DNA from: Coemansia sp. RSA 487
Taxonomy: Eukaryota; Kickxellomycota; Kickxellomycetes; Kickxellales; Kickxellaceae
Direction: 5' to 3'
NCBI GenBank assembly: GCA_027577595.1
Contig: JANBRJ010000095.1
Coordinates: 1-62,945, forward strand
Length of the DNA stretch: 62,945 nt
In this document: positions 1 through 62,945 of the stretch, one piece after another
Numbering within the stretch: position 1 is the stretch's first letter
Layout: each line of letters opens with the position of its first letter
Translations under genes and position numbers: made by a program
Notes under the pieces: model-generated
The model's input: the letters and a program-made list of their open reading frames with translations, nothing else
Databases searched by the model: none
Told to the model about the DNA's origin: nothing

Positions 1-274
1 GAGAGGGTGTACTTCTGAGCAGCGATGTGAGCTTTCCTCAGCTAGACACTGTCGCTGCTCGCCGACTAGATCTCACAAGAGCACAGATTCTACTTCTGTG
101 GGCGCTGCAACGCGATATTGCAGTGATACCAAAGGCATCAAGCATGAGTCGCCTCCAAGAAAACATTGGCGTGTTTGATAAAGAGCCACTTTCTGCACAG
201 GACATTTCTGAGCTCAGCTCTGTAAGCCCACATCTCTACAACCACTACTGTTGGAACCCCGAGCATGTTGCATA
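1..274. repeat. Left arm of inverted terminal repeat of the contig
   Basis: Bases 1-274 are the reverse complement of bases 62672-62945 with no indels and five substitutions by direct comparison (about 98% identity). The repeat starts exactly at both sequence ends and stops at the stop codon of an aldo-keto reductase reading frame, where the two copies diverge. Four of the five substitutions change an amino acid. The exact coincidence with both sequence ends suggests that an assembler stopped where a longer repeat began, so the true repeat may extend outward. Confidence 0.9.
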
Positions 275-275
275 A
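3..275 (+). CDS. Aldo-keto reductase, 3' end (truncated by contig edge)
   Basis: The frame is open from base 3 to a TAA at 273-275 and encodes the last 90 residues of an aldo-keto reductase (AKR superfamily, NADPH-dependent carbonyl reduction). Visible family marks are the region leading into the last barrel strand (AQILLLWALQRDIAVIPKA), the cofactor-binding IPK motif followed by SRLQENIGVFD, and a C-terminal tail ending HYCWNPEHVA. The N-terminal three quarters, including the catalytic Asp-Tyr-Lys-His residues, would lie outside the sequence. A methionine codon exists at base 27, but the homology begins before it, so this is a fragment and not a complete small gene. A nearly identical copy lies at the other end of the contig on the opposite strand. 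Confidence 0.75.
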   Translation, partial: EGVLLSSDVSFPQLDTVAARRLDLTRAQILLLWALQRDIAVIPKASSMSRLQENIGVFDKEPLSAQDISELSSVSPHLYNHYCWNPEHVA

Positions 276-962
276 CAGTGTTGGCTTCAGTATTGTGTCA
301 AACATTAGAGCAAGTATTCGTTCATGTTGTCTCTGCCGAATTCCGAGATACCCCTGACTACTGTGAATATATCATATTCATGTCGCATTTCAAAACCCTG
401 TATCCTGTGGTCTGTCCTGTGGTCAACTTTTTTATCCGTTTATTTTTCTACAGAAAGGTTCATGGCAATGTTTGCAACTGACCTCCGACTGCCAGCCCCT
501 TTGCTTTTCCTTTCTTGAACAGGGGGAATTTTCGATCTTCGTTTGTATTTGGCAAGTGGCGGACAATCAACATTCTAAAATTGGCCATTGAAACTTGTCT
601 AGGTAACCTGAGTCAACTGTTGAGCCAGTCAATATCAATATGTATGACTCGAAAAAAACTGCTCTTTTTGAAATACGAGTCTGGACAATCTGAAATTAAG
701 GAGAAAAAGTACTTTCGATGCTTACAAATTCTTAAATTAACGGACTTCAAGAGACACATCGCCTCCCTATTTTAAAGTTTCCGTAACAGGGTCTTCTGCG
801 ATGGGGGTTTGAATGGTTATACCGAGTAGGAAGATCGTGCATTTTCTGGAGATCTTTGGTCATTAATACAAAAGCGCTATATTTTTATGACGCGGTTCCT
901 TCTTGTTATCGTGTAGGTTGGGCGGAAACCGAACTTTATGCTTTACAAAAGTTACTTTTCCT
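276..962. other. Intergenic, no supported gene
   Basis: AT-rich DNA between the aldo-keto reductase tail and the first transporter gene. Short open frames at 251-518 and 515-775 begin with non-ATG codons or have no recognisable composition or motif. I see no RNA gene here. The far end acts as the promoter of the downstream gene. Confidence 0.5.
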
Positions 963-970
963 TATAAATA
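963..970 (+). promoter_or_regulatory. Putative TATA box of first MFS gene
   Basis: TATAAATA lies 106 bases before the ATG at 1076 and is followed by an A-rich leader. Position and sequence fit a TATA element with a short 5' UTR. This rests on motif and spacing only. Confidence 0.45.
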
Positions 971-1075
971 GAGCAGCACTCTCACAGCAAACATTAGCAG
1001 ATTTTAAATAATTTCTGAAACGCAAACATTTTATACTCGTACATATCGAATCAATATTTGCACTCTATTAATAAC

Positions 1076-2524
1076 ATGTCGTCAACTAATATAAGCTCTG
1101 TCAGCACTAAGCACACACACAGCAGCAACAGCGCTTCTGATATCTGTTTAGCTAAGTCCAATGCAAATGATGGGCAGCTAATTTCAATGTGCAATTTATC
1201 AACCGTATCCGACGAAGAAAAAACACACGGCTTACAAGACCACTCGTCTTACACGAACAGTGATACCGATTTGACAACCAAAGAGAAAGAAACAACAGAA
1301 ATACGAGAGTGTGCGCCGGCCGACTCGACATATGCCTGGATAATTGTCATTTGCGCTGCATTTAACATGATGTGCACCCTTGGAATTGCAAACAGCTTTG
1401 GCGTTTTCTCTACGTACTATATCAATTATATATATCCTGACACGTCAGCATCCAACATTGCGTGGGTTGGCACAGCAATATCGCTGTTTATGCTCGGTGG
1501 AGCTATTGTTACTGGACCGCTGACGGACCGATTTGGATTCCGCATGGTAGCACTTTCTGGAACACTAATATGCAGCCTTGGCCTACTTCTCGCGTCATTT
1601 ACAAATGCGTTATGGCAGCTCGTTCTCACACAAGGTATTCTGTTTGGACTGGGCGCAGCTTGTATATTTTCACCTTCAGTTTCTCTTCCTTCTCAGTGGC
1701 ATGTAAAGCGCCGACCGCTAGCAACAGGTATCGCGGTTGCTGGAAGTGGTGCTGGCGGAATGATATTTACAGAAATCACACAGCTCATGATTGAATCTAT
1801 GGGCCACAAGTGGACGCTTCGAGCTCTTGCCCTCATTCTGCTTTGTGTAAGCGGCGCATCGAGTATGTTTTATAAACGGCGTTTACCTGTTCCTGCTGAC
1901 GGTATAAATATTATTTCTATGGCCAAGGATATTCGACTAATAGCTGTTGGATGCGCAGGATTTTTCGTGAACATTAGCTACTTTGTGCCATGGTACTACC
2001 TTCCAACTGCAGCGCTCCAGCTTGGGCAGACGAAACAGGCTGCAAACAACTTGGTACTTTACATGAACGCTGGAAGCACAGTGGGGCGAGTTTTAGCAGC
2101 ATATGTTGCCATTGCAGCAGGCCCAATAAACAGCATTGTTGTGGCGTATACTATCTGCGCTGTTCTTGTTTTGGCTGTCATGATAGCAGTAAAGAGTATG
2201 GCTGGGTACATTGTTCTTTCGGTTATATATGGAGCACTGTCGGCGAGCTTTATATCCATCACGCCTCTAGTTCTGGCAAACATTTTTGGAGCACACGGAG
2301 TCACAACCGCAATGGGTATCATGAATATGTGGTGCTCAATTGGTGTTCTCATTGGCAATCCGTCCCAGGGTGCCATATATCAGAAATTTGATCGTCCTAA
2401 CCAAACATTCACTGCAATATCAATCTGGGGATGTATTGGACTCCTCCTTGCTGCAAGCAGCTATTTAGCTCTAAAGCTTATTGTTGCACGACAGACAGCA
2501 TGTCGAATTTGGTCTAAACTTTAG
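1076..2524 (+). CDS. MFS transporter, monocarboxylate transporter (MCT/Mch) family
   Basis: A 482-residue major facilitator superfamily protein of the monocarboxylate porter family (SLC16 in animals, Mch/Esbp6 in fungi), expected in the plasma or vacuolar membrane; substrate unknown. A hydrophilic Ser/Thr-rich N-terminus of about 80 residues precedes the family entry motif (ADSTYAWIIV), then about twelve hydrophobic helices. The loop 2-3 motif GPLTDRFGFR is present, and the second half carries the conserved GVLIGNPSQGAIY segment. I chose the ATG at 1076 because the frame reaches upstream only to a TTG at 1058. AATAAA at 2541-2546 is a likely polyadenylation signal. It sits head-to-tail with a clear paralogue downstream, which points to tandem duplication. 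Confidence 0.88.
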   Translation: MSSTNISSVSTKHTHSSNSASDICLAKSNANDGQLISMCNLSTVSDEEKTHGLQDHSSYTNSDTDLTTKEKETTEIRECAPADSTYAWIIVICAAFNMMCTLGIANSFGVFSTYYINYIYPDTSASNIAWVGTAISLFMLGGAIVTGPLTDRFGFRMVALSGTLICSLGLLLASFTNALWQLVLTQGILFGLGAACIFSPSVSLPSQWHVKRRPLATGIAVAGSGAGGMIFTEITQLMIESMGHKWTLRALALILLCVSGASSMFYKRRLPVPADGINIISMAKDIRLIAVGCAGFFVNISYFVPWYYLPTAALQLGQTKQAANNLVLYMNAGSTVGRVLAAYVAIAAGPINSIVVAYTICAVLVLAVMIAVKSMAGYIVLSVIYGALSASFISITPLVLANIFGAHGVTTAMGIMNMWCSIGVLIGNPSQGAIYQKFDRPNQTFTAISIWGCIGLLLAASSYLALKLIVARQTACRIWSKL

Positions 2525-3072
2525 AATAAGCTTTTTAAACAATAAATATATTTTTCTTCAGTTATCTTTGCTTTTCTGTGGTTTGATATATGTTTGCTCA
2601 CCCAATTTTTAATATTTGTGAATCATCTTTGTGGACTGTTATATCTATCACCCGGCTCGGGTAATAGTTTATGCAGTTATATTTTGTTCAAATTTTTTGA
2701 GGCAATTGAGAAAGCCATGTTCAAGGATGAGTCACCAACACCATTTACATTTCATTTTTTTAATTACAATGTTTTCATGTTTTGATGACTCTTTGACTAC
2801 AGTGCATATTGACAAGATGTTTGTTTTGTTGAGGGAGGTTTGTATAAATGCAACCTTCCGAACTATTTGTTTTTTTTTCGTGAATTTCGGATTAGAAAAT
2901 AATGGGTATAAAGGGCTTTACTCTTTAGACTCGAAGTTGATTAACATTTTATTGGCGTTGTTTCACCTACTTCAACAACTCAGCATTAATATTTAATACC
3001 AGTGGGCCTGGGGAAGTTTTTGACACAGCATTTAAATTTTGCAAACTTTTTCTATTTTTCTATTCTCTAAAT
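2525..3072. other. Intergenic between tandem transporter genes
   Basis: About 550 bases of AT-rich DNA holding the terminator of the first transporter (AATAAA just after the stop) and the promoter of the second. No open frame with recognisable content. Confidence 0.5.
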
Positions 3073-4479
3073 ATGGAGGAAATCACGCAACACTGTGTCG
3101 ATAGCCCGGATGCAGAGTGTTGTACGACTAAAAGCACAACACAAGTAGCGAGCCAGTTAAATAAAAGTACCGACAAACAGAAGGAACAAAATGACAGCTT
3201 TGTTCCAAACATTTCTTTTAACAGCCAAAGTGCTGATATCCAAGAAAGCATCGTCGAATATGCAAAAGCCGATGGCAGATACGCATGGGTGATCGTATTT
3301 GCAGCTTTTTGTAACCTGGCGATGACAATGGGCACGCTTAATTCGTTTGGTGTATATCAGGAGTATTACTTGAACAAGCTTTATTCAAACGAATCGGCGG
3401 TTGTTATTTCATGGATTTCGACACTGATATCATTCTGCATGTTTACAGGTGCTATATGCACTGGAATGATTATAGACAAGATTGGATTCAGCGCAACATG
3501 CTTTATTGGAGCAATTACATGCGGAGTTGCGCTAATTCTTGCGTCATTTACAAACCAGATATGGCAACTGGTTCTTACTCAAGGGATCATGCTTGGATTT
3601 GGCGCCTCACTTATATTTTCGCCATCGATGTCAATAGTTGCGCAGTGGCATACAAAACATCGCATTTTGGCTACGGGGATAGCCGTGTCCGGCGGTGGCG
3701 TAGGCGGAATGGCAATTTCAGCAGCTACACAAGCAATGTTGAAACATGTTGGGTATGCCTGGTCCTTGCGTATTTTAGGGATTTTGATTGCATCCGCAAG
3801 CTCGTCTGCCTCTCTTACTTATAAGCGCAGGATATCTCCGCCGAGAGGAAGCAATGTACGCCTTATTGCCATGCTAGCAACGGATACCCGCTTTATGTGC
3901 ATTGGAGCAGCGGTTGTGTTCATAAACATGGGATATTTCGAACCATTGCTCTATGTTCCCGCGGCGGTAGTTAGTCGTGGAGGCTCGACAGCTGCAAGCT
4001 CCAACGTCGTTTTGGTATTTAATGCAGGTACTACCGTTGGGCGTATTTTTTCGGGCCCAATAGCCAAATGTCTGGGACCGGCCAATGCGAATCTAGCCTC
4101 GACCTTTGTAAGCTGTATATTGGTGAGTATATTTCTTCTTGGCGTAAACAGCATTCCAGGATATTACGTTTTTAGCGTGTTATATGGAGCTACATCGACG
4201 CTATATCTTGCAGTGAATACACATATACTAACAAGGGAGTTTGGAGCCCAGATGGTGGCTACGTCGGTTGGACTGAGCATGGCGTGTTGTGGAATTGGTG
4301 TTTTAATTGGAAACCCCACCCAGGGCGCGCTTTACGAAGAGTATGACCGCCCAGGCGGTAATTTTGTTGCGGTCTCAATATGGACGGTTGCATGTTTTGC
4401 AGCAGCAACCATCAGTTACTCGTTACTTCGAGTAATAATAACCCACAAACACAAAGTCCAGCACTTTTCAAAAATGTGA
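3073..4479 (+). CDS. MFS transporter, monocarboxylate transporter (MCT/Mch) family, tandem paralogue
   Basis: A 468-residue paralogue of the preceding gene with the same layout: a hydrophilic N-terminus of about 70 residues, the entry motif ADGRYAWVIV, and about twelve hydrophobic segments. Shared blocks include SFTNQIWQLVLTQGI in helix 4 and GIGVLIGNPTQGALYEEYDR near the end. The loop 2-3 motif is altered here to GMIIDKIGFS, so the basic residue seen in most MFS A-motifs is shifted. The N-terminal tails of the two copies have diverged while the membrane core is conserved, suggesting changed regulation or trafficking with a retained transport fold. Substrate unknown; MCT-like fungal proteins include carboxylate and riboflavin transporters. 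Confidence 0.87.
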   Translation: MEEITQHCVDSPDAECCTTKSTTQVASQLNKSTDKQKEQNDSFVPNISFNSQSADIQESIVEYAKADGRYAWVIVFAAFCNLAMTMGTLNSFGVYQEYYLNKLYSNESAVVISWISTLISFCMFTGAICTGMIIDKIGFSATCFIGAITCGVALILASFTNQIWQLVLTQGIMLGFGASLIFSPSMSIVAQWHTKHRILATGIAVSGGGVGGMAISAATQAMLKHVGYAWSLRILGILIASASSSASLTYKRRISPPRGSNVRLIAMLATDTRFMCIGAAVVFINMGYFEPLLYVPAAVVSRGGSTAASSNVVLVFNAGTTVGRIFSGPIAKCLGPANANLASTFVSCILVSIFLLGVNSIPGYYVFSVLYGATSTLYLAVNTHILTREFGAQMVATSVGLSMACCGIGVLIGNPTQGALYEEYDRPGGNFVAVSIWTVACFAAATISYSLLRVIITHKHKVQHFSKM

Positions 4480-4675
4480 TTGCGGGTTTCAAAAATTTTC
4501 CTCCCCAGCAAAAGACCAGCAAAAATGCAAGGGAAACCCTTATATCTCCAATCTCCCTTTTTCGTCTGCTATTGACTTTATCCTTTTTTCTTTTATTTGC
4601 TTTAACGCAGCTACGGAATTAAGACTGGATTCATTGCAGATAGTAAACGCGACAAGATTGCGGGCGTTGTTGTCA

Positions 4676-7318
4676 ATGAATTGTAAACTGCAGTTACAGA
4701 CTCATTTAGCCACTTCAGTTTCAGCACGACGGCGCCTGTCGTACTCAGTCAAAACTTCTTTTCTTTTACAAAGACGTATTATTGTACCAAGCGCCAGCAA
4801 ACTTGATAGAACCGATAGTGCCCTAGGGATATGTAGGACACATACAGACACTGTGCACGATGAACGACTAACTCAGTATCACGAGAGGCGGCTGCCTTCT
4901 CCAACCCTACCATTAAGATCTTCGGTAGATAGTGAAAGTGGTAAATCACCTTTCTGCAGATCAAGCGAGTTTTTCAGAGTAGTGCGGCGAACAAGCGCCG
5001 TAATCGCAAAGTTTAGCCTATTGCCAGGCGCATTTATATACGAGCAGCTATCGGACGATTCTATAAGCAAAGACGAAAACATTAACCTCAGTATCAGTGC
5101 AAGTCAGAAAGAGCTTCAAAAAAAAAGTAGGGCTACTAGATGGACCCATGAATGGCTTTTTGGCGCACGTCATAGCTTTGGGGTCTATGGCCCAGGTCTG
5201 AAACTGCGTGCTTTCCATACGATGCACTACAGACACTCCGAACAGTATAAAGATAAAGAAACACAATTTTACATGCGTGGAAGCCAATCACGACAAGAGC
5301 AGCCACAGAAGCACCAGGGTCAGTGCCTACAAAGTCGTAGCCATAGCCACCACGACAGCAACAATAGTAATGACAGGAGTATCAGCACCAGACGGCCACG
5401 CTTGGCAGCCCCAGAGCGGCACAAGGCACTCCCGGAACCACCACTAGATTCGCTATATTTTTACAACTACTTGTCAAGGGAAGAAATTATGCGCGAAATA
5501 TCTGGGGTTCTTCCTCGTTTAAGAGCTAGGATACGGCGTGCGCTTAAAGGCTCATACCAAAAGCGCCCGTGGACTATTGATGATATATTTGCACTGATCA
5601 CTTGGGCACTCATGTCACAGGCTATGCTCCTTTTGATCGGAACGACCACGACTGTTTCTGTGGCTCTGTGGCTGCTCAACCGGCTCCAGTACCAGGACTG
5701 GATCACACGGCATCTAAGCGTGTGGGTTTCTTCTGCCCTTGGAATTACAGTTTCATTTCAATCTGCAATTGTACCTGCTTGGCGCAACGGAGCCATTCGC
5801 CTAAAAAATGTAAAAATCCGGTGTGGGCCTGAGCACGGTAGGCTCAACGATGATGGCAGCAGAGATTCGAACTTTACAATGTATGACCTGCAGATTAACC
5901 AGATCGATGTGGCGCTTTCGCTATGGCGCTGGATGGAGGATCAAGGTCTGATTCGCGAATGTTCGATAAGTGGAATTCGCGGGGTGGTTGATCGGCGACA
6001 GGTCTACTGGGACCCAGATACAGTTTATTTGGCGGACGCACATAGAAGCACGCACCAGCCTGGATACTTTAACCTGGATTCGCTCGAAATTGACGACATG
6101 TTGCTGACTGTGCATCCATGGAAGAACTTTCGGCCGATCACGGTATCGATATACTCGGCAAATATGCCACGATTTAGGGACCGCTGGCTTCTCTACGATG
6201 TGCTCTGCGCAAACTCTGTGGTTGGAATGTATGACGGAAGTCTGTTTACAATCCATCAGGCACACCAGCACATTTCGCCTTCCAAGCATTTTGTTGTAAA
6301 TGGTTCTCATATCCATGATAGCGATATTCTCGTGAATTCAAGCAGTCGCGCTTCAGATGACGCGTCTGGGCTAAAGCCGTACCAAGGGCGCACATCTCAT
6401 GTTCAGGTCGACAACCTGAACATTGACCATATTAATTTGGGAGTTGAAGGACCCATTGGTTGGATAACATCAGGTAGACTAAACGTTTCGTCGCTTATAA
6501 ACGTTCCAGACCAGGAGCCTAGTGCCGATCCAGCTGCAGCAATCAAAAGACTTGTTGACAACATAAGCGATAGCATCGATGTCGTCATCCTGCCAAGCAT
6601 GCCAGATTGGTCAAACCCAGAGTCGTCTCCTAACCCCTTGGTTCGCATGATGTATCATCTCGACATGGTTGATTCTCCGTTGGCGCAGGAGATGCACAAC
6701 AGGCTTAAGCGACGTGCAGAACGAGAGAGCCAGCGTCGACTTGAGAAACAGAGACTGCGCACTGCCTCCTGGAGCCAGCCGCTTGCTCCAATTCCCACGC
6801 ACCAAACAGGAAGTGCACTGTCTCCCGAGCCTCGTGCGAAGGGGTCGGACAATACGTTCACAACAATGCATTTACCGAATACCCACGAGGACCCCACTGC
6901 AGTGCATGTGGACCTTCAAGTCGAATTCAATGACATCCGGGCGTCAATACCGCTAGCCACACCGCAGCTTGGGCATCCGCTCTTGTCTTCCGTGCTGGTG
7001 CGCCCGATTGTAGGGTACATGAATGCACACCGAACCTCACTTCCAATGCGCTGCCAGCTTCGCTTACGACTGGATGATTTTGATGGGGCTTGGAGCCTTT
7101 GGGATTCTGGTGCCGATAGCCTTATTACTCAAGGTATTGGTGCGGCGTTTGCGCAGCTGGTCCAGAACGAACGAGAGCGCAATCGTCGTCTCAAGCTTGT
7201 GGGGCTGTGGAGCGTGGCTGCTGTTGTTAGGCAGGTTTTGCGTCTGGTGGATTTTATCTACGCCAAACACGGATTTTTCGAACACTCCAGCTTATCAGGC
7301 GAGACTGAGCATACATGA
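4676..7318 (+). CDS. MDM31: Mitochondrial distribution and morphology protein Mdm31/Mdm32 family
   Basis: An 880-residue inner mitochondrial membrane protein of the Mdm31/Mdm32 family, which in yeast is needed for normal mitochondrial shape, nucleoid stability and lipid homeostasis. The N-terminus (MNCKLQLQTHLATSVSARRR) is rich in Arg and Ser without acidic residues, as in a mitochondrial presequence. A long variable region to about residue 260 precedes the signature: a basic stretch with RPWTIDDIFALITW, a hydrophobic membrane segment at about 303-334, then ITVSFQSAIVPAWRNGAIRL, diagnostic of the family. A second hydrophobic segment lies near the C-terminus. The frame continues upstream only to a TTG at 4634; the first ATG (4676) fits the presequence. 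Whether it corresponds to Mdm31 or Mdm32 cannot be settled by eye. Confidence 0.88.
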   Translation: MNCKLQLQTHLATSVSARRRLSYSVKTSFLLQRRIIVPSASKLDRTDSALGICRTHTDTVHDERLTQYHERRLPSPTLPLRSSVDSESGKSPFCRSSEFFRVVRRTSAVIAKFSLLPGAFIYEQLSDDSISKDENINLSISASQKELQKKSRATRWTHEWLFGARHSFGVYGPGLKLRAFHTMHYRHSEQYKDKETQFYMRGSQSRQEQPQKHQGQCLQSRSHSHHDSNNSNDRSISTRRPRLAAPERHKALPEPPLDSLYFYNYLSREEIMREISGVLPRLRARIRRALKGSYQKRPWTIDDIFALITWALMSQAMLLLIGTTTTVSVALWLLNRLQYQDWITRHLSVWVSSALGITVSFQSAIVPAWRNGAIRLKNVKIRCGPEHGRLNDDGSRDSNFTMYDLQINQIDVALSLWRWMEDQGLIRECSISGIRGVVDRRQVYWDPDTVYLADAHRSTHQPGYFNLDSLEIDDMLLTVHPWKNFRPITVSIYSANMPRFRDRWLLYDVLCANSVVGMYDGSLFTIHQAHQHISPSKHFVVNGSHIHDSDILVNSSSRASDDASGLKPYQGRTSHVQVDNLNIDHINLGVEGPIGWITSGRLNVSSLINVPDQEPSADPAAAIKRLVDNISDSIDVVILPSMPDWSNPESSPNPLVRMMYHLDMVDSPLAQEMHNRLKRRAERESQRRLEKQRLRTASWSQPLAPIPTHQTGSALSPEPRAKGSDNTFTTMHLPNTHEDPTAVHVDLQVEFNDIRASIPLATPQLGHPLLSSVLVRPIVGYMNAHRTSLPMRCQLRLRLDDFDGAWSLWDSGADSLITQGIGAAFAQLVQNERERNRRLKLVGLWSVAAVVRQVLRLVDFIYAKHGFFEHSSLSGETEHT

Positions 7319-7451
7319 TAAAAGAACACTGCTGTAATGGTGCATAAATGCATTTTTGCTTGGCTTGTGCTGACAAAATAAAGAAACTACTATTGCATTT
7401 TAAAACAAGCCAAACCAAACAAAACTAAACCGCCCTCCACCCCAAAAGCGA

Positions 7452-8348
7452 TTAAGGTGATGGTCGGCGAAGGCACTCTTCAAGATAGCGACCAAGGCTA
7501 TGCGATTTAAACCTCAAGAGCCCGAGAGGAGTAGATGCCTTGCTAAGGAGGAATAACCTGTAGCTTCCAAGTTTCGTAACAACAGCTTTGCCATATTCGC
7601 ACTCAATAATGATCATGTTCAAGCTGTTTCCCAAGCTGTCATCGTGTATTTCAGAGTTTCCGTCACCAGAAGGCTCATCCATATCACGGTCTTTTCTCTC
7701 GATCAGTCCGGATACACCCTCGTAGCTTTGCCAGATGTTAGCAGCAATGGCTAAATCGTCTTCTAGCTTTTCGCGCATACTTAGGTTTGGGGGGTTCCCG
7801 ATTATATCGTCAGTATATGATGAAAGGCAGGAATTGGTGGTAGCTGAATCGCTGTCGTCATTCTGACGAGAAGCTCCACTGGCTTCGTAGACAAATGCAG
7901 GAGAAGAATGCGTGTTTGGCTCAGCTGTCAACGATGTTGTACCGAATGTCGACGATGTGTTGGGTTGTCTTCTTTGGACAGGCTCTGTTCCGGCAACGTG
8001 CTTGCTGTTGCTATATATAGGATGCTGGTTCTGTGTCTGGTGGATAGAATGTTGATAATTCCCGACGGATGACGTGCTTCCATAGTCATTTCGCAATACA
8101 TCAGCCTCGCCTTTCAAACCACTATGTCCATGCCCGTGTTTAGTTGGGTCTGTAGACCAAGTGTCCGACCCAAAATGCGTTGAATTGTGCTTATTGTCAG
8201 GTTCTCTCGTGAATGGGTGGGCATTGGAGCTGTTTGGTGTTGAAGCATGCGCAAGCACAACTCCATCCTCGTTGAAAACGGCGCAAATGCTAATGTCCTT
8301 TGTCAACACTTGCTCGAGAATTTTCTTCAAGTTTTTAGACCTGAGCAT
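7452..8348 (-). CDS. LAMTOR2: Ragulator/EGO subunit LAMTOR2-like roadblock protein with large insertion
   Basis: A 298-residue roadblock/LC7-fold protein resembling LAMTOR2 (p14), a scaffold subunit of the lysosomal or vacuolar Ragulator/EGO complex that anchors Rag GTPases for TORC1 signalling. The N-terminal part MLRSKNLKKILEQVLTKDIS then AVFNEDGVVLAH matches the first helix and strand pair. The C-terminal part LAIAANIWQSYE, MIIIECEYGKAVVTKLG and LLLR-type strands matches the rest, ending in the helix LGRYLEECL. Human LAMTOR2 is about 125 residues. Here some 155 residues rich in Ser, Thr, Asn and Gln split the fold after the first strand pair, with a shorter acidic insert later. The ATG at 8348 is chosen because the family begins MLRPKAL; the frame upstream to 8504 encodes unrelated hydrophobic residues. 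It is divergent to PPWD1 with about 300 bases between. Confidence 0.8.
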   Translation of the reverse strand: MLRSKNLKKILEQVLTKDISICAVFNEDGVVLAHASTPNSSNAHPFTREPDNKHNSTHFGSDTWSTDPTKHGHGHSGLKGEADVLRNDYGSTSSVGNYQHSIHQTQNQHPIYSNSKHVAGTEPVQRRQPNTSSTFGTTSLTAEPNTHSSPAFVYEASGASRQNDDSDSATTNSCLSSYTDDIIGNPPNLSMREKLEDDLAIAANIWQSYEGVSGLIERKDRDMDEPSGDGNSEIHDDSLGNSLNMIIIECEYGKAVVTKLGSYRLFLLSKASTPLGLLRFKSHSLGRYLEECLRRPSP

Positions 8349-8645
8349 TCTCGAAACTAAATGCGAATTCGAATAATAGGAAGCGAGCAAAAAGGTGAAG
8401 TAAAAAAAACTAAAGGAAAAGGGAGAATCAAGCTGTAAACGCGAAAGGCCACAAGGTTGTTTCCCTTTGCCACAAATTGCGCACATGATAGGTGCCACAA
8501 ACATGCTTGTGGCATGCGCTTTGAGTGATAGCTCATCACGAAAAGTCCTTTTTTTGATAAGTGCGAGTGTTCTGCAAACGATTATTAATCATTTATCCCT
8601 GTTTTCTTTATTATTGTCAAATAAGTTCAAGTGTGTGCAAGGGAT
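8349..8645. promoter_or_regulatory. Divergent promoter region between LAMTOR2-like and PPWD1 genes
   Basis: About 300 bases between two genes transcribed away from each other, so both promoters must lie here. No clear TATA element. Poly-A and poly-T tracts flank it. Confidence 0.5.
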
Positions 8646-10553
8646 ATGCATAGTGGCGACAAACGAGGAGTAGAAGAAGTTCTATATTGTGCCGATGGAG
8701 ACGGTTCGTTGGACAGGGCTGTCGAAAAAACACGCTCGGAGAATGGGAAGCACATATCAAGCACTACAAAGAGACGTGCTTTAGAGGCACAGTCGCTGGA
8801 TTCTAAAGCCCTTGAGAGCCTTCCTTGTGCCAAAATGTATGAAAAATCGTACATGCACCGAGACATTGTTAGCCATATTGCCACTACAAAGACCGGATTC
8901 GTTATTACAATATCTACCGATGGACGCGTAAAGTTTTGGAAAAAGCGCGACAAAGGGATTGAGTTTGTCAAAACATTCCGAGCCCATCTTGGACCGATTC
9001 TTGCGCATGCGGTATCTCTTGATGGCCACATGTTTGCAACCACTTCGGCAGACAACACTATCAAGATATTTGATATTGTTAATTTTGATATGATTGGAAT
9101 AATTGACACAGAATTTGTTCCAGGCACGCTCTGCTGGATCAAAGATCCGCTGGACCAAACAGCCTGCATAGTAGTAACCGACTCTGACACTCCTACTGCA
9201 TACGTGTTCGATCCATACTCGGGAACAAAACCAAAACGGATAATCAACAGAATACACCGACAGCCGATCCTACTAGTGGCCTATAACCCAGTTGTAGAGT
9301 GTGCGGTCTCTGTGGACAAGGGTGGGATGGTTGAGTACTGGACGCTGGAGGAGCCATTTGCCCTTCCAGAGTCAATCGATTTTAAGCTCAAATCGCAAAC
9401 GGATCTCTACGAATTCAAAAAGAGCAAGTGCATTCCCAACAGCCTTGTGTTTTCGCCAGATTTTGAGCTATTTGCATGTACCAGCGCCACGGACTCTACA
9501 ATCCGTATATTTAGATTTGCCACTGGCAAGCTGTATCGAAAGTACGATGAGTCGATTGGTGCAAGCAATTCAATACAGCAAAGCGATGAAGGCGGCCGAT
9601 TTAAGCTCGATGACATGGAGTTTGGGCGACGCCTGGCCACAGAAAACGAGCTACTCAAGTCCTCTGATGCCAAAGCTAGCAATGCAATTTTTGATGCTAG
9701 CGGTCGCCTTTTGCTATTTCCGTCTCTCTTTGGCATAAAGGTCGTTAGCCTTTCAACAAACAAGGTCGTTTGTGTGCTTGGAAAGCCAGAGCCACATCGT
9801 TTTCTAGACATTGCTCTTTGTCAAAATTTACCTGGTGATACTGCGCCACGACCAGAGTTGGCTGCCCCCTCAAATCCCGAGTCTAAACAAGGAACAAGCG
9901 CCAGCGACCCTACACTATTTTGCACTGCCTACAAACGCAAAAGATTCTACATGTTTACGCGAGAGGAGCCGGATCACCTTGTGCAAGACAACGCGCGCGA
10001 TGTGTTCAACGAAAAGCCTACGCGCGAGGAGGCATCCCTAGCTGTTATGCCTTCGAACCAGCGTTCTGCAACGGCGGCAATACTGCACACGACACTCGGC
10101 GATATCCATCTCGCTCTGTTCCCAGAGCATGCGCCAAAGGCGGTCGAGAACTTTGCTACGCACTCGGAAAATGGGTATTACAATGGCATTATATTCCATC
10201 GCGTTATCAAGCGGTTTATGATACAGACAGGGGACCCATTAGGCGATGGGACTGGCGGAGAGTCTATATGGGGGAGCCCATTTGCAGATGAATTCTCGCC
10301 AATGCTGCGGCATAACCACCCTTACACGCTGAGCATGGCTAATTCTGGGCCTCGGACAAATGGATCGCAATTTTTCATAACTACAATAGAGTCAGCGCCA
10401 TGGCTTGACGACAAACATACCATTTTCGGGCGTGTCGTATCTGGTTCGGATGTCATACACTTGATTGAATCTGCAAAAACAGACAAACGTGATAAACCAC
10501 TCGAGGATATTAGTATACTGAATATACAGATCCAGCACAGAGGCAGCGACTAG
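8646..10553 (+). CDS. PPWD1: Peptidyl-prolyl isomerase with WD40 repeats, PPWD1 family
   Basis: A 635-residue nuclear cyclophilin fused to a WD40 domain, the PPWD1 architecture. The human protein associates with activated spliceosomes and its cyclophilin domain catalyses proline cis-trans isomerisation. WD-type repeats occupy roughly residues 60-300 (for example VITISTDGRVKFWKK and FATTSADNTIKIFD). The cyclophilin domain spans about 476-633 with FHRVIKRFMIQTGDP (catalytic Arg), GSQFFITT and the APWLDDKHTIFGRV segment carrying the Trp that binds cyclosporin in CypA. All catalytic landmarks are intact. The start ATG at 8646 replaces an upstream GTG at 8631. It ends convergently with NNF1, about 60 bases from that gene's predicted stop. 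PPWD1 is absent from budding yeast, so its retention says something about the lineage. Confidence 0.93.
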   Translation: MHSGDKRGVEEVLYCADGDGSLDRAVEKTRSENGKHISSTTKRRALEAQSLDSKALESLPCAKMYEKSYMHRDIVSHIATTKTGFVITISTDGRVKFWKKRDKGIEFVKTFRAHLGPILAHAVSLDGHMFATTSADNTIKIFDIVNFDMIGIIDTEFVPGTLCWIKDPLDQTACIVVTDSDTPTAYVFDPYSGTKPKRIINRIHRQPILLVAYNPVVECAVSVDKGGMVEYWTLEEPFALPESIDFKLKSQTDLYEFKKSKCIPNSLVFSPDFELFACTSATDSTIRIFRFATGKLYRKYDESIGASNSIQQSDEGGRFKLDDMEFGRRLATENELLKSSDAKASNAIFDASGRLLLFPSLFGIKVVSLSTNKVVCVLGKPEPHRFLDIALCQNLPGDTAPRPELAAPSNPESKQGTSASDPTLFCTAYKRKRFYMFTREEPDHLVQDNARDVFNEKPTREEASLAVMPSNQRSATAAILHTTLGDIHLALFPEHAPKAVENFATHSENGYYNGIIFHRVIKRFMIQTGDPLGDGTGGESIWGSPFADEFSPMLRHNHPYTLSMANSGPRTNGSQFFITTIESAPWLDDKHTIFGRVVSGSDVIHLIESAKTDKRDKPLEDISILNIQIQHRGSD

Positions 10554-10612
10554 TGTTTTTGATAAAGAACAAATATATTATTTTAAAGAATAAACTAGGA
10601 GCGTATTGCCAC

Positions 10613-11313
10613 TTAATCCGAAATCTATACATGCAATATCCACGCACAAAAATCAACGAATAACCAGATACATTAGTACTATAGTCAGCTTGTTCATGGT
10701 GCTTGATGACATAATGGTCTTTGTCTTTGGCCATACATATATGCATGGTTGAGAATATATCGCTTACCTTTTCGACAAAGGAAATGGTTTCCTCAAGAGA
10801 GGTGTGCTCGGCTGACATTGTTGAACGACACTCGTTTAGACGAACTATGCTTTTCGCGTTTTCATTTTGCAGATCAGCAAGCTTTCCCTTGAGCCGTGCG
10901 AGTTCTGTACGCTTGATAGCGGCTGCTCGGCTGCGGTTTATAGCCTCTGGCGACAAACTTGAAATAGGTTGGCCATCGGACCTTTGCTTGCGCTCGATAG
11001 CTGCTTTGATTAGGCCATCAAGGGCGGCAAGTTTGTTAGCCATGTCATACTGCATAAGTATTTCCTGAAAATCTGAATTTGCAGAGTTTCTCAGGTATGA
11101 GCTGATTTGCTCATGACTGTCGGCGAGCTTCTCTGGGATTTCTTCTGCCAACCCTGGAAAAATAGCATAAAGGTCTTCGAGCTTGAAGGTGTCTACAACA
11201 GACGATAGAGAGCGGTCAATAACTGAGAGTAGTTTGTGGTACCGTACGCCATCGGGGGATGAGGAAGAAAGTGATATTTCCTCCTCAAAACGCTGAAGCT
11301 GTAACTCATCCAT
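10613..11313 (-). CDS. NNF1: Kinetochore MIS12/MIND complex subunit Nnf1 (PMF1 family)
   Basis: Nnf1 is a subunit of the four-protein MIS12 complex that links centromeric chromatin to the Ndc80 microtubule coupler. The exon 10768-11313 encodes the family signature: AIFPGLAEEIPEKLADSHEQ, then YLRNSANSDFQEIL, then a long coiled coil. Read through, the frame runs to 10510 with implausible residues and overlaps PPWD1. I infer an intron at 10625-10767: on the minus strand it begins GTAAGC, contains TACTAAT and ends TATAG. It splices in phase to a 12-base last exon (10613-10624) that adds Ile-Ser-Asp and a stop. That gives about 185 residues and removes the overlap. The gene identity is strong; the short terminal exon is inference. 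Confidence 0.8.
10625..10767 (-). other. Predicted intron of NNF1
   Basis: On the minus strand the 143-base stretch has donor GTAAGC directly after a lysine codon, a TACTAAT branch-like sequence and acceptor TATAG. Splicing keeps phase 0 and gives a stop after three codons. Confidence 0.55.
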
Positions 11314-11608
11314 TTGAACAAGTAAAAAAAACAAATGCTATTTAATGAAGCAAATAAGTGTTATAAAACATGAGTACACAAAGTAAAGGTGAAAGAACAA
11401 TAGTGAGCTCTTAAAAAAAAGTAAACAAGTAAATATGCTGCTTCTTATTGCCCATAAGAAAATGCGTCCGACTTATATAGTGAAGGATGATTTTTGACAA
11501 ATTGATGTTTTTACCACACGTGCCATAGATCAGTAACGTTTTATTTTTAGTTTGTTTTATTTTTCATTTAAGCCAGTACCAAAGTTAAACTGCACAGAGA
11601 ATACAAAG
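11314..11608. promoter_or_regulatory. Divergent promoter between NNF1 and HTATSF1 homologue
   Basis: About 295 AT-rich bases between divergently transcribed genes. It contains a TTATATAG sequence near 11472 that might serve either gene. No other motif recognised. Confidence 0.4.
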
Positions 11609-13039
11609 ATGCAAACCGGCTCGGGACAGAGCAGCCAGGCATTTCCTCGCTTCAGCGATTTTGCAACGGACAAGCGCGTGCATTATGCGGATGATGCCGG
11701 TTGCTACGTTTTCACTGATCCAAAAGATGGAGTGAGATATGAATATGACCAAGATAAGAGTGCATGGTTTCCAATGTGGAACGAATCTCTCGTGGCCAAA
11801 CAGCAATCGGCCTACGGCACTGCTGAACAGGATATGGACAGTGTAACAGGCATCCAGGGTCCCAAACGTAAAAATCGAGAGACGGTGGGGAAAAGAGAAA
11901 ACACCAGCGTTTACGTATCGGGACTTCCGGTAGATGCGACTGAAAATGAAGTTGTAGAGTATTTTTCCCAGTGCGGAGCCATCATGCCAGACATTCTCAC
12001 AAACACCCCCAGGGTTAAATTATACCGAAATAAGGAAGGAATCCCCAAAGGGGATGCACTTGTTACGTACTACAAGGCGCCATCTGTTCAAATTGCAGTG
12101 GATATATTGGATGACTCTCAGTTCCGAGCGTCAGAACGGACGCGTATTAATGTGCAGCAAGCAGAGTTCCGCGAGAGAGGAGACGACGGACAAGCGGATA
12201 AAAAGCAACATACTGACACTGACAAATCGAAGCGGACTCACATTGACACAAAGCTTAAGAAAAAGCGACTCGGTCGACTTGAGAAGAAGCTTGACTGGAC
12301 TGAAGATTCAAACGATGTAGCGGATAGACATAAGCGTACGGTGATACTTAAACACATGTTCGCCGTCGAAGAGCTGAAAGAAGATGTTACGTTACTGCTC
12401 GAGCTTACGGAAGATGTGCGGACAGAGTGCGAGAAGCTCGGCACTGTTGCAAGCGTGAAGATTTTTGATGTAAGTATGCGTATTCGACGTCTTGTCAATA
12501 CAAAGATACCCTGCTTTTTTACCTCTAAGAGGGTGTCTGAACAAACACATACCTTACATTTGTATTTTACTAACCCTTCTGCGAGCAGCACTGTTTTAGA
12601 TTTCTGAGGAGGGCGTTATTGCAGTCAAGTTTAAAAGTGAGGCAGTAGCTAAAGCATGCGTAAAGGTAGTTATCATCGTTGTAATGCTACAAAAGCGAAA
12701 TATATGTTTGGTTTACTTTATTTGGCTTTTGCATTTATTGTTTTTTATTGTTTTAATGGCATGTCTTGATACTAACTGTGTTTCGTGGATATAAGGTTTG
12801 CATGCATGTATATATGTATGTATATATGTATGTATGTTACGCCATAGACAATGAATGGGCGGTTTTTTGCCGGGAGACAGGTTGAGGCGGGCATATACGA
12901 TGGCCACACTCGGTACAGGTCCTCAAACAAGACCAGGAATGAGCCTGGAGAGATGGCTAATGCTGAAAGAAATGCAGGCGACGACGAGGACGAGCGAATG
13001 GAGAAATACGCGCAGTGGCTTGACTCGGGACAGGTGTGA
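11609..13039 (+). CDS. CUS2: Spliceosomal U2 snRNP-associated factor HTATSF1/Cus2, three exons
   Basis: Homologue of human Tat-SF1 and yeast Cus2, which bind U2 snRNP and SF3b1 before branch-site recognition. Three exons: 11609-12469, 12600-12665 and 12848-13039 (372 residues). Intron 1 is GTAAGT...TACTAAC...TTTTAG; intron 2 is GTAGTT...TACTAAC...CATAG; both are in phase 0. RRM1 lies at about residues 107-190 (SVYVSGLPVDATENEVVEYF). The second domain is a UHM-type RRM spanning all three exons, with the ULM-binding Arg-X-Phe loop in MNGRFFAGRQVEA. Without splicing the frame would stop inside the UHM at 12607. The acidic C-terminal tail of human Tat-SF1 is absent, as in yeast Cus2. Splice sites are inferred from homology and consensus. 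Confidence 0.88.
12470..12599 (+). other. Intron 1 of HTATSF1/Cus2 gene
   Basis: A 130-base intron with donor GTAAGT, a perfect TACTAAC branch sequence about 25 bases before the acceptor, and acceptor TTTTAG. Phase 0. Confidence 0.8.
12666..12847 (+). other. Intron 2 of HTATSF1/Cus2 gene, with ATGT microsatellite
   Basis: A 182-base intron with donor GTAGTT, TACTAAC near 12770 and acceptor CATAG at 12847. A (TATG)n/(TATA)n microsatellite at about 12800-12835 lies between the branch sequence and the acceptor, so the distance from branch point to acceptor is unusually long (about 75 bases). An earlier AG near 12795 is skipped according to the protein homology. Confidence 0.7.
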
Positions 13040-14277
13040 TTTTGCAATGTTCATTGTTTTATTTTTGTTTTATTTTTATTCGAACAGACATGTTGACACC
13101 GGTCATGGATGCATCGCTGTTGGGTTAATTAAATGCGAGGAATGCCAACATTAGCGAGAGGAAATAATTAAAAAAGACAAAGAGCACAGCTTTACCGCAT
13201 ATTGGCTGCAGAAGCTGCTTTATTGCATGGGTGGGCGGAGAAAGGAAGGTGTATCGTTGCTTCACGGGGATTGTCTAAAGATCATATTAAAGACAGACAG
13301 ACTTTGTAGGGCTTGGTGCATGTGCATTCACGAATGGGATGAACACACAAAAGTCAAAACCAAGGACGATTTGCCCCCTCCTGAAGCAGTTGCTACACAT
13401 GCGAGTCATGAATAGGCTTATGCGCAGACAGTGCCGAAGCTTATGTGTACATTCCGTGAACACCAAACCCCACCATGGATGTAGAAAGGGAAATGGCAAG
13501 GGGAACTAGGAGCTTGGCGTATTGTGGCCATTTGCCAAAAAGAAAGAAGAATATTCACAAACAAACACCAAAGAGAACATGTACCCTGCTCACGTCTCTG
13601 TGCGTCTTGCCGCAGAGGGGAGACGTGACATACATACAAACAAACACTCCAGCTGCCACAAGGATCGGTATCTACCTGGTGTTGGACAGCGGGTGTATAA
13701 AAAGGGAGAGGGGATCCGAGAACCACAAACTTCCACTGCCTCCTTAATTACTGTTTTTTGAACGCGTCGCCAAAACACACGACAATCTTTTTTTAAAAAT
13801 AAAATAAACCAAGGTACGCATAAATCACTCAAAGTTTGTGTATTACCTGCAGCTTGAAGGGATTTTCCTCTCTTTATCAGCCTTTAGACCAGAGACCACC
13901 ACAACTTTAAAGCGCCAGACGCTTTTATTTCTTTTCCCTCCTCAGGTCTTTTATTTCTGCTTGTAAACTTTTTTCGTTCACCATATCTGTTCTCACAATA
14001 TTACTACTGGGAAAATTGCCTCGCGCCCAAAGCACTTACTTCTCCTTCTCTGCGTGAGAACCCCGCAAAGCTTGCTGTGCTTGCCAAACAAGTGTGGCCC
14101 GTTCACCGCCTCACTTACGCCACTCCCCTCTTCTCTTTTCTTTCCTTGGTATATCGCCTTCAGCAGACGCATAGTCTCCATATTATACAGATACTTCGAT
14201 TCGTACAGCTGCGCTTTCTTCACATCCCAGCGCCCGATAGGTAGCAGACAAACGCCAGCGAAGTTGTGATTGCCAAA
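13040..14277. other. Long intergenic region and probable promoter of Kin1-like kinase
   Basis: About 1.2 kb without a convincing gene. Short open frames on both strands have no recognisable content. A TATAAAAA at 13696-13703 is followed by pyrimidine-rich DNA, typical of the leader of a long-UTR fungal gene. I see no RNA gene or repeat. Confidence 0.5.
13696..13703 (+). promoter_or_regulatory. Putative TATA box of Kin1-like kinase gene
   Basis: TATAAAAA followed by a purine-rich stretch, about 575 bases before the candidate first coding exon at 14278. It is the only strong TATA-like element in the region. Confidence 0.35.
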
Positions 14278-14310
14278 ATGTCAGCCGCTGCGGTCAGACC
14301 CGGTTCTAAT
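14278..14310 (+). CDS. Candidate first coding exon of Kin1-like kinase
   Basis: ATG at 14278 opens eleven codons (MSAAAVRPGSN) that end at a consensus donor GTAAGT at 14311. Joining this to the acceptor TTTACTTTAG at 15121-15130 is in phase 0 with the kinase frame and adds fourteen codons before the ATG at 15173, all open. The implied intron of 820 bases is much longer than the others here. This is inference from splice signals and frame only; the kinase may instead start at 15173 with this region as 5' UTR. Confidence 0.4.
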
Positions 14311-15172
14311 GTAAGTTTCAACATAAACACGCGTTATGCTCTATCCAAGCATGCAAGCATTGTGATGGAGATGGTATCCAGTTCCCGGATCAACGGCTCC
14401 CAGCCGAACCATGCAACACGGCGAAACAAGAGGATAAAACATAAATTCCGTGTGCGTCTTTTTCCTCCCTTTGCATGACCAAACATGGATAGTGTGTGGT
14501 CCCTGCTTTTTTCGCTTTTCGTTTTGTTGCTGTTCCCTCCCCCCAAACTATACCGCTCACTGCACGAATGCAGCAGACAAAAGCAGCCCCATTGATGTTG
14601 CTGGTGTTTATGGCTGGCTGTTTCCTCCCTTTTCCTGTTTTTTTTTCTGTCGTTTCTCTTTCCTTTCCTTTCCTTTCCTTCTTTTCCTTCTTTCTTTGGA
14701 TTTGCTATAGCTACCAAGGTCGTCTCTAGCCCGTGTTCCTTTATTTCATTCTCAGCCCTTTAATATATTGGCTGTTGTCGGGCTCGTCGGTTTACCTAAA
14801 GTCAATATTAACGCGAAACTTTCTATTGCTACGTCTTCTTGTAACCCGTTTGCATTTGAATCCGACAAACTCTTTCCTTTTTGTATTTTATACAATCTTT
14901 ACGCCAGTTATTGCTGGTCATTTCTTCTCTTTGTAAGTTTTTTTTTTGCTTTCCTGTTTCTCCCCTGGCAGCCTTCTCACATATCCCCACAGAGCGTTAT
15001 TGCAAAGGCGTAAAGACGTGTTCCTTTTTTGTATTCAAACTCCTCCTTCCTCTAGTTAGTTGTAACGAACGACACTGCTCTGATACTTGTTTTGGGTTTC
15101 CATCTGTCTCGCTCACTCTATTTACTTTAGTACCACAACGCTGACCCTTCAGAATTCATTGCCGCTAGCCAT

Positions 15173-17389
15173 ATGCAGAGACGTCGCTCCCTGGCCCCTA
15201 CCCAACTAGCTCAATATGTTGGTGAGCAGCCCGGCGTTACTGTAGATGTAGCTGATGCTTACCAGGCCGCCCGCTCAGCAGGCTTGCACGGCAATCGCCC
15301 AGTCTCTGGACACTCGGAGCCCCCCTATTCGCAAAGCCAGAAGCAAGCACCTCCGACCCGGTACCCCCAGCACCAGCAAGGCTATCCTGCCTCAAACCAC
15401 GGCACCAACACAGCCCCCAAGAACCCTGCTGCAGACCAACCCTTGGCGCCGCCATCGTCGTCGCAAGCTCAGAAAATCCGCAGTGACATTAACAGTCATC
15501 ACCCCGGCAGACGCGATCGCCGCGTGACCGACATTGGGGAGTTTAGGATAATAAAGACGCTGGGCAAGGGCACATTCAGCAAAGTGTTTATGGCAGAGCA
15601 CCACGTCACGAAAAGGAAATATGCTCTAAAGTTCATAAAGTCACGGCCACCGCAGGGCGGAAATGCTGAAAAGCACAACATCCGCGTCGAGCGCGAAATC
15701 AAGCTTCTGTCTATCCTTTGGCATCCAAACATCGTTCGCCTGTATGACGTCTCGCTGACTCCAAAGTATACAATGATAGTCATGGACTACAACAGCGGTG
15801 GCGAGCTCCTCCAGCTTGTTCGCAAGCGTGGCCGTCTGCATGAGAACGAGGCACGCGGGTTTTTCCGCCAGATCGTTAGCGCAATAGACTATATACACAG
15901 AAACTGCGTCATCCACCGTGACCTCAAGCTCGAGAACGTAATGCTTGACCACGAAAACCGCGTACATATTATCGACTTTGGGTTTGCAAACAGCTTCGAG
16001 TGGGACAAGCAGCTGGATACCTTTTGCGGCTCTCCGTTCTACGCTGCGCCAGAAATGGTCAACGGCATCAAATACACTGGTCCAGAGGTGGACATCTGGA
16101 GCATGGGGATTATTCTGTTTTTCTTGCTCTGTGGTCGCACTCCGTTTGAGGGTGAGAACCTAAAGGAGATTTATGCAAAGATCTCGCGAGGCAAGTTCAA
16201 CCTGCCGCCCTATCTCAGCAAGGACTCCCAGAACATTCTGCAGAACATGCTTATGGTCAATCCCAAGCTTCGCGTTACTATGAAGGGCATCATTGATCAC
16301 CCATGGACAAACAAGGACTATGACCACTCTGTCGATAACCACCTTCCTGCACGTCCGTCTGTTGTGCTCCATCCAAACGAGCAGTCGTTGCAGAAGATGC
16401 GCTCGTACGAATATGATGTCGATGCGGTTGTTGCAGCGCTTGCACAAAGCGACATGGCAATGACACCAATGGTATGTATATATCATCTTATAGAGGAGAA
16501 GCGTCGTCGAAAGGCCGCGAGGAATGCGCGCAGAAGCCAGGCAACCAATCTTGGCAACACTGGGTCCAGCAAGCCGTCAGTCGACCCGATGGCTGCTGTT
16601 AATATGCCGCAATCACAGCCCGGAGCGGCGCCACCAGTAACACCTGCTGAAAACGCTCGCCCAGCATCGCGTAGCCGGCACAGTTATGCCCCAAGCTACA
16701 CCAGCACTGAGAACTATAGCCCAACAAGTCGGTTCGGAGGTGCGCCCTCATCAAGCGATGGTCGCCAAAAGGGCCATTCAGCTGCACTACCATCGCACCA
16801 GCAGCCGCACTCAAATACTGGCGCTAACCTCCATGCTCCTCAACCTCCGTATTTGGCGAACAAGGATTCTGACCTAAGTAACCACGGCGAATCGCTGTCG
16901 TTCGGCGCCAGTCAATATGAGCCACCACGCCTTCGCAAAGGAAGTACTGCTAGTGGACAGCTATCCGTGGCGAGTTCGATTAATCTGGAAGAGTCATCGC
17001 CATATCTGCGAGATAATGACAAGCGAAACAGCCGATCATCTCGCTTTTTCGACCGCGTTCGCAAGTCTATGCCATTCCTCAAAGTACGACAATCTCAGGT
17101 GATGGAGGATATGCCGCGTTTTGACCAGTCACAGAACCAGGTTGGAAATAGAAACAGAGTCAGCTTTTTCCAGGCGCCATTCCGTCGTTTCAGCGCCGCT
17201 CCATCTGCTCTGTCCTTAAACAGCGTACACGGTGGCAACCATATACAAAGCTACTACCCACCACACCCGCCTCCGCCTCCGCAACCCCAGTTCCAACAGC
17301 AAATGCAACAGCAGCAGCAAAATCAACAGCAACATCAACAGCAACATCAACAGCAACATCAGCAGCAACATCATCAACAGCAACATCAT

Positions 17390-17424
<35 letters not shown>

Positions 17425-18241
17425 GCAGCAGCAAGTGTTGAAGCAACAACAGCAGCAGTATCCTAATCCTTTGCCTGCGGCCGCTTACCAGCAACACAGT
17501 CAATTCAGCAGCCCTACTCGTCCATCTACAGCAAACAACGAGCTACGTCCGTCTCTAGCTCCGAAGCAGCGCCCAGCAACTAGTGGCGGGCATCGCCATA
17601 GATATACAGATTTTGGCCCTGTGCAACAAATCCCTGCTTCCCAACTAGACTCGGGCTATGGTGGCGAACGTCACAGAAAGTCTGAGCCGCCGCAAGATCT
17701 GCCCTATGAACCCAGTTCAAATTTTGAAAATGAGGTTGAGCAGAAACGTACTCCGCGGCCATTGTCAGTTGTATCTAATCGCCAGCTGACCCCGCTGCGT
17801 CTGCATCCATCCCGAAGCCAGCAGAACAATCAACCACTAGTTCCATTTACGCAGCAAAAGGCAGGCGTGCAGCTTCCGCCAGCTCTAGCATCACGTGGTT
17901 CTGCTCCTACTGGGGTTGGCAACAGCCAGCAACAAGCAGGAAACAAGTCTGGCGTGCGGGGTATTTTCAACTTACGCTGCACAATGCTTGGTCCGCTCGA
18001 TGAAATCCAAACCAAGGTTGAGCGTGTGCTCAAGAGCAAGGCAATAGTTTTGCGCAAGATGAATGACGTTGTTTACAGCTGTGAAGACCAGGGTCTGCGG
18101 TTTGAAATTATTGTAGAGACGGTGCAGGGTCACTTGCACACGATCAAGTTCAAGCGCTTGGAAGGAAACTGGTGGGCTTACAAAAAACTCACTGTGGCAA
18201 TTTCAAACGAGTTCCAGAGCGTCGAGTTTGCTGGACAGTAG
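15173..18241 (+). CDS. Ser/Thr protein kinase, Kin1/PAR-1/MARK family with C-terminal KA1 domain
   Basis: A 1022-residue CAMK-group kinase of the Kin1/Kin2/PAR-1/MARK type, which acts at the cell cortex in polarity and exocytosis. The kinase domain spans about 124-385: glycine loop GKGTFSKV, catalytic Lys in YALKFIK, HRDLKLEN, DFG in IIDFGFAN, activation segment FCGSPFYAAPEM and YTGPEVDIWS, typical of Kin1. After it comes VCIYHLIEEKRRRK, like the Kin1 UBA-adjacent helix. A long Ser/Pro/Gln-rich linker follows, with a polyglutamine-histidine tract. The last 90 residues form a KA1 domain that binds acidic phospholipids in this family. The main ATG is at 15173; an upstream exon may add 25 residues. 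All catalytic residues are present. Gin4/Hsl1 kinases also carry KA1, so the subfamily is likely but not certain. Confidence 0.88.
17296..17460 (+). repeat. CAR/CAT trinucleotide tract encoding Gln/His-rich repeat
   Basis: Imperfect CAA/CAG/CAT codons give a Gln-rich tract with regularly spaced His residues inside the linker of the kinase. The frame is kept across it. Such tracts are length-polymorphic by slippage. Confidence 0.85.
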
Positions 18242-18477
18242 AGGAGGCTGGGCAATGATAACCTTTGCTTTTGTTTTGTTTTGTATTGGCATTTTCCATT
18301 TTCTATTTTTATCTGTTGCACGTATATTAATTAATTTCAGTCCTTAACAGAGAATGAAAGAAGGCTTAAGGTATTGCTCTCTTTGCTTGCTATTATTGCA
18401 ATCGTCGAAAAATATCAAATATTGAAGGAAATTCTAGACCAAAAAAATAGTAATATTAAAAAATGTAATTTACAAGT

Positions 18478-21400
18478 TTATTCGCACAGCAGCGCTGTCT
18501 CCGCAAGCTGTTTAGCCTTGAATATATATTGCATTTCCTCTTCTGTGCTAACTAGCTTCTGCCACATCGTTGCAATCTCGACTAGCTTTGAGAGGTCATG
18601 AAACCATCCATTTTCCTGCTCAATATGGACTGCTAATCTTTCGTGCATAACCTGTATTTCATCACTGCTGCGCTCCATACGAAGGTGCCTAGATGGGCAC
18701 TGGCTGACGAAATCCTGGTAGCGAGGGCCGTCTTGGTCCACGAGAATCTCAAGAAGAATGCGCCGCTCCTTCTCGCCTAGTAGCCGGTGCCGCACGATTC
18801 TTATTAGTCGAACCAAAAGCTGCGACACACGCCTGGTGATTTTCAAATTGTAATACCTATAGTTTTCCAAGCTTGGCTCCGATAGTGGCTTGACGAGCGA
18901 TAGAAAGCGAATGGCTTCGTCATACTGCTGGCCGAGGAGAATGCATGGGATATACTCTGAAACATGGATGTTGTTGAATTTGAAGCCATCCTTTTCTAAT
19001 TTGCGCCACTGCCCGACAATATAAACAGCAATTCCTTTAGCTGTCGCTGAATCAAATTCGCCATCGTCCTTTAGAAACTCTGGGCTTGACCCTTCGATAT
19101 GATCCGCAGAAGCAGACCTTTTTTGCGGAAGCTGGCCTAATGCTGCATAAAAGGCCGGCTTGTCCAGCTCTTGGGGCATCCAGTATTCGAAATCCGAGAA
19201 AGAAGTCTGCTTGCCAGCTGTTGGTGTTGCAGACTGCTCTCGCTTGTGCACATAGAACTTGCGGTTAGTGGAGAGGTGCATGTCCAGCTCAGTCTCCAAG
19301 CTTTTGACCATCTCTGAGCGTATGTTCATCCTGTTTGAAAGTTCTGCGACCTCTGGAGCTATGGGGGATTGCTCAAACATGGAAAACATCAGATCCTTTT
19401 GCAACCGCCGTTTATCCAAAGATACGCGCATCGCTGCAGGATACGTAGGCGATATAAGATAATCCGACATTACCCACAACTTCTTCACCACACGGTGAAA
19501 GCCAGTTGTTGGTCTGATGGTGCGCAGCAAAATAGTCCATGCTATTAGATGGAACTGCCCTGTGTACCGCATCGATTTTGACAGCATCCCGCCCTTTCGG
19601 GGGTTCCATTGCACAACAGGATAGTTGCGAATCAACCTGTCCCAGGTCGCTAAAGCTCTCAAAGGTTTTCCGGCTCTCCTATAAACTTTGAGCATTGCAA
19701 TGTATACGACAGGATTGAGGTTGTAAAAGCTGTTGATTCGCAACCGCTCCGACATATCGCTGTTCCCAATCTCAAACGCGTCAATGATCTCTGGAAGGTC
19801 CTTGCGCTGCGGGTTCTCGGCATACAGGTCGAGAGCATCCGATGAAGAATTCCCGATTTCTTGCGCTGAGAGGCGGCCTGCGTGTTCGGAGTGTTGTGAT
19901 TGTGCCCACTCTTGCTCCCGAGAGATTTGCTCAAATACAGCCTCTGCATTTTCGACCTTCTGCTTTGTACCGAAAGCACAGATAAGAATCGTGTAAACGA
20001 CGAGGTCCGGCTCTATCCCCATTCGTATCATCTCGTTGAACACGCGCATACAGCTCTTTAGGTCACCTGCAAGCGTGTACGAGTGCATAAGGATCGCAAA
20101 CGTGTAGACATCGGGCTTAATGCCAAGTCGAATGATCTCTTCATACATATGCATCGCTTTGCGCCCGCTTCCCTCAAAGAGATGGCCAATGATCATGTAA
20201 TTAAACGGACGAGCAGGAATGTGGTTTTGCGGAATAGGTGACGTCTCAAGAAGATAACGAAGCTCAGACTCTGCGTTTTCTAGCTTTCCGCAAGCGACAT
20301 ACGCCTCAATAACGGCGATGTTCAGATTCAGACCTGGACGAACGCTACTTTTCGGCTTACGCATATTGTAGACTATCGAAACTGCACGTTCGACCCAACC
20401 GCCGTACGCATACGCTTGTACAAGATAGAGGTAGTGCTGATGGTTCGGTATCTGGCCAAGTTCGACCAGCTCATCAAAGGCAGCCTGTACCCCCGGAATG
20501 TCGCCGTGGTTGCGCAGGGTACGCATCCATGAGGAATACAGAGTCAGGGAAAGAGGCATTCCAAGTCTGTCCCGGAAATATGCGTGCATTGCATCAAACA
20601 AGTCAAGTGCTTGTTCTTTGAGGAAACCGTGCATGACAATTTCCAAAATATAGTAGGATGGTTGCAGGTTCTCCTCTGCCATCATGCGCAGAACGCCAAC
20701 GACGCCAAGGAGGTTGCGCGCTTGAAGGTGTGTCTTTATGGTATCGGTAAAAGCTTGCATCCTCAACGTAGCGGAGCCGCTAGAAGGTATCACTGTGTCT
20801 GCGTCAGAACCCGTGTCAGCCGTATCTCTGTCCCGATCATTGCTTGGGATGTGGTCAAGCACACGCTGGAGCAGCTTGTTAACTCTAATGGTGTCTTCTG
20901 GTTGGTTGTAAACCTTGAGCAAGGCAAGGCCAAATTGTTCTGCTGAAACATATTTGCCGTAAGTGATATTCCAGCTGCGGAGTAGAGCCAGTGTCTCATC
21001 TTCAGATCCTTGCTGGAGGTAGAGCATAAGAAGTGGTGCGAGACAATGCACATCGGCCTTGAGAAGCGAAGACTGTTGCAAAACATAGCGCTTGTATTGT
21101 GCTTGCTTGGAGGGCGCGCTTAGAGTGCCCTGTAAAAGTCTCTCCTGTGCTATAAACTGATGTTTGCGTAAAAGAATGCTGCGCACAATCAAGAAAACAC
21201 GTTTGGTGTCGCCTTTCTGTGCATATAGACGCGCAAGGTGGCCATATGTAGCACCGCTTGGCGAAATTCCAGCATCGACTAGCTCTTGGAATAGGTGCTT
21301 CGCTATTCTTTCGTTATCTACTCGAACTGCACCGCCAATCAGGTATGCGTACATTTCCAAATCGGGAGGCGAAAGTAGAGGCAGTTGAGCAGCCGCCTTT

Positions 21401-22920
21401 CCTTGGGTCATTGCATCCGAATAGGTCATTAGCGTCATATCATACGAAGTCGCAGCGCTAAGTGCCGATGCAACGTACATAATTTGCACCTTTAGATCCC
21501 AAGGGATATGGGTTTCTGCGTGCGGTGTTTTCGGCAGAACTTTTCCAACATCCGGTAAAGAGCGGCTAATGCGCATCACCCAGACAGCTTGCTCAACAAA
21601 CGACTGACGAACCAAAGTCTGAATCAGCAAACGCGTCAAGCCAACGGGCGGCCGGGCACCTCGACTTAGAAACCCAATCCACGTTTTAACAAAGGTCGGG
21701 CGGTCGCGCTGGCGCAAAAGAACGTCGCTAACAATATTCCACGTTTCTTCGTTTGGGATCAAGTGGCAAGCAATGCGAAACGGCACCTGCGTCGCCAAAT
21801 TGAGCATTTTGTTAAGTACTTCCATAACACCGCGTACGTGGTATATCTGCCCAAATCCGCGCATTGCCATATGAAACAAGTACCGTGATATGTCAACCTT
21901 GTTCTCGGAAGACTGTCGTTTAGACGCAAGACGCTGTCGTCTTTTCTCAACTACAAGCCTCTGTATTCTATCTAGTTCCAGATTGCTCTCTGCGTGGTAT
22001 TGCTTGCCAACGTTTAAAATATCCATTTCATGTTCGATCTCGTCTTCAATTATGCTGTCCTTCATCCGCTCTGTACGAATATCCTGCCCCTTCTCCGAAA
22101 ATTCGGTGCCTGTAGAGATGCCGCGCTCCTCTCTAATCAGAGACTCTTCAATGCGCTGTATCTCTTCTTCAGATGGAATCCGATCAGCCACAGGGAGTCG
22201 CTGCATATCTTCACCCTTGCCCAGCTGTTTTACAAAGGGATTGATATTAGAAATCTTCACGACATCGTCTAGCAGCTGAATCACTTCTAGTTCCTTTCCC
22301 GGCTCGCGTGCCAGTGAGCGCACAAGACTAGAATACTCACTCAAACCAGGAATAAAACCAAGTGGCCCATAGTCGGTGATCAGTTGAACAATCATATCCG
22401 AAGCTTGTTCTTCCGTACTTGTGCTGATCAGGCTTGTATCGCAAGAGATGCGCTTAGCCAATCTCTGAAAGGCATGGATCGTTAAATATCGGTGCAAATT
22501 CTTCTTCCTTAGTGCAGAGTAGAGCTGGAACAGGTGCATTCCTGCAGAGCGGCTGTTCTTCAGGGTATCGCTAAATACGCGCAGCGAGTGCTGATCCGCC
22601 TCAGGCAAAAACTGAAAGAACTTTAGAAGAAAATAGCTGTATCCTTTCATAAGGTGTTTTTCAAAGTCATGTGCCGACTCTCTCTCATCTCCCTGTCTCA
22701 ATTGACACTGGCTACAAAAACTTCTCGATCCTGAAGCTTTCGCTAATGATCTGTCAGTAATTGTGGTTGTCGCTGGTCGTCGCCGCAAAGAATTGCTGAA
22801 CCGGCGAGCATTGCTACAGAATATGTGTCGGCTGCAATGGCCAAGACATTGCCGATCTAACAGCACGCCTATCTGCCCTTTCGTAAAAGCTATAGGCACA
22901 GATGATAGGCACTTTAGCAT
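18478..22920 (-). CDS. Large pentatricopeptide repeat (PPR) protein, probably mitochondrial
   Basis: A 1480-residue protein with PPR motifs, helical pairs that read organellar RNA and act in its processing, stability or translation. The clearest consecutive repeats read FNYMIIGHLFEGSGRKAMHM, IKPDVYTFAILMHSYTLAGD and IEPDLVVYTILICAFGTKQK, each with the proline-aspartate turn typical of PPRs; weaker repeats extend on both sides. The N-terminal 60 residues are rich in Arg and Ser with few acids, consistent with import into mitochondria. It is much longer than most fungal PPR proteins, and I cannot assign an orthologue. It is convergent with the kinase gene, with about 235 bases between the two stops. 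Confidence 0.82.
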   Translation of the reverse strand: MLKCLSSVPIAFTKGQIGVLLDRQCLGHCSRHIFCSNARRFSNSLRRRPATTTITDRSLAKASGSRSFCSQCQLRQGDERESAHDFEKHLMKGYSYFLLKFFQFLPEADQHSLRVFSDTLKNSRSAGMHLFQLYSALRKKNLHRYLTIHAFQRLAKRISCDTSLISTSTEEQASDMIVQLITDYGPLGFIPGLSEYSSLVRSLAREPGKELEVIQLLDDVVKISNINPFVKQLGKGEDMQRLPVADRIPSEEEIQRIEESLIREERGISTGTEFSEKGQDIRTERMKDSIIEDEIEHEMDILNVGKQYHAESNLELDRIQRLVVEKRRQRLASKRQSSENKVDISRYLFHMAMRGFGQIYHVRGVMEVLNKMLNLATQVPFRIACHLIPNEETWNIVSDVLLRQRDRPTFVKTWIGFLSRGARPPVGLTRLLIQTLVRQSFVEQAVWVMRISRSLPDVGKVLPKTPHAETHIPWDLKVQIMYVASALSAATSYDMTLMTYSDAMTQGKAAAQLPLLSPPDLEMYAYLIGGAVRVDNERIAKHLFQELVDAGISPSGATYGHLARLYAQKGDTKRVFLIVRSILLRKHQFIAQERLLQGTLSAPSKQAQYKRYVLQQSSLLKADVHCLAPLLMLYLQQGSEDETLALLRSWNITYGKYVSAEQFGLALLKVYNQPEDTIRVNKLLQRVLDHIPSNDRDRDTADTGSDADTVIPSSGSATLRMQAFTDTIKTHLQARNLLGVVGVLRMMAEENLQPSYYILEIVMHGFLKEQALDLFDAMHAYFRDRLGMPLSLTLYSSWMRTLRNHGDIPGVQAAFDELVELGQIPNHQHYLYLVQAYAYGGWVERAVSIVYNMRKPKSSVRPGLNLNIAVIEAYVACGKLENAESELRYLLETSPIPQNHIPARPFNYMIIGHLFEGSGRKAMHMYEEIIRLGIKPDVYTFAILMHSYTLAGDLKSCMRVFNEMIRMGIEPDLVVYTILICAFGTKQKVENAEAVFEQISREQEWAQSQHSEHAGRLSAQEIGNSSSDALDLYAENPQRKDLPEIIDAFEIGNSDMSERLRINSFYNLNPVVYIAMLKVYRRAGKPLRALATWDRLIRNYPVVQWNPRKGGMLSKSMRYTGQFHLIAWTILLRTIRPTTGFHRVVKKLWVMSDYLISPTYPAAMRVSLDKRRLQKDLMFSMFEQSPIAPEVAELSNRMNIRSEMVKSLETELDMHLSTNRKFYVHKREQSATPTAGKQTSFSDFEYWMPQELDKPAFYAALGQLPQKRSASADHIEGSSPEFLKDDGEFDSATAKGIAVYIVGQWRKLEKDGFKFNNIHVSEYIPCILLGQQYDEAIRFLSLVKPLSEPSLENYRYYNLKITRRVSQLLVRLIRIVRHRLLGEKERRILLEILVDQDGPRYQDFVSQCPSRHLRMERSSDEIQVMHERLAVHIEQENGWFHDLSKLVEIATMWQKLVSTEEEMQYIFKAKQLAETALLCE

Positions 22921-23572
22921 CTGTTCTATCGGCTATCGTTGGGCTTCCCTTTCTCGATTGCCAGCGTGTCTTTTTCTGTTCTAGAAGATTGCTCGAAGCC
23001 AACTATAATATGAAAAGCGTTGATCCTTGTCAGCTTGTGGTTCCTCTTTTCGTTTCGATCGTCAGTGTTGTGTTGCTGCTTCTCGTCTGTGAGATTTACA
23101 TAGAGTATGTTTCAAACCAACTAGATTGTCCAAATGCTCCTTTTCTCTCCCAGTAGCTTACGCTATATTCGATATTCGATATTCTATTTACCTTTAGATA
23201 AAAAAGAATTCGAAAGACACCCTTTATCTTCAATAGGATTCCCAAATGTAAACGAACGCCAAAGTTATGAAAGATTCAGGAAATAGGGTAAAGTTCACGA
23301 TAACTTTTTTGTTCTGATGAATTTTGCGCTTGCAGAAAACTTAATTATCAGTACAAGAGAAATGCAATATATAGCAGCTAAATGATAGACAGTGGACAAA
23401 CAAAAGAGCTGGGCATCTTATGATCAAAACATTTTTTCTGGCAATGATTCATGCAATGCTGAACTTGTTTTTTTTCTTTCGATTTTACCAATTTACTGAT
23501 CAGATCCGAAAATTCAAGCAGCTATGAATTAAATACAAGCCAATAACGCTTCTGTTTAGATCAGCGATTGCC
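22921..23572. other. Intergenic region upstream of PPR gene
   Basis: About 650 bases between the start of the PPR gene and the end of the Sgt2 gene, AT-rich. It holds the PPR promoter and one short possible gene, listed separately. Nothing else recognised. Confidence 0.5.
23010..23156 (+). CDS. Possible small single-pass membrane protein
   Basis: An ATG-initiated frame of 48 codons encoding a short polar start (MKSVDPCQ), a strongly hydrophobic segment of about 20 residues (VVPLFVSIVSVVLLLLVC) and a short tail ending SQ. Small tail-anchored membrane proteins have this look, but I recognise no family. It starts about 90 bases from the PPR start on the opposite strand. It could be a chance frame in AT-rich DNA. 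Confidence 0.2.
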   Translation: MKSVDPCQLVVPLFVSIVSVVLLLLVCEIYIEYVSNQLDCPNAPFLSQ

Positions 23573-24697
23573 TCAGCTACTGTTGTTGTTGCTGTTGTTG
23601 CTTTCGCTTTGGGAGTTGCGCATGAACTGCTGGGCCATATTCATCAGATCTGGGTTGTCCATCAGTGAGCTTAATGGATTGGCACCACCACCGCTGCTGC
23701 TGTTATTTCTCTCGCCACCGGGTGGAGCGTTTCCAGAAAGATTGCGGGCCATGTTCATAATATCTGGGTTGCTCATCATATCAGACATATTGGGCATCTG
23801 CCCAGTGTTGCGGTAGTTCTCAGCAAGCCGTGAGACGGCGGGATTGTTCATCAGCTGATCCATCCCGCCATTAGCCATCATGTTCTGCGCCATGCTCATT
23901 AGTGCGGGGTTGTTCATTAGTGACGCAATATCAAAACCTCCACCACCAGCGCCAGTGGACGATGACCTAGTTCCCGATCCCGGCTCGATGGACGATCCGC
24001 TATTTCCGCTTTCTGGCTCTAACTTGCCTTTTGTAGTTTCCAGTGCTGCTTTCATAACCTTGTTCTCCGGATCAAGCTCTAGCCCCTTTTCATAGGCATC
24101 AGCAGCCTCTGCAAACTTGCCCATACCAAAGTATGCGTGGCCAAGACGAGAATACCCTTTGCTGTAGCTAGCATCGACTTCAAGTGCCTTCTTGGCATCG
24201 GCAATGGCCTTCTCATGGTCGCCATTCTGGCTGTGCGCCGCAGACCTATTGCCAAAGTAGACGGCGTTATCGTGGACAATCTCTATGGCTTTGGTGTAGG
24301 CATAGATAGCACCAGCAAAGTCCTTGCTCATGATTAGCTTATTTCCCTCGGCCTTGAACTCATCTGCGCGATTCTTGTCTTCCTCAGATATGCCGTCAGC
24401 AGCGGAATCAGGTGCTGGCACATCGTCGTTGCTGTTCGAGCTGGCATTGCTTCCAACTTTTGCCTGTGTTTTCAAGTACACCTCAAACACCCTGTCAAGT
24501 GAAAGGGGCTTCAGTGAAAGTTCCTGAATCTTCGATTGGTCCTCCACATCAATTCCGAAGGCATCTGTGATGCATTGCTTTGCGATTTCCAGGCTTTCGG
24601 CGCCATCGCTAGTGACATGGCCATCTGCAACAGCCTTGTCTAGGTATTCGACAATGCCCATGGCAAGTCGTTGGCGAATGTCTTCGGGTGTCTGCAT
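23573..24697 (-). CDS. SGT2: Small glutamine-rich TPR co-chaperone Sgt2/SGTA
   Basis: A 374-residue co-chaperone that hands tail-anchored membrane proteins to the GET pathway and binds Hsp70/Hsp90. Domains in order: an N-terminal homodimerisation and Get5-binding domain (about 1-75), three TPR repeats (about 104-225, including KAEGNKLIMSKDFAGAIYAY and YSRLGHAYFGMGKFAEAADA), and a C-terminal region rich in Asn, Met, Gly and Ser with repeated NNP and NPD motifs of the type that binds hydrophobic clients. In this lineage Asn replaces much of the usual Gln. Length matches the family (yeast 346, human 313). ATG at 24697. Confidence 0.93.
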   Translation of the reverse strand: MQTPEDIRQRLAMGIVEYLDKAVADGHVTSDGAESLEIAKQCITDAFGIDVEDQSKIQELSLKPLSLDRVFEVYLKTQAKVGSNASSNSNDDVPAPDSAADGISEEDKNRADEFKAEGNKLIMSKDFAGAIYAYTKAIEIVHDNAVYFGNRSAAHSQNGDHEKAIADAKKALEVDASYSKGYSRLGHAYFGMGKFAEAADAYEKGLELDPENKVMKAALETTKGKLEPESGNSGSSIEPGSGTRSSSTGAGGGGFDIASLMNNPALMSMAQNMMANGGMDQLMNNPAVSRLAENYRNTGQMPNMSDMMSNPDIMNMARNLSGNAPPGGERNNSSSGGGANPLSSLMDNPDLMNMAQQFMRNSQSESNNSNNNSS

Positions 24698-24973
24698 TTC
24701 CTGTGTTGTAGTATTGCGACGGTGGTAATCAGGCTTTGGGTGGTAGTAGTACTTGTAATCTTGCGTGTGAGGAAAGAAAAGCTAAAAAAAAAGCAGACAA
24801 AAGAAGGTTTTTAGAGAGAAAAAAGCCATCACCCTCACCTTCTGAGCTCTTTTCCAGTCATATACTGGCATCATCAGTTTTCTCAGTCCAATACCCCACT
24901 GTCATAGTAGTAAGTGTGTTTTTGGCTAGAAAAATATAGAGAAAACTCAAAACGGCTTATAGTGTTTATAACA

Positions 24974-27900
24974 TCACCAAGCAAGCTGCTGCTGGGATTC
25001 GGCATCGCCACAAGAAGCAGGCTTGCCACACGCACCACCAGCGCTCTTCAGAACAGATTCTGGGTCGGCTGCAATCGCAGCACGGAACAGAAGGTTGCCA
25101 TACTTTTTGTACATCTCGGTAACGCCACCACCCAGAATAAGACGCTCCTCCATGGTCGAGAGGTTAAAGCTAAACGAGTAGCCGTTGCAGTAGATCTTGC
25201 GGTTGGGCAGGTCAATCGAGACCTCGGCGCCTTCTTGGGCCAGCTCATAGAACTTGTCGTCCTTGAGAACAATGCCAAGAAGCGCCATATTGGGCTGGTT
25301 GCGCGAGTAGATAAAAGCATATGACTTGGCAATAACGGCCTTTACGAATGCGCCCTTAAGCGCGCGCGGTGCTTCTTCGCGCGACGAGCCTGAGCCGAAC
25401 CCAATTCCGGCAACAACAATGTCAAAGCCCTGCTGGACCTTTTCACGGAACTCGGGACGGAAGTACTCGAAAGCGTGTGTGCCAAGATCCTCGTCGGAAA
25501 CACCGGGCATGAATTGTGCGGGAATGATTGCGTCGGTATCGATGTTGTCGTCGAAACGCTGGACTTTGCCGGTTATCATGCTACTCTTATCCACAGGCTC
25601 ACTCGAGTCCTCGTTGGAGGCGCTGATGCCATCGGTGTTACGCGAGGCAATGGTCTCACTGCGGGTCTCCTCAAGGGTGGGGTTAGGCTCTGAAACGACA
25701 ATCTCCTCAGCCCTGTCCATCCAGACATCGAGCATCTTTTGGTAACGAACACGATCAATCGAGTCAAGAAGCTCGCGTGGGTTTGTAGCCTTCATGTTGA
25801 AAGACGATGCCGCAACAGTGGCAGCCGACGCCAGGTTAGCAATCGAGCCTGGGCCCATGCGGTTCTTAAAATTGCGGTTCTGGGAGCTAAGCCAAACCTC
25901 GCCCTCGCCAGCAACATCGGCGGCGATGCCAAGGCAGTACGAGCATCCTGGCGCACCAACTGTAAATCCTGCGCGCTGATAAACATCGACCAAGCCAAGA
26001 CGGCGAAGCTTGGCCAAGATAGGAACAGAGCCTGGTGTGACGCGTCTGTTGCCGTGCGATGCTGGCACAAGCCCCTTCTTGAGACCAGCCTCAAGAACGA
26101 GGCCAGCAAGGATCAGGTCTTCTTCAGCCGTTGTGCATGCCCCAATGAAGCAGCCATCGAGATCCATCTTGACCTCGTCGACATGGACTACATTGTCAGG
26201 GCTCGGGTGTAGCGCAACAAGCGAATCGATCTGGGACAGGTCAATGACATGCGACTCGGCATACTGCGCATCAGGGTCAGCGCGGAAGAACAACGAGTGC
26301 TTCTTGTACTCGGGGCTCTTGCGCTTGGAAATATACGCTGCAGTGATCTCATCAGCCTCAAAGACACCAGCAATACCGCCAAACTCGGTGGCCATGTTTG
26401 CACAAGCAAAGCGAGCATCGCAGCTCATGTACTTGAGACCAGGTCCCGTATATTCGACAGCACGCTCAAACGCCACAGTGTTGCGCTTCAACTGGCGCAG
26501 AACATCAAGGATAATGTCCTTACCGCCAATTCCAAATGGCGGCGCATTGACAAAGCGGATCTCAACAGTCTCGGGAACCTGGAGCCAGGTCTCGCCAGTG
26601 ACAAGCGGCATGACGACGTCAGCGGCGCCCATACCAATAGAAAGCGCACCAACAGCACCACCAGAGCAAGTGTGCGAGTCAGCGCCAATGACAAGTTGAC
26701 CAGGCTGCGCACGCTCGCGGTAGAACTCCGTGTGAAGAATGGTATAGTTGGGACGGTAAAAATCGACCAGGTGTGCCTCCTCGGCAAACAGCTCCGAGGT
26801 GTTCACAAGCTCTTTGGGCTTCTTTTGGTTGATAATGCGAGGGTCGACAGTGTGGTCGACAGCAAGCCAGAAGCGGTCGTTGCGATTGACACCCGGGCGA
26901 CCCATTGCGTTGTAGGTCTTGTCCATGCCCTTCCAGGTAAGTTCAGAGGCAATAGTCCAGTCAACGCCTACACAGACCATGTCGCCAGGCTTTACATCGC
27001 CAGGAGCAGCCAGGCCAATCGCATGATGGGCAATGATCTTTTCACAGAGAGTCATGCCACGACGACCAGTGGAGCGCGCCAGGAGAAGGGGAGCAGGTGC
27101 CGCACGGTCCTCGACGTTGAGGCCCTCGGCGTAGGATGTTACAGCACGCACAACGGCATCACCGACCTCACTAGTGGTGGCTGTGCCGTCAAGGTCTTTT
27201 GTGCGAATATTCCATCCATTGAGCTCGTCGCTGTCAAGCACCCGACGCACAGCAAGCTCGATTATGTTGGCCTCCCGCTCCATGTTGAGTGAGTAGCGAA
27301 GCATCATTGCTGCGCTGAGGATGGTGCCGATGGGGTTGGCAATTCCCTGGCCAGCAATATCGGGGGCTGAGCCGTGAATCGGCTCGTAGAGGCCACGGCT
27401 AGGCTTGGCAGACGATGGAACGCTATTTAACGAGGCCGACGGAAGAAGGCCAAGCGAACCAGGAATGACGGATGCCTCGTCCGAGAGGATGTCGCCAAAC
27501 ATGTTTTCAGTGAGAACAATTCCGTTGAGCGCACGTGGGTTCTTGACCATTAGCATCGACGCAGAGTCGACAAGGTGGTGCTCAAGCTTGACCTTGGGGA
27601 ACTCGCGAGAGATTATGTCAGTCACCACACGGCGCCAAAGCCTGGATGTGGCGAGGACATTGGCCTTGTCTATGGAATGGATCGTCATTGGTGGCCGGGC
27701 AGTGGAGGCAAGGACGCCAGCAAGACGTGCAATACGCTCGACCTCGGGTACAGAGTACTCCATTGTGTCAAAGGCCTTGCCCTCGGCATTCTCTTCCTCG
27801 CGCTTTCCAAAGTAAAGCCCGCCAACGAGTTCGCGCAACACAACAAACTCCGCATCGCGCACAAGATCCTCCTTCAGCGGGGAGCAGCTGGTCAGGGTGC

Positions 27901-28279
27901 TGGCCGGGAAGCTCATGGGCCGAACATTGGCAAACAGGTCAAGGGTTTTCCGTAGATCAAGCAGACCCTGCTCGGGGCGAGGGCCAAGTCCCTTGGAGGC
28001 ATCCTGTGGATCGACTGGGCGTGGCCATGCAGGCCCACCAACAGCACCAAGAAGAATGGCGTCTGCCTTCTCACACGCAACGCGAGTCTCGTCGGGGAAC
28101 GGCTTTCCAGCCGCGTCGATGGCGCAGCCACCGAACTTGTGCTCCTCAAACTCGATGCTAACACCGCTCACGCGCGAGCGGATAGCAATGATCGCGTTAA
28201 GGACCTTCACAGCTTCGGCAGTGACCTCGGGACCGACACCATCGCCGGGAAGAACGACAACCTTGAACGCCTTTGACAT
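24974..28279 (-). CDS. Bifunctional fusion: 3-isopropylmalate dehydrogenase + aconitase-type isopropylmalate isomerase
   Basis: One uninterrupted frame of 1101 residues joins two enzymes that act in sequence in leucine-type chain elongation. Residues 1 to about 390 are an isopropylmalate dehydrogenase (Leu2/LeuB): [30 protein letters not shown] and [20 protein letters not shown]. From about 405 an aconitase large domain (LeuC-like) carries probable [4Fe-4S] ligands Cys715 in IGACTT and Cys779/Cys782 in GCSYC, plus [13 protein letters not shown]. After a Ser/Thr/Asp linker, residues 901-1080 form the swivel domain (LeuD-like; [26 protein letters not shown]). Compared with canonical fungal Leu1, the cluster motif (GSCTNGR) reads GACTTAEE and the substrate loop after IIPA (YLRT or similar) reads QFMPG, so substrate specificity is uncertain. 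No evident mitochondrial presequence. Yeast Leu1 and Leu2 are separate proteins. Confidence 0.93.
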
Positions 28280-28900
28280 TTTATACCTTTTATTCAGGAG
28301 TGGCCAGAGTAGGTGTAATGTATGTTGTAGAAACAGATCTTGCTATTGGTTTTGTGTGTGCTATTAAATGAATAGAGGAAAGATTAGATGAAAGAAGGAG
28401 CGAAAAAAGATTGCAGAGATGCGGCGGCTTTTGTAGCCTTTTCCGTCTCGGCATATGACAAATTCCTACAAATCCCTCATCCTTGTCCGGGAGAAAGTTT
28501 TTTCGGTGGTACGCAAAAAAGGGCAGATGGTTGGTTCGCTTCAACCAAGCGAAATTCTAAAGCCTTGACGCAATGACTCACACACTCGTGATTGCAACAT
28601 GCTTTTAATTGGGCTTGTCTTTTTCAAATCACACCAACAGCTTACACCCTTTTTCTTTATTTGCCTGTGTTGCTGAATCGTGTGTCATGTCGCGACGGTG
28701 CAGTATAAATTAATCGAGTGGGCATATCCGAGCCAACGATCGTCTACATAAGGCATCCTCCTCAAAATATAATATGCTTTGAGATGGTGTACTTGAGGTG
28801 TGCGACCTGAGAAGTCCTCACTAATAAACAGTAGCTTGGCAAAACTAAGCGGGTAAAAGTTGTCCCAATAACAGCTGTATCAAGCTGATTTTGTATATTC
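28280..28900. promoter_or_regulatory. Promoter region of the fused leucine-type enzyme and 3' flank of MLH3
   Basis: About 620 bases. The half near 28279 should hold the promoter of the fused enzyme. I looked for a Leu3-type site (CCGG-N2-CCGG) and did not find one. The half near 28900 is the 3' end of MLH3 and might contain a further small exon. Confidence 0.4.
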
Positions 28901-31692
28901 TTACCTTCCATGTGCACAAAACCCAGGATGCTTGCATTTGGAGAGCCGGCGGACCACCAATGTGCATTCTTCTTTGGTCAGGTGTTCGTTGAACTTGACC
29001 GCACCTAAGAATGGGTACCAGAAAAAATAGCGGAACTTGAGCAATCACTAACAAACAAACGCTATCAACACTGCTTGCTGATCATATACTTTACTTGCCT
29101 CTACAGGAAATTGAGCGGACTGCGTCAATGATGATGGTGGGAATATTGACAAGCACCGGCCATGTGCCAGCCTGTTCGTCGTTTCCTTGAAACCTGTCCT
29201 TGTTGCTCGCCGATCCCGCTGCCAAAAGTGCCTCTGGCTGACACAAAAAACTACCCTCCAAGTTTCGATCATCAAGCCAATGCAAGGTAGAAACCAGCAG
29301 CTCCTTGCCAAATATCTGTGTCCGAGAGCTGGCGTTTCGTAGGCGCGGCGCTAGCACCGAAGGTGCGCAGACAATATTTACATCATGTGTCCTAAAGTCA
29401 TTAGTATCATTTTGCTGGTTGGCGCATAGCGACACCTGAATTCCAAACATGGGTAGCTTGTGCCTCGAACGCTTGACCATGTTGTACTCGTTGGATGACA
29501 GTACCACATGTACAGGCGGCACGAAAACGCTTATTCCCTCTGCTGCTGATATTGGGCGCCCTGGTGGAAGGCGCGCCAACGACAGGACCATATTAGATAA
29601 CTCGTTAAACAAAGCCTCCAGCCGAATCCGTTCATCAGCGGCATGCTGATCTATGGCAAACAACCACCCACTGTTCTGGCAGATGATGTATTTTTGGTCT
29701 GCCTGTCCTATCACCTGCAAAGACTCAAACTGTATCCTCCCTGTACTGGTTCCAATCTCGGCATGCTGTAAATAATATGCACTGTGTCCTACAGTTGGGA
29801 TAGCAATATTGCCGTCTTTGGCTGCGCGTTCACTAGGATCGATGAAAGAAGGATTGCCTCGATTAGGCCGCTTCAAACAAGATCTAAGAATTGGGAACCT
29901 AGAAATAAATTGAATCCTGGATCCGTATTAATCCGCAGCGTGTTTACAATGTATCAATTGCTTTCAAAAAAAAAGAGCAAGTATAAACAAACAACGCTTA
30001 CCGATTATTTAGATAGGACAATCGAGATTCGTCATGTATGCGTTTTTGTGGTAGTTTTGTCCCTTGCCGGTCACTCAATTCGTGTGCCACATAGCAATTC
30101 GAATGCCCGGTTGGGTTTAAACGTCTTGGCACAGTCGAGCTGCCTGTGTCCGCCAGGGCCATAGCCTGCTTCATCTGTAAATCAGATATCATTCTAAAAC
30201 GCCGCAAAAACTTTACGCAAGCCATAGCGACGGCCTTTCGCATTTGCGGTACAACCTAAACATTACAGACCAAAATAAATAAATGAAAAATAAAAGCAGC
30301 CACCCTCTGTTTAGCTTTGTATGCAGCATACACTTGGCGCAGTGACACAAGAAGCAAGGTAATAAAATAAACTGTTGCTTCTGGAAGGATGTGCATTAAA
30401 CTTACTATTGGGGCGCTTCTAGCATCCTTGTTAGCTATACATTCGTCGTAGGCGTGGCTAGTAGCGGATATCATTAAAACAAACAGAGGGTTCTGCCCTC
30501 GAGGTGGTTTGGTTGACGAGTTTGCTGATTCATCGAAAATCGTGCTTGCAAAGAACTCTTGAGTACTCAGGACCTGACGAGCAATGTTGACAAGATCAAC
30601 AGAGTCATGAAAACTACCACCAACAAACACGTGTTGTACACGCGGTACTGTAGGGGTTTTTGATATTGACCCGTACAAGCTGTATCCATCGTGCTCGAGT
30701 GATACAAAATCAAGATTCCGCGCAATACTTGCACCACATATCTGCGCTATTCTTTGGCCCAGTGAATTGGTCGATGCAAATGAAAAGACAACACGTTCAC
30801 CAGGATCCTTAATAAGTTTTAACGAAATATTAGGATAGCAAAGCGACCTGACTTGCAACTGTGCTCTAATCCTGTCAAGAACTTTCCATGACGAGTCATT
30901 GATAATCTTGCGTCGAACAGAATATGCGGAATATATATCACTGACGCTCACAACTGTGTTAAACCCCAACGGAATGTTGCTGCATTTGTCGATCGATAGT
31001 TGGTTTTCGTCCTTGATAACACATCGATAGCACTCATTCGATCCTAAATGTCTGCTTATAATTTGAACCAGCCCGATAGATGACATACTGGCCAAAGCTA
31101 AACACAGGATGTGCCAAGATTGGAAGAAAGAAAAAACAGAGCAGATCAGGACACTGGTCAAGGATATCAAAATATAAGCAATAAATCTAGCGCGTGAAAA
31201 ATATCGAATATAATTGATGTTTACCTTCGCCTCGGTATCCAATCTGCCATCCTTTCAACGAACGTCCGCTTTGACTCTGTTTTGACGAGAAATATCGCTT
31301 TCCAATTTCACCAAGCTCCTCGAGCGAAATCCCATTCCCGTTGTCCAGCGCTTGTATTATAAAAGTGTCAAGATTCACTTTAATCAATATCGCTGACGCG
31401 CCAGAATCGATGCCTATATCCTTGGCACATGTAAAAAAGGAAAAGCAGTTAAGGCTTCGTACAAACGTTTGCTCTTTGATTGAACAAATGAGGAGGCCGG
31501 ATCTCAATACAATACATTCGCAAGATCTGTCCGTCCAATAAATATACACCGGTAAAATGTACAATGCGTAAGCGCTGGTCACGTACAGTTATTGAGTAAC
31601 TCCATGGCTATGTCGCACATGTCTGTGACGTTCGATGTGGATCGCAGGTGCCTAGCTGCGTCTGCAGAGAGATGCCGTATTTGCGCAGCCAT
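28901..31692 (-). CDS. MLH3: DNA mismatch repair protein Mlh3 (MutL gamma), multi-exon
   Basis: Mlh3 pairs with Mlh1 to make the nuclease that resolves meiotic crossovers. Exons inferred from homology and splice signals: 31587-31692, 31225-31413, 30406-31097, 30002-30255, 29099-29898, 28905-29004 (read on to a stop at 28901). They give about 714 residues, close to yeast Mlh3 (715). Exon 1-2 rebuilds the GHKL ATPase start (MELLNNCIDSGASAILIK, then DNGNGI). Exon 2-3 rebuilds GYRGEALASMSSI. Exon 5 carries the endonuclease motif DQHAADERIRLE. Exon 5-6 rebuilds CRGAVKFNEHL, ending FCAHGR. All phases agree. The intron after exon 5 has a GC donor (GCAAGT). The last codons are uncertain: the family continues after CAHGR with Pro-Ser, so one more exon downstream is possible. 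Confidence 0.9.
29005..29098 (-). other. GC-AG intron of MLH3
   Basis: On the minus strand the donor is GCAAGT after AGAG and the acceptor is TTCTTAG. Splicing restores the conserved CRGA-VKF block of Mlh3. Without splicing the frame meets a stop two codons later. It is the only non-GT donor I infer in the window. Confidence 0.75.
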
Positions 31693-32046
31693 TGGATCCG
31701 CTACCAAGGGTTATTTATAAAATCAAATACAATTAGTTTTTTTAAAATAAAAAAAGTTGTGACGAAGCAACTGGTGGAGCTATCAACACATCCAATCCCT
31801 TTTTTAGCTGCTTGACGGTTGTGGGGCTGTTGTGATTTCACCGATTTGATCACGGTTTGATTAACAGATTGTTTGGCGAAAAAGACCGATTCAAAACCAA
31901 ATTCAGAAAAACATGGAATTAAAAAAATAACTTCAATAAACAATCTTACTTTTTCTTTTCTCTGCGCTATCAGCACCAACGACTCAACAAATTCTATTTT
32001 TTTTTAGAAAAGGGGCTAATCAAAAAAGTAACATTCGCTAATAAGA
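31693..32046. promoter_or_regulatory. Divergent promoter between MLH3 and mS23
   Basis: About 350 AT-rich bases with poly-A/poly-T tracts between two genes transcribed away from each other. No specific site recognised. Confidence 0.45.
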
Positions 32047-33266
32047 ATGTACAAAAAACCTTCAGCTCCACGCGGGATTAAGCAGGCATATGAGCAGCTT
32101 TTGCAGGCGGATTTGCGCGATAAGGTGCCTGCTTGGCTGTCAGCAATGCGGAGCGTTCCTCCATCAGATAGTCTAACACGCACGCCATCGCACCTTTCGA
32201 CGTCTGGTAAGCTTGATTTTGAGGGCAAGCATGCAGCAAGCGAAAACAGGCAGAGTGCCGGCATATCCAGCAGAGTGAAGATCGAGCGACAACTTCCCCA
32301 GGGGTGTGTCACAAACCGCCATACGAAATCGTTCTTGCGCACACGAAATGCCAGGCCGCTAAAGATTGTGTTTCCTGAAGACGAGCTGCGCCGGGAGTTT
32401 TACAATAACCATCCATTTGAAAAGTTCCGCCCACGCATAGTGATGGAAACCGATGGCAAGAACAACCAGGACTGGAGCCAGCTCTCAAAGAGCACTAGCC
32501 ATGTGGTCGGTGAAAGGTAAGCAGAAATAATAGGCTTATACACGATCTGCTGCTGCTTCTGCGCAGACGGGAGCAGCTTTCCGTGTAGGTAGTGCCTGCA
32601 TACTGTGCTTTGGTTTACAGCATTCAGGGCTGAGGCAGCTGCGAATAATTTCGCGATTCTGGAAGCAATTCAGCCACAGCCATAATGACATGCTTATTGT
32701 GCGTGCGCATGTGTAGGGACTGAGGTATGGCTGGTGGATTGTGGATTGTAAATTGTGTGCCCAGCTTACCACACACAATGAAAATGGTGCCAAGGCAGTT
32801 TTATTGGTGGTCAAGACAGAAGTGGCAGGAACAAGCCTGATGGCCGAAAAAAAGTGCAAAGTGCCTGTGTCAAAATCAGCTGAGCTTTTTTATTGTAAAG
32901 CATACGACTAACACGTATAAGAAGCATGGTGCAAACATGTGGCATGCAGCTTGCAAATGTAGTGTTGTTCGGTACCAGTACTATCTTATGCAAACGAAAG
33001 GCATGTCCAAGCAGGATGCGTATGCACTGGCCACAAGCGAGTTCTATAAGGTTCGTGCCCGCGAAGAGATGGAGACTAGGATTGCCAGACAAGAGGCCAT
33101 GTTCTATGGAGCGCGCATGTTGGAGAGGCCGTTTAGCACCAACCAGATTAAGCTGGAAAAGTCGCAATTGGCCAAGAATGCCAAGATATTTAGACAGCGC
33201 CGGGAGCAGCAGCGTATGCGCAGCGTGGTTTCAGAGAAGATGTTTGTCACTACCGAAGAAACCTAG
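32047..33266 (+). CDS. RSM25: Mitochondrial small-subunit ribosomal protein mS23 (Rsm25), two exons
   Basis: A 257-residue protein of the mitochondrial 37S ribosomal subunit. Exons 32047-32516 and 32963-33266 join in phase 2 across a 446-base intron (donor GTAAGC after GAAAG, acceptor AATGTAG). The join produces HVVGES then [20 protein letters not shown]. The following block [20 protein letters not shown] and the upstream [20 protein letters not shown] are typical of fungal Rsm25/mS23. The N-terminus is basic, fitting mitochondrial import. The conserved half of the protein would be lost without splicing. The intron is large for this genome and contains no gene that I can support. Confidence 0.85.
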
Positions 33267-34594
33267 ACCAGGAATAAATAAGCTAACTTTGTAGCCTTTA
33301 CTTGTTTTGATGGATATGGCAACATTATCTGATTTTTAAATGTTCTTTGGCCTTTGTGCTTGGTTCTTTGGAACAAGACAACGATGCAAGCGTTGTGTGT
33401 ATGTGTATTCTCGCCACAACAGCGAAATATTACTTTGGGAAAATAGGAGATGCTGCCAGCAGAAGGGCAAAAGGTTATTTCACACAAAGGATATTGTGTC
33501 AAAAAAATGATGAAAAGCTATCTTGAAAAACACGAAAAACGCAATAGCAGCATATTCTACCGATGCTGACATTAGCTAGATGTGGCGTGTACAGGGAATT
33601 TAGCAAAAAACTGCGCGCCACGACAGCCGGCGCAATAGAAGAAAGGCAGATCCTGTCTTTCTTTTGCGTTTAATAACACCTGCCTGTTCACAATCCATTG
33701 ACACCGAAAAAAGAATATGCACATCCAATCGCAAATCCAGGCAGAAAAGACAACGAGGGTATGTCTGGAAGCTATTGCGATTCAAAGACATGGGTGCCCC
33801 TCCTGGCATACATACACGTCCATCTGTATGCATTAGTCAAAAGGGCAAAGACAACAGCAAAGGCCAAAGAAAGGTCATGTCAGCCGCGCAGATGCGCAGG
33901 CTAGCTCTGATGAGGCGGATATGAGCAGATAAAAAACGGCTGGCAAGTAAAGTTTGATTAAAAAAGAGCTGCCCCTGGCCTTCACACAGCACACGCCACA
34001 CTCGCCACAATAGCTTTTCTTCTACTGCCATCATCACGCAAGCTTCATTCTGTCTCGCTCGCCACTTTCCGTGCTTGTAGCCTGTTCTCTTATTACTAGC
34101 GTTGGTGCGCTTCCAGCTGTCCCTCTCTTCTCTCCTCCTCCCCAAACTCTACCAGATTTCAAACAGCGGCATTGCCTTCTTTTTTTCTTTTTCTCCCTTT
34201 CCTCCCCCTCCTGTCTCTTTGCCGACCAGCACCATTCTGTTGCCATCGCCACGTCTGCGTCGCACCGCTTTCTCCCCCGTCTCCTGCTGCACACCGATTG
34301 TTGCCAACAACCACTCCCCAGCATAGGATTCCATTCTTGCTACCAAAGCGTCGCTACTTGAACCATTCTGCATCCATCCTTGTTGTCCATTCCTACGTTC
34401 GGACACGCAGAATAAATGTGCTCATGCTCCAATCTCTGCTCGTGTGCTAGCCAAAATAATCTCTTTTCTCTGTTGACATTTCATACGATTTCCTGTGTGT
34501 TTTTTTGGCGCAGTCTAGCCTATCTTCATTTCTGGCTCGTTTCTATCTATATATTTTGTCGTATGTCTATTTACTTTAAATCGTTCAGCTGATA
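33267..34594. other. Intergenic region and pyrimidine-rich leader of RGS gene
   Basis: About 1.3 kb. The right part (about 34010-34590) is strongly pyrimidine-rich on the plus strand, like the leader before the Kin1-like kinase, and probably is the promoter and 5' UTR of the RGS gene. The left part holds one short candidate frame, listed separately. No RNA gene seen. Confidence 0.45.
33790..33924 (+). CDS. Possible small basic protein, unassigned
   Basis: A frame of 44 codons from ATG 33790 to TGA 33922, basic and non-repetitive, ending SAAQMRRLALMRRI. The same frame stays open upstream into 33664, so it could be a last exon of a gene whose first part I cannot delimit. I recognise no family. 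A chance frame is possible. Confidence 0.2.
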   Translation: MGAPPGIHTRPSVCISQKGKDNSKGQRKVMSAAQMRRLALMRRI

Positions 34595-36520
34595 ATGCCC
34601 ATGTCGGACAACAGAATCTATATTGGCAACCGTAGCGAGAAGGGGCTACTAGTACCCATGCACACCCGCCTCGCTGGCACCATATCTCTGAAGCCCATGA
34701 ACAGTCACAGGCCTCTACGCAAGTCTCGCTCAGGCGACATGCCATCGGAAAAGGCACACGGAACTGGAGGGAATCCTTCATCCGTCCACCAGCGCACTAC
34801 ATCCGTATCGTCACTGGCCTCTGTTAATATCGCGTTAAGCATGGACAGCCTGTCATCACCCACAGCTAAGCGCGTCGGACGCCTTGCAAGCGCAATCCGC
34901 TCAGGGCTCCGCAAAAACCCGGTCCTGCACACAGCAGCGTGGTCTGGATCCCGCGCAAGAGCTGCCACCAACATAGCGGTTGACTATTCTTCTTCGGCAC
35001 ATTCCATTTTCCGGTCGCCGTCAGCATGTTCCTCGTCTGTGGTACCAGTCAACAAAAGTGCCGCCCCATCTGCCCAGCTATCTGACAGCAATAGTATCGC
35101 CACTAGCTACGACATTGGTCTGCCAAACCTGTCCATAGCATCTGCTTTACCATCGCCGCCATCCACTGCGCCAATAGACACACTGGGTCTTTTACCAGCT
35201 GTAAGTACTATCCCAGGATCCTTACCTGTAGCAAACGTAGGCGCTGTTGGCACCCAGAGCCAATCATTGTTCTGCGATACTGACACCGGTTCAGCCACAA
35301 CTGCGCTAGGCACGTTTCGCCCACGAAAGCGCAGTCTTTCTGTTGGCGGCGAAAATGCGTGCCGCGACTTTTTTGCCCGGCAAATCGAGCAGTACGGGCT
35401 ACAGTCACTGCTCACCTCACCTGTTGCTGTGTGCTATTTCATGGCGTCGGCCATATCAAACTACAGCCCAGAAACGCTCTTGTTCTATATAGAAGTCGAG
35501 CACTACCGCAGCGCAAATTTTGCGTCCAACGATCGGCTTACGCGCTACGCAAAGGGGCTCTACAAGGCGTTTATCTCCAACCGCGCACCGCTAGAGATCA
35601 ACATCAGCCATGGAATGCGGCAGCGCATCACCCAGGCATTCCGAACCGACGGCGCAGTCACCACCAGCCTGTTTAAGGAAACCCAGGACCACGCCTTTGC
35701 GCTGTTGGAACAGGACTATTCGACGTTTCGCCAGCGCCCCTTGTTCCATCGCATGATGGCTGAGCTCTCCTCTTCTCCCGTGTCCGGAGGCCCCTCTTTG
35801 CGCAAGGAGACGCATATGTTGCACATTCGTGCGGTCTCTGCAATATACGACTCCTTATCAAAGACCTACGGGGTGTATACGTTGCCTCCTAGCAAGTCAA
35901 GGCTTGTTGAGTCTGAAATGCCCACTTTTACAAAGTTTGCTGATATGGATCTCACCTCCACCGAACTAAAGACCGCTCTCCCTGCTTGGCTCTGCCGCAC
36001 AACTGTCCGGCTTATTGATACGCCGATGCCAGTATCATTTGACCATATGTGCCAACTCCAGCGCAATGGAGGCGACATGCCCAGTCAATCAACATGTGTG
36101 CGGCCTACCACGACCGCTAGCCATGTACAATCTAGTGGTATTAGCGGTGTACAGGCAACGGCACTACCACCAAATTTACCTGTACTGCTGCCGCACTCGC
36201 CCATGGTTACAGCTCTGCCATTAGAATCCCCGTCAAGGCGCACTACCAACGAGAGTGAGAAAATTGGACATTCGGCTGTTAGTAATAGCACTACCACAAT
36301 ATCAATCGCTTCGGCTACGTGTACCGGAAGCGTTTCTGGCAATACAAAGCACAACAAGAAAGCCAACAAACAGAAGTCGCTGCAGAGGTTACGTTCCAGG
36401 TTTCAAATCGACCCTTCTAACACTAGCCGCCAGAAAAGCATTGAAGATCCTACAATTCCAGCGCCAACAAAATCGCGTTGGGAGTCTCTGTGGAGCGCGC
36501 GTCGGCGCAAGGCATCATAA
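34595..36520 (+). CDS. Regulator of G-protein signalling (RGS) domain protein
   Basis: A 641-residue protein with one RGS domain at about residues 268-392 (SLLTSPVAVCYFMASAISNY, then ETLLFYIEVEHYR, and FKETQDHAFALLEQDYSTFR before FHRMMAEL), the fold that speeds GTP hydrolysis on heterotrimeric G-alpha subunits. The first 250 residues are Ser/Thr/Pro-rich and low in structure. The last 200 are similar and end in a basic patch (SRWESLWSARRRKAS), which could bind membranes. No DEP or transmembrane segment is visible, so it differs from Sst2 and from Rgs1-type proteins with DEP domains; it is nearer the Rax1/Rgs2-like group in its simple layout. ATG at 34595. Confidence 0.85.
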   Translation: MPMSDNRIYIGNRSEKGLLVPMHTRLAGTISLKPMNSHRPLRKSRSGDMPSEKAHGTGGNPSSVHQRTTSVSSLASVNIALSMDSLSSPTAKRVGRLASAIRSGLRKNPVLHTAAWSGSRARAATNIAVDYSSSAHSIFRSPSACSSSVVPVNKSAAPSAQLSDSNSIATSYDIGLPNLSIASALPSPPSTAPIDTLGLLPAVSTIPGSLPVANVGAVGTQSQSLFCDTDTGSATTALGTFRPRKRSLSVGGENACRDFFARQIEQYGLQSLLTSPVAVCYFMASAISNYSPETLLFYIEVEHYRSANFASNDRLTRYAKGLYKAFISNRAPLEINISHGMRQRITQAFRTDGAVTTSLFKETQDHAFALLEQDYSTFRQRPLFHRMMAELSSSPVSGGPSLRKETHMLHIRAVSAIYDSLSKTYGVYTLPPSKSRLVESEMPTFTKFADMDLTSTELKTALPAWLCRTTVRLIDTPMPVSFDHMCQLQRNGGDMPSQSTCVRPTTTASHVQSSGISGVQATALPPNLPVLLPHSPMVTALPLESPSRRTTNESEKIGHSAVSNSTTTISIASATCTGSVSGNTKHNKKANKQKSLQRLRSRFQIDPSNTSRQKSIEDPTIPAPTKSRWESLWSARRRKAS

Positions 36521-36898
36521 ATTGTGCACGCATATATATTTTTTGCATGTAATATGTCATATTAGTCAGCTATGTAATTAATCGTTTTGGAGAAATGTTT
36601 TTCTAATCTAAAGATAATAAATCGTCCTACTTTATCCGCGTATATTGGATCATGAAGCCGTATCAGGCACTTGAAGAGTTGCCAATGCTGACGTTTTCCT
36701 TGATCAAACTGAGCCAGGGCATAAATGTAAATAACCATTACGCGAAAAGGTGCATGCTATAATGTGTGGTGTGGTCCTGCAGTATATTGCAATTTTTTGA
36801 AAAAATGCAAAAAATTTCTTTTTTCTTTTTTTTTTCTTTCGCGTTTAATTTTCAATATTCTTTGTTCTAGTTTTTTGTTATCTTTTTTCTTGTTTGCG
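36521..36898. promoter_or_regulatory. Intergenic with promoter of U1-70K gene
   Basis: About 380 bases of AT-rich DNA. The last 100 are T-rich, and the frame that reaches back to 36764 encodes improbable Phe/Leu-rich sequence, so it is leader. Confidence 0.45.
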
Positions 36899-37828
36899 AT
36901 GACCTCTAGACTGCCAACAGATTTACTTCGACTGTTTACGCCGCGGCCACCACTAAAACATGTTGAACCAATTGATTGTCCTCCTGATGACAAGCCCAGG
37001 CCAAAACTTTCTGGAATCAGCCAGTATGTTTCTGAATTAGCGAGCGGACCAAAGGGCGAACCATTTGAAACACAAAAACAACAAAAGGAGCGTCTCAAGC
37101 AAGAGCGCCGTATTCAGGCGCGTGACAACATTGTTCGTGGCTTGTCGACATGGGACCCCAATCTCAACCTCCAAGCTACTGAGGATCCGTACAAGACAAT
37201 AATCGTTGCGCGCCTAAACTATGATACAACAGAGAAGCACTTACGCGATGAATTTGAAGGCTTTGGCGGCATTGTCTCCATCAAGATGGCCAAGGACATG
37301 GATGGAAACTTTTGCGGATATGCATTTATTGAGTTTGAGCATGAGTCAGACATGCGCGAAGCTTACCGGAATGCCGATGGGATTCGGGTCCTTGGCCGCC
37401 GCATTGTTGTTGATGTCGAAAGAGGTCGCACAGTCAAAGGCTGGCTGCCACGCAGATTCGGTGGAGGCCTTGGTGGAACGCGTATTGGAGACAAGAGCCA
37501 GAACCAGCGCGAACCTGGAAGGTTTGACCCTTCGGTGCCAGTGGTTCCAGGTCGGCGGTACGATGACAGAGGTAAGAGCCACCGCAGCGACATGGCACGC
37601 AGCAATGACCGCAGCAGGAGTCGTGGATACCAGCCGTATCGAGCGAGTGGAAGTAGTGGCAGTGGTGGTCGGCGTGATCAACGCCCCAGAAGCCGTGCAA
37701 GAGACCATGAGAGGAGCAGAGACCGGGATCGTCACGACTACAGACACAGAAGCCGATCTCCATCCCACCGTTCTTCTAGGCGCGACCGCTCCTATGATCG
37801 TAACGGCGGAAGTAGCTGGCGAAGATAG
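36899..37828 (+). CDS. SNP1: U1 small nuclear ribonucleoprotein 70 kDa (U1-70K, Snp1)
   Basis: A 309-residue U1 snRNP protein that binds stem-loop I of U1 snRNA and helps define 5' splice sites. It has the U1-70K N-terminal domain (LPTDLLRLFTPRPPLKHVEP, then the long helix with QKQQKERLKQER), the RRM at about 98-175 with RNP2 IIVARLNYDT and RNP1 CGYAFIEFEH, the post-RRM motif VDVERGRTVKGWLPRRFGGG, and an Arg/Ser-Arg/Asp-rich tail of about 110 residues that takes part in SR-protein contacts. Length lies between yeast Snp1 (300) and human (437). ATG at 36899 gives the exact family N-terminus. Confidence 0.96.
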   Translation: MTSRLPTDLLRLFTPRPPLKHVEPIDCPPDDKPRPKLSGISQYVSELASGPKGEPFETQKQQKERLKQERRIQARDNIVRGLSTWDPNLNLQATEDPYKTIIVARLNYDTTEKHLRDEFEGFGGIVSIKMAKDMDGNFCGYAFIEFEHESDMREAYRNADGIRVLGRRIVVDVERGRTVKGWLPRRFGGGLGGTRIGDKSQNQREPGRFDPSVPVVPGRRYDDRGKSHRSDMARSNDRSRSRGYQPYRASGSSGSGGRRDQRPRSRARDHERSRDRDRHDYRHRSRSPSHRSSRRDRSYDRNGGSSWRR

Positions 37829-38297
37829 CACGACGTTGCTTATATCGTCCATATATAGCAGCTGGTGTAGGTTTGTGTGCTTGGAATATCATGATTTTAC
37901 TTTTGAGCGGTTCTTTAACTACAGCTGTTCCGTCCCAATGAATAGCCACGTCTTTTTGTCTTTGATAAGCCTATAGTAGTAGCGCGTTTTCTCGTATCCA
38001 AAGCCACGTCCAACATTCACTGGAACAGTGGATGGCGTTTGCTTTCTTTATAGTAGCGGTGAGTGTAACTATGGTAAAGTATTATGCCACTTGTATGTGG
38101 TGGCCAGAGGCAACGAGCACACATCAGCACACTTGCAACTTGTTGTGGAAGCAAAAGCAAGTTATTGATAATTGATAGGAGCTCTCTTCTCCCTTGTTCT
38201 GTTTTTGTGTTTTTAAATTCCAACCAAATTTAAGCTCGATCCACTGAACAGTGCGAAACAAAAACACAGGCCAAAAGCACTATAAGATAGCTCAGCA
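37829..38297. other. Intergenic
   Basis: About 470 bases between U1-70K and the Vfa1-like gene. No open frame, RNA gene or repeat that I can support. It should include the promoter of the downstream gene. Confidence 0.45.
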
Positions 38298-38744
38298 ATG
38301 CCTCCACGTCCTGCTCTTCCAACCAATCGGTATGTTCAGCGGACTGCTGCAAAGAGTGGTACGTGTTCTATCTGCGGCTACCAAACAGCCACACTGTTTA
38401 TGACAGAACAGACAACACCAAGGGATTGGTTCTATGTCTGCGTAAAGCACACTCTGGCGACCGACTTTTGCACCGTTGTTGAGAAAGAGAAATATGCTAG
38501 TGATAGTGAAAGCACCAAGGCTGCTGACTCGAAACCCAAGCCAAAAGCACTACATGATGCTGATAACAGCAAGAATGGCGATTCCACAAATGTTGCTGCT
38601 CCAGCTGTAGAACCAAAGAGGTTGTATAGGCTACACAAAGACTATTTTTACCTACGGACAAGACCTTTTGTCAGGCGCTGGAAACAGGAGCAGGCTGATA
38701 AACTTGCACAGAAGCTTCCGAGCGTGCCTCGAACAGCTCTTTAA
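38298..38744 (+). CDS. VFA1: Vps4-associated protein 1 (Vfa1) family
   Basis: A 148-residue protein with the Vfa1 N-terminal zinc-binding domain: RYVQRTAAKSGTCSICGYQT, then DWFYVCVKHTLATDFC, giving CxxC and CxxxH pairs. In yeast Vfa1 binds and stimulates the AAA ATPase Vps4 that disassembles ESCRT-III. The middle is an acidic/Lys-rich linker. The end (LYRLHKDYFYLRTRPFVRRW) is the conserved region that carries the MIT-interacting function in the family. Small size and arrangement match. ATG at 38298. Confidence 0.8.
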   Translation: MPPRPALPTNRYVQRTAAKSGTCSICGYQTATLFMTEQTTPRDWFYVCVKHTLATDFCTVVEKEKYASDSESTKAADSKPKPKALHDADNSKNGDSTNVAAPAVEPKRLYRLHKDYFYLRTRPFVRRWKQEQADKLAQKLPSVPRTAL

Positions 38745-39051
38745 TACACTCCAATGTACCAGCAATACCCTTATCAAGAGTAAGGCGCTTTTGGTGCATT
38801 AAAACATGTCGAATGGAACAGAAAATGTTTTTATATGGCCCAAGCCCATGTGTTGTCATCCCATATACGACACTAATAAGTAATGCTTTGTGTATAACTG
38901 GGCATTTGTGCTTAGGGTTTTGACAAACTATTAATTTTTTTTTTTTTTTCAAAAAAAGCTGTCATTTGTTCATTTATTCTCAGTAAAAAAACACTATTCT
39001 TGTCATTGTACATTTTCCATTGAATAGTACACGGTGTGTAAACTGCAAACA
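38745..39051. other. Intergenic between VFA1 and MFAP1
   Basis: About 300 bases of AT-rich DNA with a poly-T run (about 38936-38949) followed by poly-A. No gene seen. Confidence 0.45.
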
Positions 39052-40281
39052 ATGTCAAAGTCGCTGAAGGATAGAAAAACACCTAGATACGTGGCCACCT
39101 CCGGTGTCAAAGTTCAGCGATATTTTCCTGGTAAAGCACCAGAGGGGCATGTAGACGATATTTCAGCATCCGAGAGCGGGGAAGAGGCGGATGAGCTTAG
39201 ACCAGCCACACATGCATCAGAGATCATATCTATTGCGATCACTGATCTAAAAGCAAACACAAACGTTTCGAGCACGTTAAAGAATGACGATTATTTAGGT
39301 AGTAGCGACGGAAGCAGTTCTGAGAGCGAATCCGATGCAGAGACCAAGCGACTGCTTCAAGTAAGACTACGAGCGCGACAGCTGGCGAAAGATGATGATA
39401 GCAGCGATAGTGAGGATGGCAGCGATCAACATAGCGCCAGTGCCAAAGTGCGTTCAGAAAGTCAGGCGCGGAAGCATGACACTGTACAAATTCCTATACA
39501 AGATATCCAAGAAGCACTGACAAATCGTGCCCTGCATCCTCACAAAGAATTATCACAGACGAGCGAGGTTTCTTTGGAGTCTGAGAGCGAATCAACAGAC
39601 ACAGATAGCAGCGAAAGCACAGAAGGCTATGCACCGCAGGTTCTCCTCAAACCAATGTTTGTTCCCAAGTCGCAGCGCCTATCAAAATCCCAGGGCAATG
39701 ATATAGTACCCGGCAACGCGAATAATACTGAAGGTATAGGGGATGATGAGATAGACCGCAAGAGACAGGAGCGAAGGGATGAGTCCATTCGCATGGCTGC
39801 AGAAGAGGCGGCTAGATCGCGCCAACAACCAGATATCGATGACGCAGATGAGCTGAATGTTGATGATACGGACGATATGGATGTGGAAGCAGAGTTTGGG
39901 GCGTGGCGGCTTCGGGAAATTTCGAGGATCGAACGCGACAAAACGGAAAAGGAAGAAGCTGATGCAGAGGAAGAAGAGCGCGAACAGGCACAAAACATGA
40001 CTGAAGAAGAGAAAAATAGAGTAGGACTCGAGCGGGCACGAAAACAGCGCAAAGATAAGGCACAGGAAAGAGCAGAGAAAGCCGTGTCATTTACCAAAAA
40101 GGAACAGACTGATTCTAACGTGAGTATGAATGACAGGATGACTCAAGACATGCTTGAGTATGCGCTCAATACAAACAACGGTCGCAAGGGCAACAGCAAG
40201 TGGCGTGGATACGGGAAGGAGGATACGTCGAGCGATCAGTCGCTGTGGAACAAAGGGGTGCGGCAGAGTAGAAAACGGTAG
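39052..40281 (+). CDS. MFAP1: Spliceosomal protein MFAP1, with shortened C-terminal domain
   Basis: A 409-residue homologue of MFAP1, a component of the spliceosomal B complex that works with Prp38. Family marks: start VKVQRYFPGKAPE, acidic Ser-rich first half, VLLKPMFVPKSQR, then IDRKRQERRDES and EFGAWRLREISRIERDKTEKEEADAE followed by NMTEEEK. The final NGRKGNSKWRGYGKEDTSSDQSLWNK matches the family's last block (GRSG..KY..L..QDT). Between them the highly conserved KYYHKGAF segment of roughly 40-50 residues is absent, replaced by a short divergent stretch. The DNA there is one continuous open frame with no splice signals that would restore it. The frame upstream of ATG 39052 begins with a non-ATG codon. 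Confidence 0.83.
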   Translation: MSKSLKDRKTPRYVATSGVKVQRYFPGKAPEGHVDDISASESGEEADELRPATHASEIISIAITDLKANTNVSSTLKNDDYLGSSDGSSSESESDAETKRLLQVRLRARQLAKDDDSSDSEDGSDQHSASAKVRSESQARKHDTVQIPIQDIQEALTNRALHPHKELSQTSEVSLESESESTDTDSSESTEGYAPQVLLKPMFVPKSQRLSKSQGNDIVPGNANNTEGIGDDEIDRKRQERRDESIRMAAEEAARSRQQPDIDDADELNVDDTDDMDVEAEFGAWRLREISRIERDKTEKEEADAEEEEREQAQNMTEEEKNRVGLERARKQRKDKAQERAEKAVSFTKKEQTDSNVSMNDRMTQDMLEYALNTNNGRKGNSKWRGYGKEDTSSDQSLWNKGVRQSRKR

Positions 40282-41872
40282 TCAGCAAGACCTTGCCACG
40301 AGTAAAAAAGAAAGAAAGCCTGCACTCTTCTTGCATTGTAGTGGTGAGCCAATGTTATTGTGCTTTCAATATATTTATTGTTTCTTTTACTAGTGGCATG
40401 GTACCAAGACATGATAAGCTTGTAATATTTGTGGAAACAGCAAGTATGCGTTGTTGTCTTTTGTTGTTATATAAAACAAAAGGAATTAGAGAGAATGAGC
40501 TAGCATTTAGAGGCTAAACAGAAAATTGTTTTGGCTCACCGCTGTACTATCACCCATATGGAAAAGACGTGGGGACACGCCTTTGAGCCGGTCCATGGGC
40601 TTCGGCGTTCTGTTTAGGTACCAGCCACGGGGAAGGCGGAGCTTCGAAGAGGAGCGATTCAGTGGATGATGTAGGAAGGCACCATTATTGTCGACAATGG
40701 CAGAGGTAATAGCAGTCTTCATGGCGCTGGCGCTGGCAGAGGTTGGCCCATAGAAGATTCTGGAGATCAAGGCAGACTAACAGGAAGCACACATAGCAAC
40801 AAGCAACTAGTCTGATCGCTAAAGCTAGAGGCGCCCCAGACAGTACCTTTCTGGGCGTGCTGGAATGACCAGTCGGCACCAGGGAAACCATGATCGCTGA
40901 CCAAACGAATTGAGCGTACTGTGGTGGAAGAGCAATTATTGGCACAGATGCGGGTGGCGAACCCGCATGAACAGATCGAGCAGGAGGATGTGAAGGACAC
41001 GATAGTAGTGAGTACCTGGTTCTCAGCCAGTAGGGAAAAGTTCCACGCGAAGAATTCGTTCAGGAAACCCACAGACAGGGGCACCTAGGAACGCTCCCTG
41101 AGATACAAGCTCCTATTGGGAAACATCTCAGTAATGAAGCCTGAGGCAGCTTGGTAATCGCAAGCATACCCGGAGCCGGAAATGCGGCACTGCTCGAGAG
41201 ACCATGCCAACGAGGCACCAGAGGAGACCCAGAGCTTCCAGTACCGCAGATGGAAAGCGCAGTAGCGGCGTGGACTGAGGAATACATCCGTAAGCGGACC
41301 CTATGGCGGGCATAACGCAAACAGACAGGAGGAATGCCCTCGAGGCCCTACGATAGGACATGCATCCACATCAGCGGACGGCGCGAGATCCGATGGCCGC
41401 CATGGTAAGATCTGTACTACAGATGGCTAGCGAGAAACGAGAGACAGATAGACAGAAAAGAGAGCCCGAACATCCACATAGGACGACGACAACAGCTGAT
41501 GAAAAAGAAGCAGATAAGAAGTGGCATGGCTGGCTGGGTGCTTTGATGGCCGCGTACCAAAGTTGGTGAGGCCGAGTTGAGAAAAGCAGCCACCGCGATG
41601 TATCGAAAAAACGACGGGTTTACGGGCTTCGTAAAGGCATTTAGTCATGATTTAATTCATATAACCATGAGGTTTGCGCAAGATACCCTTTAGCTGGATA
41701 TATAGGACCTCATATAGAGATAATCCAGTATCGTCTCGGAGTCTTCCCAAAACTTTTGCTGCATTCACGTGGATATTTAATAAACTACATCATCGTATTT
41801 TCTTGACACACACTCAATTTTCTTTTTCTATATTTACAAACAAAACGTATCCCGGTTTAGCTGATCGAAAAC
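40282..41872. other. 1.6-kb intergenic region with dispersed repeat and GC-richer unassigned DNA
   Basis: Between MFAP1 and ERV1. It begins with the 198-bp dispersed repeat, then about 40561-41420 is visibly richer in G and C than its surroundings and carries three overlapping minus-strand frames (40507-40770, 40767-41084, 41060-41361) with protein-like but unrecognised content. It could be a degraded mobile element, but I cannot name a family. The last 200 bases are AT-rich and hold the ERV1 promoter. Confidence 0.45.
40363..40560 (+). repeat. 198-bp dispersed repeat, copy 1
   Basis: Aligned without gaps to 49173-49370 with nine substitutions (about 95% identity). All nine lie in the first 115 bases; the last 80 or so are identical. 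It lies about 80 bases after the MFAP1 stop codon and is followed by GC-richer DNA that is not shared with copy 2. Confidence 0.92.
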
Positions 41873-42517
41873 ATGCCTGACAAAAGGGAAGGTGACACAT
41901 TAGCCCTGTTCGTTGGTCTAAGCAAAGGCATAGATATTTCGTCTGACACAAGCAGTGCGGGTAGCAACGATATGTCCAAAGCAGATAAAAACAGCAAGCC
42001 ATGTCGTGTGTGCGACTCGTTCAAAAGCTGGAGATTACATGAAGCCAAGTCTCACGCCAAAGTTAGTAGTGAGTCAGCTAAAATAAAAGCGTCTGCGGCA
42101 GGAGCTGGGTCGTTGGCGGCGACAGAAGCGGCATCGACAAGCACGCTTGTCGAAAGCGAGTGTCCTCCAGACTCGCAGGTGCTTGGAAGAGCAACATGGA
42201 CGTTTCTGCACACAATGGCTGCGTACTATCCTGAAAGGGCTGATACCAAGCAACAGGGCATTATGAAGTCATTACTGACAAGTTTTTCACACTTTTATCC
42301 GTGCGGCCGGTGTGCATCTCATCTTCGGGAAGAGATGGTAAAGCATCCACCCCCGGTAGATACACGCAAAAATCTCTCGCTGTGGATGTGTCAGACGCAC
42401 AACAAGGTGAACGTTATGCTTGGAAAGGACGAGTTTGACTGCTCAAAGCTAGATGAGAGATGGCGCGACGGCCCAAGTGACGGTAGATGTTCCTGGGCAC
42501 AAGATATTGAATATTGA
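41873..42517 (+). CDS. ERV1: FAD-linked sulfhydryl oxidase Erv1/ALR
   Basis: A 214-residue intermembrane-space sulfhydryl oxidase that reoxidises Mia40 and passes electrons to cytochrome c. The shuttle disulfide is visible as KPCRVCDSFKSW at about residue 43. The Erv/ALR domain (about 100-205) has GRATWTFLHTMAAYYPE, the active-site YPCGRCASHLREEM, FAD-binding WMCQTHNKVNVMLGK and the structural Cys pair (FDC...GRC). All catalytic cysteines are present. Length is close to yeast Erv1 (189). The linker between shuttle and core is Ala/Ser-rich. ATG at 41873. Confidence 0.96.
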   Translation: MPDKREGDTLALFVGLSKGIDISSDTSSAGSNDMSKADKNSKPCRVCDSFKSWRLHEAKSHAKVSSESAKIKASAAGAGSLAATEAASTSTLVESECPPDSQVLGRATWTFLHTMAAYYPERADTKQQGIMKSLLTSFSHFYPCGRCASHLREEMVKHPPPVDTRKNLSLWMCQTHNKVNVMLGKDEFDCSKLDERWRDGPSDGRCSWAQDIEY

Positions 42518-42581
42518 TCATTGCAGTACTTTCTTTGTTTTGAAGTAACAAAAAATCCTACAAGTGCTAGAATACCAAGCT

Positions 42582-43157
42582 CTATTCCATTGAGTTGTCG
42601 TTGTCATCTGCCTTGCTCTTGGGCCGAAAGTTAAGGCTGATGCTATTGACACAGTGCCGCTCGTCAGTTGGCGTCGAAAATCCTTCTCCTTTGAATACGT
42701 GCCCCATATGCGATTGGCAGTTGGTGCATACAATTTCCGTCCGCGCCATCCCATGCGATCTGTCCTCAATGCGCGTTATGGCGCCAGGAATGGCATCAAA
42801 AAAGGCTGGCCAGCCACAACCAGAGTCAAACTTTGTTGTTGATACGTAGAGCGGAGTGTCGCACGCGCCGCAGTTATAGACACCGGTATCCTTTGTCTGA
42901 ATATATTTGCCTGTGCCTGGCGCTTCGGTACCTCGCTGGCGAAGAACACGGAACTGCTCAGGAGACAGAACCGCCTTCCACTTGTCATCGGTCTGCGTTT
43001 CTGACATTGTTCGGTATACGTATCCAAAGGTATGAATAGATATGTTTGTGTTGGGTGCTAAACGTCGTGATACGGGGGATGATGCGGTATAACTGAGGGC
43101 CAGAGCTCTTGGCTTGTGAAATATGTGCCTGGAAAGGCCTGTTAAAAGTTTGTTCAT
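42582..43157 (-). CDS. MXR2: Peptide-methionine (R)-S-oxide reductase MsrB
   Basis: A 191-residue methionine sulfoxide reductase B that repairs the R isomer of oxidised methionine. Motifs: LSPEQFRVLRQRGTEAPGTG, zinc CxxC pairs (NCGACDTPLY and CTNCQSHMGHVF), SGCGWPAFFDA and the catalytic end RHCVNSISL. The resolving and catalytic cysteines are present. Two in-frame methionines exist: 43157, which gives a basic, Ser-rich 50-residue extension (MNKLLTGLSRHIFHKPRA) like a mitochondrial presequence, and 43007, which gives the bare enzyme (MSETQTDDKW). Both mitochondrial and cytosolic forms could come from this gene. The frame further upstream to 43286 is not supported. It is convergent with ERV1, with about 65 bases between stops. 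Confidence 0.92.
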   Translation of the reverse strand: MNKLLTGLSRHIFHKPRALALSYTASSPVSRRLAPNTNISIHTFGYVYRTMSETQTDDKWKAVLSPEQFRVLRQRGTEAPGTGKYIQTKDTGVYNCGACDTPLYVSTTKFDSGCGWPAFFDAIPGAITRIEDRSHGMARTEIVCTNCQSHMGHVFKGEGFSTPTDERHCVNSISLNFRPKSKADDNDNSME

Positions 43158-44223
43158 GATGATGATTTGAGTTGATTTAGCTTTGAATTTGCTTGTATTA
43201 AACCCCTTGATGAAGACAACCTTGGTATGGGCTAAATGCGCGTGAGTAGACCGCTCAGTGGCTATACCAGTCGCAATGATCAGCACTACATGCGTGAAAA
43301 CTAATTAATAACTACGGAACCCTTTGATGTGTACCAGGTTGAGCAACCCTATTACTAACGCCATCTCAGTGGTAGGCCTTCTTGGGCAACTCCAAGATCT
43401 TATGATGTCGAGGCAGACCTTTGGAACTCCTTTTCCAGTTTCTTTGTTGTTGTGGGGGAATTTGGGTACCCCAGCATCTCTTTCAATTTGTGGTCTGCTC
43501 TCCTTCATCACCGTTCGTCGCGCCCGCGGCTATCGGATTGATGCCTTCTTCTCGATCTGAGTGTCGCATCGTGGCAGCCATTTCCCCAAATACATTTTCT
43601 GCCAATGCGTTCGGATTGCGACCATGCGCAGCATTCTGGTTGGCTTCGGCGTGAGAACGATAAATCTCATAGACTACGAGTCCGTGTAACGCACCTGTGT
43701 CAGATAAAACAGCCTTCCACCCATCGAATCCCGCGACGACCATTTCCTGATTAACAAAGAAAAGGTTCCTGGATCTATCAGAGCGGATAGCCTGGAAAAA
43801 GTGCAAAAGAAAGAGCCAGAAACGCCAAACGTAGTTGCGACTCCAGAAATAACGCTAAAGGAACTCTACGCCTACTTTGCAGTTCCTGTATATGCTCGAT
43901 CTACTGGGAACAAAATGGGCCAAGGGTTTTGCAGTGGGCACAATCAATACCATAGCATAGATTCCAGCTTCAATAATAATGATGACGACGATGCCAATGA
44001 TAACTACGGATCAATTGATCTGCGAATCGATTGTCTTGATCGAATCTGCAGATCAAAAATTTTCAACAGGCATTCTGACAGCCAAAAATTCAGTAGAATT
44101 TGGACTGGCATCATTTCTGTTCTTCTTCTTTGCATTCAGTGATCTGTTAACTACTCTATTGCCTTTTCCTGTCCATTATAGTTATTCTTTTTATACCTGT
44201 GTGCAGTTCCGACCGTAGAAAAC
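43158..44223. other. 1.07-kb region between MSRB and IPI1 with unexplained ORFs
   Basis: Divergent promoter region of MSRB and IPI1, but too long for that alone. A plus-strand frame (43708-44142) and an antiparallel minus-strand frame (43483-43806) overlap each other and both read like protein rather than AT-rich noise. Neither is recognised and neither has a good start. See the separate entry. Confidence 0.4.
43708..44142 (+). CDS. Unassigned open frame, possibly a gene relic or exon
   Basis: The frame is open for about 145 codons without an ATG near its beginning. It encodes a polar segment (LINKEKVPGSIRADSLEKVQ), then ITLKELYAYFAVPVYARSTG and an Asn/Asp-rich tract. The composition is protein-like. 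Without a start codon it would have to be an internal or last exon, or a decayed gene. I recognise no family. The overlapping minus-strand frame (43483-43806) is an alternative reading of part of it. Confidence 0.22.
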   Translation, partial: NSLPPIESRDDHFLINKEKVPGSIRADSLEKVQKKEPETPNVVATPEITLKELYAYFAVPVYARSTGNKMGQGFCSGHNQYHSIDSSFNNNDDDDANDNYGSIDLRIDCLDRICRSKIFNRHSDSQKFSRIWTGIISVLLLCIQ

Positions 44224-46365
44224 ATGCCCAAGGCATCAAAAAAGAAGCAAAAGAAAGCAGAGGACTTTAAGAAAGTAAAACTTAAGGTCGGTAAGAAGAA
44301 AGCCCCGCCATCCAATGCTACAGATACGTCGTTTACGGCAAAGTCAATAGTGTTGACGGGCCAGTCTATCACAATAGATAAGGGCAGCCAGCTTACAAAC
44401 TCGCGAAATTTGTCACTCAAAGACATTCTCTCACAGCTACGGCACTACAGCGCTGTTACACGCAAGGAAGCGCTTACTGGCATGGCAGATCTTTTGTCGC
44501 TGCATCCGCAGCTAGTCTCCACAGAGCTTGGACCGATAATAGAGGGGACTGTGAGGTTAATTGTAGACAACGAACCAGTGGTTCGCAAGAATCTGCTTCA
44601 GCTGTATGGCAAGTTTTTGCGCCAAGTATCTACTCGCGATTTAGTGCCATTTGTTCAGCTGCTAGTAGTATTCACATGTTCAGCAATGTCGCATATTCTT
44701 GAGGATATTAGAGCAGACGCAGTGAAATTTCTGGATCTACTTGTGGAAATCGCTCCCGAATCGGTAACCCAGTTCTCATCAAGGGTTCTTCCGAATTTTT
44801 ACAGTCTGCTTGAAACGAATACACAGTCGTCGGATAAGAAGATCATTGAAATCAAATCACGCACAACACTGCTTACACAGGGAAGTCGCATAGCCATAAT
44901 GCGCAGTTGTTACAATTACCTGGCTGCATACACACGACCACTAAGCGAGCATAGCGATCCGCTTTGGTTTATGGGCCGGAACAGCTGTGCAGCCAGAAAA
45001 TGCCGTTCGATAGCAGCTACCACAACCGCAAGCAACAGTAGATATATACTTCGAACTTGCGCCGATTGCGAGCTGTATTTCTTCCCAAATGACCCATCCC
45101 CTTTTTCTGTTCTCAGCTTATTTGGAGAGTCGACTGAAAAAGCAGAAAGTGCTGGTACTAAGAGTAGCACAAAGGGTAAGAGCAACAGTACGTTCGACAA
45201 AGCTACAATAGTGGATGGCACAGTTGGGGCTGCTGACAAGGCAGTTGACTATAGGGCAGCTATTGTAGCGCGTAGTAGGGAAGCGCTGAATCGCCTGTTC
45301 CCTTTCTTGCAGGCGACGTGGATGGAGGCATCAACGATGTTTGGAACAGGTCAGATAGCAGCGGATAATTCACTAAAGCTGTGCACTTTTGTAGTTCAGA
45401 TCCTGCAGACGCTCTGGAGAGCAGCATATGCAGAAGGTGTGCCTCCAGACAACAAGGATGTCGTTGGGTTTTTGCGACAGTGTATGGTGTATTTTCCATT
45501 TGGCGATAGCTATATTGGCAAGAGTGAGGTCGAGGAGGCGCTCCTGTCACTGAACATCAAGACATGCGAGCTAGTGGCGCTGGTACAGCTTGGAGCAGCC
45601 AAGTATGAAATCGCTGATTCTGCTGCGATTGCCGAAGCAGCAAAATGGACAAAGCGAACAACCAAAACTGTGTTGCAGACGCTTGGAATGAGGACCAAGA
45701 AACAGACAAAGGCGGCCTCTGGAGCTCAATTTGAGCAGGTGCTGATCAGCTCACACTTCCGACACGAGTACTTTGTCGAGCTCCTTCCTGTTGTGTGGCA
45801 AATGGTGCGTGGTGCAAGCGAAAAGGACGCAGAACAATTGCTTGTGGCCATCTTTCACTATGCAGATACCTGCCACTTTGCCTCGGCAAGCAAGACACTG
45901 TGCATCCAGTTCTTATGCAAAATAATCGAGACGCAGTGGTCTAGAACACCAGTTGATCTCGGAACACTGGATCTGTCATTGAAATGGGCCAAGGATATAT
46001 TTTCCAAGTGGGCGTGCGGACTCCCAAAGTTGTTGTGGCAGCTGCGCAACCAGAACCTTGAGGCAAGCATGGCAGCAGCAGAAGCACTGCGGTTGATCCA
46101 CCAGCGCACCAGGCTACTGGACAGCGCCGCTTCTGCTGCACTACAAGCTGGCCTGGCGACGCTGTTCTATGTGGATGTCCCAGGAAAGGGCATGGTGTAT
46201 GGGCCATTCAAGCAATATCCTGCCGGGCTTCAGCGCACTGTTTTAGAGATAATTAGCTATAGCACCGCGCCGTCAAAAAGGCTTGTACAAGCAATCCGTG
46301 TCTGTATTGCAGAAAAGTCACCAACAGACCAGGTACGAGTGTTTGTAGATGAAATCCTGGGTTAA
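44224..46365 (+). CDS. IPI1: Pre-rRNA-processing protein Ipi1/TEX10 (Rix1 complex)
   Basis: A 713-residue subunit of the Rix1 complex (Rix1-Ipi1-Ipi3), needed for ITS2 processing and late assembly of the 60S ribosomal subunit in the nucleus. The N-terminus is diagnostic: Lys-rich start (KASKKKQKKAEDFKKVKLKV) then GKKKAPPSNATDTSFTAKSI and SLKDILSQLRHYSAVTRKEA. The next 120 residues form the Ipi1/Tex10 helical-repeat domain, ending near VPFVQLLVVFTCSAMSHILE. The rest is alpha-helical, of the TEX10 type, much longer than yeast Ipi1 (334) and nearer the animal protein (929). ATG at 44224. Confidence 0.92.
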   Translation: MPKASKKKQKKAEDFKKVKLKVGKKKAPPSNATDTSFTAKSIVLTGQSITIDKGSQLTNSRNLSLKDILSQLRHYSAVTRKEALTGMADLLSLHPQLVSTELGPIIEGTVRLIVDNEPVVRKNLLQLYGKFLRQVSTRDLVPFVQLLVVFTCSAMSHILEDIRADAVKFLDLLVEIAPESVTQFSSRVLPNFYSLLETNTQSSDKKIIEIKSRTTLLTQGSRIAIMRSCYNYLAAYTRPLSEHSDPLWFMGRNSCAARKCRSIAATTTASNSRYILRTCADCELYFFPNDPSPFSVLSLFGESTEKAESAGTKSSTKGKSNSTFDKATIVDGTVGAADKAVDYRAAIVARSREALNRLFPFLQATWMEASTMFGTGQIAADNSLKLCTFVVQILQTLWRAAYAEGVPPDNKDVVGFLRQCMVYFPFGDSYIGKSEVEEALLSLNIKTCELVALVQLGAAKYEIADSAAIAEAAKWTKRTTKTVLQTLGMRTKKQTKAASGAQFEQVLISSHFRHEYFVELLPVVWQMVRGASEKDAEQLLVAIFHYADTCHFASASKTLCIQFLCKIIETQWSRTPVDLGTLDLSLKWAKDIFSKWACGLPKLLWQLRNQNLEASMAAAEALRLIHQRTRLLDSAASAALQAGLATLFYVDVPGKGMVYGPFKQYPAGLQRTVLEIISYSTAPSKRLVQAIRVCIAEKSPTDQVRVFVDEILG

Positions 46366-46767
46366 TAGTAGACAGGGAGGAAGAAGAAACGTGTGGATTC
46401 AGGAACAACGGTGACAGAGCGCAGTCCAGTTCATGGGTCAGTCTGATTTCTGCAACAAGGGCAAGTTTTTGTCAAAAGCTGGTACCAAAATGCAAAAATA
46501 ATCACATCTGGTTTTTTTTCTCTTTTTGCAAAATCTGCCATCTCTTTATTCTGCACCTTTTGTTTTCTTTTTCTTAACGCATTTTTCTCTATTTATCTGT
46601 CCTTTCATCCATAACCTTGTTATATTTGTTGCATTCTTTCACTATTGTAAATTCATCTGGGGAGGTGTCGCCTTGCACTTGTTTTGGTTTTCTCTCTTTT
46701 TTCAAACATTTTGCTTTATTTACACTTATTCTATCGTTCTTGTACACCCTGAAAAGCGAGCGATACT
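46366..46767. promoter_or_regulatory. Intergenic with pyrimidine-rich leader
   Basis: About 400 bases; the last 270 are T/C-rich on the plus strand and probably are the promoter and 5' UTR of the following coiled-coil gene. Confidence 0.45.
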
Positions 46768-47304
46768 ATGGATAACAACCCGAATAGAAAATTCACGGCT
46801 CAAACAGCTGGAGCAATGCACAACCGCCCGATTGCTAGAGCACGCCTGCGTGGAATAGGCACGAGAGCAGCCGAGCATGCCCCTGTAAACACAGGGAGCT
46901 CTGCAAATAGAGCATCTCAAGAAGGACCAGGAAGCGAGCGTAGCCTGAAGAGATTCCATTCGGTGCAAGTTCCTCAGTCACAGTCACCAGTTACTAGCGC
47001 TATACAGACCCAAACACAACCAATGCGCAACAAGGTCCTAGGGCCTGCTGGTACTAGAGTAGCGCCCCAGCGCATAGGCCTGACTAGGAAGCAGCAGTCG
47101 GAATCGGCGGTCACCACAAGCAGCTATGCAGTACTACAGGCGGTGAATTCACCGGCAGCTAAAGGTGAGCTGCACAGGGTGTCAAGCCGGGGTTCATTGC
47201 GGCCGACATCGACGACGCCATCATTGCGAAACCCGCTGCTGAGACCAGCTCCTCAGCAGATCATGAATCAACCAAAGCCGCTTCCACTGCCTCCATTGCA
47301 GCAG

Positions 47305-47388
<84 letters not shown>

Positions 47389-47439
47389 NNNNNNNNNNNN
47401 NNNNNNNNNNNNNNNNNNNNNNNNNNNNNNNNNNNNNNN

Positions 47440-47491
<52 letters not shown>

Positions 47492-48952
47492 ACACAGACA
47501 CAACGGCCTGGCACGCTGCTATCGAGAACAAATAGCGCGCACGGTTCCAGAGCAGCACCTTCATCCGCGCCCAGACCAGGCGCAGCTGACAAGCAACCAA
47601 GAAGAAACAATGGCGCAGTCAGCCCGGTCATGCCCAGAAGCAGTGGCAGCACACGCATGCTCGGGTCGCCTGTTGCCGAGCCTTTCACATACAAATCGCA
47701 GAGTCTGCGAGGATTATCGCGCATTCCCCGCCCGGCTATTCCTGCTTTGGGCGATGATACTTCCGATTACTCGAGACGCCGCATGATTTTTGAGATAAAC
47801 AGGAACACAGAGGAACAACTGGCTAATGAGCGGGCAGCCGTAAATGAGCTACTCAACGAGCTCAAGACTATGGCCAGAGTCACCGAGTCGCTCAACGAAG
47901 ACGTTGCCACAGCCCGCGCAAACACAGAGGAGGCTAATTCCCGTGCTGACAGGGCCGAGAGTCAGCTGTGCGACCAGCAGGCGGAGAACGCTGCCCTGAA
48001 GCAGAAAATCGAGGCGCTTTCCGAGGTTATCTACACGCAGACGACTGTGTGTGGTGATGGCCTGCCGTCTCCGGATAGATCGCATGGCGTATCAGCTGGG
48101 CTGATGGTCCGACAGAGCGATGGCACTGAAAGTGATACCAACGACAGACAGCAGCAAGACGATGCAGCCGGGTGGCATGCAGACCATGCCCGCATGGTCG
48201 CTGCGATTGGCGTTATCCACGCCAACTGCACGTTGGCCCAGCCCGAGTCCGAGATGGATCCCAGTGTCAGGCGTGATCTTGATATTGTCGAGCGCTATCT
48301 CGAAAGAGCCGCAAACACTGACCCGCCTGACATTCCCGGCGGCAATGTGGATGATGGCGAGGACATACTATCACCGCCAGTGCTGTTCTCGCCACCGCCG
48401 AAGCAAAGGCGTGCGGCCAGTAGTAATATCGGTACTGACGAGGCACGCTTGCCTGTGTCGTCGCGAGGCATCACGAAACAACAACAGCAGCAGCGCTGGG
48501 TGGACGAGCAGGAGGAGCGTGCAATGAGGCGGCGCAGTACCATGTTGTTCGCAGGTCTGATCCGCCCGTCGGTAGGCTCATCTGCGCGTCCAGAAAGCGA
48601 ACAAGCATTGTCGCCCCACGCGTTGGATGATACGGTGGCACACGAGGAGGTCGAGAACCTGGCATGTGGACGGTGCTTGCAGCTGTTGGAGACCCTGCAG
48701 GCACTAGAGATTGACAACGACTACTACCGCGAAGCCAACAGGAAGCTCCGTGGTAGCGTGACAGATGTCATTTCCCGCCACAATGCGCTGGTCCACATCT
48801 TTGAGCGTGAACGTGTCCGGCGTATGGATGCACGCGCCAGCGCTTTGGCTAGGGCATCGCGGATTGCCGTGCGCGACCGCGCGCAACTGGAGGCCCACAC
48901 AATGGCGAGCTGGCCCAAACTTTCCAACCCTCCTTTTCCAGCCGCTACCTAG
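46768..48952 (+). CDS. Coiled-coil protein with Gln-Ala repeat, interrupted by assembly gap; function unknown
   Basis: From ATG 46768 a basic, Ser/Arg/Gln-rich region leads into a (Gln-Ala)n tract at 47305 that meets 51 undetermined bases. After the gap the (Gln-Ala)n reading resumes in a different frame (the frame of ATG 47630) and runs to the stop at 48952. The frame change is explained by a wrong gap length, since the number of N placed is not what an unbroken CAGGCA hexamer would need. After the repeat come a basic region (FTYKSQSLRGLSRIPRPAIP), a heptad-type coiled coil (about 47790-48040, LANERAAVNELLNELKTMAR), an acidic linker and a second helical block with CGRCLQLLETLQALE. The layout resembles cytoskeletal or spindle-pole scaffold proteins, but I recognise no family. 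Confidence 0.75.
47305..47501 (+). repeat. CAGGCA hexanucleotide microsatellite encoding Gln-Ala
   Basis: Perfect CAGGCA units flank the gap on both sides, drifting to CAGACA at the 3' end. Shadow frames on all other readings (Thr-Gly, Cys-Leu, Pro-Val) result from the same repeat and are not genes. Confidence 0.95.
47389..47439. other. Assembly gap (51 N)
   Basis: Fifty-one undetermined bases in the middle of the hexanucleotide repeat. An unbroken CAGGCA series between the flanks needs a missing length of 6k+5, which 51 is not, so the length given is an estimate. Confidence 0.97.
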
Positions 48953-49172
48953 TGTGGAGATTTCAGTGTTGTCGGCAAGAGTGAGGTGCTCCCCTACCTG
49001 CCCAAAAAGCATGCGCTGTGCTTAAGGGAGGCTTTTCTGCTCCAAGAACAGATGCTTGTCTCTCTGAAGAGAGCAAGTAAATACAAACGTGCTTAGTCAT
49101 CAACATTTGATTTAATATTATGCCATGATACAATTAACATTTGAGATTAGTATGGTCAAGATATGCTTTTTC

Positions 49173-49370
49173 CTTTCAATATATTTATTATTTCTTTTAC
49201 TGGTGGCATGGCACCAAGACATGATAAGCTTGTAGTATTTGTAGAAACAGTAAGTATGCGTCGTTGTCTTTTGTTGTTTTATAAAATAAAAGGAATTAGA
49301 GAGAATGAGCTAGCATTTAGAGGCTAAACAGAAAATTGTTTTGGCTCACCGCTGTACTATCACCCATATG
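49173..49370 (+). repeat. 198-bp dispersed repeat, copy 2
   Basis: Same orientation as 40363-40560, same length, nine substitutions confined to the 5' part. Both copies end at CACCCATATG, after which the flanks differ. It lies about 220 bases after the stop of the coiled-coil gene. Confidence 0.92.
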
Positions 49371-49629
49371 AAAAGCCCACCAGCCATTCTAGCCAGCACA
49401 TCACTCACCACCGAATACTAGCTCAGTAGCTGTATGTTCCGTAGACGCTGCTTTCTTTATCGCACATTTTAACAAATACAATTGTAGTGTTTGTGTGACT
49501 GTGCTGTGTAGATGCTGCCAGATTGTTTGCTTTGGGCTTTCTATCTCTTTTCTTGGGGTTTGGCTTCACGCAATAACGTTTGCGCTGTTTTCTATCGTCT
49601 GCAACTACGCTGCTTGCAGTCTTTTTGCC

Positions 49630-49713
49630 GAACCACGATCAAAAACAACATTTGGGATGTTTGCACACCAATCGACTGCTTTGGCCGCTATGTTGCGGGC
49701 TCAAATACGATTC
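49630..49713 (-). repeat. 84-bp dispersed repeat, copy 1
   Basis: Aligned without gaps to 62510-62593 in inverted orientation with 18 substitutions (about 79% identity). Read on the minus strand here and the plus strand there, both give a related peptide, AKAV(D/N)W....PN.VFD.GS, which suggests former coding DNA. Confidence 0.75.
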
Positions 49714-49976
49714 ATATATTATAAACGGAAAAACATTGGCTCACCTCACCACCTTAGGAAAAGCAGTCTTCCGTTTTTTCTTTTCATGCATCAGTCAATC
49801 AAATTCGTCGAATATCGCGCAATCGCAAAAGGAACAACAGATAATGATTTTTAAAAAAACAGCTATCTTGGCCTTTTCATTTAGTTTCTTTTTCTATTTT
49901 CTTTTTCTATTTTCTTTGCCTGGCTACTTATCTGTAATTCGTGCCAAACATCGCTATATCCAGTCTCTTTATCGCC

Positions 49977-51302
49977 ATGCTCGCCTCAAGGTTTGCTTCT
50001 AACACCGCCTCTCGTCGTGCTTGGGCGCGTTTCGCCTCCACATCCGCTGCACCGTCTTCGTACAAGCTTGTGGTTGTTGGTGGTGGTGCCGCTGGTCTTG
50101 CTGTATCATCGACGCTTGCACAGAAACTTGGAAAGGACGAGGTCGCTGTCATCGAGCCCTCAAGGACACACTACCAGCAGCCCCTCTTTACCTTTGTTGG
50201 CGGTGGCCTTAAAGACTTTAAGGATACTTGCCGCCCGACTGGCGATGTCGTTTCGCCAGAAGCGCAGTGGATCGACCAGGCAGCTACCGACGTTGACCCT
50301 GAAAGCAGTACCGTCACGCTTGCTGACGGATCAAAGGTCTCGTACGAGTACCTTGTTGTCGCCGCAGGCATTGAGCTCAACTTTGGCGGAATCAAGGGCT
50401 TGAAGGAGACCATCGGAAAGAACGGTGTTGCCAGTAACTACTCGCCCACATATGTGCAAAAGACGTACGAGTTCCTTCAAAACGTCAAGGGCGGCAATGC
50501 GCTGTTCACCATGCCTGCAACGCCAATCAAGTGTGCTGGTGCTCCCCAAAAGATTGCTTATCTCGCCGATGAGCTCTTCCGCGAAAAGGGAATCCGCGAC
50601 AACGTTACTATCAACTACTACACCGCTCTTGGCAAGATCTTTGCCGTCGACAAGTATGCTGATGCTATGAACGCTGTTGCAAAGAGCCGCGACATTAACG
50701 TCAACTTGCTCCATGATCTTGTCGAGGTCGATGGCTCTGCAAAGAAGGCCACCTTCAAAGTTCTAGGCTCGGGGCCAAACGCTGGCGAAACGGTATCTGT
50801 TCCGTACGAGTTCCTGCATGTCACACCACCAATGAAGCCCTTTGACTTTATCAAGAACAGTAAGATCGCTAATGCTGCAGGCTTTGTCGACGTGAACCAG
50901 TACACCACGCAGCACAACAGGTACCCCAACATTTACTCGCTGGGCGACTGCTCGTCGCTCCCGACATCCAAGACTGCTGCTGCCGCCGCCGCCCAGTCTG
51001 CTGTCCTCAAACAGAACCTGCTTAACCAGATCAAGGGAAGCAAGGAGCCTGCTGCGCAGTACAATGGCTACACATCCTGTCCTTTGGTCACCGGAAAGCA
51101 TAAGCTTGTTCTTGCCGAGTTCTCCGGCTACACAGGCTCCCCGCACGAGACATTCTTCTTTAACCAGGCTAACGAGCACGCATTCTCGTACTGGCTTACC
51201 GCTGACGTTCTTCCCGAAATTTACTGGAAGTCGATGCTTAAGGGCACATGGAATGGCCCATCATCAATTCGCAAGGTCGTAAATCCTACTGGTGCGAACT
51301 GA
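49977..51302 (+). CDS. HMT2: Sulfide:quinone oxidoreductase, mitochondrial (SQOR/Hmt2)
   Basis: A 441-residue flavoprotein of the inner mitochondrial membrane that oxidises sulfide and passes electrons to ubiquinone. A presequence-like N-terminus (MLASRFASNTASRRAWARFA) precedes the FAD-binding Rossmann motif YKLVVVGGGAAGLAVSSTLA. Further marks: HYQQPLFTFVGGGL, YLVVAAGIELNF, the redox cysteine in IKCAGAPQKIAYLADE, IYSLGDCSSLPTSKTAAAAA and the second cysteine region YTSCPLVTG. The layout is that of type II SQR in animals and fission yeast Hmt2. ATG at 49977 is chosen because the frame before it begins with a non-ATG codon and the presequence fits. Strong match throughout. Confidence 0.95.
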   Translation: MLASRFASNTASRRAWARFASTSAAPSSYKLVVVGGGAAGLAVSSTLAQKLGKDEVAVIEPSRTHYQQPLFTFVGGGLKDFKDTCRPTGDVVSPEAQWIDQAATDVDPESSTVTLADGSKVSYEYLVVAAGIELNFGGIKGLKETIGKNGVASNYSPTYVQKTYEFLQNVKGGNALFTMPATPIKCAGAPQKIAYLADELFREKGIRDNVTINYYTALGKIFAVDKYADAMNAVAKSRDINVNLLHDLVEVDGSAKKATFKVLGSGPNAGETVSVPYEFLHVTPPMKPFDFIKNSKIANAAGFVDVNQYTTQHNRYPNIYSLGDCSSLPTSKTAAAAAAQSAVLKQNLLNQIKGSKEPAAQYNGYTSCPLVTGKHKLVLAEFSGYTGSPHETFFFNQANEHAFSYWLTADVLPEIYWKSMLKGTWNGPSSIRKVVNPTGAN

Positions 51303-51515
51303 GGTCACCTGCTTTGCCCATATATATATGCGTTTTGATGCTGCAGAATTTATATTTAAAAAAAATATATTTTTGGCGCTGGGGCTGAAATGTAAGCAAC
51401 AATTCTTTTTAGTATGATAGTAAATGTCGTGTGTGCCAAACCTTTTCTATTATTATAGCCATCTACTTCTTCTTTGCTGACGGTTTGAACATAGTAGAGA
51501 AGTACAATACGAACG

Positions 51516-53798
51516 ATGGATAACTATAGGCCCATCCTAGGAGTTGCTAATAGCTCCGACGAAGATGATTTTTACAACGATTGGAATAACCATACAAGAA
51601 AAAGGCGCAACGCACGAACAAAGGATGAACAGATACTTGGTATTTGGGCCGATTCCAGCGACACATGCAGCGATAAAGAAAGCCATATGGATGCTGCAAG
51701 CTCTGCTTCAATTGTGCTAAAACCAACTGAGTTTGTGGTCGCATCAGACAACACGACTGGGGTCAGTAACTACGACCCAGCGTTGAAATTTGGAGCTTCC
51801 CCCAACGACAGTGGCCAATCGGGCGTTGTTGGCAGTTTTTCTGGTGTATCAAAAGATCAGGATGACTCGTTAGTTGATCCCCCGTTGGAAAGCGGCAGCG
51901 ATTCTGATACAGATTCTTCTTCTGAAAGTGACGGAGCAGACAGCTCTTCGCAAGAATACTCAGATAGCAGCAGTACCGATCAGAATGTACGCCAACACAG
52001 AAATAAAGCCAACGTGACCTGTGCTCGTCCAAAGAATCCTGTACAGCAGAATGTCAGCAAAGAGTTTGGGAAGTTTACCAACAGCACAGTTTGGAATATG
52101 ATGGCTAAAATGGGATATAAGGTTGGCGAAGGCCTAGGAAAACACGGCGAAGGCCGAATCGAGCCTGTACAGGTAGTAACACGCCGCTCAGGCGAGGGGA
52201 TCAGCTACAGCAGAAGCGAGCGTCCTTCCGAGCCATACCGCCACGTGGCTAAATCGGAAAAAGACACATTTAGGCGAGGAAAGGGTATAGAGCTTGGCGG
52301 TCCGAGGGGCGCAGATACTTCATTAGAGGCAACGACGCGGACAGCTCCCAATTACACAAAGGTTGAATACAAGACATTAGAACAGCTACAGAAACGCACA
52401 GATGCCAAGGTGAATGAGGTATTTATTGATATGGCAACTAACACGCAAGTGGGCTCACTCGCGGAGTTGGTGTCACAGAAACTTCCTCTGAGCGAAAAAG
52501 AGCAGTTGACGAGGGATGTACAACTTGGCCTCGATCTTGCGTTTAACAAATTAGAACAAATAAAGCGCGAAAAGACGATCGAAGGAAACAGAAGTTCCGT
52601 GCTATACAAGGACATTGATAGCTTGTCCTCAAGTATAGACAGGAGACGTGGAAGAATCGAATATCTTTCAAAGGTCAAGTATGCTATTGAAGATGTTTAC
52701 GACAAGGCGAAGGATACAACTATTACCAGCATGGACGAAGCAATGAACGATATGAAGGGCTTGTACTGCTCCTTCCACAGTCTGTACGATGTCGCTCGAA
52801 GGATAGAGGACGGCGGTTGTGGATTTGACGTTTGGCGTGAGCTGAAGCTAGAGCAGGTAGTTACAGGCGTTATGTTCGACCAACTGAAATGCATACTGGA
52901 TAAATGGACACCAGCAGAGCATATGCATATATTGGCTGACATATTGACAGCGCTACGGATGTATATGTCCACCAACGACAATAACCTACAAGCTGAGGAT
53001 ATGACCCCGTTCGAATCTTTGCTTAATATCACGCTGGTTCCGCGTCTAAAGCGGTTTATATTTACCGAGTGGGATCCGCTTTCGGACAGCCTTGGTAGCG
53101 TCCTTGATGCTTTGCCGCAAACCACCATCTTCTCAATTTCAAACGATATTGGATTTGTTCTTCAGCGGTTTGTGAGCGGAATTAACACACGCGCAGTCAT
53201 GAACGAATATAATAACCTACCAACAGAGAACGGTGTATCGTTTTCGGCACAGACTGCGTTGTCACCATTGCGAGTGGATCATGTCATTATTCCTTGGTTA
53301 CCATTTGTATCCGAGCAAAGCGAACTGCTATCGAGCATTCGACACAAGCTGTGTGCAGTATTGGATCTGTGGGTGCCCTCCAGACAAACCAACAAGGACA
53401 TTGTTGGTTTGGTGTCACCTTGGATGCAAGTACTTCAGGGTAAGGATCGTTATAAGCTTTGCATTAAGGTCGCTCGTCGGCTGGAGCATATGCTGAAATC
53501 GGAATTCCGCTTTGACGCGCAAAAGCAAACTACCTGGCCATTCAAGGTTTTGATAGAATGGCATGGTGTTCTGCCGCTTGAAGAGTGGTTCTCTGTGGCA
53601 GAAAAAGGAATCATCTCAAGATTTCTTGACTATCTTTGGACATGGCTTCAGCAGCCAAACACAAATTACGCAGAGATTGCCGACTGGTACTGGCAATGGA
53701 AGCGTATGTATCCTGATGAGATCTTTGCCCACCCAGTCGTACAGAACGAGTTCAAAAAGGCGCTTGTCTACATGGCTCATGCGATGACACTCTCGTAG
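51516..53798 (+). CDS. NTR1: Spliceosome disassembly factor TFIP11/Ntr1 (G-patch, GCFC)
   Basis: A 760-residue activator of the helicase Prp43 that drives release of the intron-lariat spliceosome. After a Ser/Asp-rich N-terminus, the G-patch lies at about residues 188-235 (NSTVWNMMAKMGYKVGEGLG, then GRIEPVQV), the site that binds and stimulates Prp43. A long helical GCFC domain covers about 330-680 and the C-terminus ends with the WYWQWKRMYPDE block and a short helix. The N-terminal TIP motif (tuftelin-interacting) is weak. Length is close to human TFIP11 (837) and yeast Ntr1 (708). ATG at 51516. Confidence 0.92.
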   Translation: MDNYRPILGVANSSDEDDFYNDWNNHTRKRRNARTKDEQILGIWADSSDTCSDKESHMDAASSASIVLKPTEFVVASDNTTGVSNYDPALKFGASPNDSGQSGVVGSFSGVSKDQDDSLVDPPLESGSDSDTDSSSESDGADSSSQEYSDSSSTDQNVRQHRNKANVTCARPKNPVQQNVSKEFGKFTNSTVWNMMAKMGYKVGEGLGKHGEGRIEPVQVVTRRSGEGISYSRSERPSEPYRHVAKSEKDTFRRGKGIELGGPRGADTSLEATTRTAPNYTKVEYKTLEQLQKRTDAKVNEVFIDMATNTQVGSLAELVSQKLPLSEKEQLTRDVQLGLDLAFNKLEQIKREKTIEGNRSSVLYKDIDSLSSSIDRRRGRIEYLSKVKYAIEDVYDKAKDTTITSMDEAMNDMKGLYCSFHSLYDVARRIEDGGCGFDVWRELKLEQVVTGVMFDQLKCILDKWTPAEHMHILADILTALRMYMSTNDNNLQAEDMTPFESLLNITLVPRLKRFIFTEWDPLSDSLGSVLDALPQTTIFSISNDIGFVLQRFVSGINTRAVMNEYNNLPTENGVSFSAQTALSPLRVDHVIIPWLPFVSEQSELLSSIRHKLCAVLDLWVPSRQTNKDIVGLVSPWMQVLQGKDRYKLCIKVARRLEHMLKSEFRFDAQKQTTWPFKVLIEWHGVLPLEEWFSVAEKGIISRFLDYLWTWLQQPNTNYAEIADWYWQWKRMYPDEIFAHPVVQNEFKKALVYMAHAMTLS

Positions 53799-53885
53799 CC
53801 ACACTCTTAACTTAATTTAGAACATAAACCTTTATCAGATACTTCATAAAGCTATATATGGAAAGGATAAAACTACTCAGTCCTA

Positions 53886-55262
53886 TCATTTTATTTTTTT
53901 GCTGGAGGATTGCACTGGGCGGCTGGCTTTTTTCGAAAGCTTGTCAAGTTCCGAATCGCTGATTGCTTCTCTTATGCTCACTATGCTTGAGCCCAGCATC
54001 TCTGCATACTTGCGGCATTTTTTTATTGAGATCCCCACATCGCGCGATATGCTGATCCAGTCGTTCTTATGCGCTGCTACTGCTTTGAACAGCTTTTCAA
54101 TAATTTCTGGAGAAATGTGTCGTCTATCTTTATTATACGTGCCGCTTCTGCGGCTGCCAATTTCCTGCTTTGCCCTCAGCTTGGACACGTTTTGGAGGGC
54201 AAGATAGTAGGGTGTAAATATGGATGGCTTGCTGCCTAAGGATACTCTAATCAATTTTCCATTTGGATCATATTTCCCATCCTTGCCAGTAGTGCGCAGT
54301 GCGAGTATCCCTTTGAGCTCTTTAAGCATTGGCAATGGGTCAATGTCCAAAAAGTCGACTCCAAGCTCCCTTTCTGCTTGTTTCCAGCGGTTGTAAATGT
54401 AAACCAGCTCCCGAGGTTCTCTACTCGGAAAATACTCTCTCTTAAGAAGTGTCCACCGCGTTCCGTGTATTTTTATAAGCTGGATCAGGCGCTTGGCTTC
54501 ATCTATACTCAGTTTAGAAGCCGCTTTATTGCCGTTCATCCAATTCCATTTAATTGAGCATTGGTTTGCCGAGCGCGTGCCCACTTTGCTAGCAATGTAC
54601 ATCCAGTATTGCGGCACGCGCTGAGCTTCCGCTTCATGCACTTCCAGTAGCCAGGGCTCGTCCCGCTCTGCCACTTTAATGGTTTCATTCGATTCTTTGA
54701 CGCTTGTTACCGATGCGATTGCCGCAAGTAAACGGGCGACCTCGTCATCCATCCATCTCCATCCGCGCACATTTTCAAAACGTGTAAAATTAACAGCAAT
54801 GCCTTGGAGAGGTAAAAGTGCTCTAGTCCAGCGAGTAAAGCACTGGTGGGGTGTTCTGCTTGCTTCAAGCATATTTGCTATTGCTATCCACGATCCTCGG
54901 TGGCCAAGATCCCTTCCTGTCGCAATGTACTTATTGACAGCCTGCTCTAGATCATTGTCCTCGACTTTTGTCCAAAAACTCTTACATTTGACCTGTAGAT
55001 TCTCCCAGCGACGCTTAACTTTTATCGAACTACCCTTGACACCAAGCTTGCTTGCGATCTCTGTCCACGCGTTCCCCTTTTCGTATACAAGCCGCAAAAT
55101 AGCCTCATCTTCCTCTTTTGTCCAACTGTGTCGCTTAAACATTCGTGTTGATGATATATGCAATAGCATCCGCCTTTGGAGCAGCATCGTATTCTTGGCT
55201 ATGTTTATGTTGTTGCCAGTACAACAAACGACTAAAGCCGCTACACTTGAATAGTCACGCAT
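53886..55262 (-). CDS. Myb/SANT-type DNA-binding protein
   Basis: A 458-residue protein with several Myb-like repeats. The clearest are HSWTKEEDEAILRLVYEKGN with WTEIASKLG and KVKRRWENL (about residues 43-90), then SFWTKVEDNDLEQAV with GSWIAIANML and CFTRWTRALLP. Further degenerate SANT-like blocks follow (VPQYWMYIASKVGTRSANQC; GTRWTLLKREYFPSREPREL; NDWISISRDVGISIKKCRKY). Such arrays bind DNA, as in Reb1/TTF1-type and c-Myb factors, but I cannot name an orthologue. The N-terminus before the first repeat is short and slightly basic; the true start may be one of the later methionines (at residues 26, 32 or 41). It is convergent with NTR1, with under 90 bases between the stops. Confidence 0.75.
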   Translation of the reverse strand: MRDYSSVAALVVCCTGNNINIAKNTMLLQRRMLLHISSTRMFKRHSWTKEEDEAILRLVYEKGNAWTEIASKLGVKGSSIKVKRRWENLQVKCKSFWTKVEDNDLEQAVNKYIATGRDLGHRGSWIAIANMLEASRTPHQCFTRWTRALLPLQGIAVNFTRFENVRGWRWMDDEVARLLAAIASVTSVKESNETIKVAERDEPWLLEVHEAEAQRVPQYWMYIASKVGTRSANQCSIKWNWMNGNKAASKLSIDEAKRLIQLIKIHGTRWTLLKREYFPSREPRELVYIYNRWKQAERELGVDFLDIDPLPMLKELKGILALRTTGKDGKYDPNGKLIRVSLGSKPSIFTPYYLALQNVSKLRAKQEIGSRRSGTYNKDRRHISPEIIEKLFKAVAAHKNDWISISRDVGISIKKCRKYAEMLGSSIVSIREAISDSELDKLSKKASRPVQSSSKKIK

Positions 55263-55565
55263 ATATAGGATCCTAAATAGCTATAATATAACATATATTA
55301 CTGATAAAGGGATAACAGCTCAAGTTTTTGGCAGATAAAGAAAGCTCCACCTTGTTTTTTGTCGCTGGGGCACAATAACTGTGTGATTTTTTTCCCAGAA
55401 AAATGGGTGCGGCCTGACATCAGAATTTTTTGGAGGCAAAGGAAAAAAGTACTTTTCTCTCCCTTTGCTCTTTTTTATTATTTTATTTGTAATTTTTAAT
55501 TTTGAAGTAACATCGCATCGTGTTGGTCATATAGATTTGCGTTTTACATATAAAACAATCCAGAA
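55263..55565. promoter_or_regulatory. Divergent promoter between Myb gene and ADA3
   Basis: About 300 bases, AT-rich, with poly-T tracts near 55390 and 55470. No specific site recognised. Confidence 0.45.
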
Positions 55566-57119
55566 ATGGTGGTATTTTCGCAATTCTCAACGAATGAGGT
55601 ACAAAAATCCTCGATTGTGTCGCAATTTGTATATCTGCACGAAACAGGGAGTCGGAAACCACCGTCCACGAGTGAATTACGGCAGCTGCAAGAGGAACTT
55701 GAGCTCATATCAGCACGAGCAGCAGCGCGTTCCAAGCAGCTACAGGATGGACAAAACACCTTGAAGACAAGAGGGGATGACATCTTGGACGACCTTCCAA
55801 GCAAGAAGCACAGTAAAGATGTGCTACAGACTGAGATCATGGCAACAGGAACAGCTACACCAAGCACTGACCGTCCTATCAGTAAGCGCATAAGGTCCAA
55901 CACATCAGTTGGAAGTAAAGCTGGAGGCTCTGATAGCGAAAGCTCAACAAAAACCAGCAGCATACGCGGTGGGACGACTGTGCACGGAGCCAGCAGTGGG
56001 AGTAGCAGCAGACTGGGTGCAGACGGCAAGCATTTTCAGAAGAGCAGCTATGAAAAGTCACCGGCACCGCAGCCGCCGAAAGCAAAACATAGCTCAGGAA
56101 CGCCTGTACAAGATGACTTTTCACGAGTCAAGGTCACAAACCAGGTGCAAATCCAAACATACTGGAGTTCGCTTGAACCTTACTTTAGAAGCATTAGTGA
56201 CGACGACATATCATTTTTGGAGGACAATGCAGACAACCAGGAGTCATATGCCGTACCAAGACTGGGAAGGTTCTATGCACACATGTGGGCAGAAGAAGAA
56301 GTAGCGCATTTTCCGGACCATATGCAGAGCAACAAGACACGCCATATCGTAAAGTACCTTTCAAACGCGGAGACGCGTGAAAAGGCTCGTGTTTATTCTC
56401 CAGTTGTTGGCGCAAATCTGTCAGACTCGGACCTCTCGTTGAACACAGCACGACTGGCCCCTCTTACAGAGCGTATTATATCTGCGCTTGTGGCCGAGCA
56501 GTTTTTGCTCAACCGTGGCAGTGATAGCGTAATAAAGGTAGAGTCCAATGGCATTGACATGAATGGCACAGGAAGCGTAGAGTACATGTCAGACAGCGAT
56601 GAAACCGATACAGGAGACACTGAGCCCCATTTGCTTCCCCCGGACAGCGAAGGCACATCTCTAGAGGACCGTCTCAAGCGTGAGCTTCAGTACATTGGGA
56701 TCCTCGACGAGCAAGGCGTCAACTGGGATGATCGTGAGGATGACGAGATATGCGTTGCCATTAGGTCCTTGCAACGGCAGCTGCGTGACCAGGTGCGGAT
56801 AAACAAGCTTCGTAAGGGGCGCTTGCTTCCAACAGCCAAGGAGCATATTGGATACCAAGAGTACACGCAGGTCATCGATGAGCTGGACAAGCAGGTAGAG
56901 CAGAGTTACCTGAAGCGGCATCGGCAAACAAAAACCCGCAAACGCAAGTCTACGCCAGTTAAGACAGTGGCACTATCAGACAACGCAATCAATGCCATGG
57001 ACCGTCGGCGTCGTGTCATCCAAGCAATAGGCCACCTCTTCCCTGCGGAGAAATTTACCCTACCGAACGAATCGGTCTTTGAAGGGGTTCCTGACAACCC
57101 AGAGCTAAACATTCCTTAG
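55566..57119 (+). CDS. NGG1: SAGA/ADA complex subunit Ada3 (Ngg1)
   Basis: A 517-residue subunit of the histone acetyltransferase module (Gcn5-Ada2-Ada3-Sgf29) of SAGA. The C-terminal Ada3 domain (about 370-460) is recognisable: LEDRLKRELQYIGILDEQGV, then DDEICVAIRSLQRQLRDQVR and INKLRKGRLLPTAKEHIGYQ. The start has LRQLQEELELISARAAARSK, a short helix also seen in fungal Ada3. The middle is Ser/Gly-rich, with a conserved block IQTYWSSLEPYFRSISDDDI. Smaller than yeast Ngg1 (702). ATG at 55566. Confidence 0.87.
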   Translation: MVVFSQFSTNEVQKSSIVSQFVYLHETGSRKPPSTSELRQLQEELELISARAAARSKQLQDGQNTLKTRGDDILDDLPSKKHSKDVLQTEIMATGTATPSTDRPISKRIRSNTSVGSKAGGSDSESSTKTSSIRGGTTVHGASSGSSSRLGADGKHFQKSSYEKSPAPQPPKAKHSSGTPVQDDFSRVKVTNQVQIQTYWSSLEPYFRSISDDDISFLEDNADNQESYAVPRLGRFYAHMWAEEEVAHFPDHMQSNKTRHIVKYLSNAETREKARVYSPVVGANLSDSDLSLNTARLAPLTERIISALVAEQFLLNRGSDSVIKVESNGIDMNGTGSVEYMSDSDETDTGDTEPHLLPPDSEGTSLEDRLKRELQYIGILDEQGVNWDDREDDEICVAIRSLQRQLRDQVRINKLRKGRLLPTAKEHIGYQEYTQVIDELDKQVEQSYLKRHRQTKTRKRKSTPVKTVALSDNAINAMDRRRRVIQAIGHLFPAEKFTLPNESVFEGVPDNPELNIP

Positions 57120-57468
57120 CACTTTACTGCACAGCTTTGATTTCTATTTTGATAATTATTTTTATGATCAAGTGGTATTTCCAGAGATCCCCCTTGGAAT
57201 TATGCTCAGTTGAAAGAGCCAATCATTGTCGATTCTGAAAATAAAGTAAACAAAGGAGTGACAACAGAAAAATACTTTTTCTTCTCCTTTGCTCCAATTC
57301 TTTTTCCACCTATATGCTTTCTTTTGTTTTGTTCTTTCAATGACTTTTTTTCGCTTTTATTATAATTCATAAGCCTGCGGAATCGAAACCGACAACACTT
57401 TCCCCTATTTTCTCGATTGAAAATCGCTTCTTTTTATTTACCAAACCAAATAAATTCCAACAGAAGAA
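57120..57468. promoter_or_regulatory. Intergenic with promoter of SMC4
   Basis: About 350 bases with T-rich tracts around 57275-57360. No gene recognised. Confidence 0.45.
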
Positions 57469-60400
57469 ATGTCGATATTTGGCAAAGCGGCAGAAGCAGC
57501 GGATACCTTTGCAACAGCTGTGCCTGCGCTTGCAGACCCGAGCACCATTCCTACTCCTGCTAACACTGACGCAGATAAGCCTCACAAGCGCTTGGTGATT
57601 ACACAAATGATACTTGAGAACTTCAAGTCTTATTCTGGCCGACAGGTTATTGGTCCATTCCACAGAGTACGTATTCTGTATTTAGTATAAATGCGCTAGG
57701 CTAGATGTAATATTCGGCTCATGTAATGTCGCAACGTGTCCACTGACAATCAACCCGCTGCGCTTTTTCTTGTCACTTGTGTTTCTGCTATTACACGTAG
57801 TCATTTTCTGCAATTGTTGGGCCAAACGGCTCTGGAAAGTCCAACGTAATCGATGCGTTGCTTTTTGTTTTTGGCTATCGTGCAAACAAGATCCGCCAGG
57901 GAAAACTATCCGAGTTGATTCACAACTCAAAGAACGCAGGTGGTCTGACACACTGCACCGTAGAAGTTCATTTTGAAGAGGTCATCGACAGTTCCGACGG
58001 AACAACATCCAGTGAAGTTCCCAACAGCAAGCTTGTTGTAGCGCGCACTGCTGGGTTGAACAATCAGAGCAAGTATTTGCTCAATGGAAGGGTCAGCACC
58101 TACACGGAAGTAACCACGTTGCTTCGTGAAAAGGGCATTGATCTCGACCACAAACGCTTTTTGATTTTGCAAGGCGAAGTCGAGAACATTTCGCAGATGA
58201 AGCCCATGGGGCAGACGGACAGCGAGGTCGGGCTTCTCGAGTATCTCGAGGACATCATAGGCACTGCTGCGTATAAGGGCAAGATTGAGGAGGCAAGGAA
58301 GCGCGTGGACGAGCTGAATACTGTGCGCTCCGAAAAGCTCCATCGCGCTAAGATTGTGGAGAAAGAAAAGAATAGTCTGGAGGACAAGAAGAACGAGGCA
58401 GTAAAATTCGTAAAGACCGAAAACGAGCTTACAAAACAAAAGTCGATTCTTTTCCAGAAGCGTCTTCACGAGTGCAAGACAAAGGTCTCATCTACCCAGA
58501 CCAAGTTTGAAAAGGCGCAGTCTGAGTACGAGGGTGCAAAGACGCGCCACGCGGAGTTCCGTAACGAGTTTAAGTCGCTTGAGGAGACCCGCAACCTAAC
58601 TGCCAAGGAGTGCGAGGTGCTTGAGCGCAAGTCCAAGGAGGTTTCCAGCGAGCTTGCTAAATTTGAGCGTGAGGAAGTTCAGCTTCAAGTCAACCGCAAG
58701 CATATCAAGGGGAAACTGAAGAAGATCACCGAAAGCGGCGAAAAGGACTCCCACTCCATCAACCAGCTCCAAAACACGCTGTCGACCTTGGAGCATGACG
58801 TTGCGAACGGCAGGGCAGAGATATCCGATCTAGAGCAGCGTCTAGTTGGGGAGCGCGCTTCGCTGGAGGAAATCAGCGACAGTCTCCGTGGAAAGACCGA
58901 CAGGTTCACGGCTGCCATCGAAGAGAAACAGCAAGAGTTGGCTCCCTGGAAAGAAAAGATAAGCGCGCACCAGTCCAAGCTGGAGATTGCGCAGACAGAG
59001 CTGAAACTGATAGATGAAAGGCGCTCGGCGTCTGGAAAGCAGCTTGAGCAAGCTAAGAACGAGCTTCGTCGCTTGCGCGAGGTTAGAGTCGAGAAGGCCC
59101 AGTTTGCAGAAGCAAAAGTCGAAGAGCTTGCACGTGTAAATGAGGAGATCGAGGCGTCTGACAAGGTTATCCAAAAGGCCGAGGGCCGCCTGAAGGTACT
59201 CCGTGAAGCACTCGTTGATGCTCGCCGCAAGGAGGAAGAGGCAAAGTCTGCCCTCGATACTACGCAAAGCCAAAGCAAAGTGCTGAAGGCGATTCTTAAG
59301 CAGCGCGACACCGAGCATATCAGCGGCATCTACGGCCGGCTAGGCTCTCTAGGAACCATCAGCGAAAAGTACGATGTTGCAATTTCATCGTCGTGTGGTG
59401 GAAACTTGGACAACATTGTTGTGCAGTCGGTCCAGGCTGGTCAGCAATGTGTCGAGTTCCTGCGCAAGAACAATATTGGCAGAGCCCGCTTTGTCATACT
59501 CGACACGCTGCGCAAGTACAATATGAGCCCCATCGAGACTCCCGAGAATGCTCCGCGCCTATTTGACCTTGTTAAGCCTGCTGACCAAAAGTTCCTGCCT
59601 GCATTCTACCATGCCATTGGTGACACGTTGGTTGCAAAGGACATGGACCAGGCGCGCCATATCGCATATGGAAAACGCCGCTACCGTGTAGTGACGTTAG
59701 ATGGCAATGTCATTGAGACGTTTGGTACCATGAGTGGTGGAGGTAACCGCGTTGCGCGCGGTGCTATGAGCTCGAAACAGTCGTTTGGGGATGTCACGCC
59801 CGAGGCTGTTGCCAAATACACTGCAACACGCGAGGCTGCTGAGCTGGATTACAACGACCACCAGGGCACACTGCGCAGCATGCAGGCCAAGCACAAGTCG
59901 CTGCAGGCACGCTACGACGAGCTTGAGTCGCTACTGCCAAAACTCGAACTGGAGCTCAAGTCTGTTGACGAGCAAGTACAAATGACCAAAAAGCGTGCGC
60001 GCGATCTGAATACCACGCAGGATCAGCCTAACGAGGCTGAGGCGGAGCAACGAAACAAGATTGAAAAGCGCATTTCCAAAGAACAGGAAAGCATAGCCGA
60101 GCTGCAAGAGCAGTGCGTAAACATTGAGGTTGCTATCAAGGAGCTCCAGGAAAAGATTATGCAGGCCGGTGGCATTCGACTCCGCGCTCAAAAGTCAAAG
60201 GTTGATGGATTGCTGGAGCGGATAAGCACAGTGCGTGATGAGGTTTCACGTTGGGAGGTTTCGCAGTCCAAGTCGCGCAAAGAGTTGGCTCGCGTTGAGC
60301 GTTCAAACGCTGGTAGAGACACCCAAATCAGCGATCTCCAGGCCCAGCTTGAGGAAGTCACAAAGGAGATTGAGGCAAAGAGCATGTCTGCTATTGGAAT

Positions 60401-61493
60401 CAAGAACCGCAGCGACGCGGCGCGTGGACAGCTAGAGACCAAGCGCGATGAGTTAGACAAAATCAAAGAACAGCTTGACGTGAAAATGGAGGATTACAAC
60501 GAGATGCGCACAAAGGAAGCTGCGCTCAAGCGCAAGCTGGATGACGTAGAGCGTGCGCTTGCTGAGGGTACACGGGGCGTCAACTACTGGAACAGTGAAA
60601 TGGAGCACCTTGCGCTGCATAGCATGGACATTGATGGAGTTGACATGCTTGAGCAGGTAGAGGATATAGACGGTGGAAAGGGCAATGCTGGCGAGACCAG
60701 CGACGACGATGAAACAATGGCCGTTGACAATGCGAGTGGCGAAGGAAATTCGAATGCTGATAGTGGTACGCTGCCAACGCTATCGGATGAAGAACTTGGT
60801 AATGTTGACGCATCTGCCTTGGAGGCGCGCATCGAACAGGCCGAAGCGCGTTTGCAGCGCACGCGTCCCAACCTAAGTGTACTTACCGAGTATGTTCGGA
60901 GAGCGCGCGAACATCGCAAGCGCATGGATGATCTGTCCGAGATCACCAATCAACGCGACTGTGCACAGCATGAGCTGGACAACCTGCGCATGCAGCGGCT
61001 CGAGGAGTTTATGACTGGCTTCAACATTATTTCGTACAAGCTGAAGGAGATGTACCAGATGGTCACTCTGGGTGGGAACGCTGAACTTGAACTTGTTGAT
61101 TCGCTGGATCCATTCTCCGAGGGTCTTGTCTTTAGCGTCATGCCCCCCAAAAAGTCCTGGAAAAACATTTCGAATCTCTCAGGCGGCGAAAAGACTCTCA
61201 GTTCTCTTGCGCTCGTTTTTGCGTTGCACCAGTACAAGCCGACTCCGCTTTATGTTATGGACGAAATCGACGCTGCTCTTGACTTTCGCAATGTCTCGAT
61301 TGTTGCCAACTACATAAAAGAACGCACCCGCAATGCCCAATTCGTCATCATCAGCCTGCGCAACAATATGTTTGAACTTGCCGATCGCCTTGTTGGCATT
61401 TACAAGACGGATAACAGAACGAAATCTATTGCGCTGGATACAGAACACACAGTTTCGGCTTTGCATGGTAGCTCTGTGGAAAACACTGCCTGA
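57469..61493 (+). CDS. SMC4: Condensin SMC4 ATPase subunit, two exons
   Basis: Smc4 pairs with Smc2 in condensin for mitotic chromosome compaction. Exon 1 (57469-57666) and exon 2 (57801-61493) join in phase 0 across a 134-base intron (GTACGT...CGTAG), giving 1296 residues, the usual length. The join is needed: exon 1 encodes MILENFKSYSGRQVIGPFHR and exon 2 begins with SFSAIVGPNGSGKSNVIDAL, the Walker A (about residues 73-81). Coiled coil and hinge (about 565-720, GIYGRLGSLGTISEKYDVAI) follow, then the second coiled coil with an acidic insert, and the C-terminal signature NLSGGEKTLSSLALVFALHQ with Walker B YVMDEIDAALD. The SMC4-specific KPMGQTDSEVGLLEYLEDI-type segment is present. All ATPase motifs intact. 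Confidence 0.96.
57667..57800 (+). other. Intron of SMC4
   Basis: Donor GTACGT, acceptor ACACGTAG, phase 0. It lies between the first beta strand pair and the Walker A coding sequence. Confidence 0.88.
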
Positions 61494-61629
61494 TCAGCTC
61501 AAATGTAAACAGTCATGGCCAAATTGCTCGAGATCATCGCTGACATTTCATCTTCTAATTTTTAGTGTTTTCTTGTGATGTTTTCTTTATAGAGTAACGA
61601 GAATATGATATTGACACGACTTTCATGCT

Positions 61630-62301
61630 TTATTCATAGATAGCCCCGTACTGTTTGCGATATTCTTCCATGGACTTTAGCATACTGGTGTATTCGTCTC
61701 CCTTTTCCTTTAGATACTCCACGATAGTATCCAAAGTCACAACAGCTATTACAGGAACCCCATACTCGCCCTCAATCTCCTGAATCGCAGATTTGTCGCT
61801 GTATTTGCCCTTTTCCTGGCGATCGATAGAAACAATGACTCCTGCTAAGCTGGCTCCTACGTTGTTGATGATATCCACGCTCTCGCGAATCGCTGTCCCT
61901 GCTGTGGTTACATCGTCAATGATAAGAACCCTTCCTTTCAATGGTGCACCAACAATGGTTCCTCCCTCGCCATGGTCCTTCTTTTCCTTGCGATTGAAGC
62001 AGTAAGGGACGTCGCGCTGGCTTTCACTAGTAGCCAAAGATATCACAGTCGATGCAGCCAACGGAATACCTTTGTATGCAGGGCCAAAGATGACATCATA
62101 GCTGATTCTATCGCTATTGGCCTGTATCGCGGCTGCATAGTACTTGCCAACCTTGGCTAAGGCCATGCCAGTGTCAAACTTGCCCGCGTTAAAAAAGTAT
62201 GGCGACTGGCGACCACTTTTAAGCGTGAATTCGCCAAAAGACAAAACGCCACAAGCAATAGCAAACTCTATGAATTCGTGCTGGTACTGTTCAATAACCA
62301 T
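61630..62301 (-). CDS. URA5: Orotate phosphoribosyltransferase (Ura5/PyrE)
   Basis: A 223-residue enzyme that makes orotidine 5'-monophosphate from orotate and PRPP, step five of pyrimidine synthesis. Marks: [20 protein letters not shown] near the start, [13 protein letters not shown], the basic loop [12 protein letters not shown] and the PRPP-binding loop [17 protein letters not shown]. Fungal OPRTs are stand-alone like this one, unlike the animal fusion with the decarboxylase. Length matches yeast Ura5 (226). It is convergent with SMC4, with about 135 bases between. ATG at 62301. Confidence 0.97.
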
Positions 62302-62670
62302 TTGAGATCTTGTGAAGGTATTTAAAGAATGTTATAGTAGATAAGTGTTTGCAAAGCAGAAACAAGAAAAGATTTGACTTTTTTTTTCCTCAATCAAGAA
62401 CATCATGATCAAATCCAACATCCCAGATCACCCGCTCCCCCAGTCTATGCATACATGACAGTGGGATGCTGAGCGGGGAGAAGGGCTATTCGAAAAGCTC
62501 CAGAGCCAAGAATCGTGTTTGAATCTGCATCACAATGGCCAAAGCAGTCAATTGGCGTGTAAGTGCCCCAAATGCTGTATTTGATTGTGGTTCTTGCGAT
62601 GTTCTGGAACACGGTGTGCCGGTGCAAAAAAATACTGTTTTTATTTGGCCTTGGTTGGATCCACTGTACC
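62302..62670. other. Intergenic between URA5 and right-end aldo-keto reductase
   Basis: Holds the URA5 promoter and the second copy of the 84-bp repeat (62510-62593). Short open frames over the repeat are not supported as genes. Confidence 0.5.
62510..62593 (+). repeat. 84-bp dispersed repeat, copy 2
   Basis: Inverted relative to 49630-49713, about 79% identical, no gaps. It lies about 80 bases beyond the stop codon of the right-end aldo-keto reductase fragment; the left-end fragment does not have it. Confidence 0.75.
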
Positions 62671-62943
62671 CTATGCAACATGCTCGGGGTTCCAACAGTA
62701 GTGGCTGTAAAGATGTGGGCTTACAGAGCTGAGCTCAGAAATGTCCTGTACAGAAAGTGGCTCTTTATCAAACACGCCAATGTTTTCTTGGAGGCGACTC
62801 ATGCTTGGTGCCTTTGGTATCACTGCAATATCGCGTTGCAGCGCCCACAGAAGTAGAATCTGTGCTCCTGTGAGATCTAGTCGGCGAGCAGCGACAGTGT
62901 CTAGCTGAGGAAAGCTCACATCGCTGCTCAGAAGTACACCCTC
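62671..62943 (-). CDS. Aldo-keto reductase, 3' end (truncated by contig edge), second copy
   Basis: Minus-strand frame open from the contig end to a TAG at 62671-62673, encoding the same 90 C-terminal residues as the left-end fragment except for four substitutions (Arg to Gly, Ser to Pro, Ala to Val, Asn to Ser). The conserved IPKA cofactor motif and HYCWNPEHVA tail are present. As at the left end, the N-terminal barrel with the catalytic residues lies beyond the sequence. The two copies point inward from the contig ends. Confidence 0.75.
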   Translation of the reverse strand, partial: EGVLLSSDVSFPQLDTVAARRLDLTGAQILLLWALQRDIAVIPKAPSMSRLQENIGVFDKEPLSVQDISELSSVSPHLYSHYCWNPEHVA

Positions 62944-62945
62944 TC
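62672..62945. repeat. Right arm of inverted terminal repeat of the contig
   Basis: Reverse complement of bases 1-274 with five substitutions. It ends exactly at the last base of the sequence. Confidence 0.9.

What the first reader, a model, noticed from the sequence alone, without database searches (positions are those of the whole stretch)
24974..28279. Single 1101-residue polypeptide fusing isopropylmalate dehydrogenase to a full aconitase-type isomerase
Seen directly: one stop-free frame with complete dehydrogenase motifs, then a large aconitase domain with three probable cluster cysteines, then a swivel domain. The order is the reverse of the metabolic order (isomerase acts before dehydrogenase). 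Known: yeast Leu1 and Leu2 are separate proteins, and IPM synthase, isomerase and dehydrogenase catalyse successive steps. Inference: physical coupling could channel the oxidisable 3-isopropylmalate-type intermediate and fixes a 1:1 ratio.
Basis: partly seen in the sequence, partly recalled or inferred. Interest (0 to 1): 0.85.

Follow-up and report, generated by a model that had tools for sequence, protein, structure and literature searches.

The report
Fused two-step leucine-making enzyme in fungi
In this fungus two consecutive leucine-making enzymes, which yeast makes as separate proteins, are one protein; many early-branching fungi and some protists share it, and the stand-alone LEU2-type genes of several other fungi look like a broken-off half of it.

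Summary
One unbroken frame on the MINUS strand (24974-28279) encodes 1101 residues: isopropylmalate dehydrogenase (IPMDH), then a single-chain, archaeal-type isopropylmalate isomerase (IPMI), with the checked catalytic residues intact. The host is a Coemansia-like fungus. Searches of its assembly found no other IPMDH or IPMI over cut-off, but a synthase, a homoaconitase and two aconitases. It is very probably the working bifunctional leucine enzyme.

It is not unique: the fusion occurs across early-diverging fungi, Neolecta and some protists, and a rarer form adds the synthase. Nine library searches gave no listing that describes it.

(2) The isomerase half is not the yeast Leu1 type. (3) Stand-alone fungal LEU2 genes in the tree nest among fusion-derived sequences, as if severed from an ancestral fusion; budding-yeast LEU2 was not in the tree. 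Channelling is neither shown nor excluded.

The parts
24974..28279 (-). whole coding frame, 1101 aa plus stop, IPMDH-IPMI fusion
27152..28264 (-). 3-isopropylmalate dehydrogenase half, residues 6-376; R110, R120, R149, Y156, K205, D238, D263, D267 invariant in 20 of 20 aligned fusions; NAD loop [12 protein letters not shown] present in the window protein
   Evidence: (TIGR00169 451.9 bits, cut-off 353.2)
27056..27151 (-). junction and linker between the halves, residues 377-408; 393-400 with pLDDT under 50
25775..27055 (-). isomerase large (aconitase-type) domain, residues 409-835
   Evidence: (PRK00402, IPMI_arch family)
26135..26137 (-). C715, first [4Fe-4S] ligand (FIGACT)
25943..25945 (-). 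C779, second [4Fe-4S] ligand (PGCSYC)
25934..25936 (-). C782, third [4Fe-4S] ligand
25613..25774 (-). linker between large and swivel domains, residues 836-889; 871-899 with pLDDT under 50
25070..25612 (-). swivel (LeuD-like) domain, residues 890-1070, with SSR loop 965-967
   Evidence: (LEUD_arch 120.9 bits, cut-off 108.95)
24977..25039 (-). C-terminal tail with pLDDT under 50, residues 1081-1101, ending Leu-Ala-Trp: predicted cytosolic iron-sulfur targeting tripeptide
   Evidence: paper passages

Best explanation
The gene encodes a cytosolic bifunctional leucine-biosynthesis enzyme. The C-terminal half (LeuC-like plus LeuD-like, one [4Fe-4S] cluster) isomerises 2-isopropylmalate to 3-isopropylmalate; the N-terminal half oxidises and decarboxylates that with NAD+ to 2-ketoisocaproate. 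The chain ends in a free Trp on a probably disordered tail of about 20 residues, predicted to recruit the cytosolic iron-sulfur targeting complex that loads the cluster; that need for a free C-terminus on the isomerase is the likely reason the domain order is opposite to the pathway order. The fusion is old: found through early-diverging fungi and in some protists, while the stand-alone LEU2 genes sampled from Basidiomycota, Saitoella, Mucoromycotina and chytrids appear to descend from its N-terminal half. Shown here: the frame, domains, residues, tail conservation, no other IPMDH/IPMI over cut-off in the assembly as held, tree nesting. Inferred: both activities, substrate identity, CIA dependence, cytosolic location, reason for the order, direction (fission rather than repeated fusion).
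For: IPMDH half passes the leuB equivalog cut-off; the catalytic residues checked and the three cysteines are invariant in 20 of 20 fusions. Own genome: leuB over cut-off only here; no leuC or leuD over cut-off; IPMS over cut-off on contig C30; homoaconitase on C24 and mitochondrial-type aconitases on C42 and C20, all over their cut-offs, so by elimination the isomerase half does the IPMI step. 96 of 99 family members of 990 aa or more (the window's own included) end in W against a W frequency of 0.86%; the genome's other three aconitase-family proteins do not; 0 of 20 bacterial single-chain relatives used in the tree do, one of them (L066) cut by a contig end. For clients that bear it the tripeptide is reported necessary and sufficient for binding the targeting complex and directing cluster delivery; in yeast Leu1 loss of the last Trp cost about 60% of activity (abstract and passages of PMC10623007). 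Ala at the penultimate place changes affinity modestly when Trp is last (passages of the preprint PMC13082141). Trees and tests.
Against: No activity, transcript or localisation data. The isomerase half passes the cut-off of no large-subunit model shown (25 of 42 families shown), so its substrate rests on elimination and on its fusion partner. LAW fits the published consensus [LIM]-[DES]-[WF] at two of three positions. A related group of fusions at about 49% identity has lost the NAD loop of the dehydrogenase half (28 of 28 rows), so such a fusion need not stay bifunctional. The assembly has 184 contigs and no completeness value and was searched exon by exon, so absence of a second gene is not proof.
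Confidence: 0.85

Rival explanations
1. The isomerase half acts mainly on another substrate (homocitrate, citrate or a specialised 2-alkylmalate), and the fusion serves a pathway other than leucine.
For: The half scores close to homoaconitase and aconitase models as well as IPMI; some bacterial single-chain relatives lie near homocitrate/isopropylmalate-synthase-like genes.
Against: The genome has its own homoaconitase and two aconitases over cut-off and no other IPMI candidate was found; the partner is a leuB over cut-off; in the rarer triple fusions the third partner is an IPMS/homocitrate-synthase-type domain.
Confidence: 0.1
2. Only one half is active in this species and the other is a structural remnant, as seems to have happened in the ascomycete-type group of fusions.
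For: 28 of 28 rows of that divergent group lack the NAD loop; 27 of 28 keep IGACT and 28 of 28 keep GCSYC.
Against: In the window protein every checked catalytic residue of both halves and the NAD loop are intact, and no second gene that could supply either step was found.
Confidence: 0.05
3. The nested stand-alone LEU2 genes reflect repeated independent fusions of a vertically inherited LEU2 to a vertically inherited isomerase, not fission of one ancestral fusion.
For: The tree counts changes but does not give their direction; protist and Blastocladiomycota fusions lack the longer linker, so junctions are not all demonstrably the same; Neoconidiobolus linkers match weakly (z 2.7; 4 and 6 of 300 shuffles as good); Mortierella alpina is reported with separate isomerase and dehydrogenase genes (passages).
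Against: The order is the same in the fusions examined. Linkers of Neolecta and Jimgerdemannia, each compared with the other 11 of 12 chosen linkers, were matched by 0 of 300 shuffles in 20 of 22 comparisons (z 3.3-9.9), and z was above 6 for Calcarisporiella, Rhizophagus, Paraglomus, Mortierella and Tieghemiomyces. Some stand-alone Mucoromycotina proteins end just where the linker begins (LNASEGH in P0299, LN in P0352, P0328, P0335, P0338).
Confidence: 0.25
4. Assembly or annotation artefact joining two genes.
For: None found.
Against: Single frame without stops; same continuous protein in many other assemblies.
Confidence: 0.01

Closest known systems
Yeast Leu2 / bacterial LeuB, 3-isopropylmalate dehydrogenase
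   Same: Same family; equivalog TIGR00169 over cut-off; same active-site residues
   Different: Here it is the N-terminal half of a 1101-residue chain
Yeast Leu1, single-chain isopropylmalate isomerase
   Same: By recall: single-chain large plus swivel domains, [4Fe-4S] cluster, C-terminal Trp targeting signal
   Different: The large domain scores 87 bits in its best piece with the classical LeuC model (cut-off 560.25) and is nearer to archaeal/HacA-like families; it carries IPMDH at its N-terminus
Archaeal IPMI/homoaconitase (M. jannaschii 4kp1, 4kp2, 3vba, 2pkp)
   Same: Nearest solved structures by sequence of the isomerase half; 4kp1 and 4kp2 also by fold
   Different: Solved as separate large and small subunits; bacterial and archaeal orthologues lack the targeting tripeptide (passages)
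Bacterial single-chain LeuCD-like proteins (Calditrichota, Myxococcota, KSB1, Chloroflexota and others)
   Same: Same single-chain architecture, best-segment identity 53% (Calditrichota L032) and 54% (unnamed bacterium L031); in L060 and L073 a LeuB-type gene lies immediately upstream, the same order
   Different: No LeuB in the same frame in the 67 loci surveyed, no terminal Trp in 20 of 20 used, and the L060/L073 dehydrogenases are only 34% identical to the window's
Other fused biosynthesis enzymes, such as eukaryotic FolB-FolK-FolP (abstract start of PMC4224340) and fungal AROM (recalled)
   Same: Consecutive pathway enzymes on one chain; for folate, fission patterns are reported
   Different: Different pathway; this fusion was not found described in the library searched

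Membership tests
3-isopropylmalate dehydrogenase (LeuB) | score over the curated equivalog cut-off | tested here: met
   451.9 bits, cut-off 353.2
3-isopropylmalate dehydrogenase (LeuB) | substrate arginines, Tyr/Lys pair, metal aspartates, NAD loop | tested here: met
   residue roles recalled from T. thermophilus IPMDH
3-isopropylmalate dehydrogenase (LeuB) | homodimer | not testable with these tools
   only a monomer model
Classical LeuC / yeast Leu1 large domain (TIGR00170) | score over cut-off | tested here: not met
   87 bits in best piece, cut-off 560.25; 137.6 bits
Archaeal/HacA-like IPMI large subunit family | score over cut-off | tested here: not met
   PRK00402 299.7 (cut-off 385), IPMI_arch 274.9 (cut-off 410.15); clear homologue, below the cut-offs
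LeuD-type small subunit/swivel domain | LEUD_arch over cut-off, SSR loop | tested here: met
   120.9 bits, cut-off 108.95; S965 S966 R967. The classical leuD model TIGR00171 is not passed (72.4, cut-off 116.25)
[4Fe-4S] aconitase superfamily | three cluster cysteines | tested here: met
   C715, C779, C782 invariant in 20 of 20
CIA clients with C-terminal targeting tripeptide | [LIM]-[DES]-[WF] at the very C-terminus | tested here: inconclusive
   LAW: two of three positions; terminal W in 96 of 99 family members; penultimate Ala tolerated with Trp (passages)
Isopropylmalate isomerase by function | converts 2- to 3-isopropylmalate | not testable with these tools
   inferred by elimination

The most novel reading that the evidence does not exclude
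The IPMDH-IPMI fusion is the ancestral leucine enzyme of fungi, and probably of an older eukaryotic ancestor. The textbook stand-alone LEU2 gene is its severed N-terminal half, freed independently in several lineages, while the isomerase half was replaced by the yeast-type Leu1. A sister lineage went the other way and put the whole committed pathway, synthase-dehydrogenase-isomerase, on one chain. (Tested here only with Basidiomycota, Saitoella, Mucoromycotina, chytrid, Basidiobolus and Mortierellales LEU2; budding-yeast and Pezizomycotina LEU2 and any Leu1 were not in the trees.)
Probability: 0.55. Interest if true: 0.7.

Novelty: new variant of a known kind. Interest (0 to 1): 0.58.

Why it matters
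It would change the picture of a model pathway: separate LEU2 and LEU1, classic laboratory markers, would be a remnant and a replacement of a single fused enzyme. It gives a testable reason for domain order (a free C-terminal Trp for iron-sulfur delivery), offers a natural system for testing channelling between an iron-sulfur isomerase and its dehydrogenase, and supplies a possible shared character for deep fungal phylogeny. It also shows how names such as 'hypothetical protein' or 'putative aconitate hydratase' hide the leucine pathway in early-diverging fungi.

Tried and rejected
Classical LEU1 or a second LEU2 elsewhere in the genome: searched with leuC, leuD and leuB models, none over cut-off apart from this gene; exon-by-exon search, so an intron-rich gene would score in pieces. 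A bacterial fusion as ancestor: 67 bacterial loci from one scan, none with LeuB and isomerase in one frame in my ORF survey; the scan used only 2 peptide patterns, both in the isomerase half, so this is not exhaustive. Viral contigs: no relative. Mitochondrial targeting: the chain starts [14 protein letters not shown] with no N-terminal extension (by eye only). Channelling from the model: not decidable. Rows dropped before the careful LeuB tree: 4 ascomycete fusions, P0098, P0101, P0074, the outgroup and 8 distant bacterial rows (16 of 61). P0281, first sorted as stand-alone, is a truncated fusion (its end shows linker and isomerase start); it and the other Mortierellales were left out of the second tests. 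Several proteins sorted as stand-alone isomerases are probably cut fusion gene models too, since P0111, P0116 and P0145 begin inside the end of a dehydrogenase half (P0116 and P0145 were in the tree, P0111 was not), so the label counts are not used. In one search the two outgroup rows sit on very long branches (7.9 and 10), so its root is weak. The test that Dikarya stand-alone LEU2 rows form one clade without Neolecta is only borderline (p 0.046). Clades tested were chosen after seeing the quick tree.

Full report
OBSERVATION. The frame lies on the minus strand, 28279 down to 24974, ATG to TGA, 1101 residues without a stop; the plus strand of the stretch is interrupted. Pfam places Iso_dh at 6-376, Aconitase with best stretch 440-704, and Aconitase_C at 890-1006. 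The first half passes the leuB equivalog cut-off (451.9 against 353.2 bits). The second half is nearest to PRK00402, PRK07229 and IPMI_arch, all below their cut-offs, and further from classical LeuC (137.6 bits, cut-off 560.25) (25 of 42 families shown). The C-terminal piece alone passes LEUD_arch (120.9 against 108.95) but not classical leuD (72.4 against 116.25).

HOST. The window is a whole contig (C95) of a 17.8 Mb, 184-contig assembly. The closest listed protein is 94% identical, from Coemansia sp. Benny D160-2. Neighbouring genes look ordinary for a fungus: by Pfam an SGTA-dimer/TPR protein, a PPR protein, a KA1-domain kinase, Erv1/Alr and an SMC protein.

WHAT ELSE THE GENOME HAS. leuB over cut-off: only this gene. 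leuC and leuD over cut-off: none. IPMS: one over cut-off with the bacterial-type model, contig C30; PMC2904702 reports a non-fungal-type IPMS in the zygomycete Phycomyces (passages read). Homoaconitase on C24 and two mitochondrial-type aconitases on C42 and C20, all over cut-off; a homocitrate synthase over cut-off and, about 1.3 kb away, a homoisocitrate-dehydrogenase-like gene (below cut-offs) on C15. So, as far as this assembly goes, leucine-specific steps two and three can only be supplied by the fusion.

ACTIVE SITES. In an alignment of 20 fusions from fungi and protists, R110, R120, R149, Y156, K205, D238, D263 and D267 of the dehydrogenase half are invariant; so are C715, C779, C782, D475-H476, D534-S535-H536, R802, R807 and S965-S966-R967 of the isomerase half. 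Roles are recalled from T. thermophilus IPMDH and mitochondrial aconitase; alignments to solved chains agree where shown. The AlphaFold2 model from those 20 rows has mean pLDDT 80.7 and pTM 0.61; stretches under 50 include 393-400 (linker), 871-899 (between large and swivel domains) and 1081-1101 (tail). Among the 50 Foldseek rows shown, IPMDH structures reach a target-normalised TM-score of 0.92 and archaeal homoaconitase/IPMI large subunits 0.91. The relative placement of the halves is unresolved, so channelling is untested.

THE TAIL. The protein ends Leu-Ala-Trp. Of 121 proteins (the window's own and the 120 listed of 417 hits), 99 are 990 residues or longer; 96 of these end in W, against a W frequency of 0.86% in the same set. 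The three exceptions are P0073, P0101 and P0106; 22 shorter ones were not counted. The genome's other three aconitase-family proteins end in RK, SA and QQ. None of the 20 bacterial single-chain relatives used (of 67 loci found) ends in W, one being cut by its contig end. A C-terminal [LIM]-[DES]-[WF] tripeptide is the signal by which many cytosolic iron-sulfur proteins are recognised; fungal Leu1 has it while bacterial, archaeal, mitochondrial and plastid orthologues lack it, and loss of the last Trp cost yeast Leu1 about 60% of its activity, so the signal is not the only determinant (abstract and passages of PMC10623007). With Trp last, Ala in the penultimate place changes affinity only modestly (passages of the preprint PMC13082141). 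Inference: the isomerase half is a cytosolic CIA client and is therefore best placed at the C-terminus, which would explain why the order is opposite to the pathway. The triple fusions fit: in the four scanned, IPMS-type domains come first, IPMDH second and the isomerase last, and 7 of 7 listed end in W, though not all with a consensus tripeptide (ESW, TQW).

DISTRIBUTION. One search lists near-full-length fusions from Kickxellomycotina, Dimargaritales, Entomophthoromycotina, Glomeromycota, Mortierellomycota, Endogonales, Calcarisporiella, Syncephalis, chytrids, Neocallimastigomycota, Blastocladiomycota and the ascomycete Neolecta (species names from the listing; group names recalled except Coemansia, Jimgerdemannia and Neolecta), and EukProt entries whose labels I read as Physarum (Phypoly) and, from memory only, as an ichthyosporean (Nk52); other protist rows are unnamed. 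A divergent group of 28 rows at about 46-51% identity, whose named members are ascomycetes (Fusarium, Clonostachys, Verticillium, Pestalotiopsis and others), lacks the dehydrogenase NAD loop in 28 of 28 while keeping IGACT in 27 and GCSYC in 28. Proteins listed as stand-alone single-chain isomerases of this family also occur in oomycetes, Aspergillus, some yeasts and Mucoromycotina (120 of 1572 hits listed); some are cut gene models.

HISTORY OF THE ISOMERASE HALF. In a quick tree the nearest bacterial rows are one Calditrichota sequence and one from an unnamed bacterium (branch support 88), then Myxococcota, Chloroflexota, Planctomycetota and others; the root of that tree is weak. In 9 of 11 such bacterial genomes searched there is no classical LeuC over cut-off, which suggests, but in incomplete MAGs does not prove, that the single-chain protein is their IPMI. 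In L060 and L073 a dehydrogenase nearest to the PRK03437 LeuB model (over cut-off in L060, below in L073) lies immediately upstream.

HISTORY OF THE DEHYDROGENASE HALF. In a careful tree of 45 rows, stand-alone LEU2 and fusion halves are interleaved: Neolecta (fusion) with Saitoella (stand-alone) 99/94; Jimgerdemannia (fusion) with Umbelopsis, Radiomyces and Spinellus (stand-alone) 100/98; chytrid stand-alone and fusion rows together 96/99. Holding all stand-alone rows together is rejected (p 6e-9 without Mortierellales), as are holding all fusions together (p 2e-49 without Mortierellales) and holding Dikarya plus Mucoromycotina stand-alone rows together (p 0.0006); keeping Neolecta out of the Dikarya rows is only borderline rejected (p 0.046). 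These groups were chosen after a first tree. The tree has no budding-yeast or Pezizomycotina LEU2. A tree does not give direction. Fission rather than repeated fusion is favoured by identical order, by linker similarity across Neolecta, Glomeromycota, Mortierella, Calcarisporiella and Endogonales (0 of 300 shuffles as good in 20 of 22 comparisons among 12 chosen linkers), and by a few stand-alone Mucoromycotina proteins that end at the beginning of the linker. Against it: Neoconidiobolus linkers score weakly (z 2.7; 4 and 6 of 300 shuffles), and protist and Blastocladiomycota fusions have almost no linker to compare. Linker ends were set by eye.

KNOWN OR NOT. Ten library searches were made, nine on the fusion or pathway and one on the tail signal. 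Listings (titles and abstract starts) were capped at 20, so for I saw 20 of 37, 20 of 45 and 20 of 21. No listing describes this fusion. Term look-ups and passages in PMC8880518, PMC2904702, PMC3901274 and PMC5106029 show no mention of it; PMC8880518 reports separate LeuA2 and LeuB1/2 for Mortierella alpina. Subscription papers, including a survey of fungal gene fusions that I recall (Leonard and Richards 2012), were not seen, so 'not in print' is not claimed beyond these searches.

VERDICT. A real, conserved, bifunctional-looking leucine enzyme; widespread, so the window's copy is not special. The tail signal and the implied origin of stand-alone LEU2 are the parts a specialist would find surprising.

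Noticed in passing
P0100, P0102, P0104, P0107-P0110 (one search hits from eukprot, ena, lgn): Triple fusions IPMS-IPMDH-IPMI on one chain of 1340-1819 aa; in the four scanned, HMGL-like and HCS_D2 domains but no LeuA regulatory-domain hit.
   Followed up: partly
P0107, about residues 330-580: Intein-like insertion inside the IPMS part of a triple fusion: starts with Cys, ends His-Asn before Cys; Pfam Intein_splicing 23.6 bits, below its cut-off of 35.8.
   Followed up: partly
P0069, P0080-P0089, P0091-P0096, P0099, P0103, P0106, P0112-P0114, P0117-P0121: These 28 ascomycete-type fusions have lost the HGSAPDIAG cofactor loop of the dehydrogenase half, while IGACT is kept in 27 and GCSYC in 28: perhaps isomerase-only or repurposed.
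   Followed up: partly
G000:C15:13231-16645: Homocitrate synthase and a homoisocitrate-dehydrogenase-like gene lie about 1.3 kb apart in the host genome (lysine pathway).
   Followed up: no
window 41873-42517 +: Erv1/ALR family gene, which by recall has been linked to cytosolic iron-sulfur protein maturation, lies about 14 kb from the fusion; probably coincidence.
   Followed up: no
L042, L044, L046, L049, L050, L063, L065, L073, L080, L087, L092, L095: Bacterial single-chain isomerase genes with homocitrate/isopropylmalate-synthase-like genes nearby (24-31% identical to the synthase part used); the three scanned pass no equivalog cut-off.
   Followed up: partly
P0111, P0116, P0145, P0281: Public gene models of this family are sometimes cut near the junction, which creates false stand-alone halves.
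   Followed up: partly
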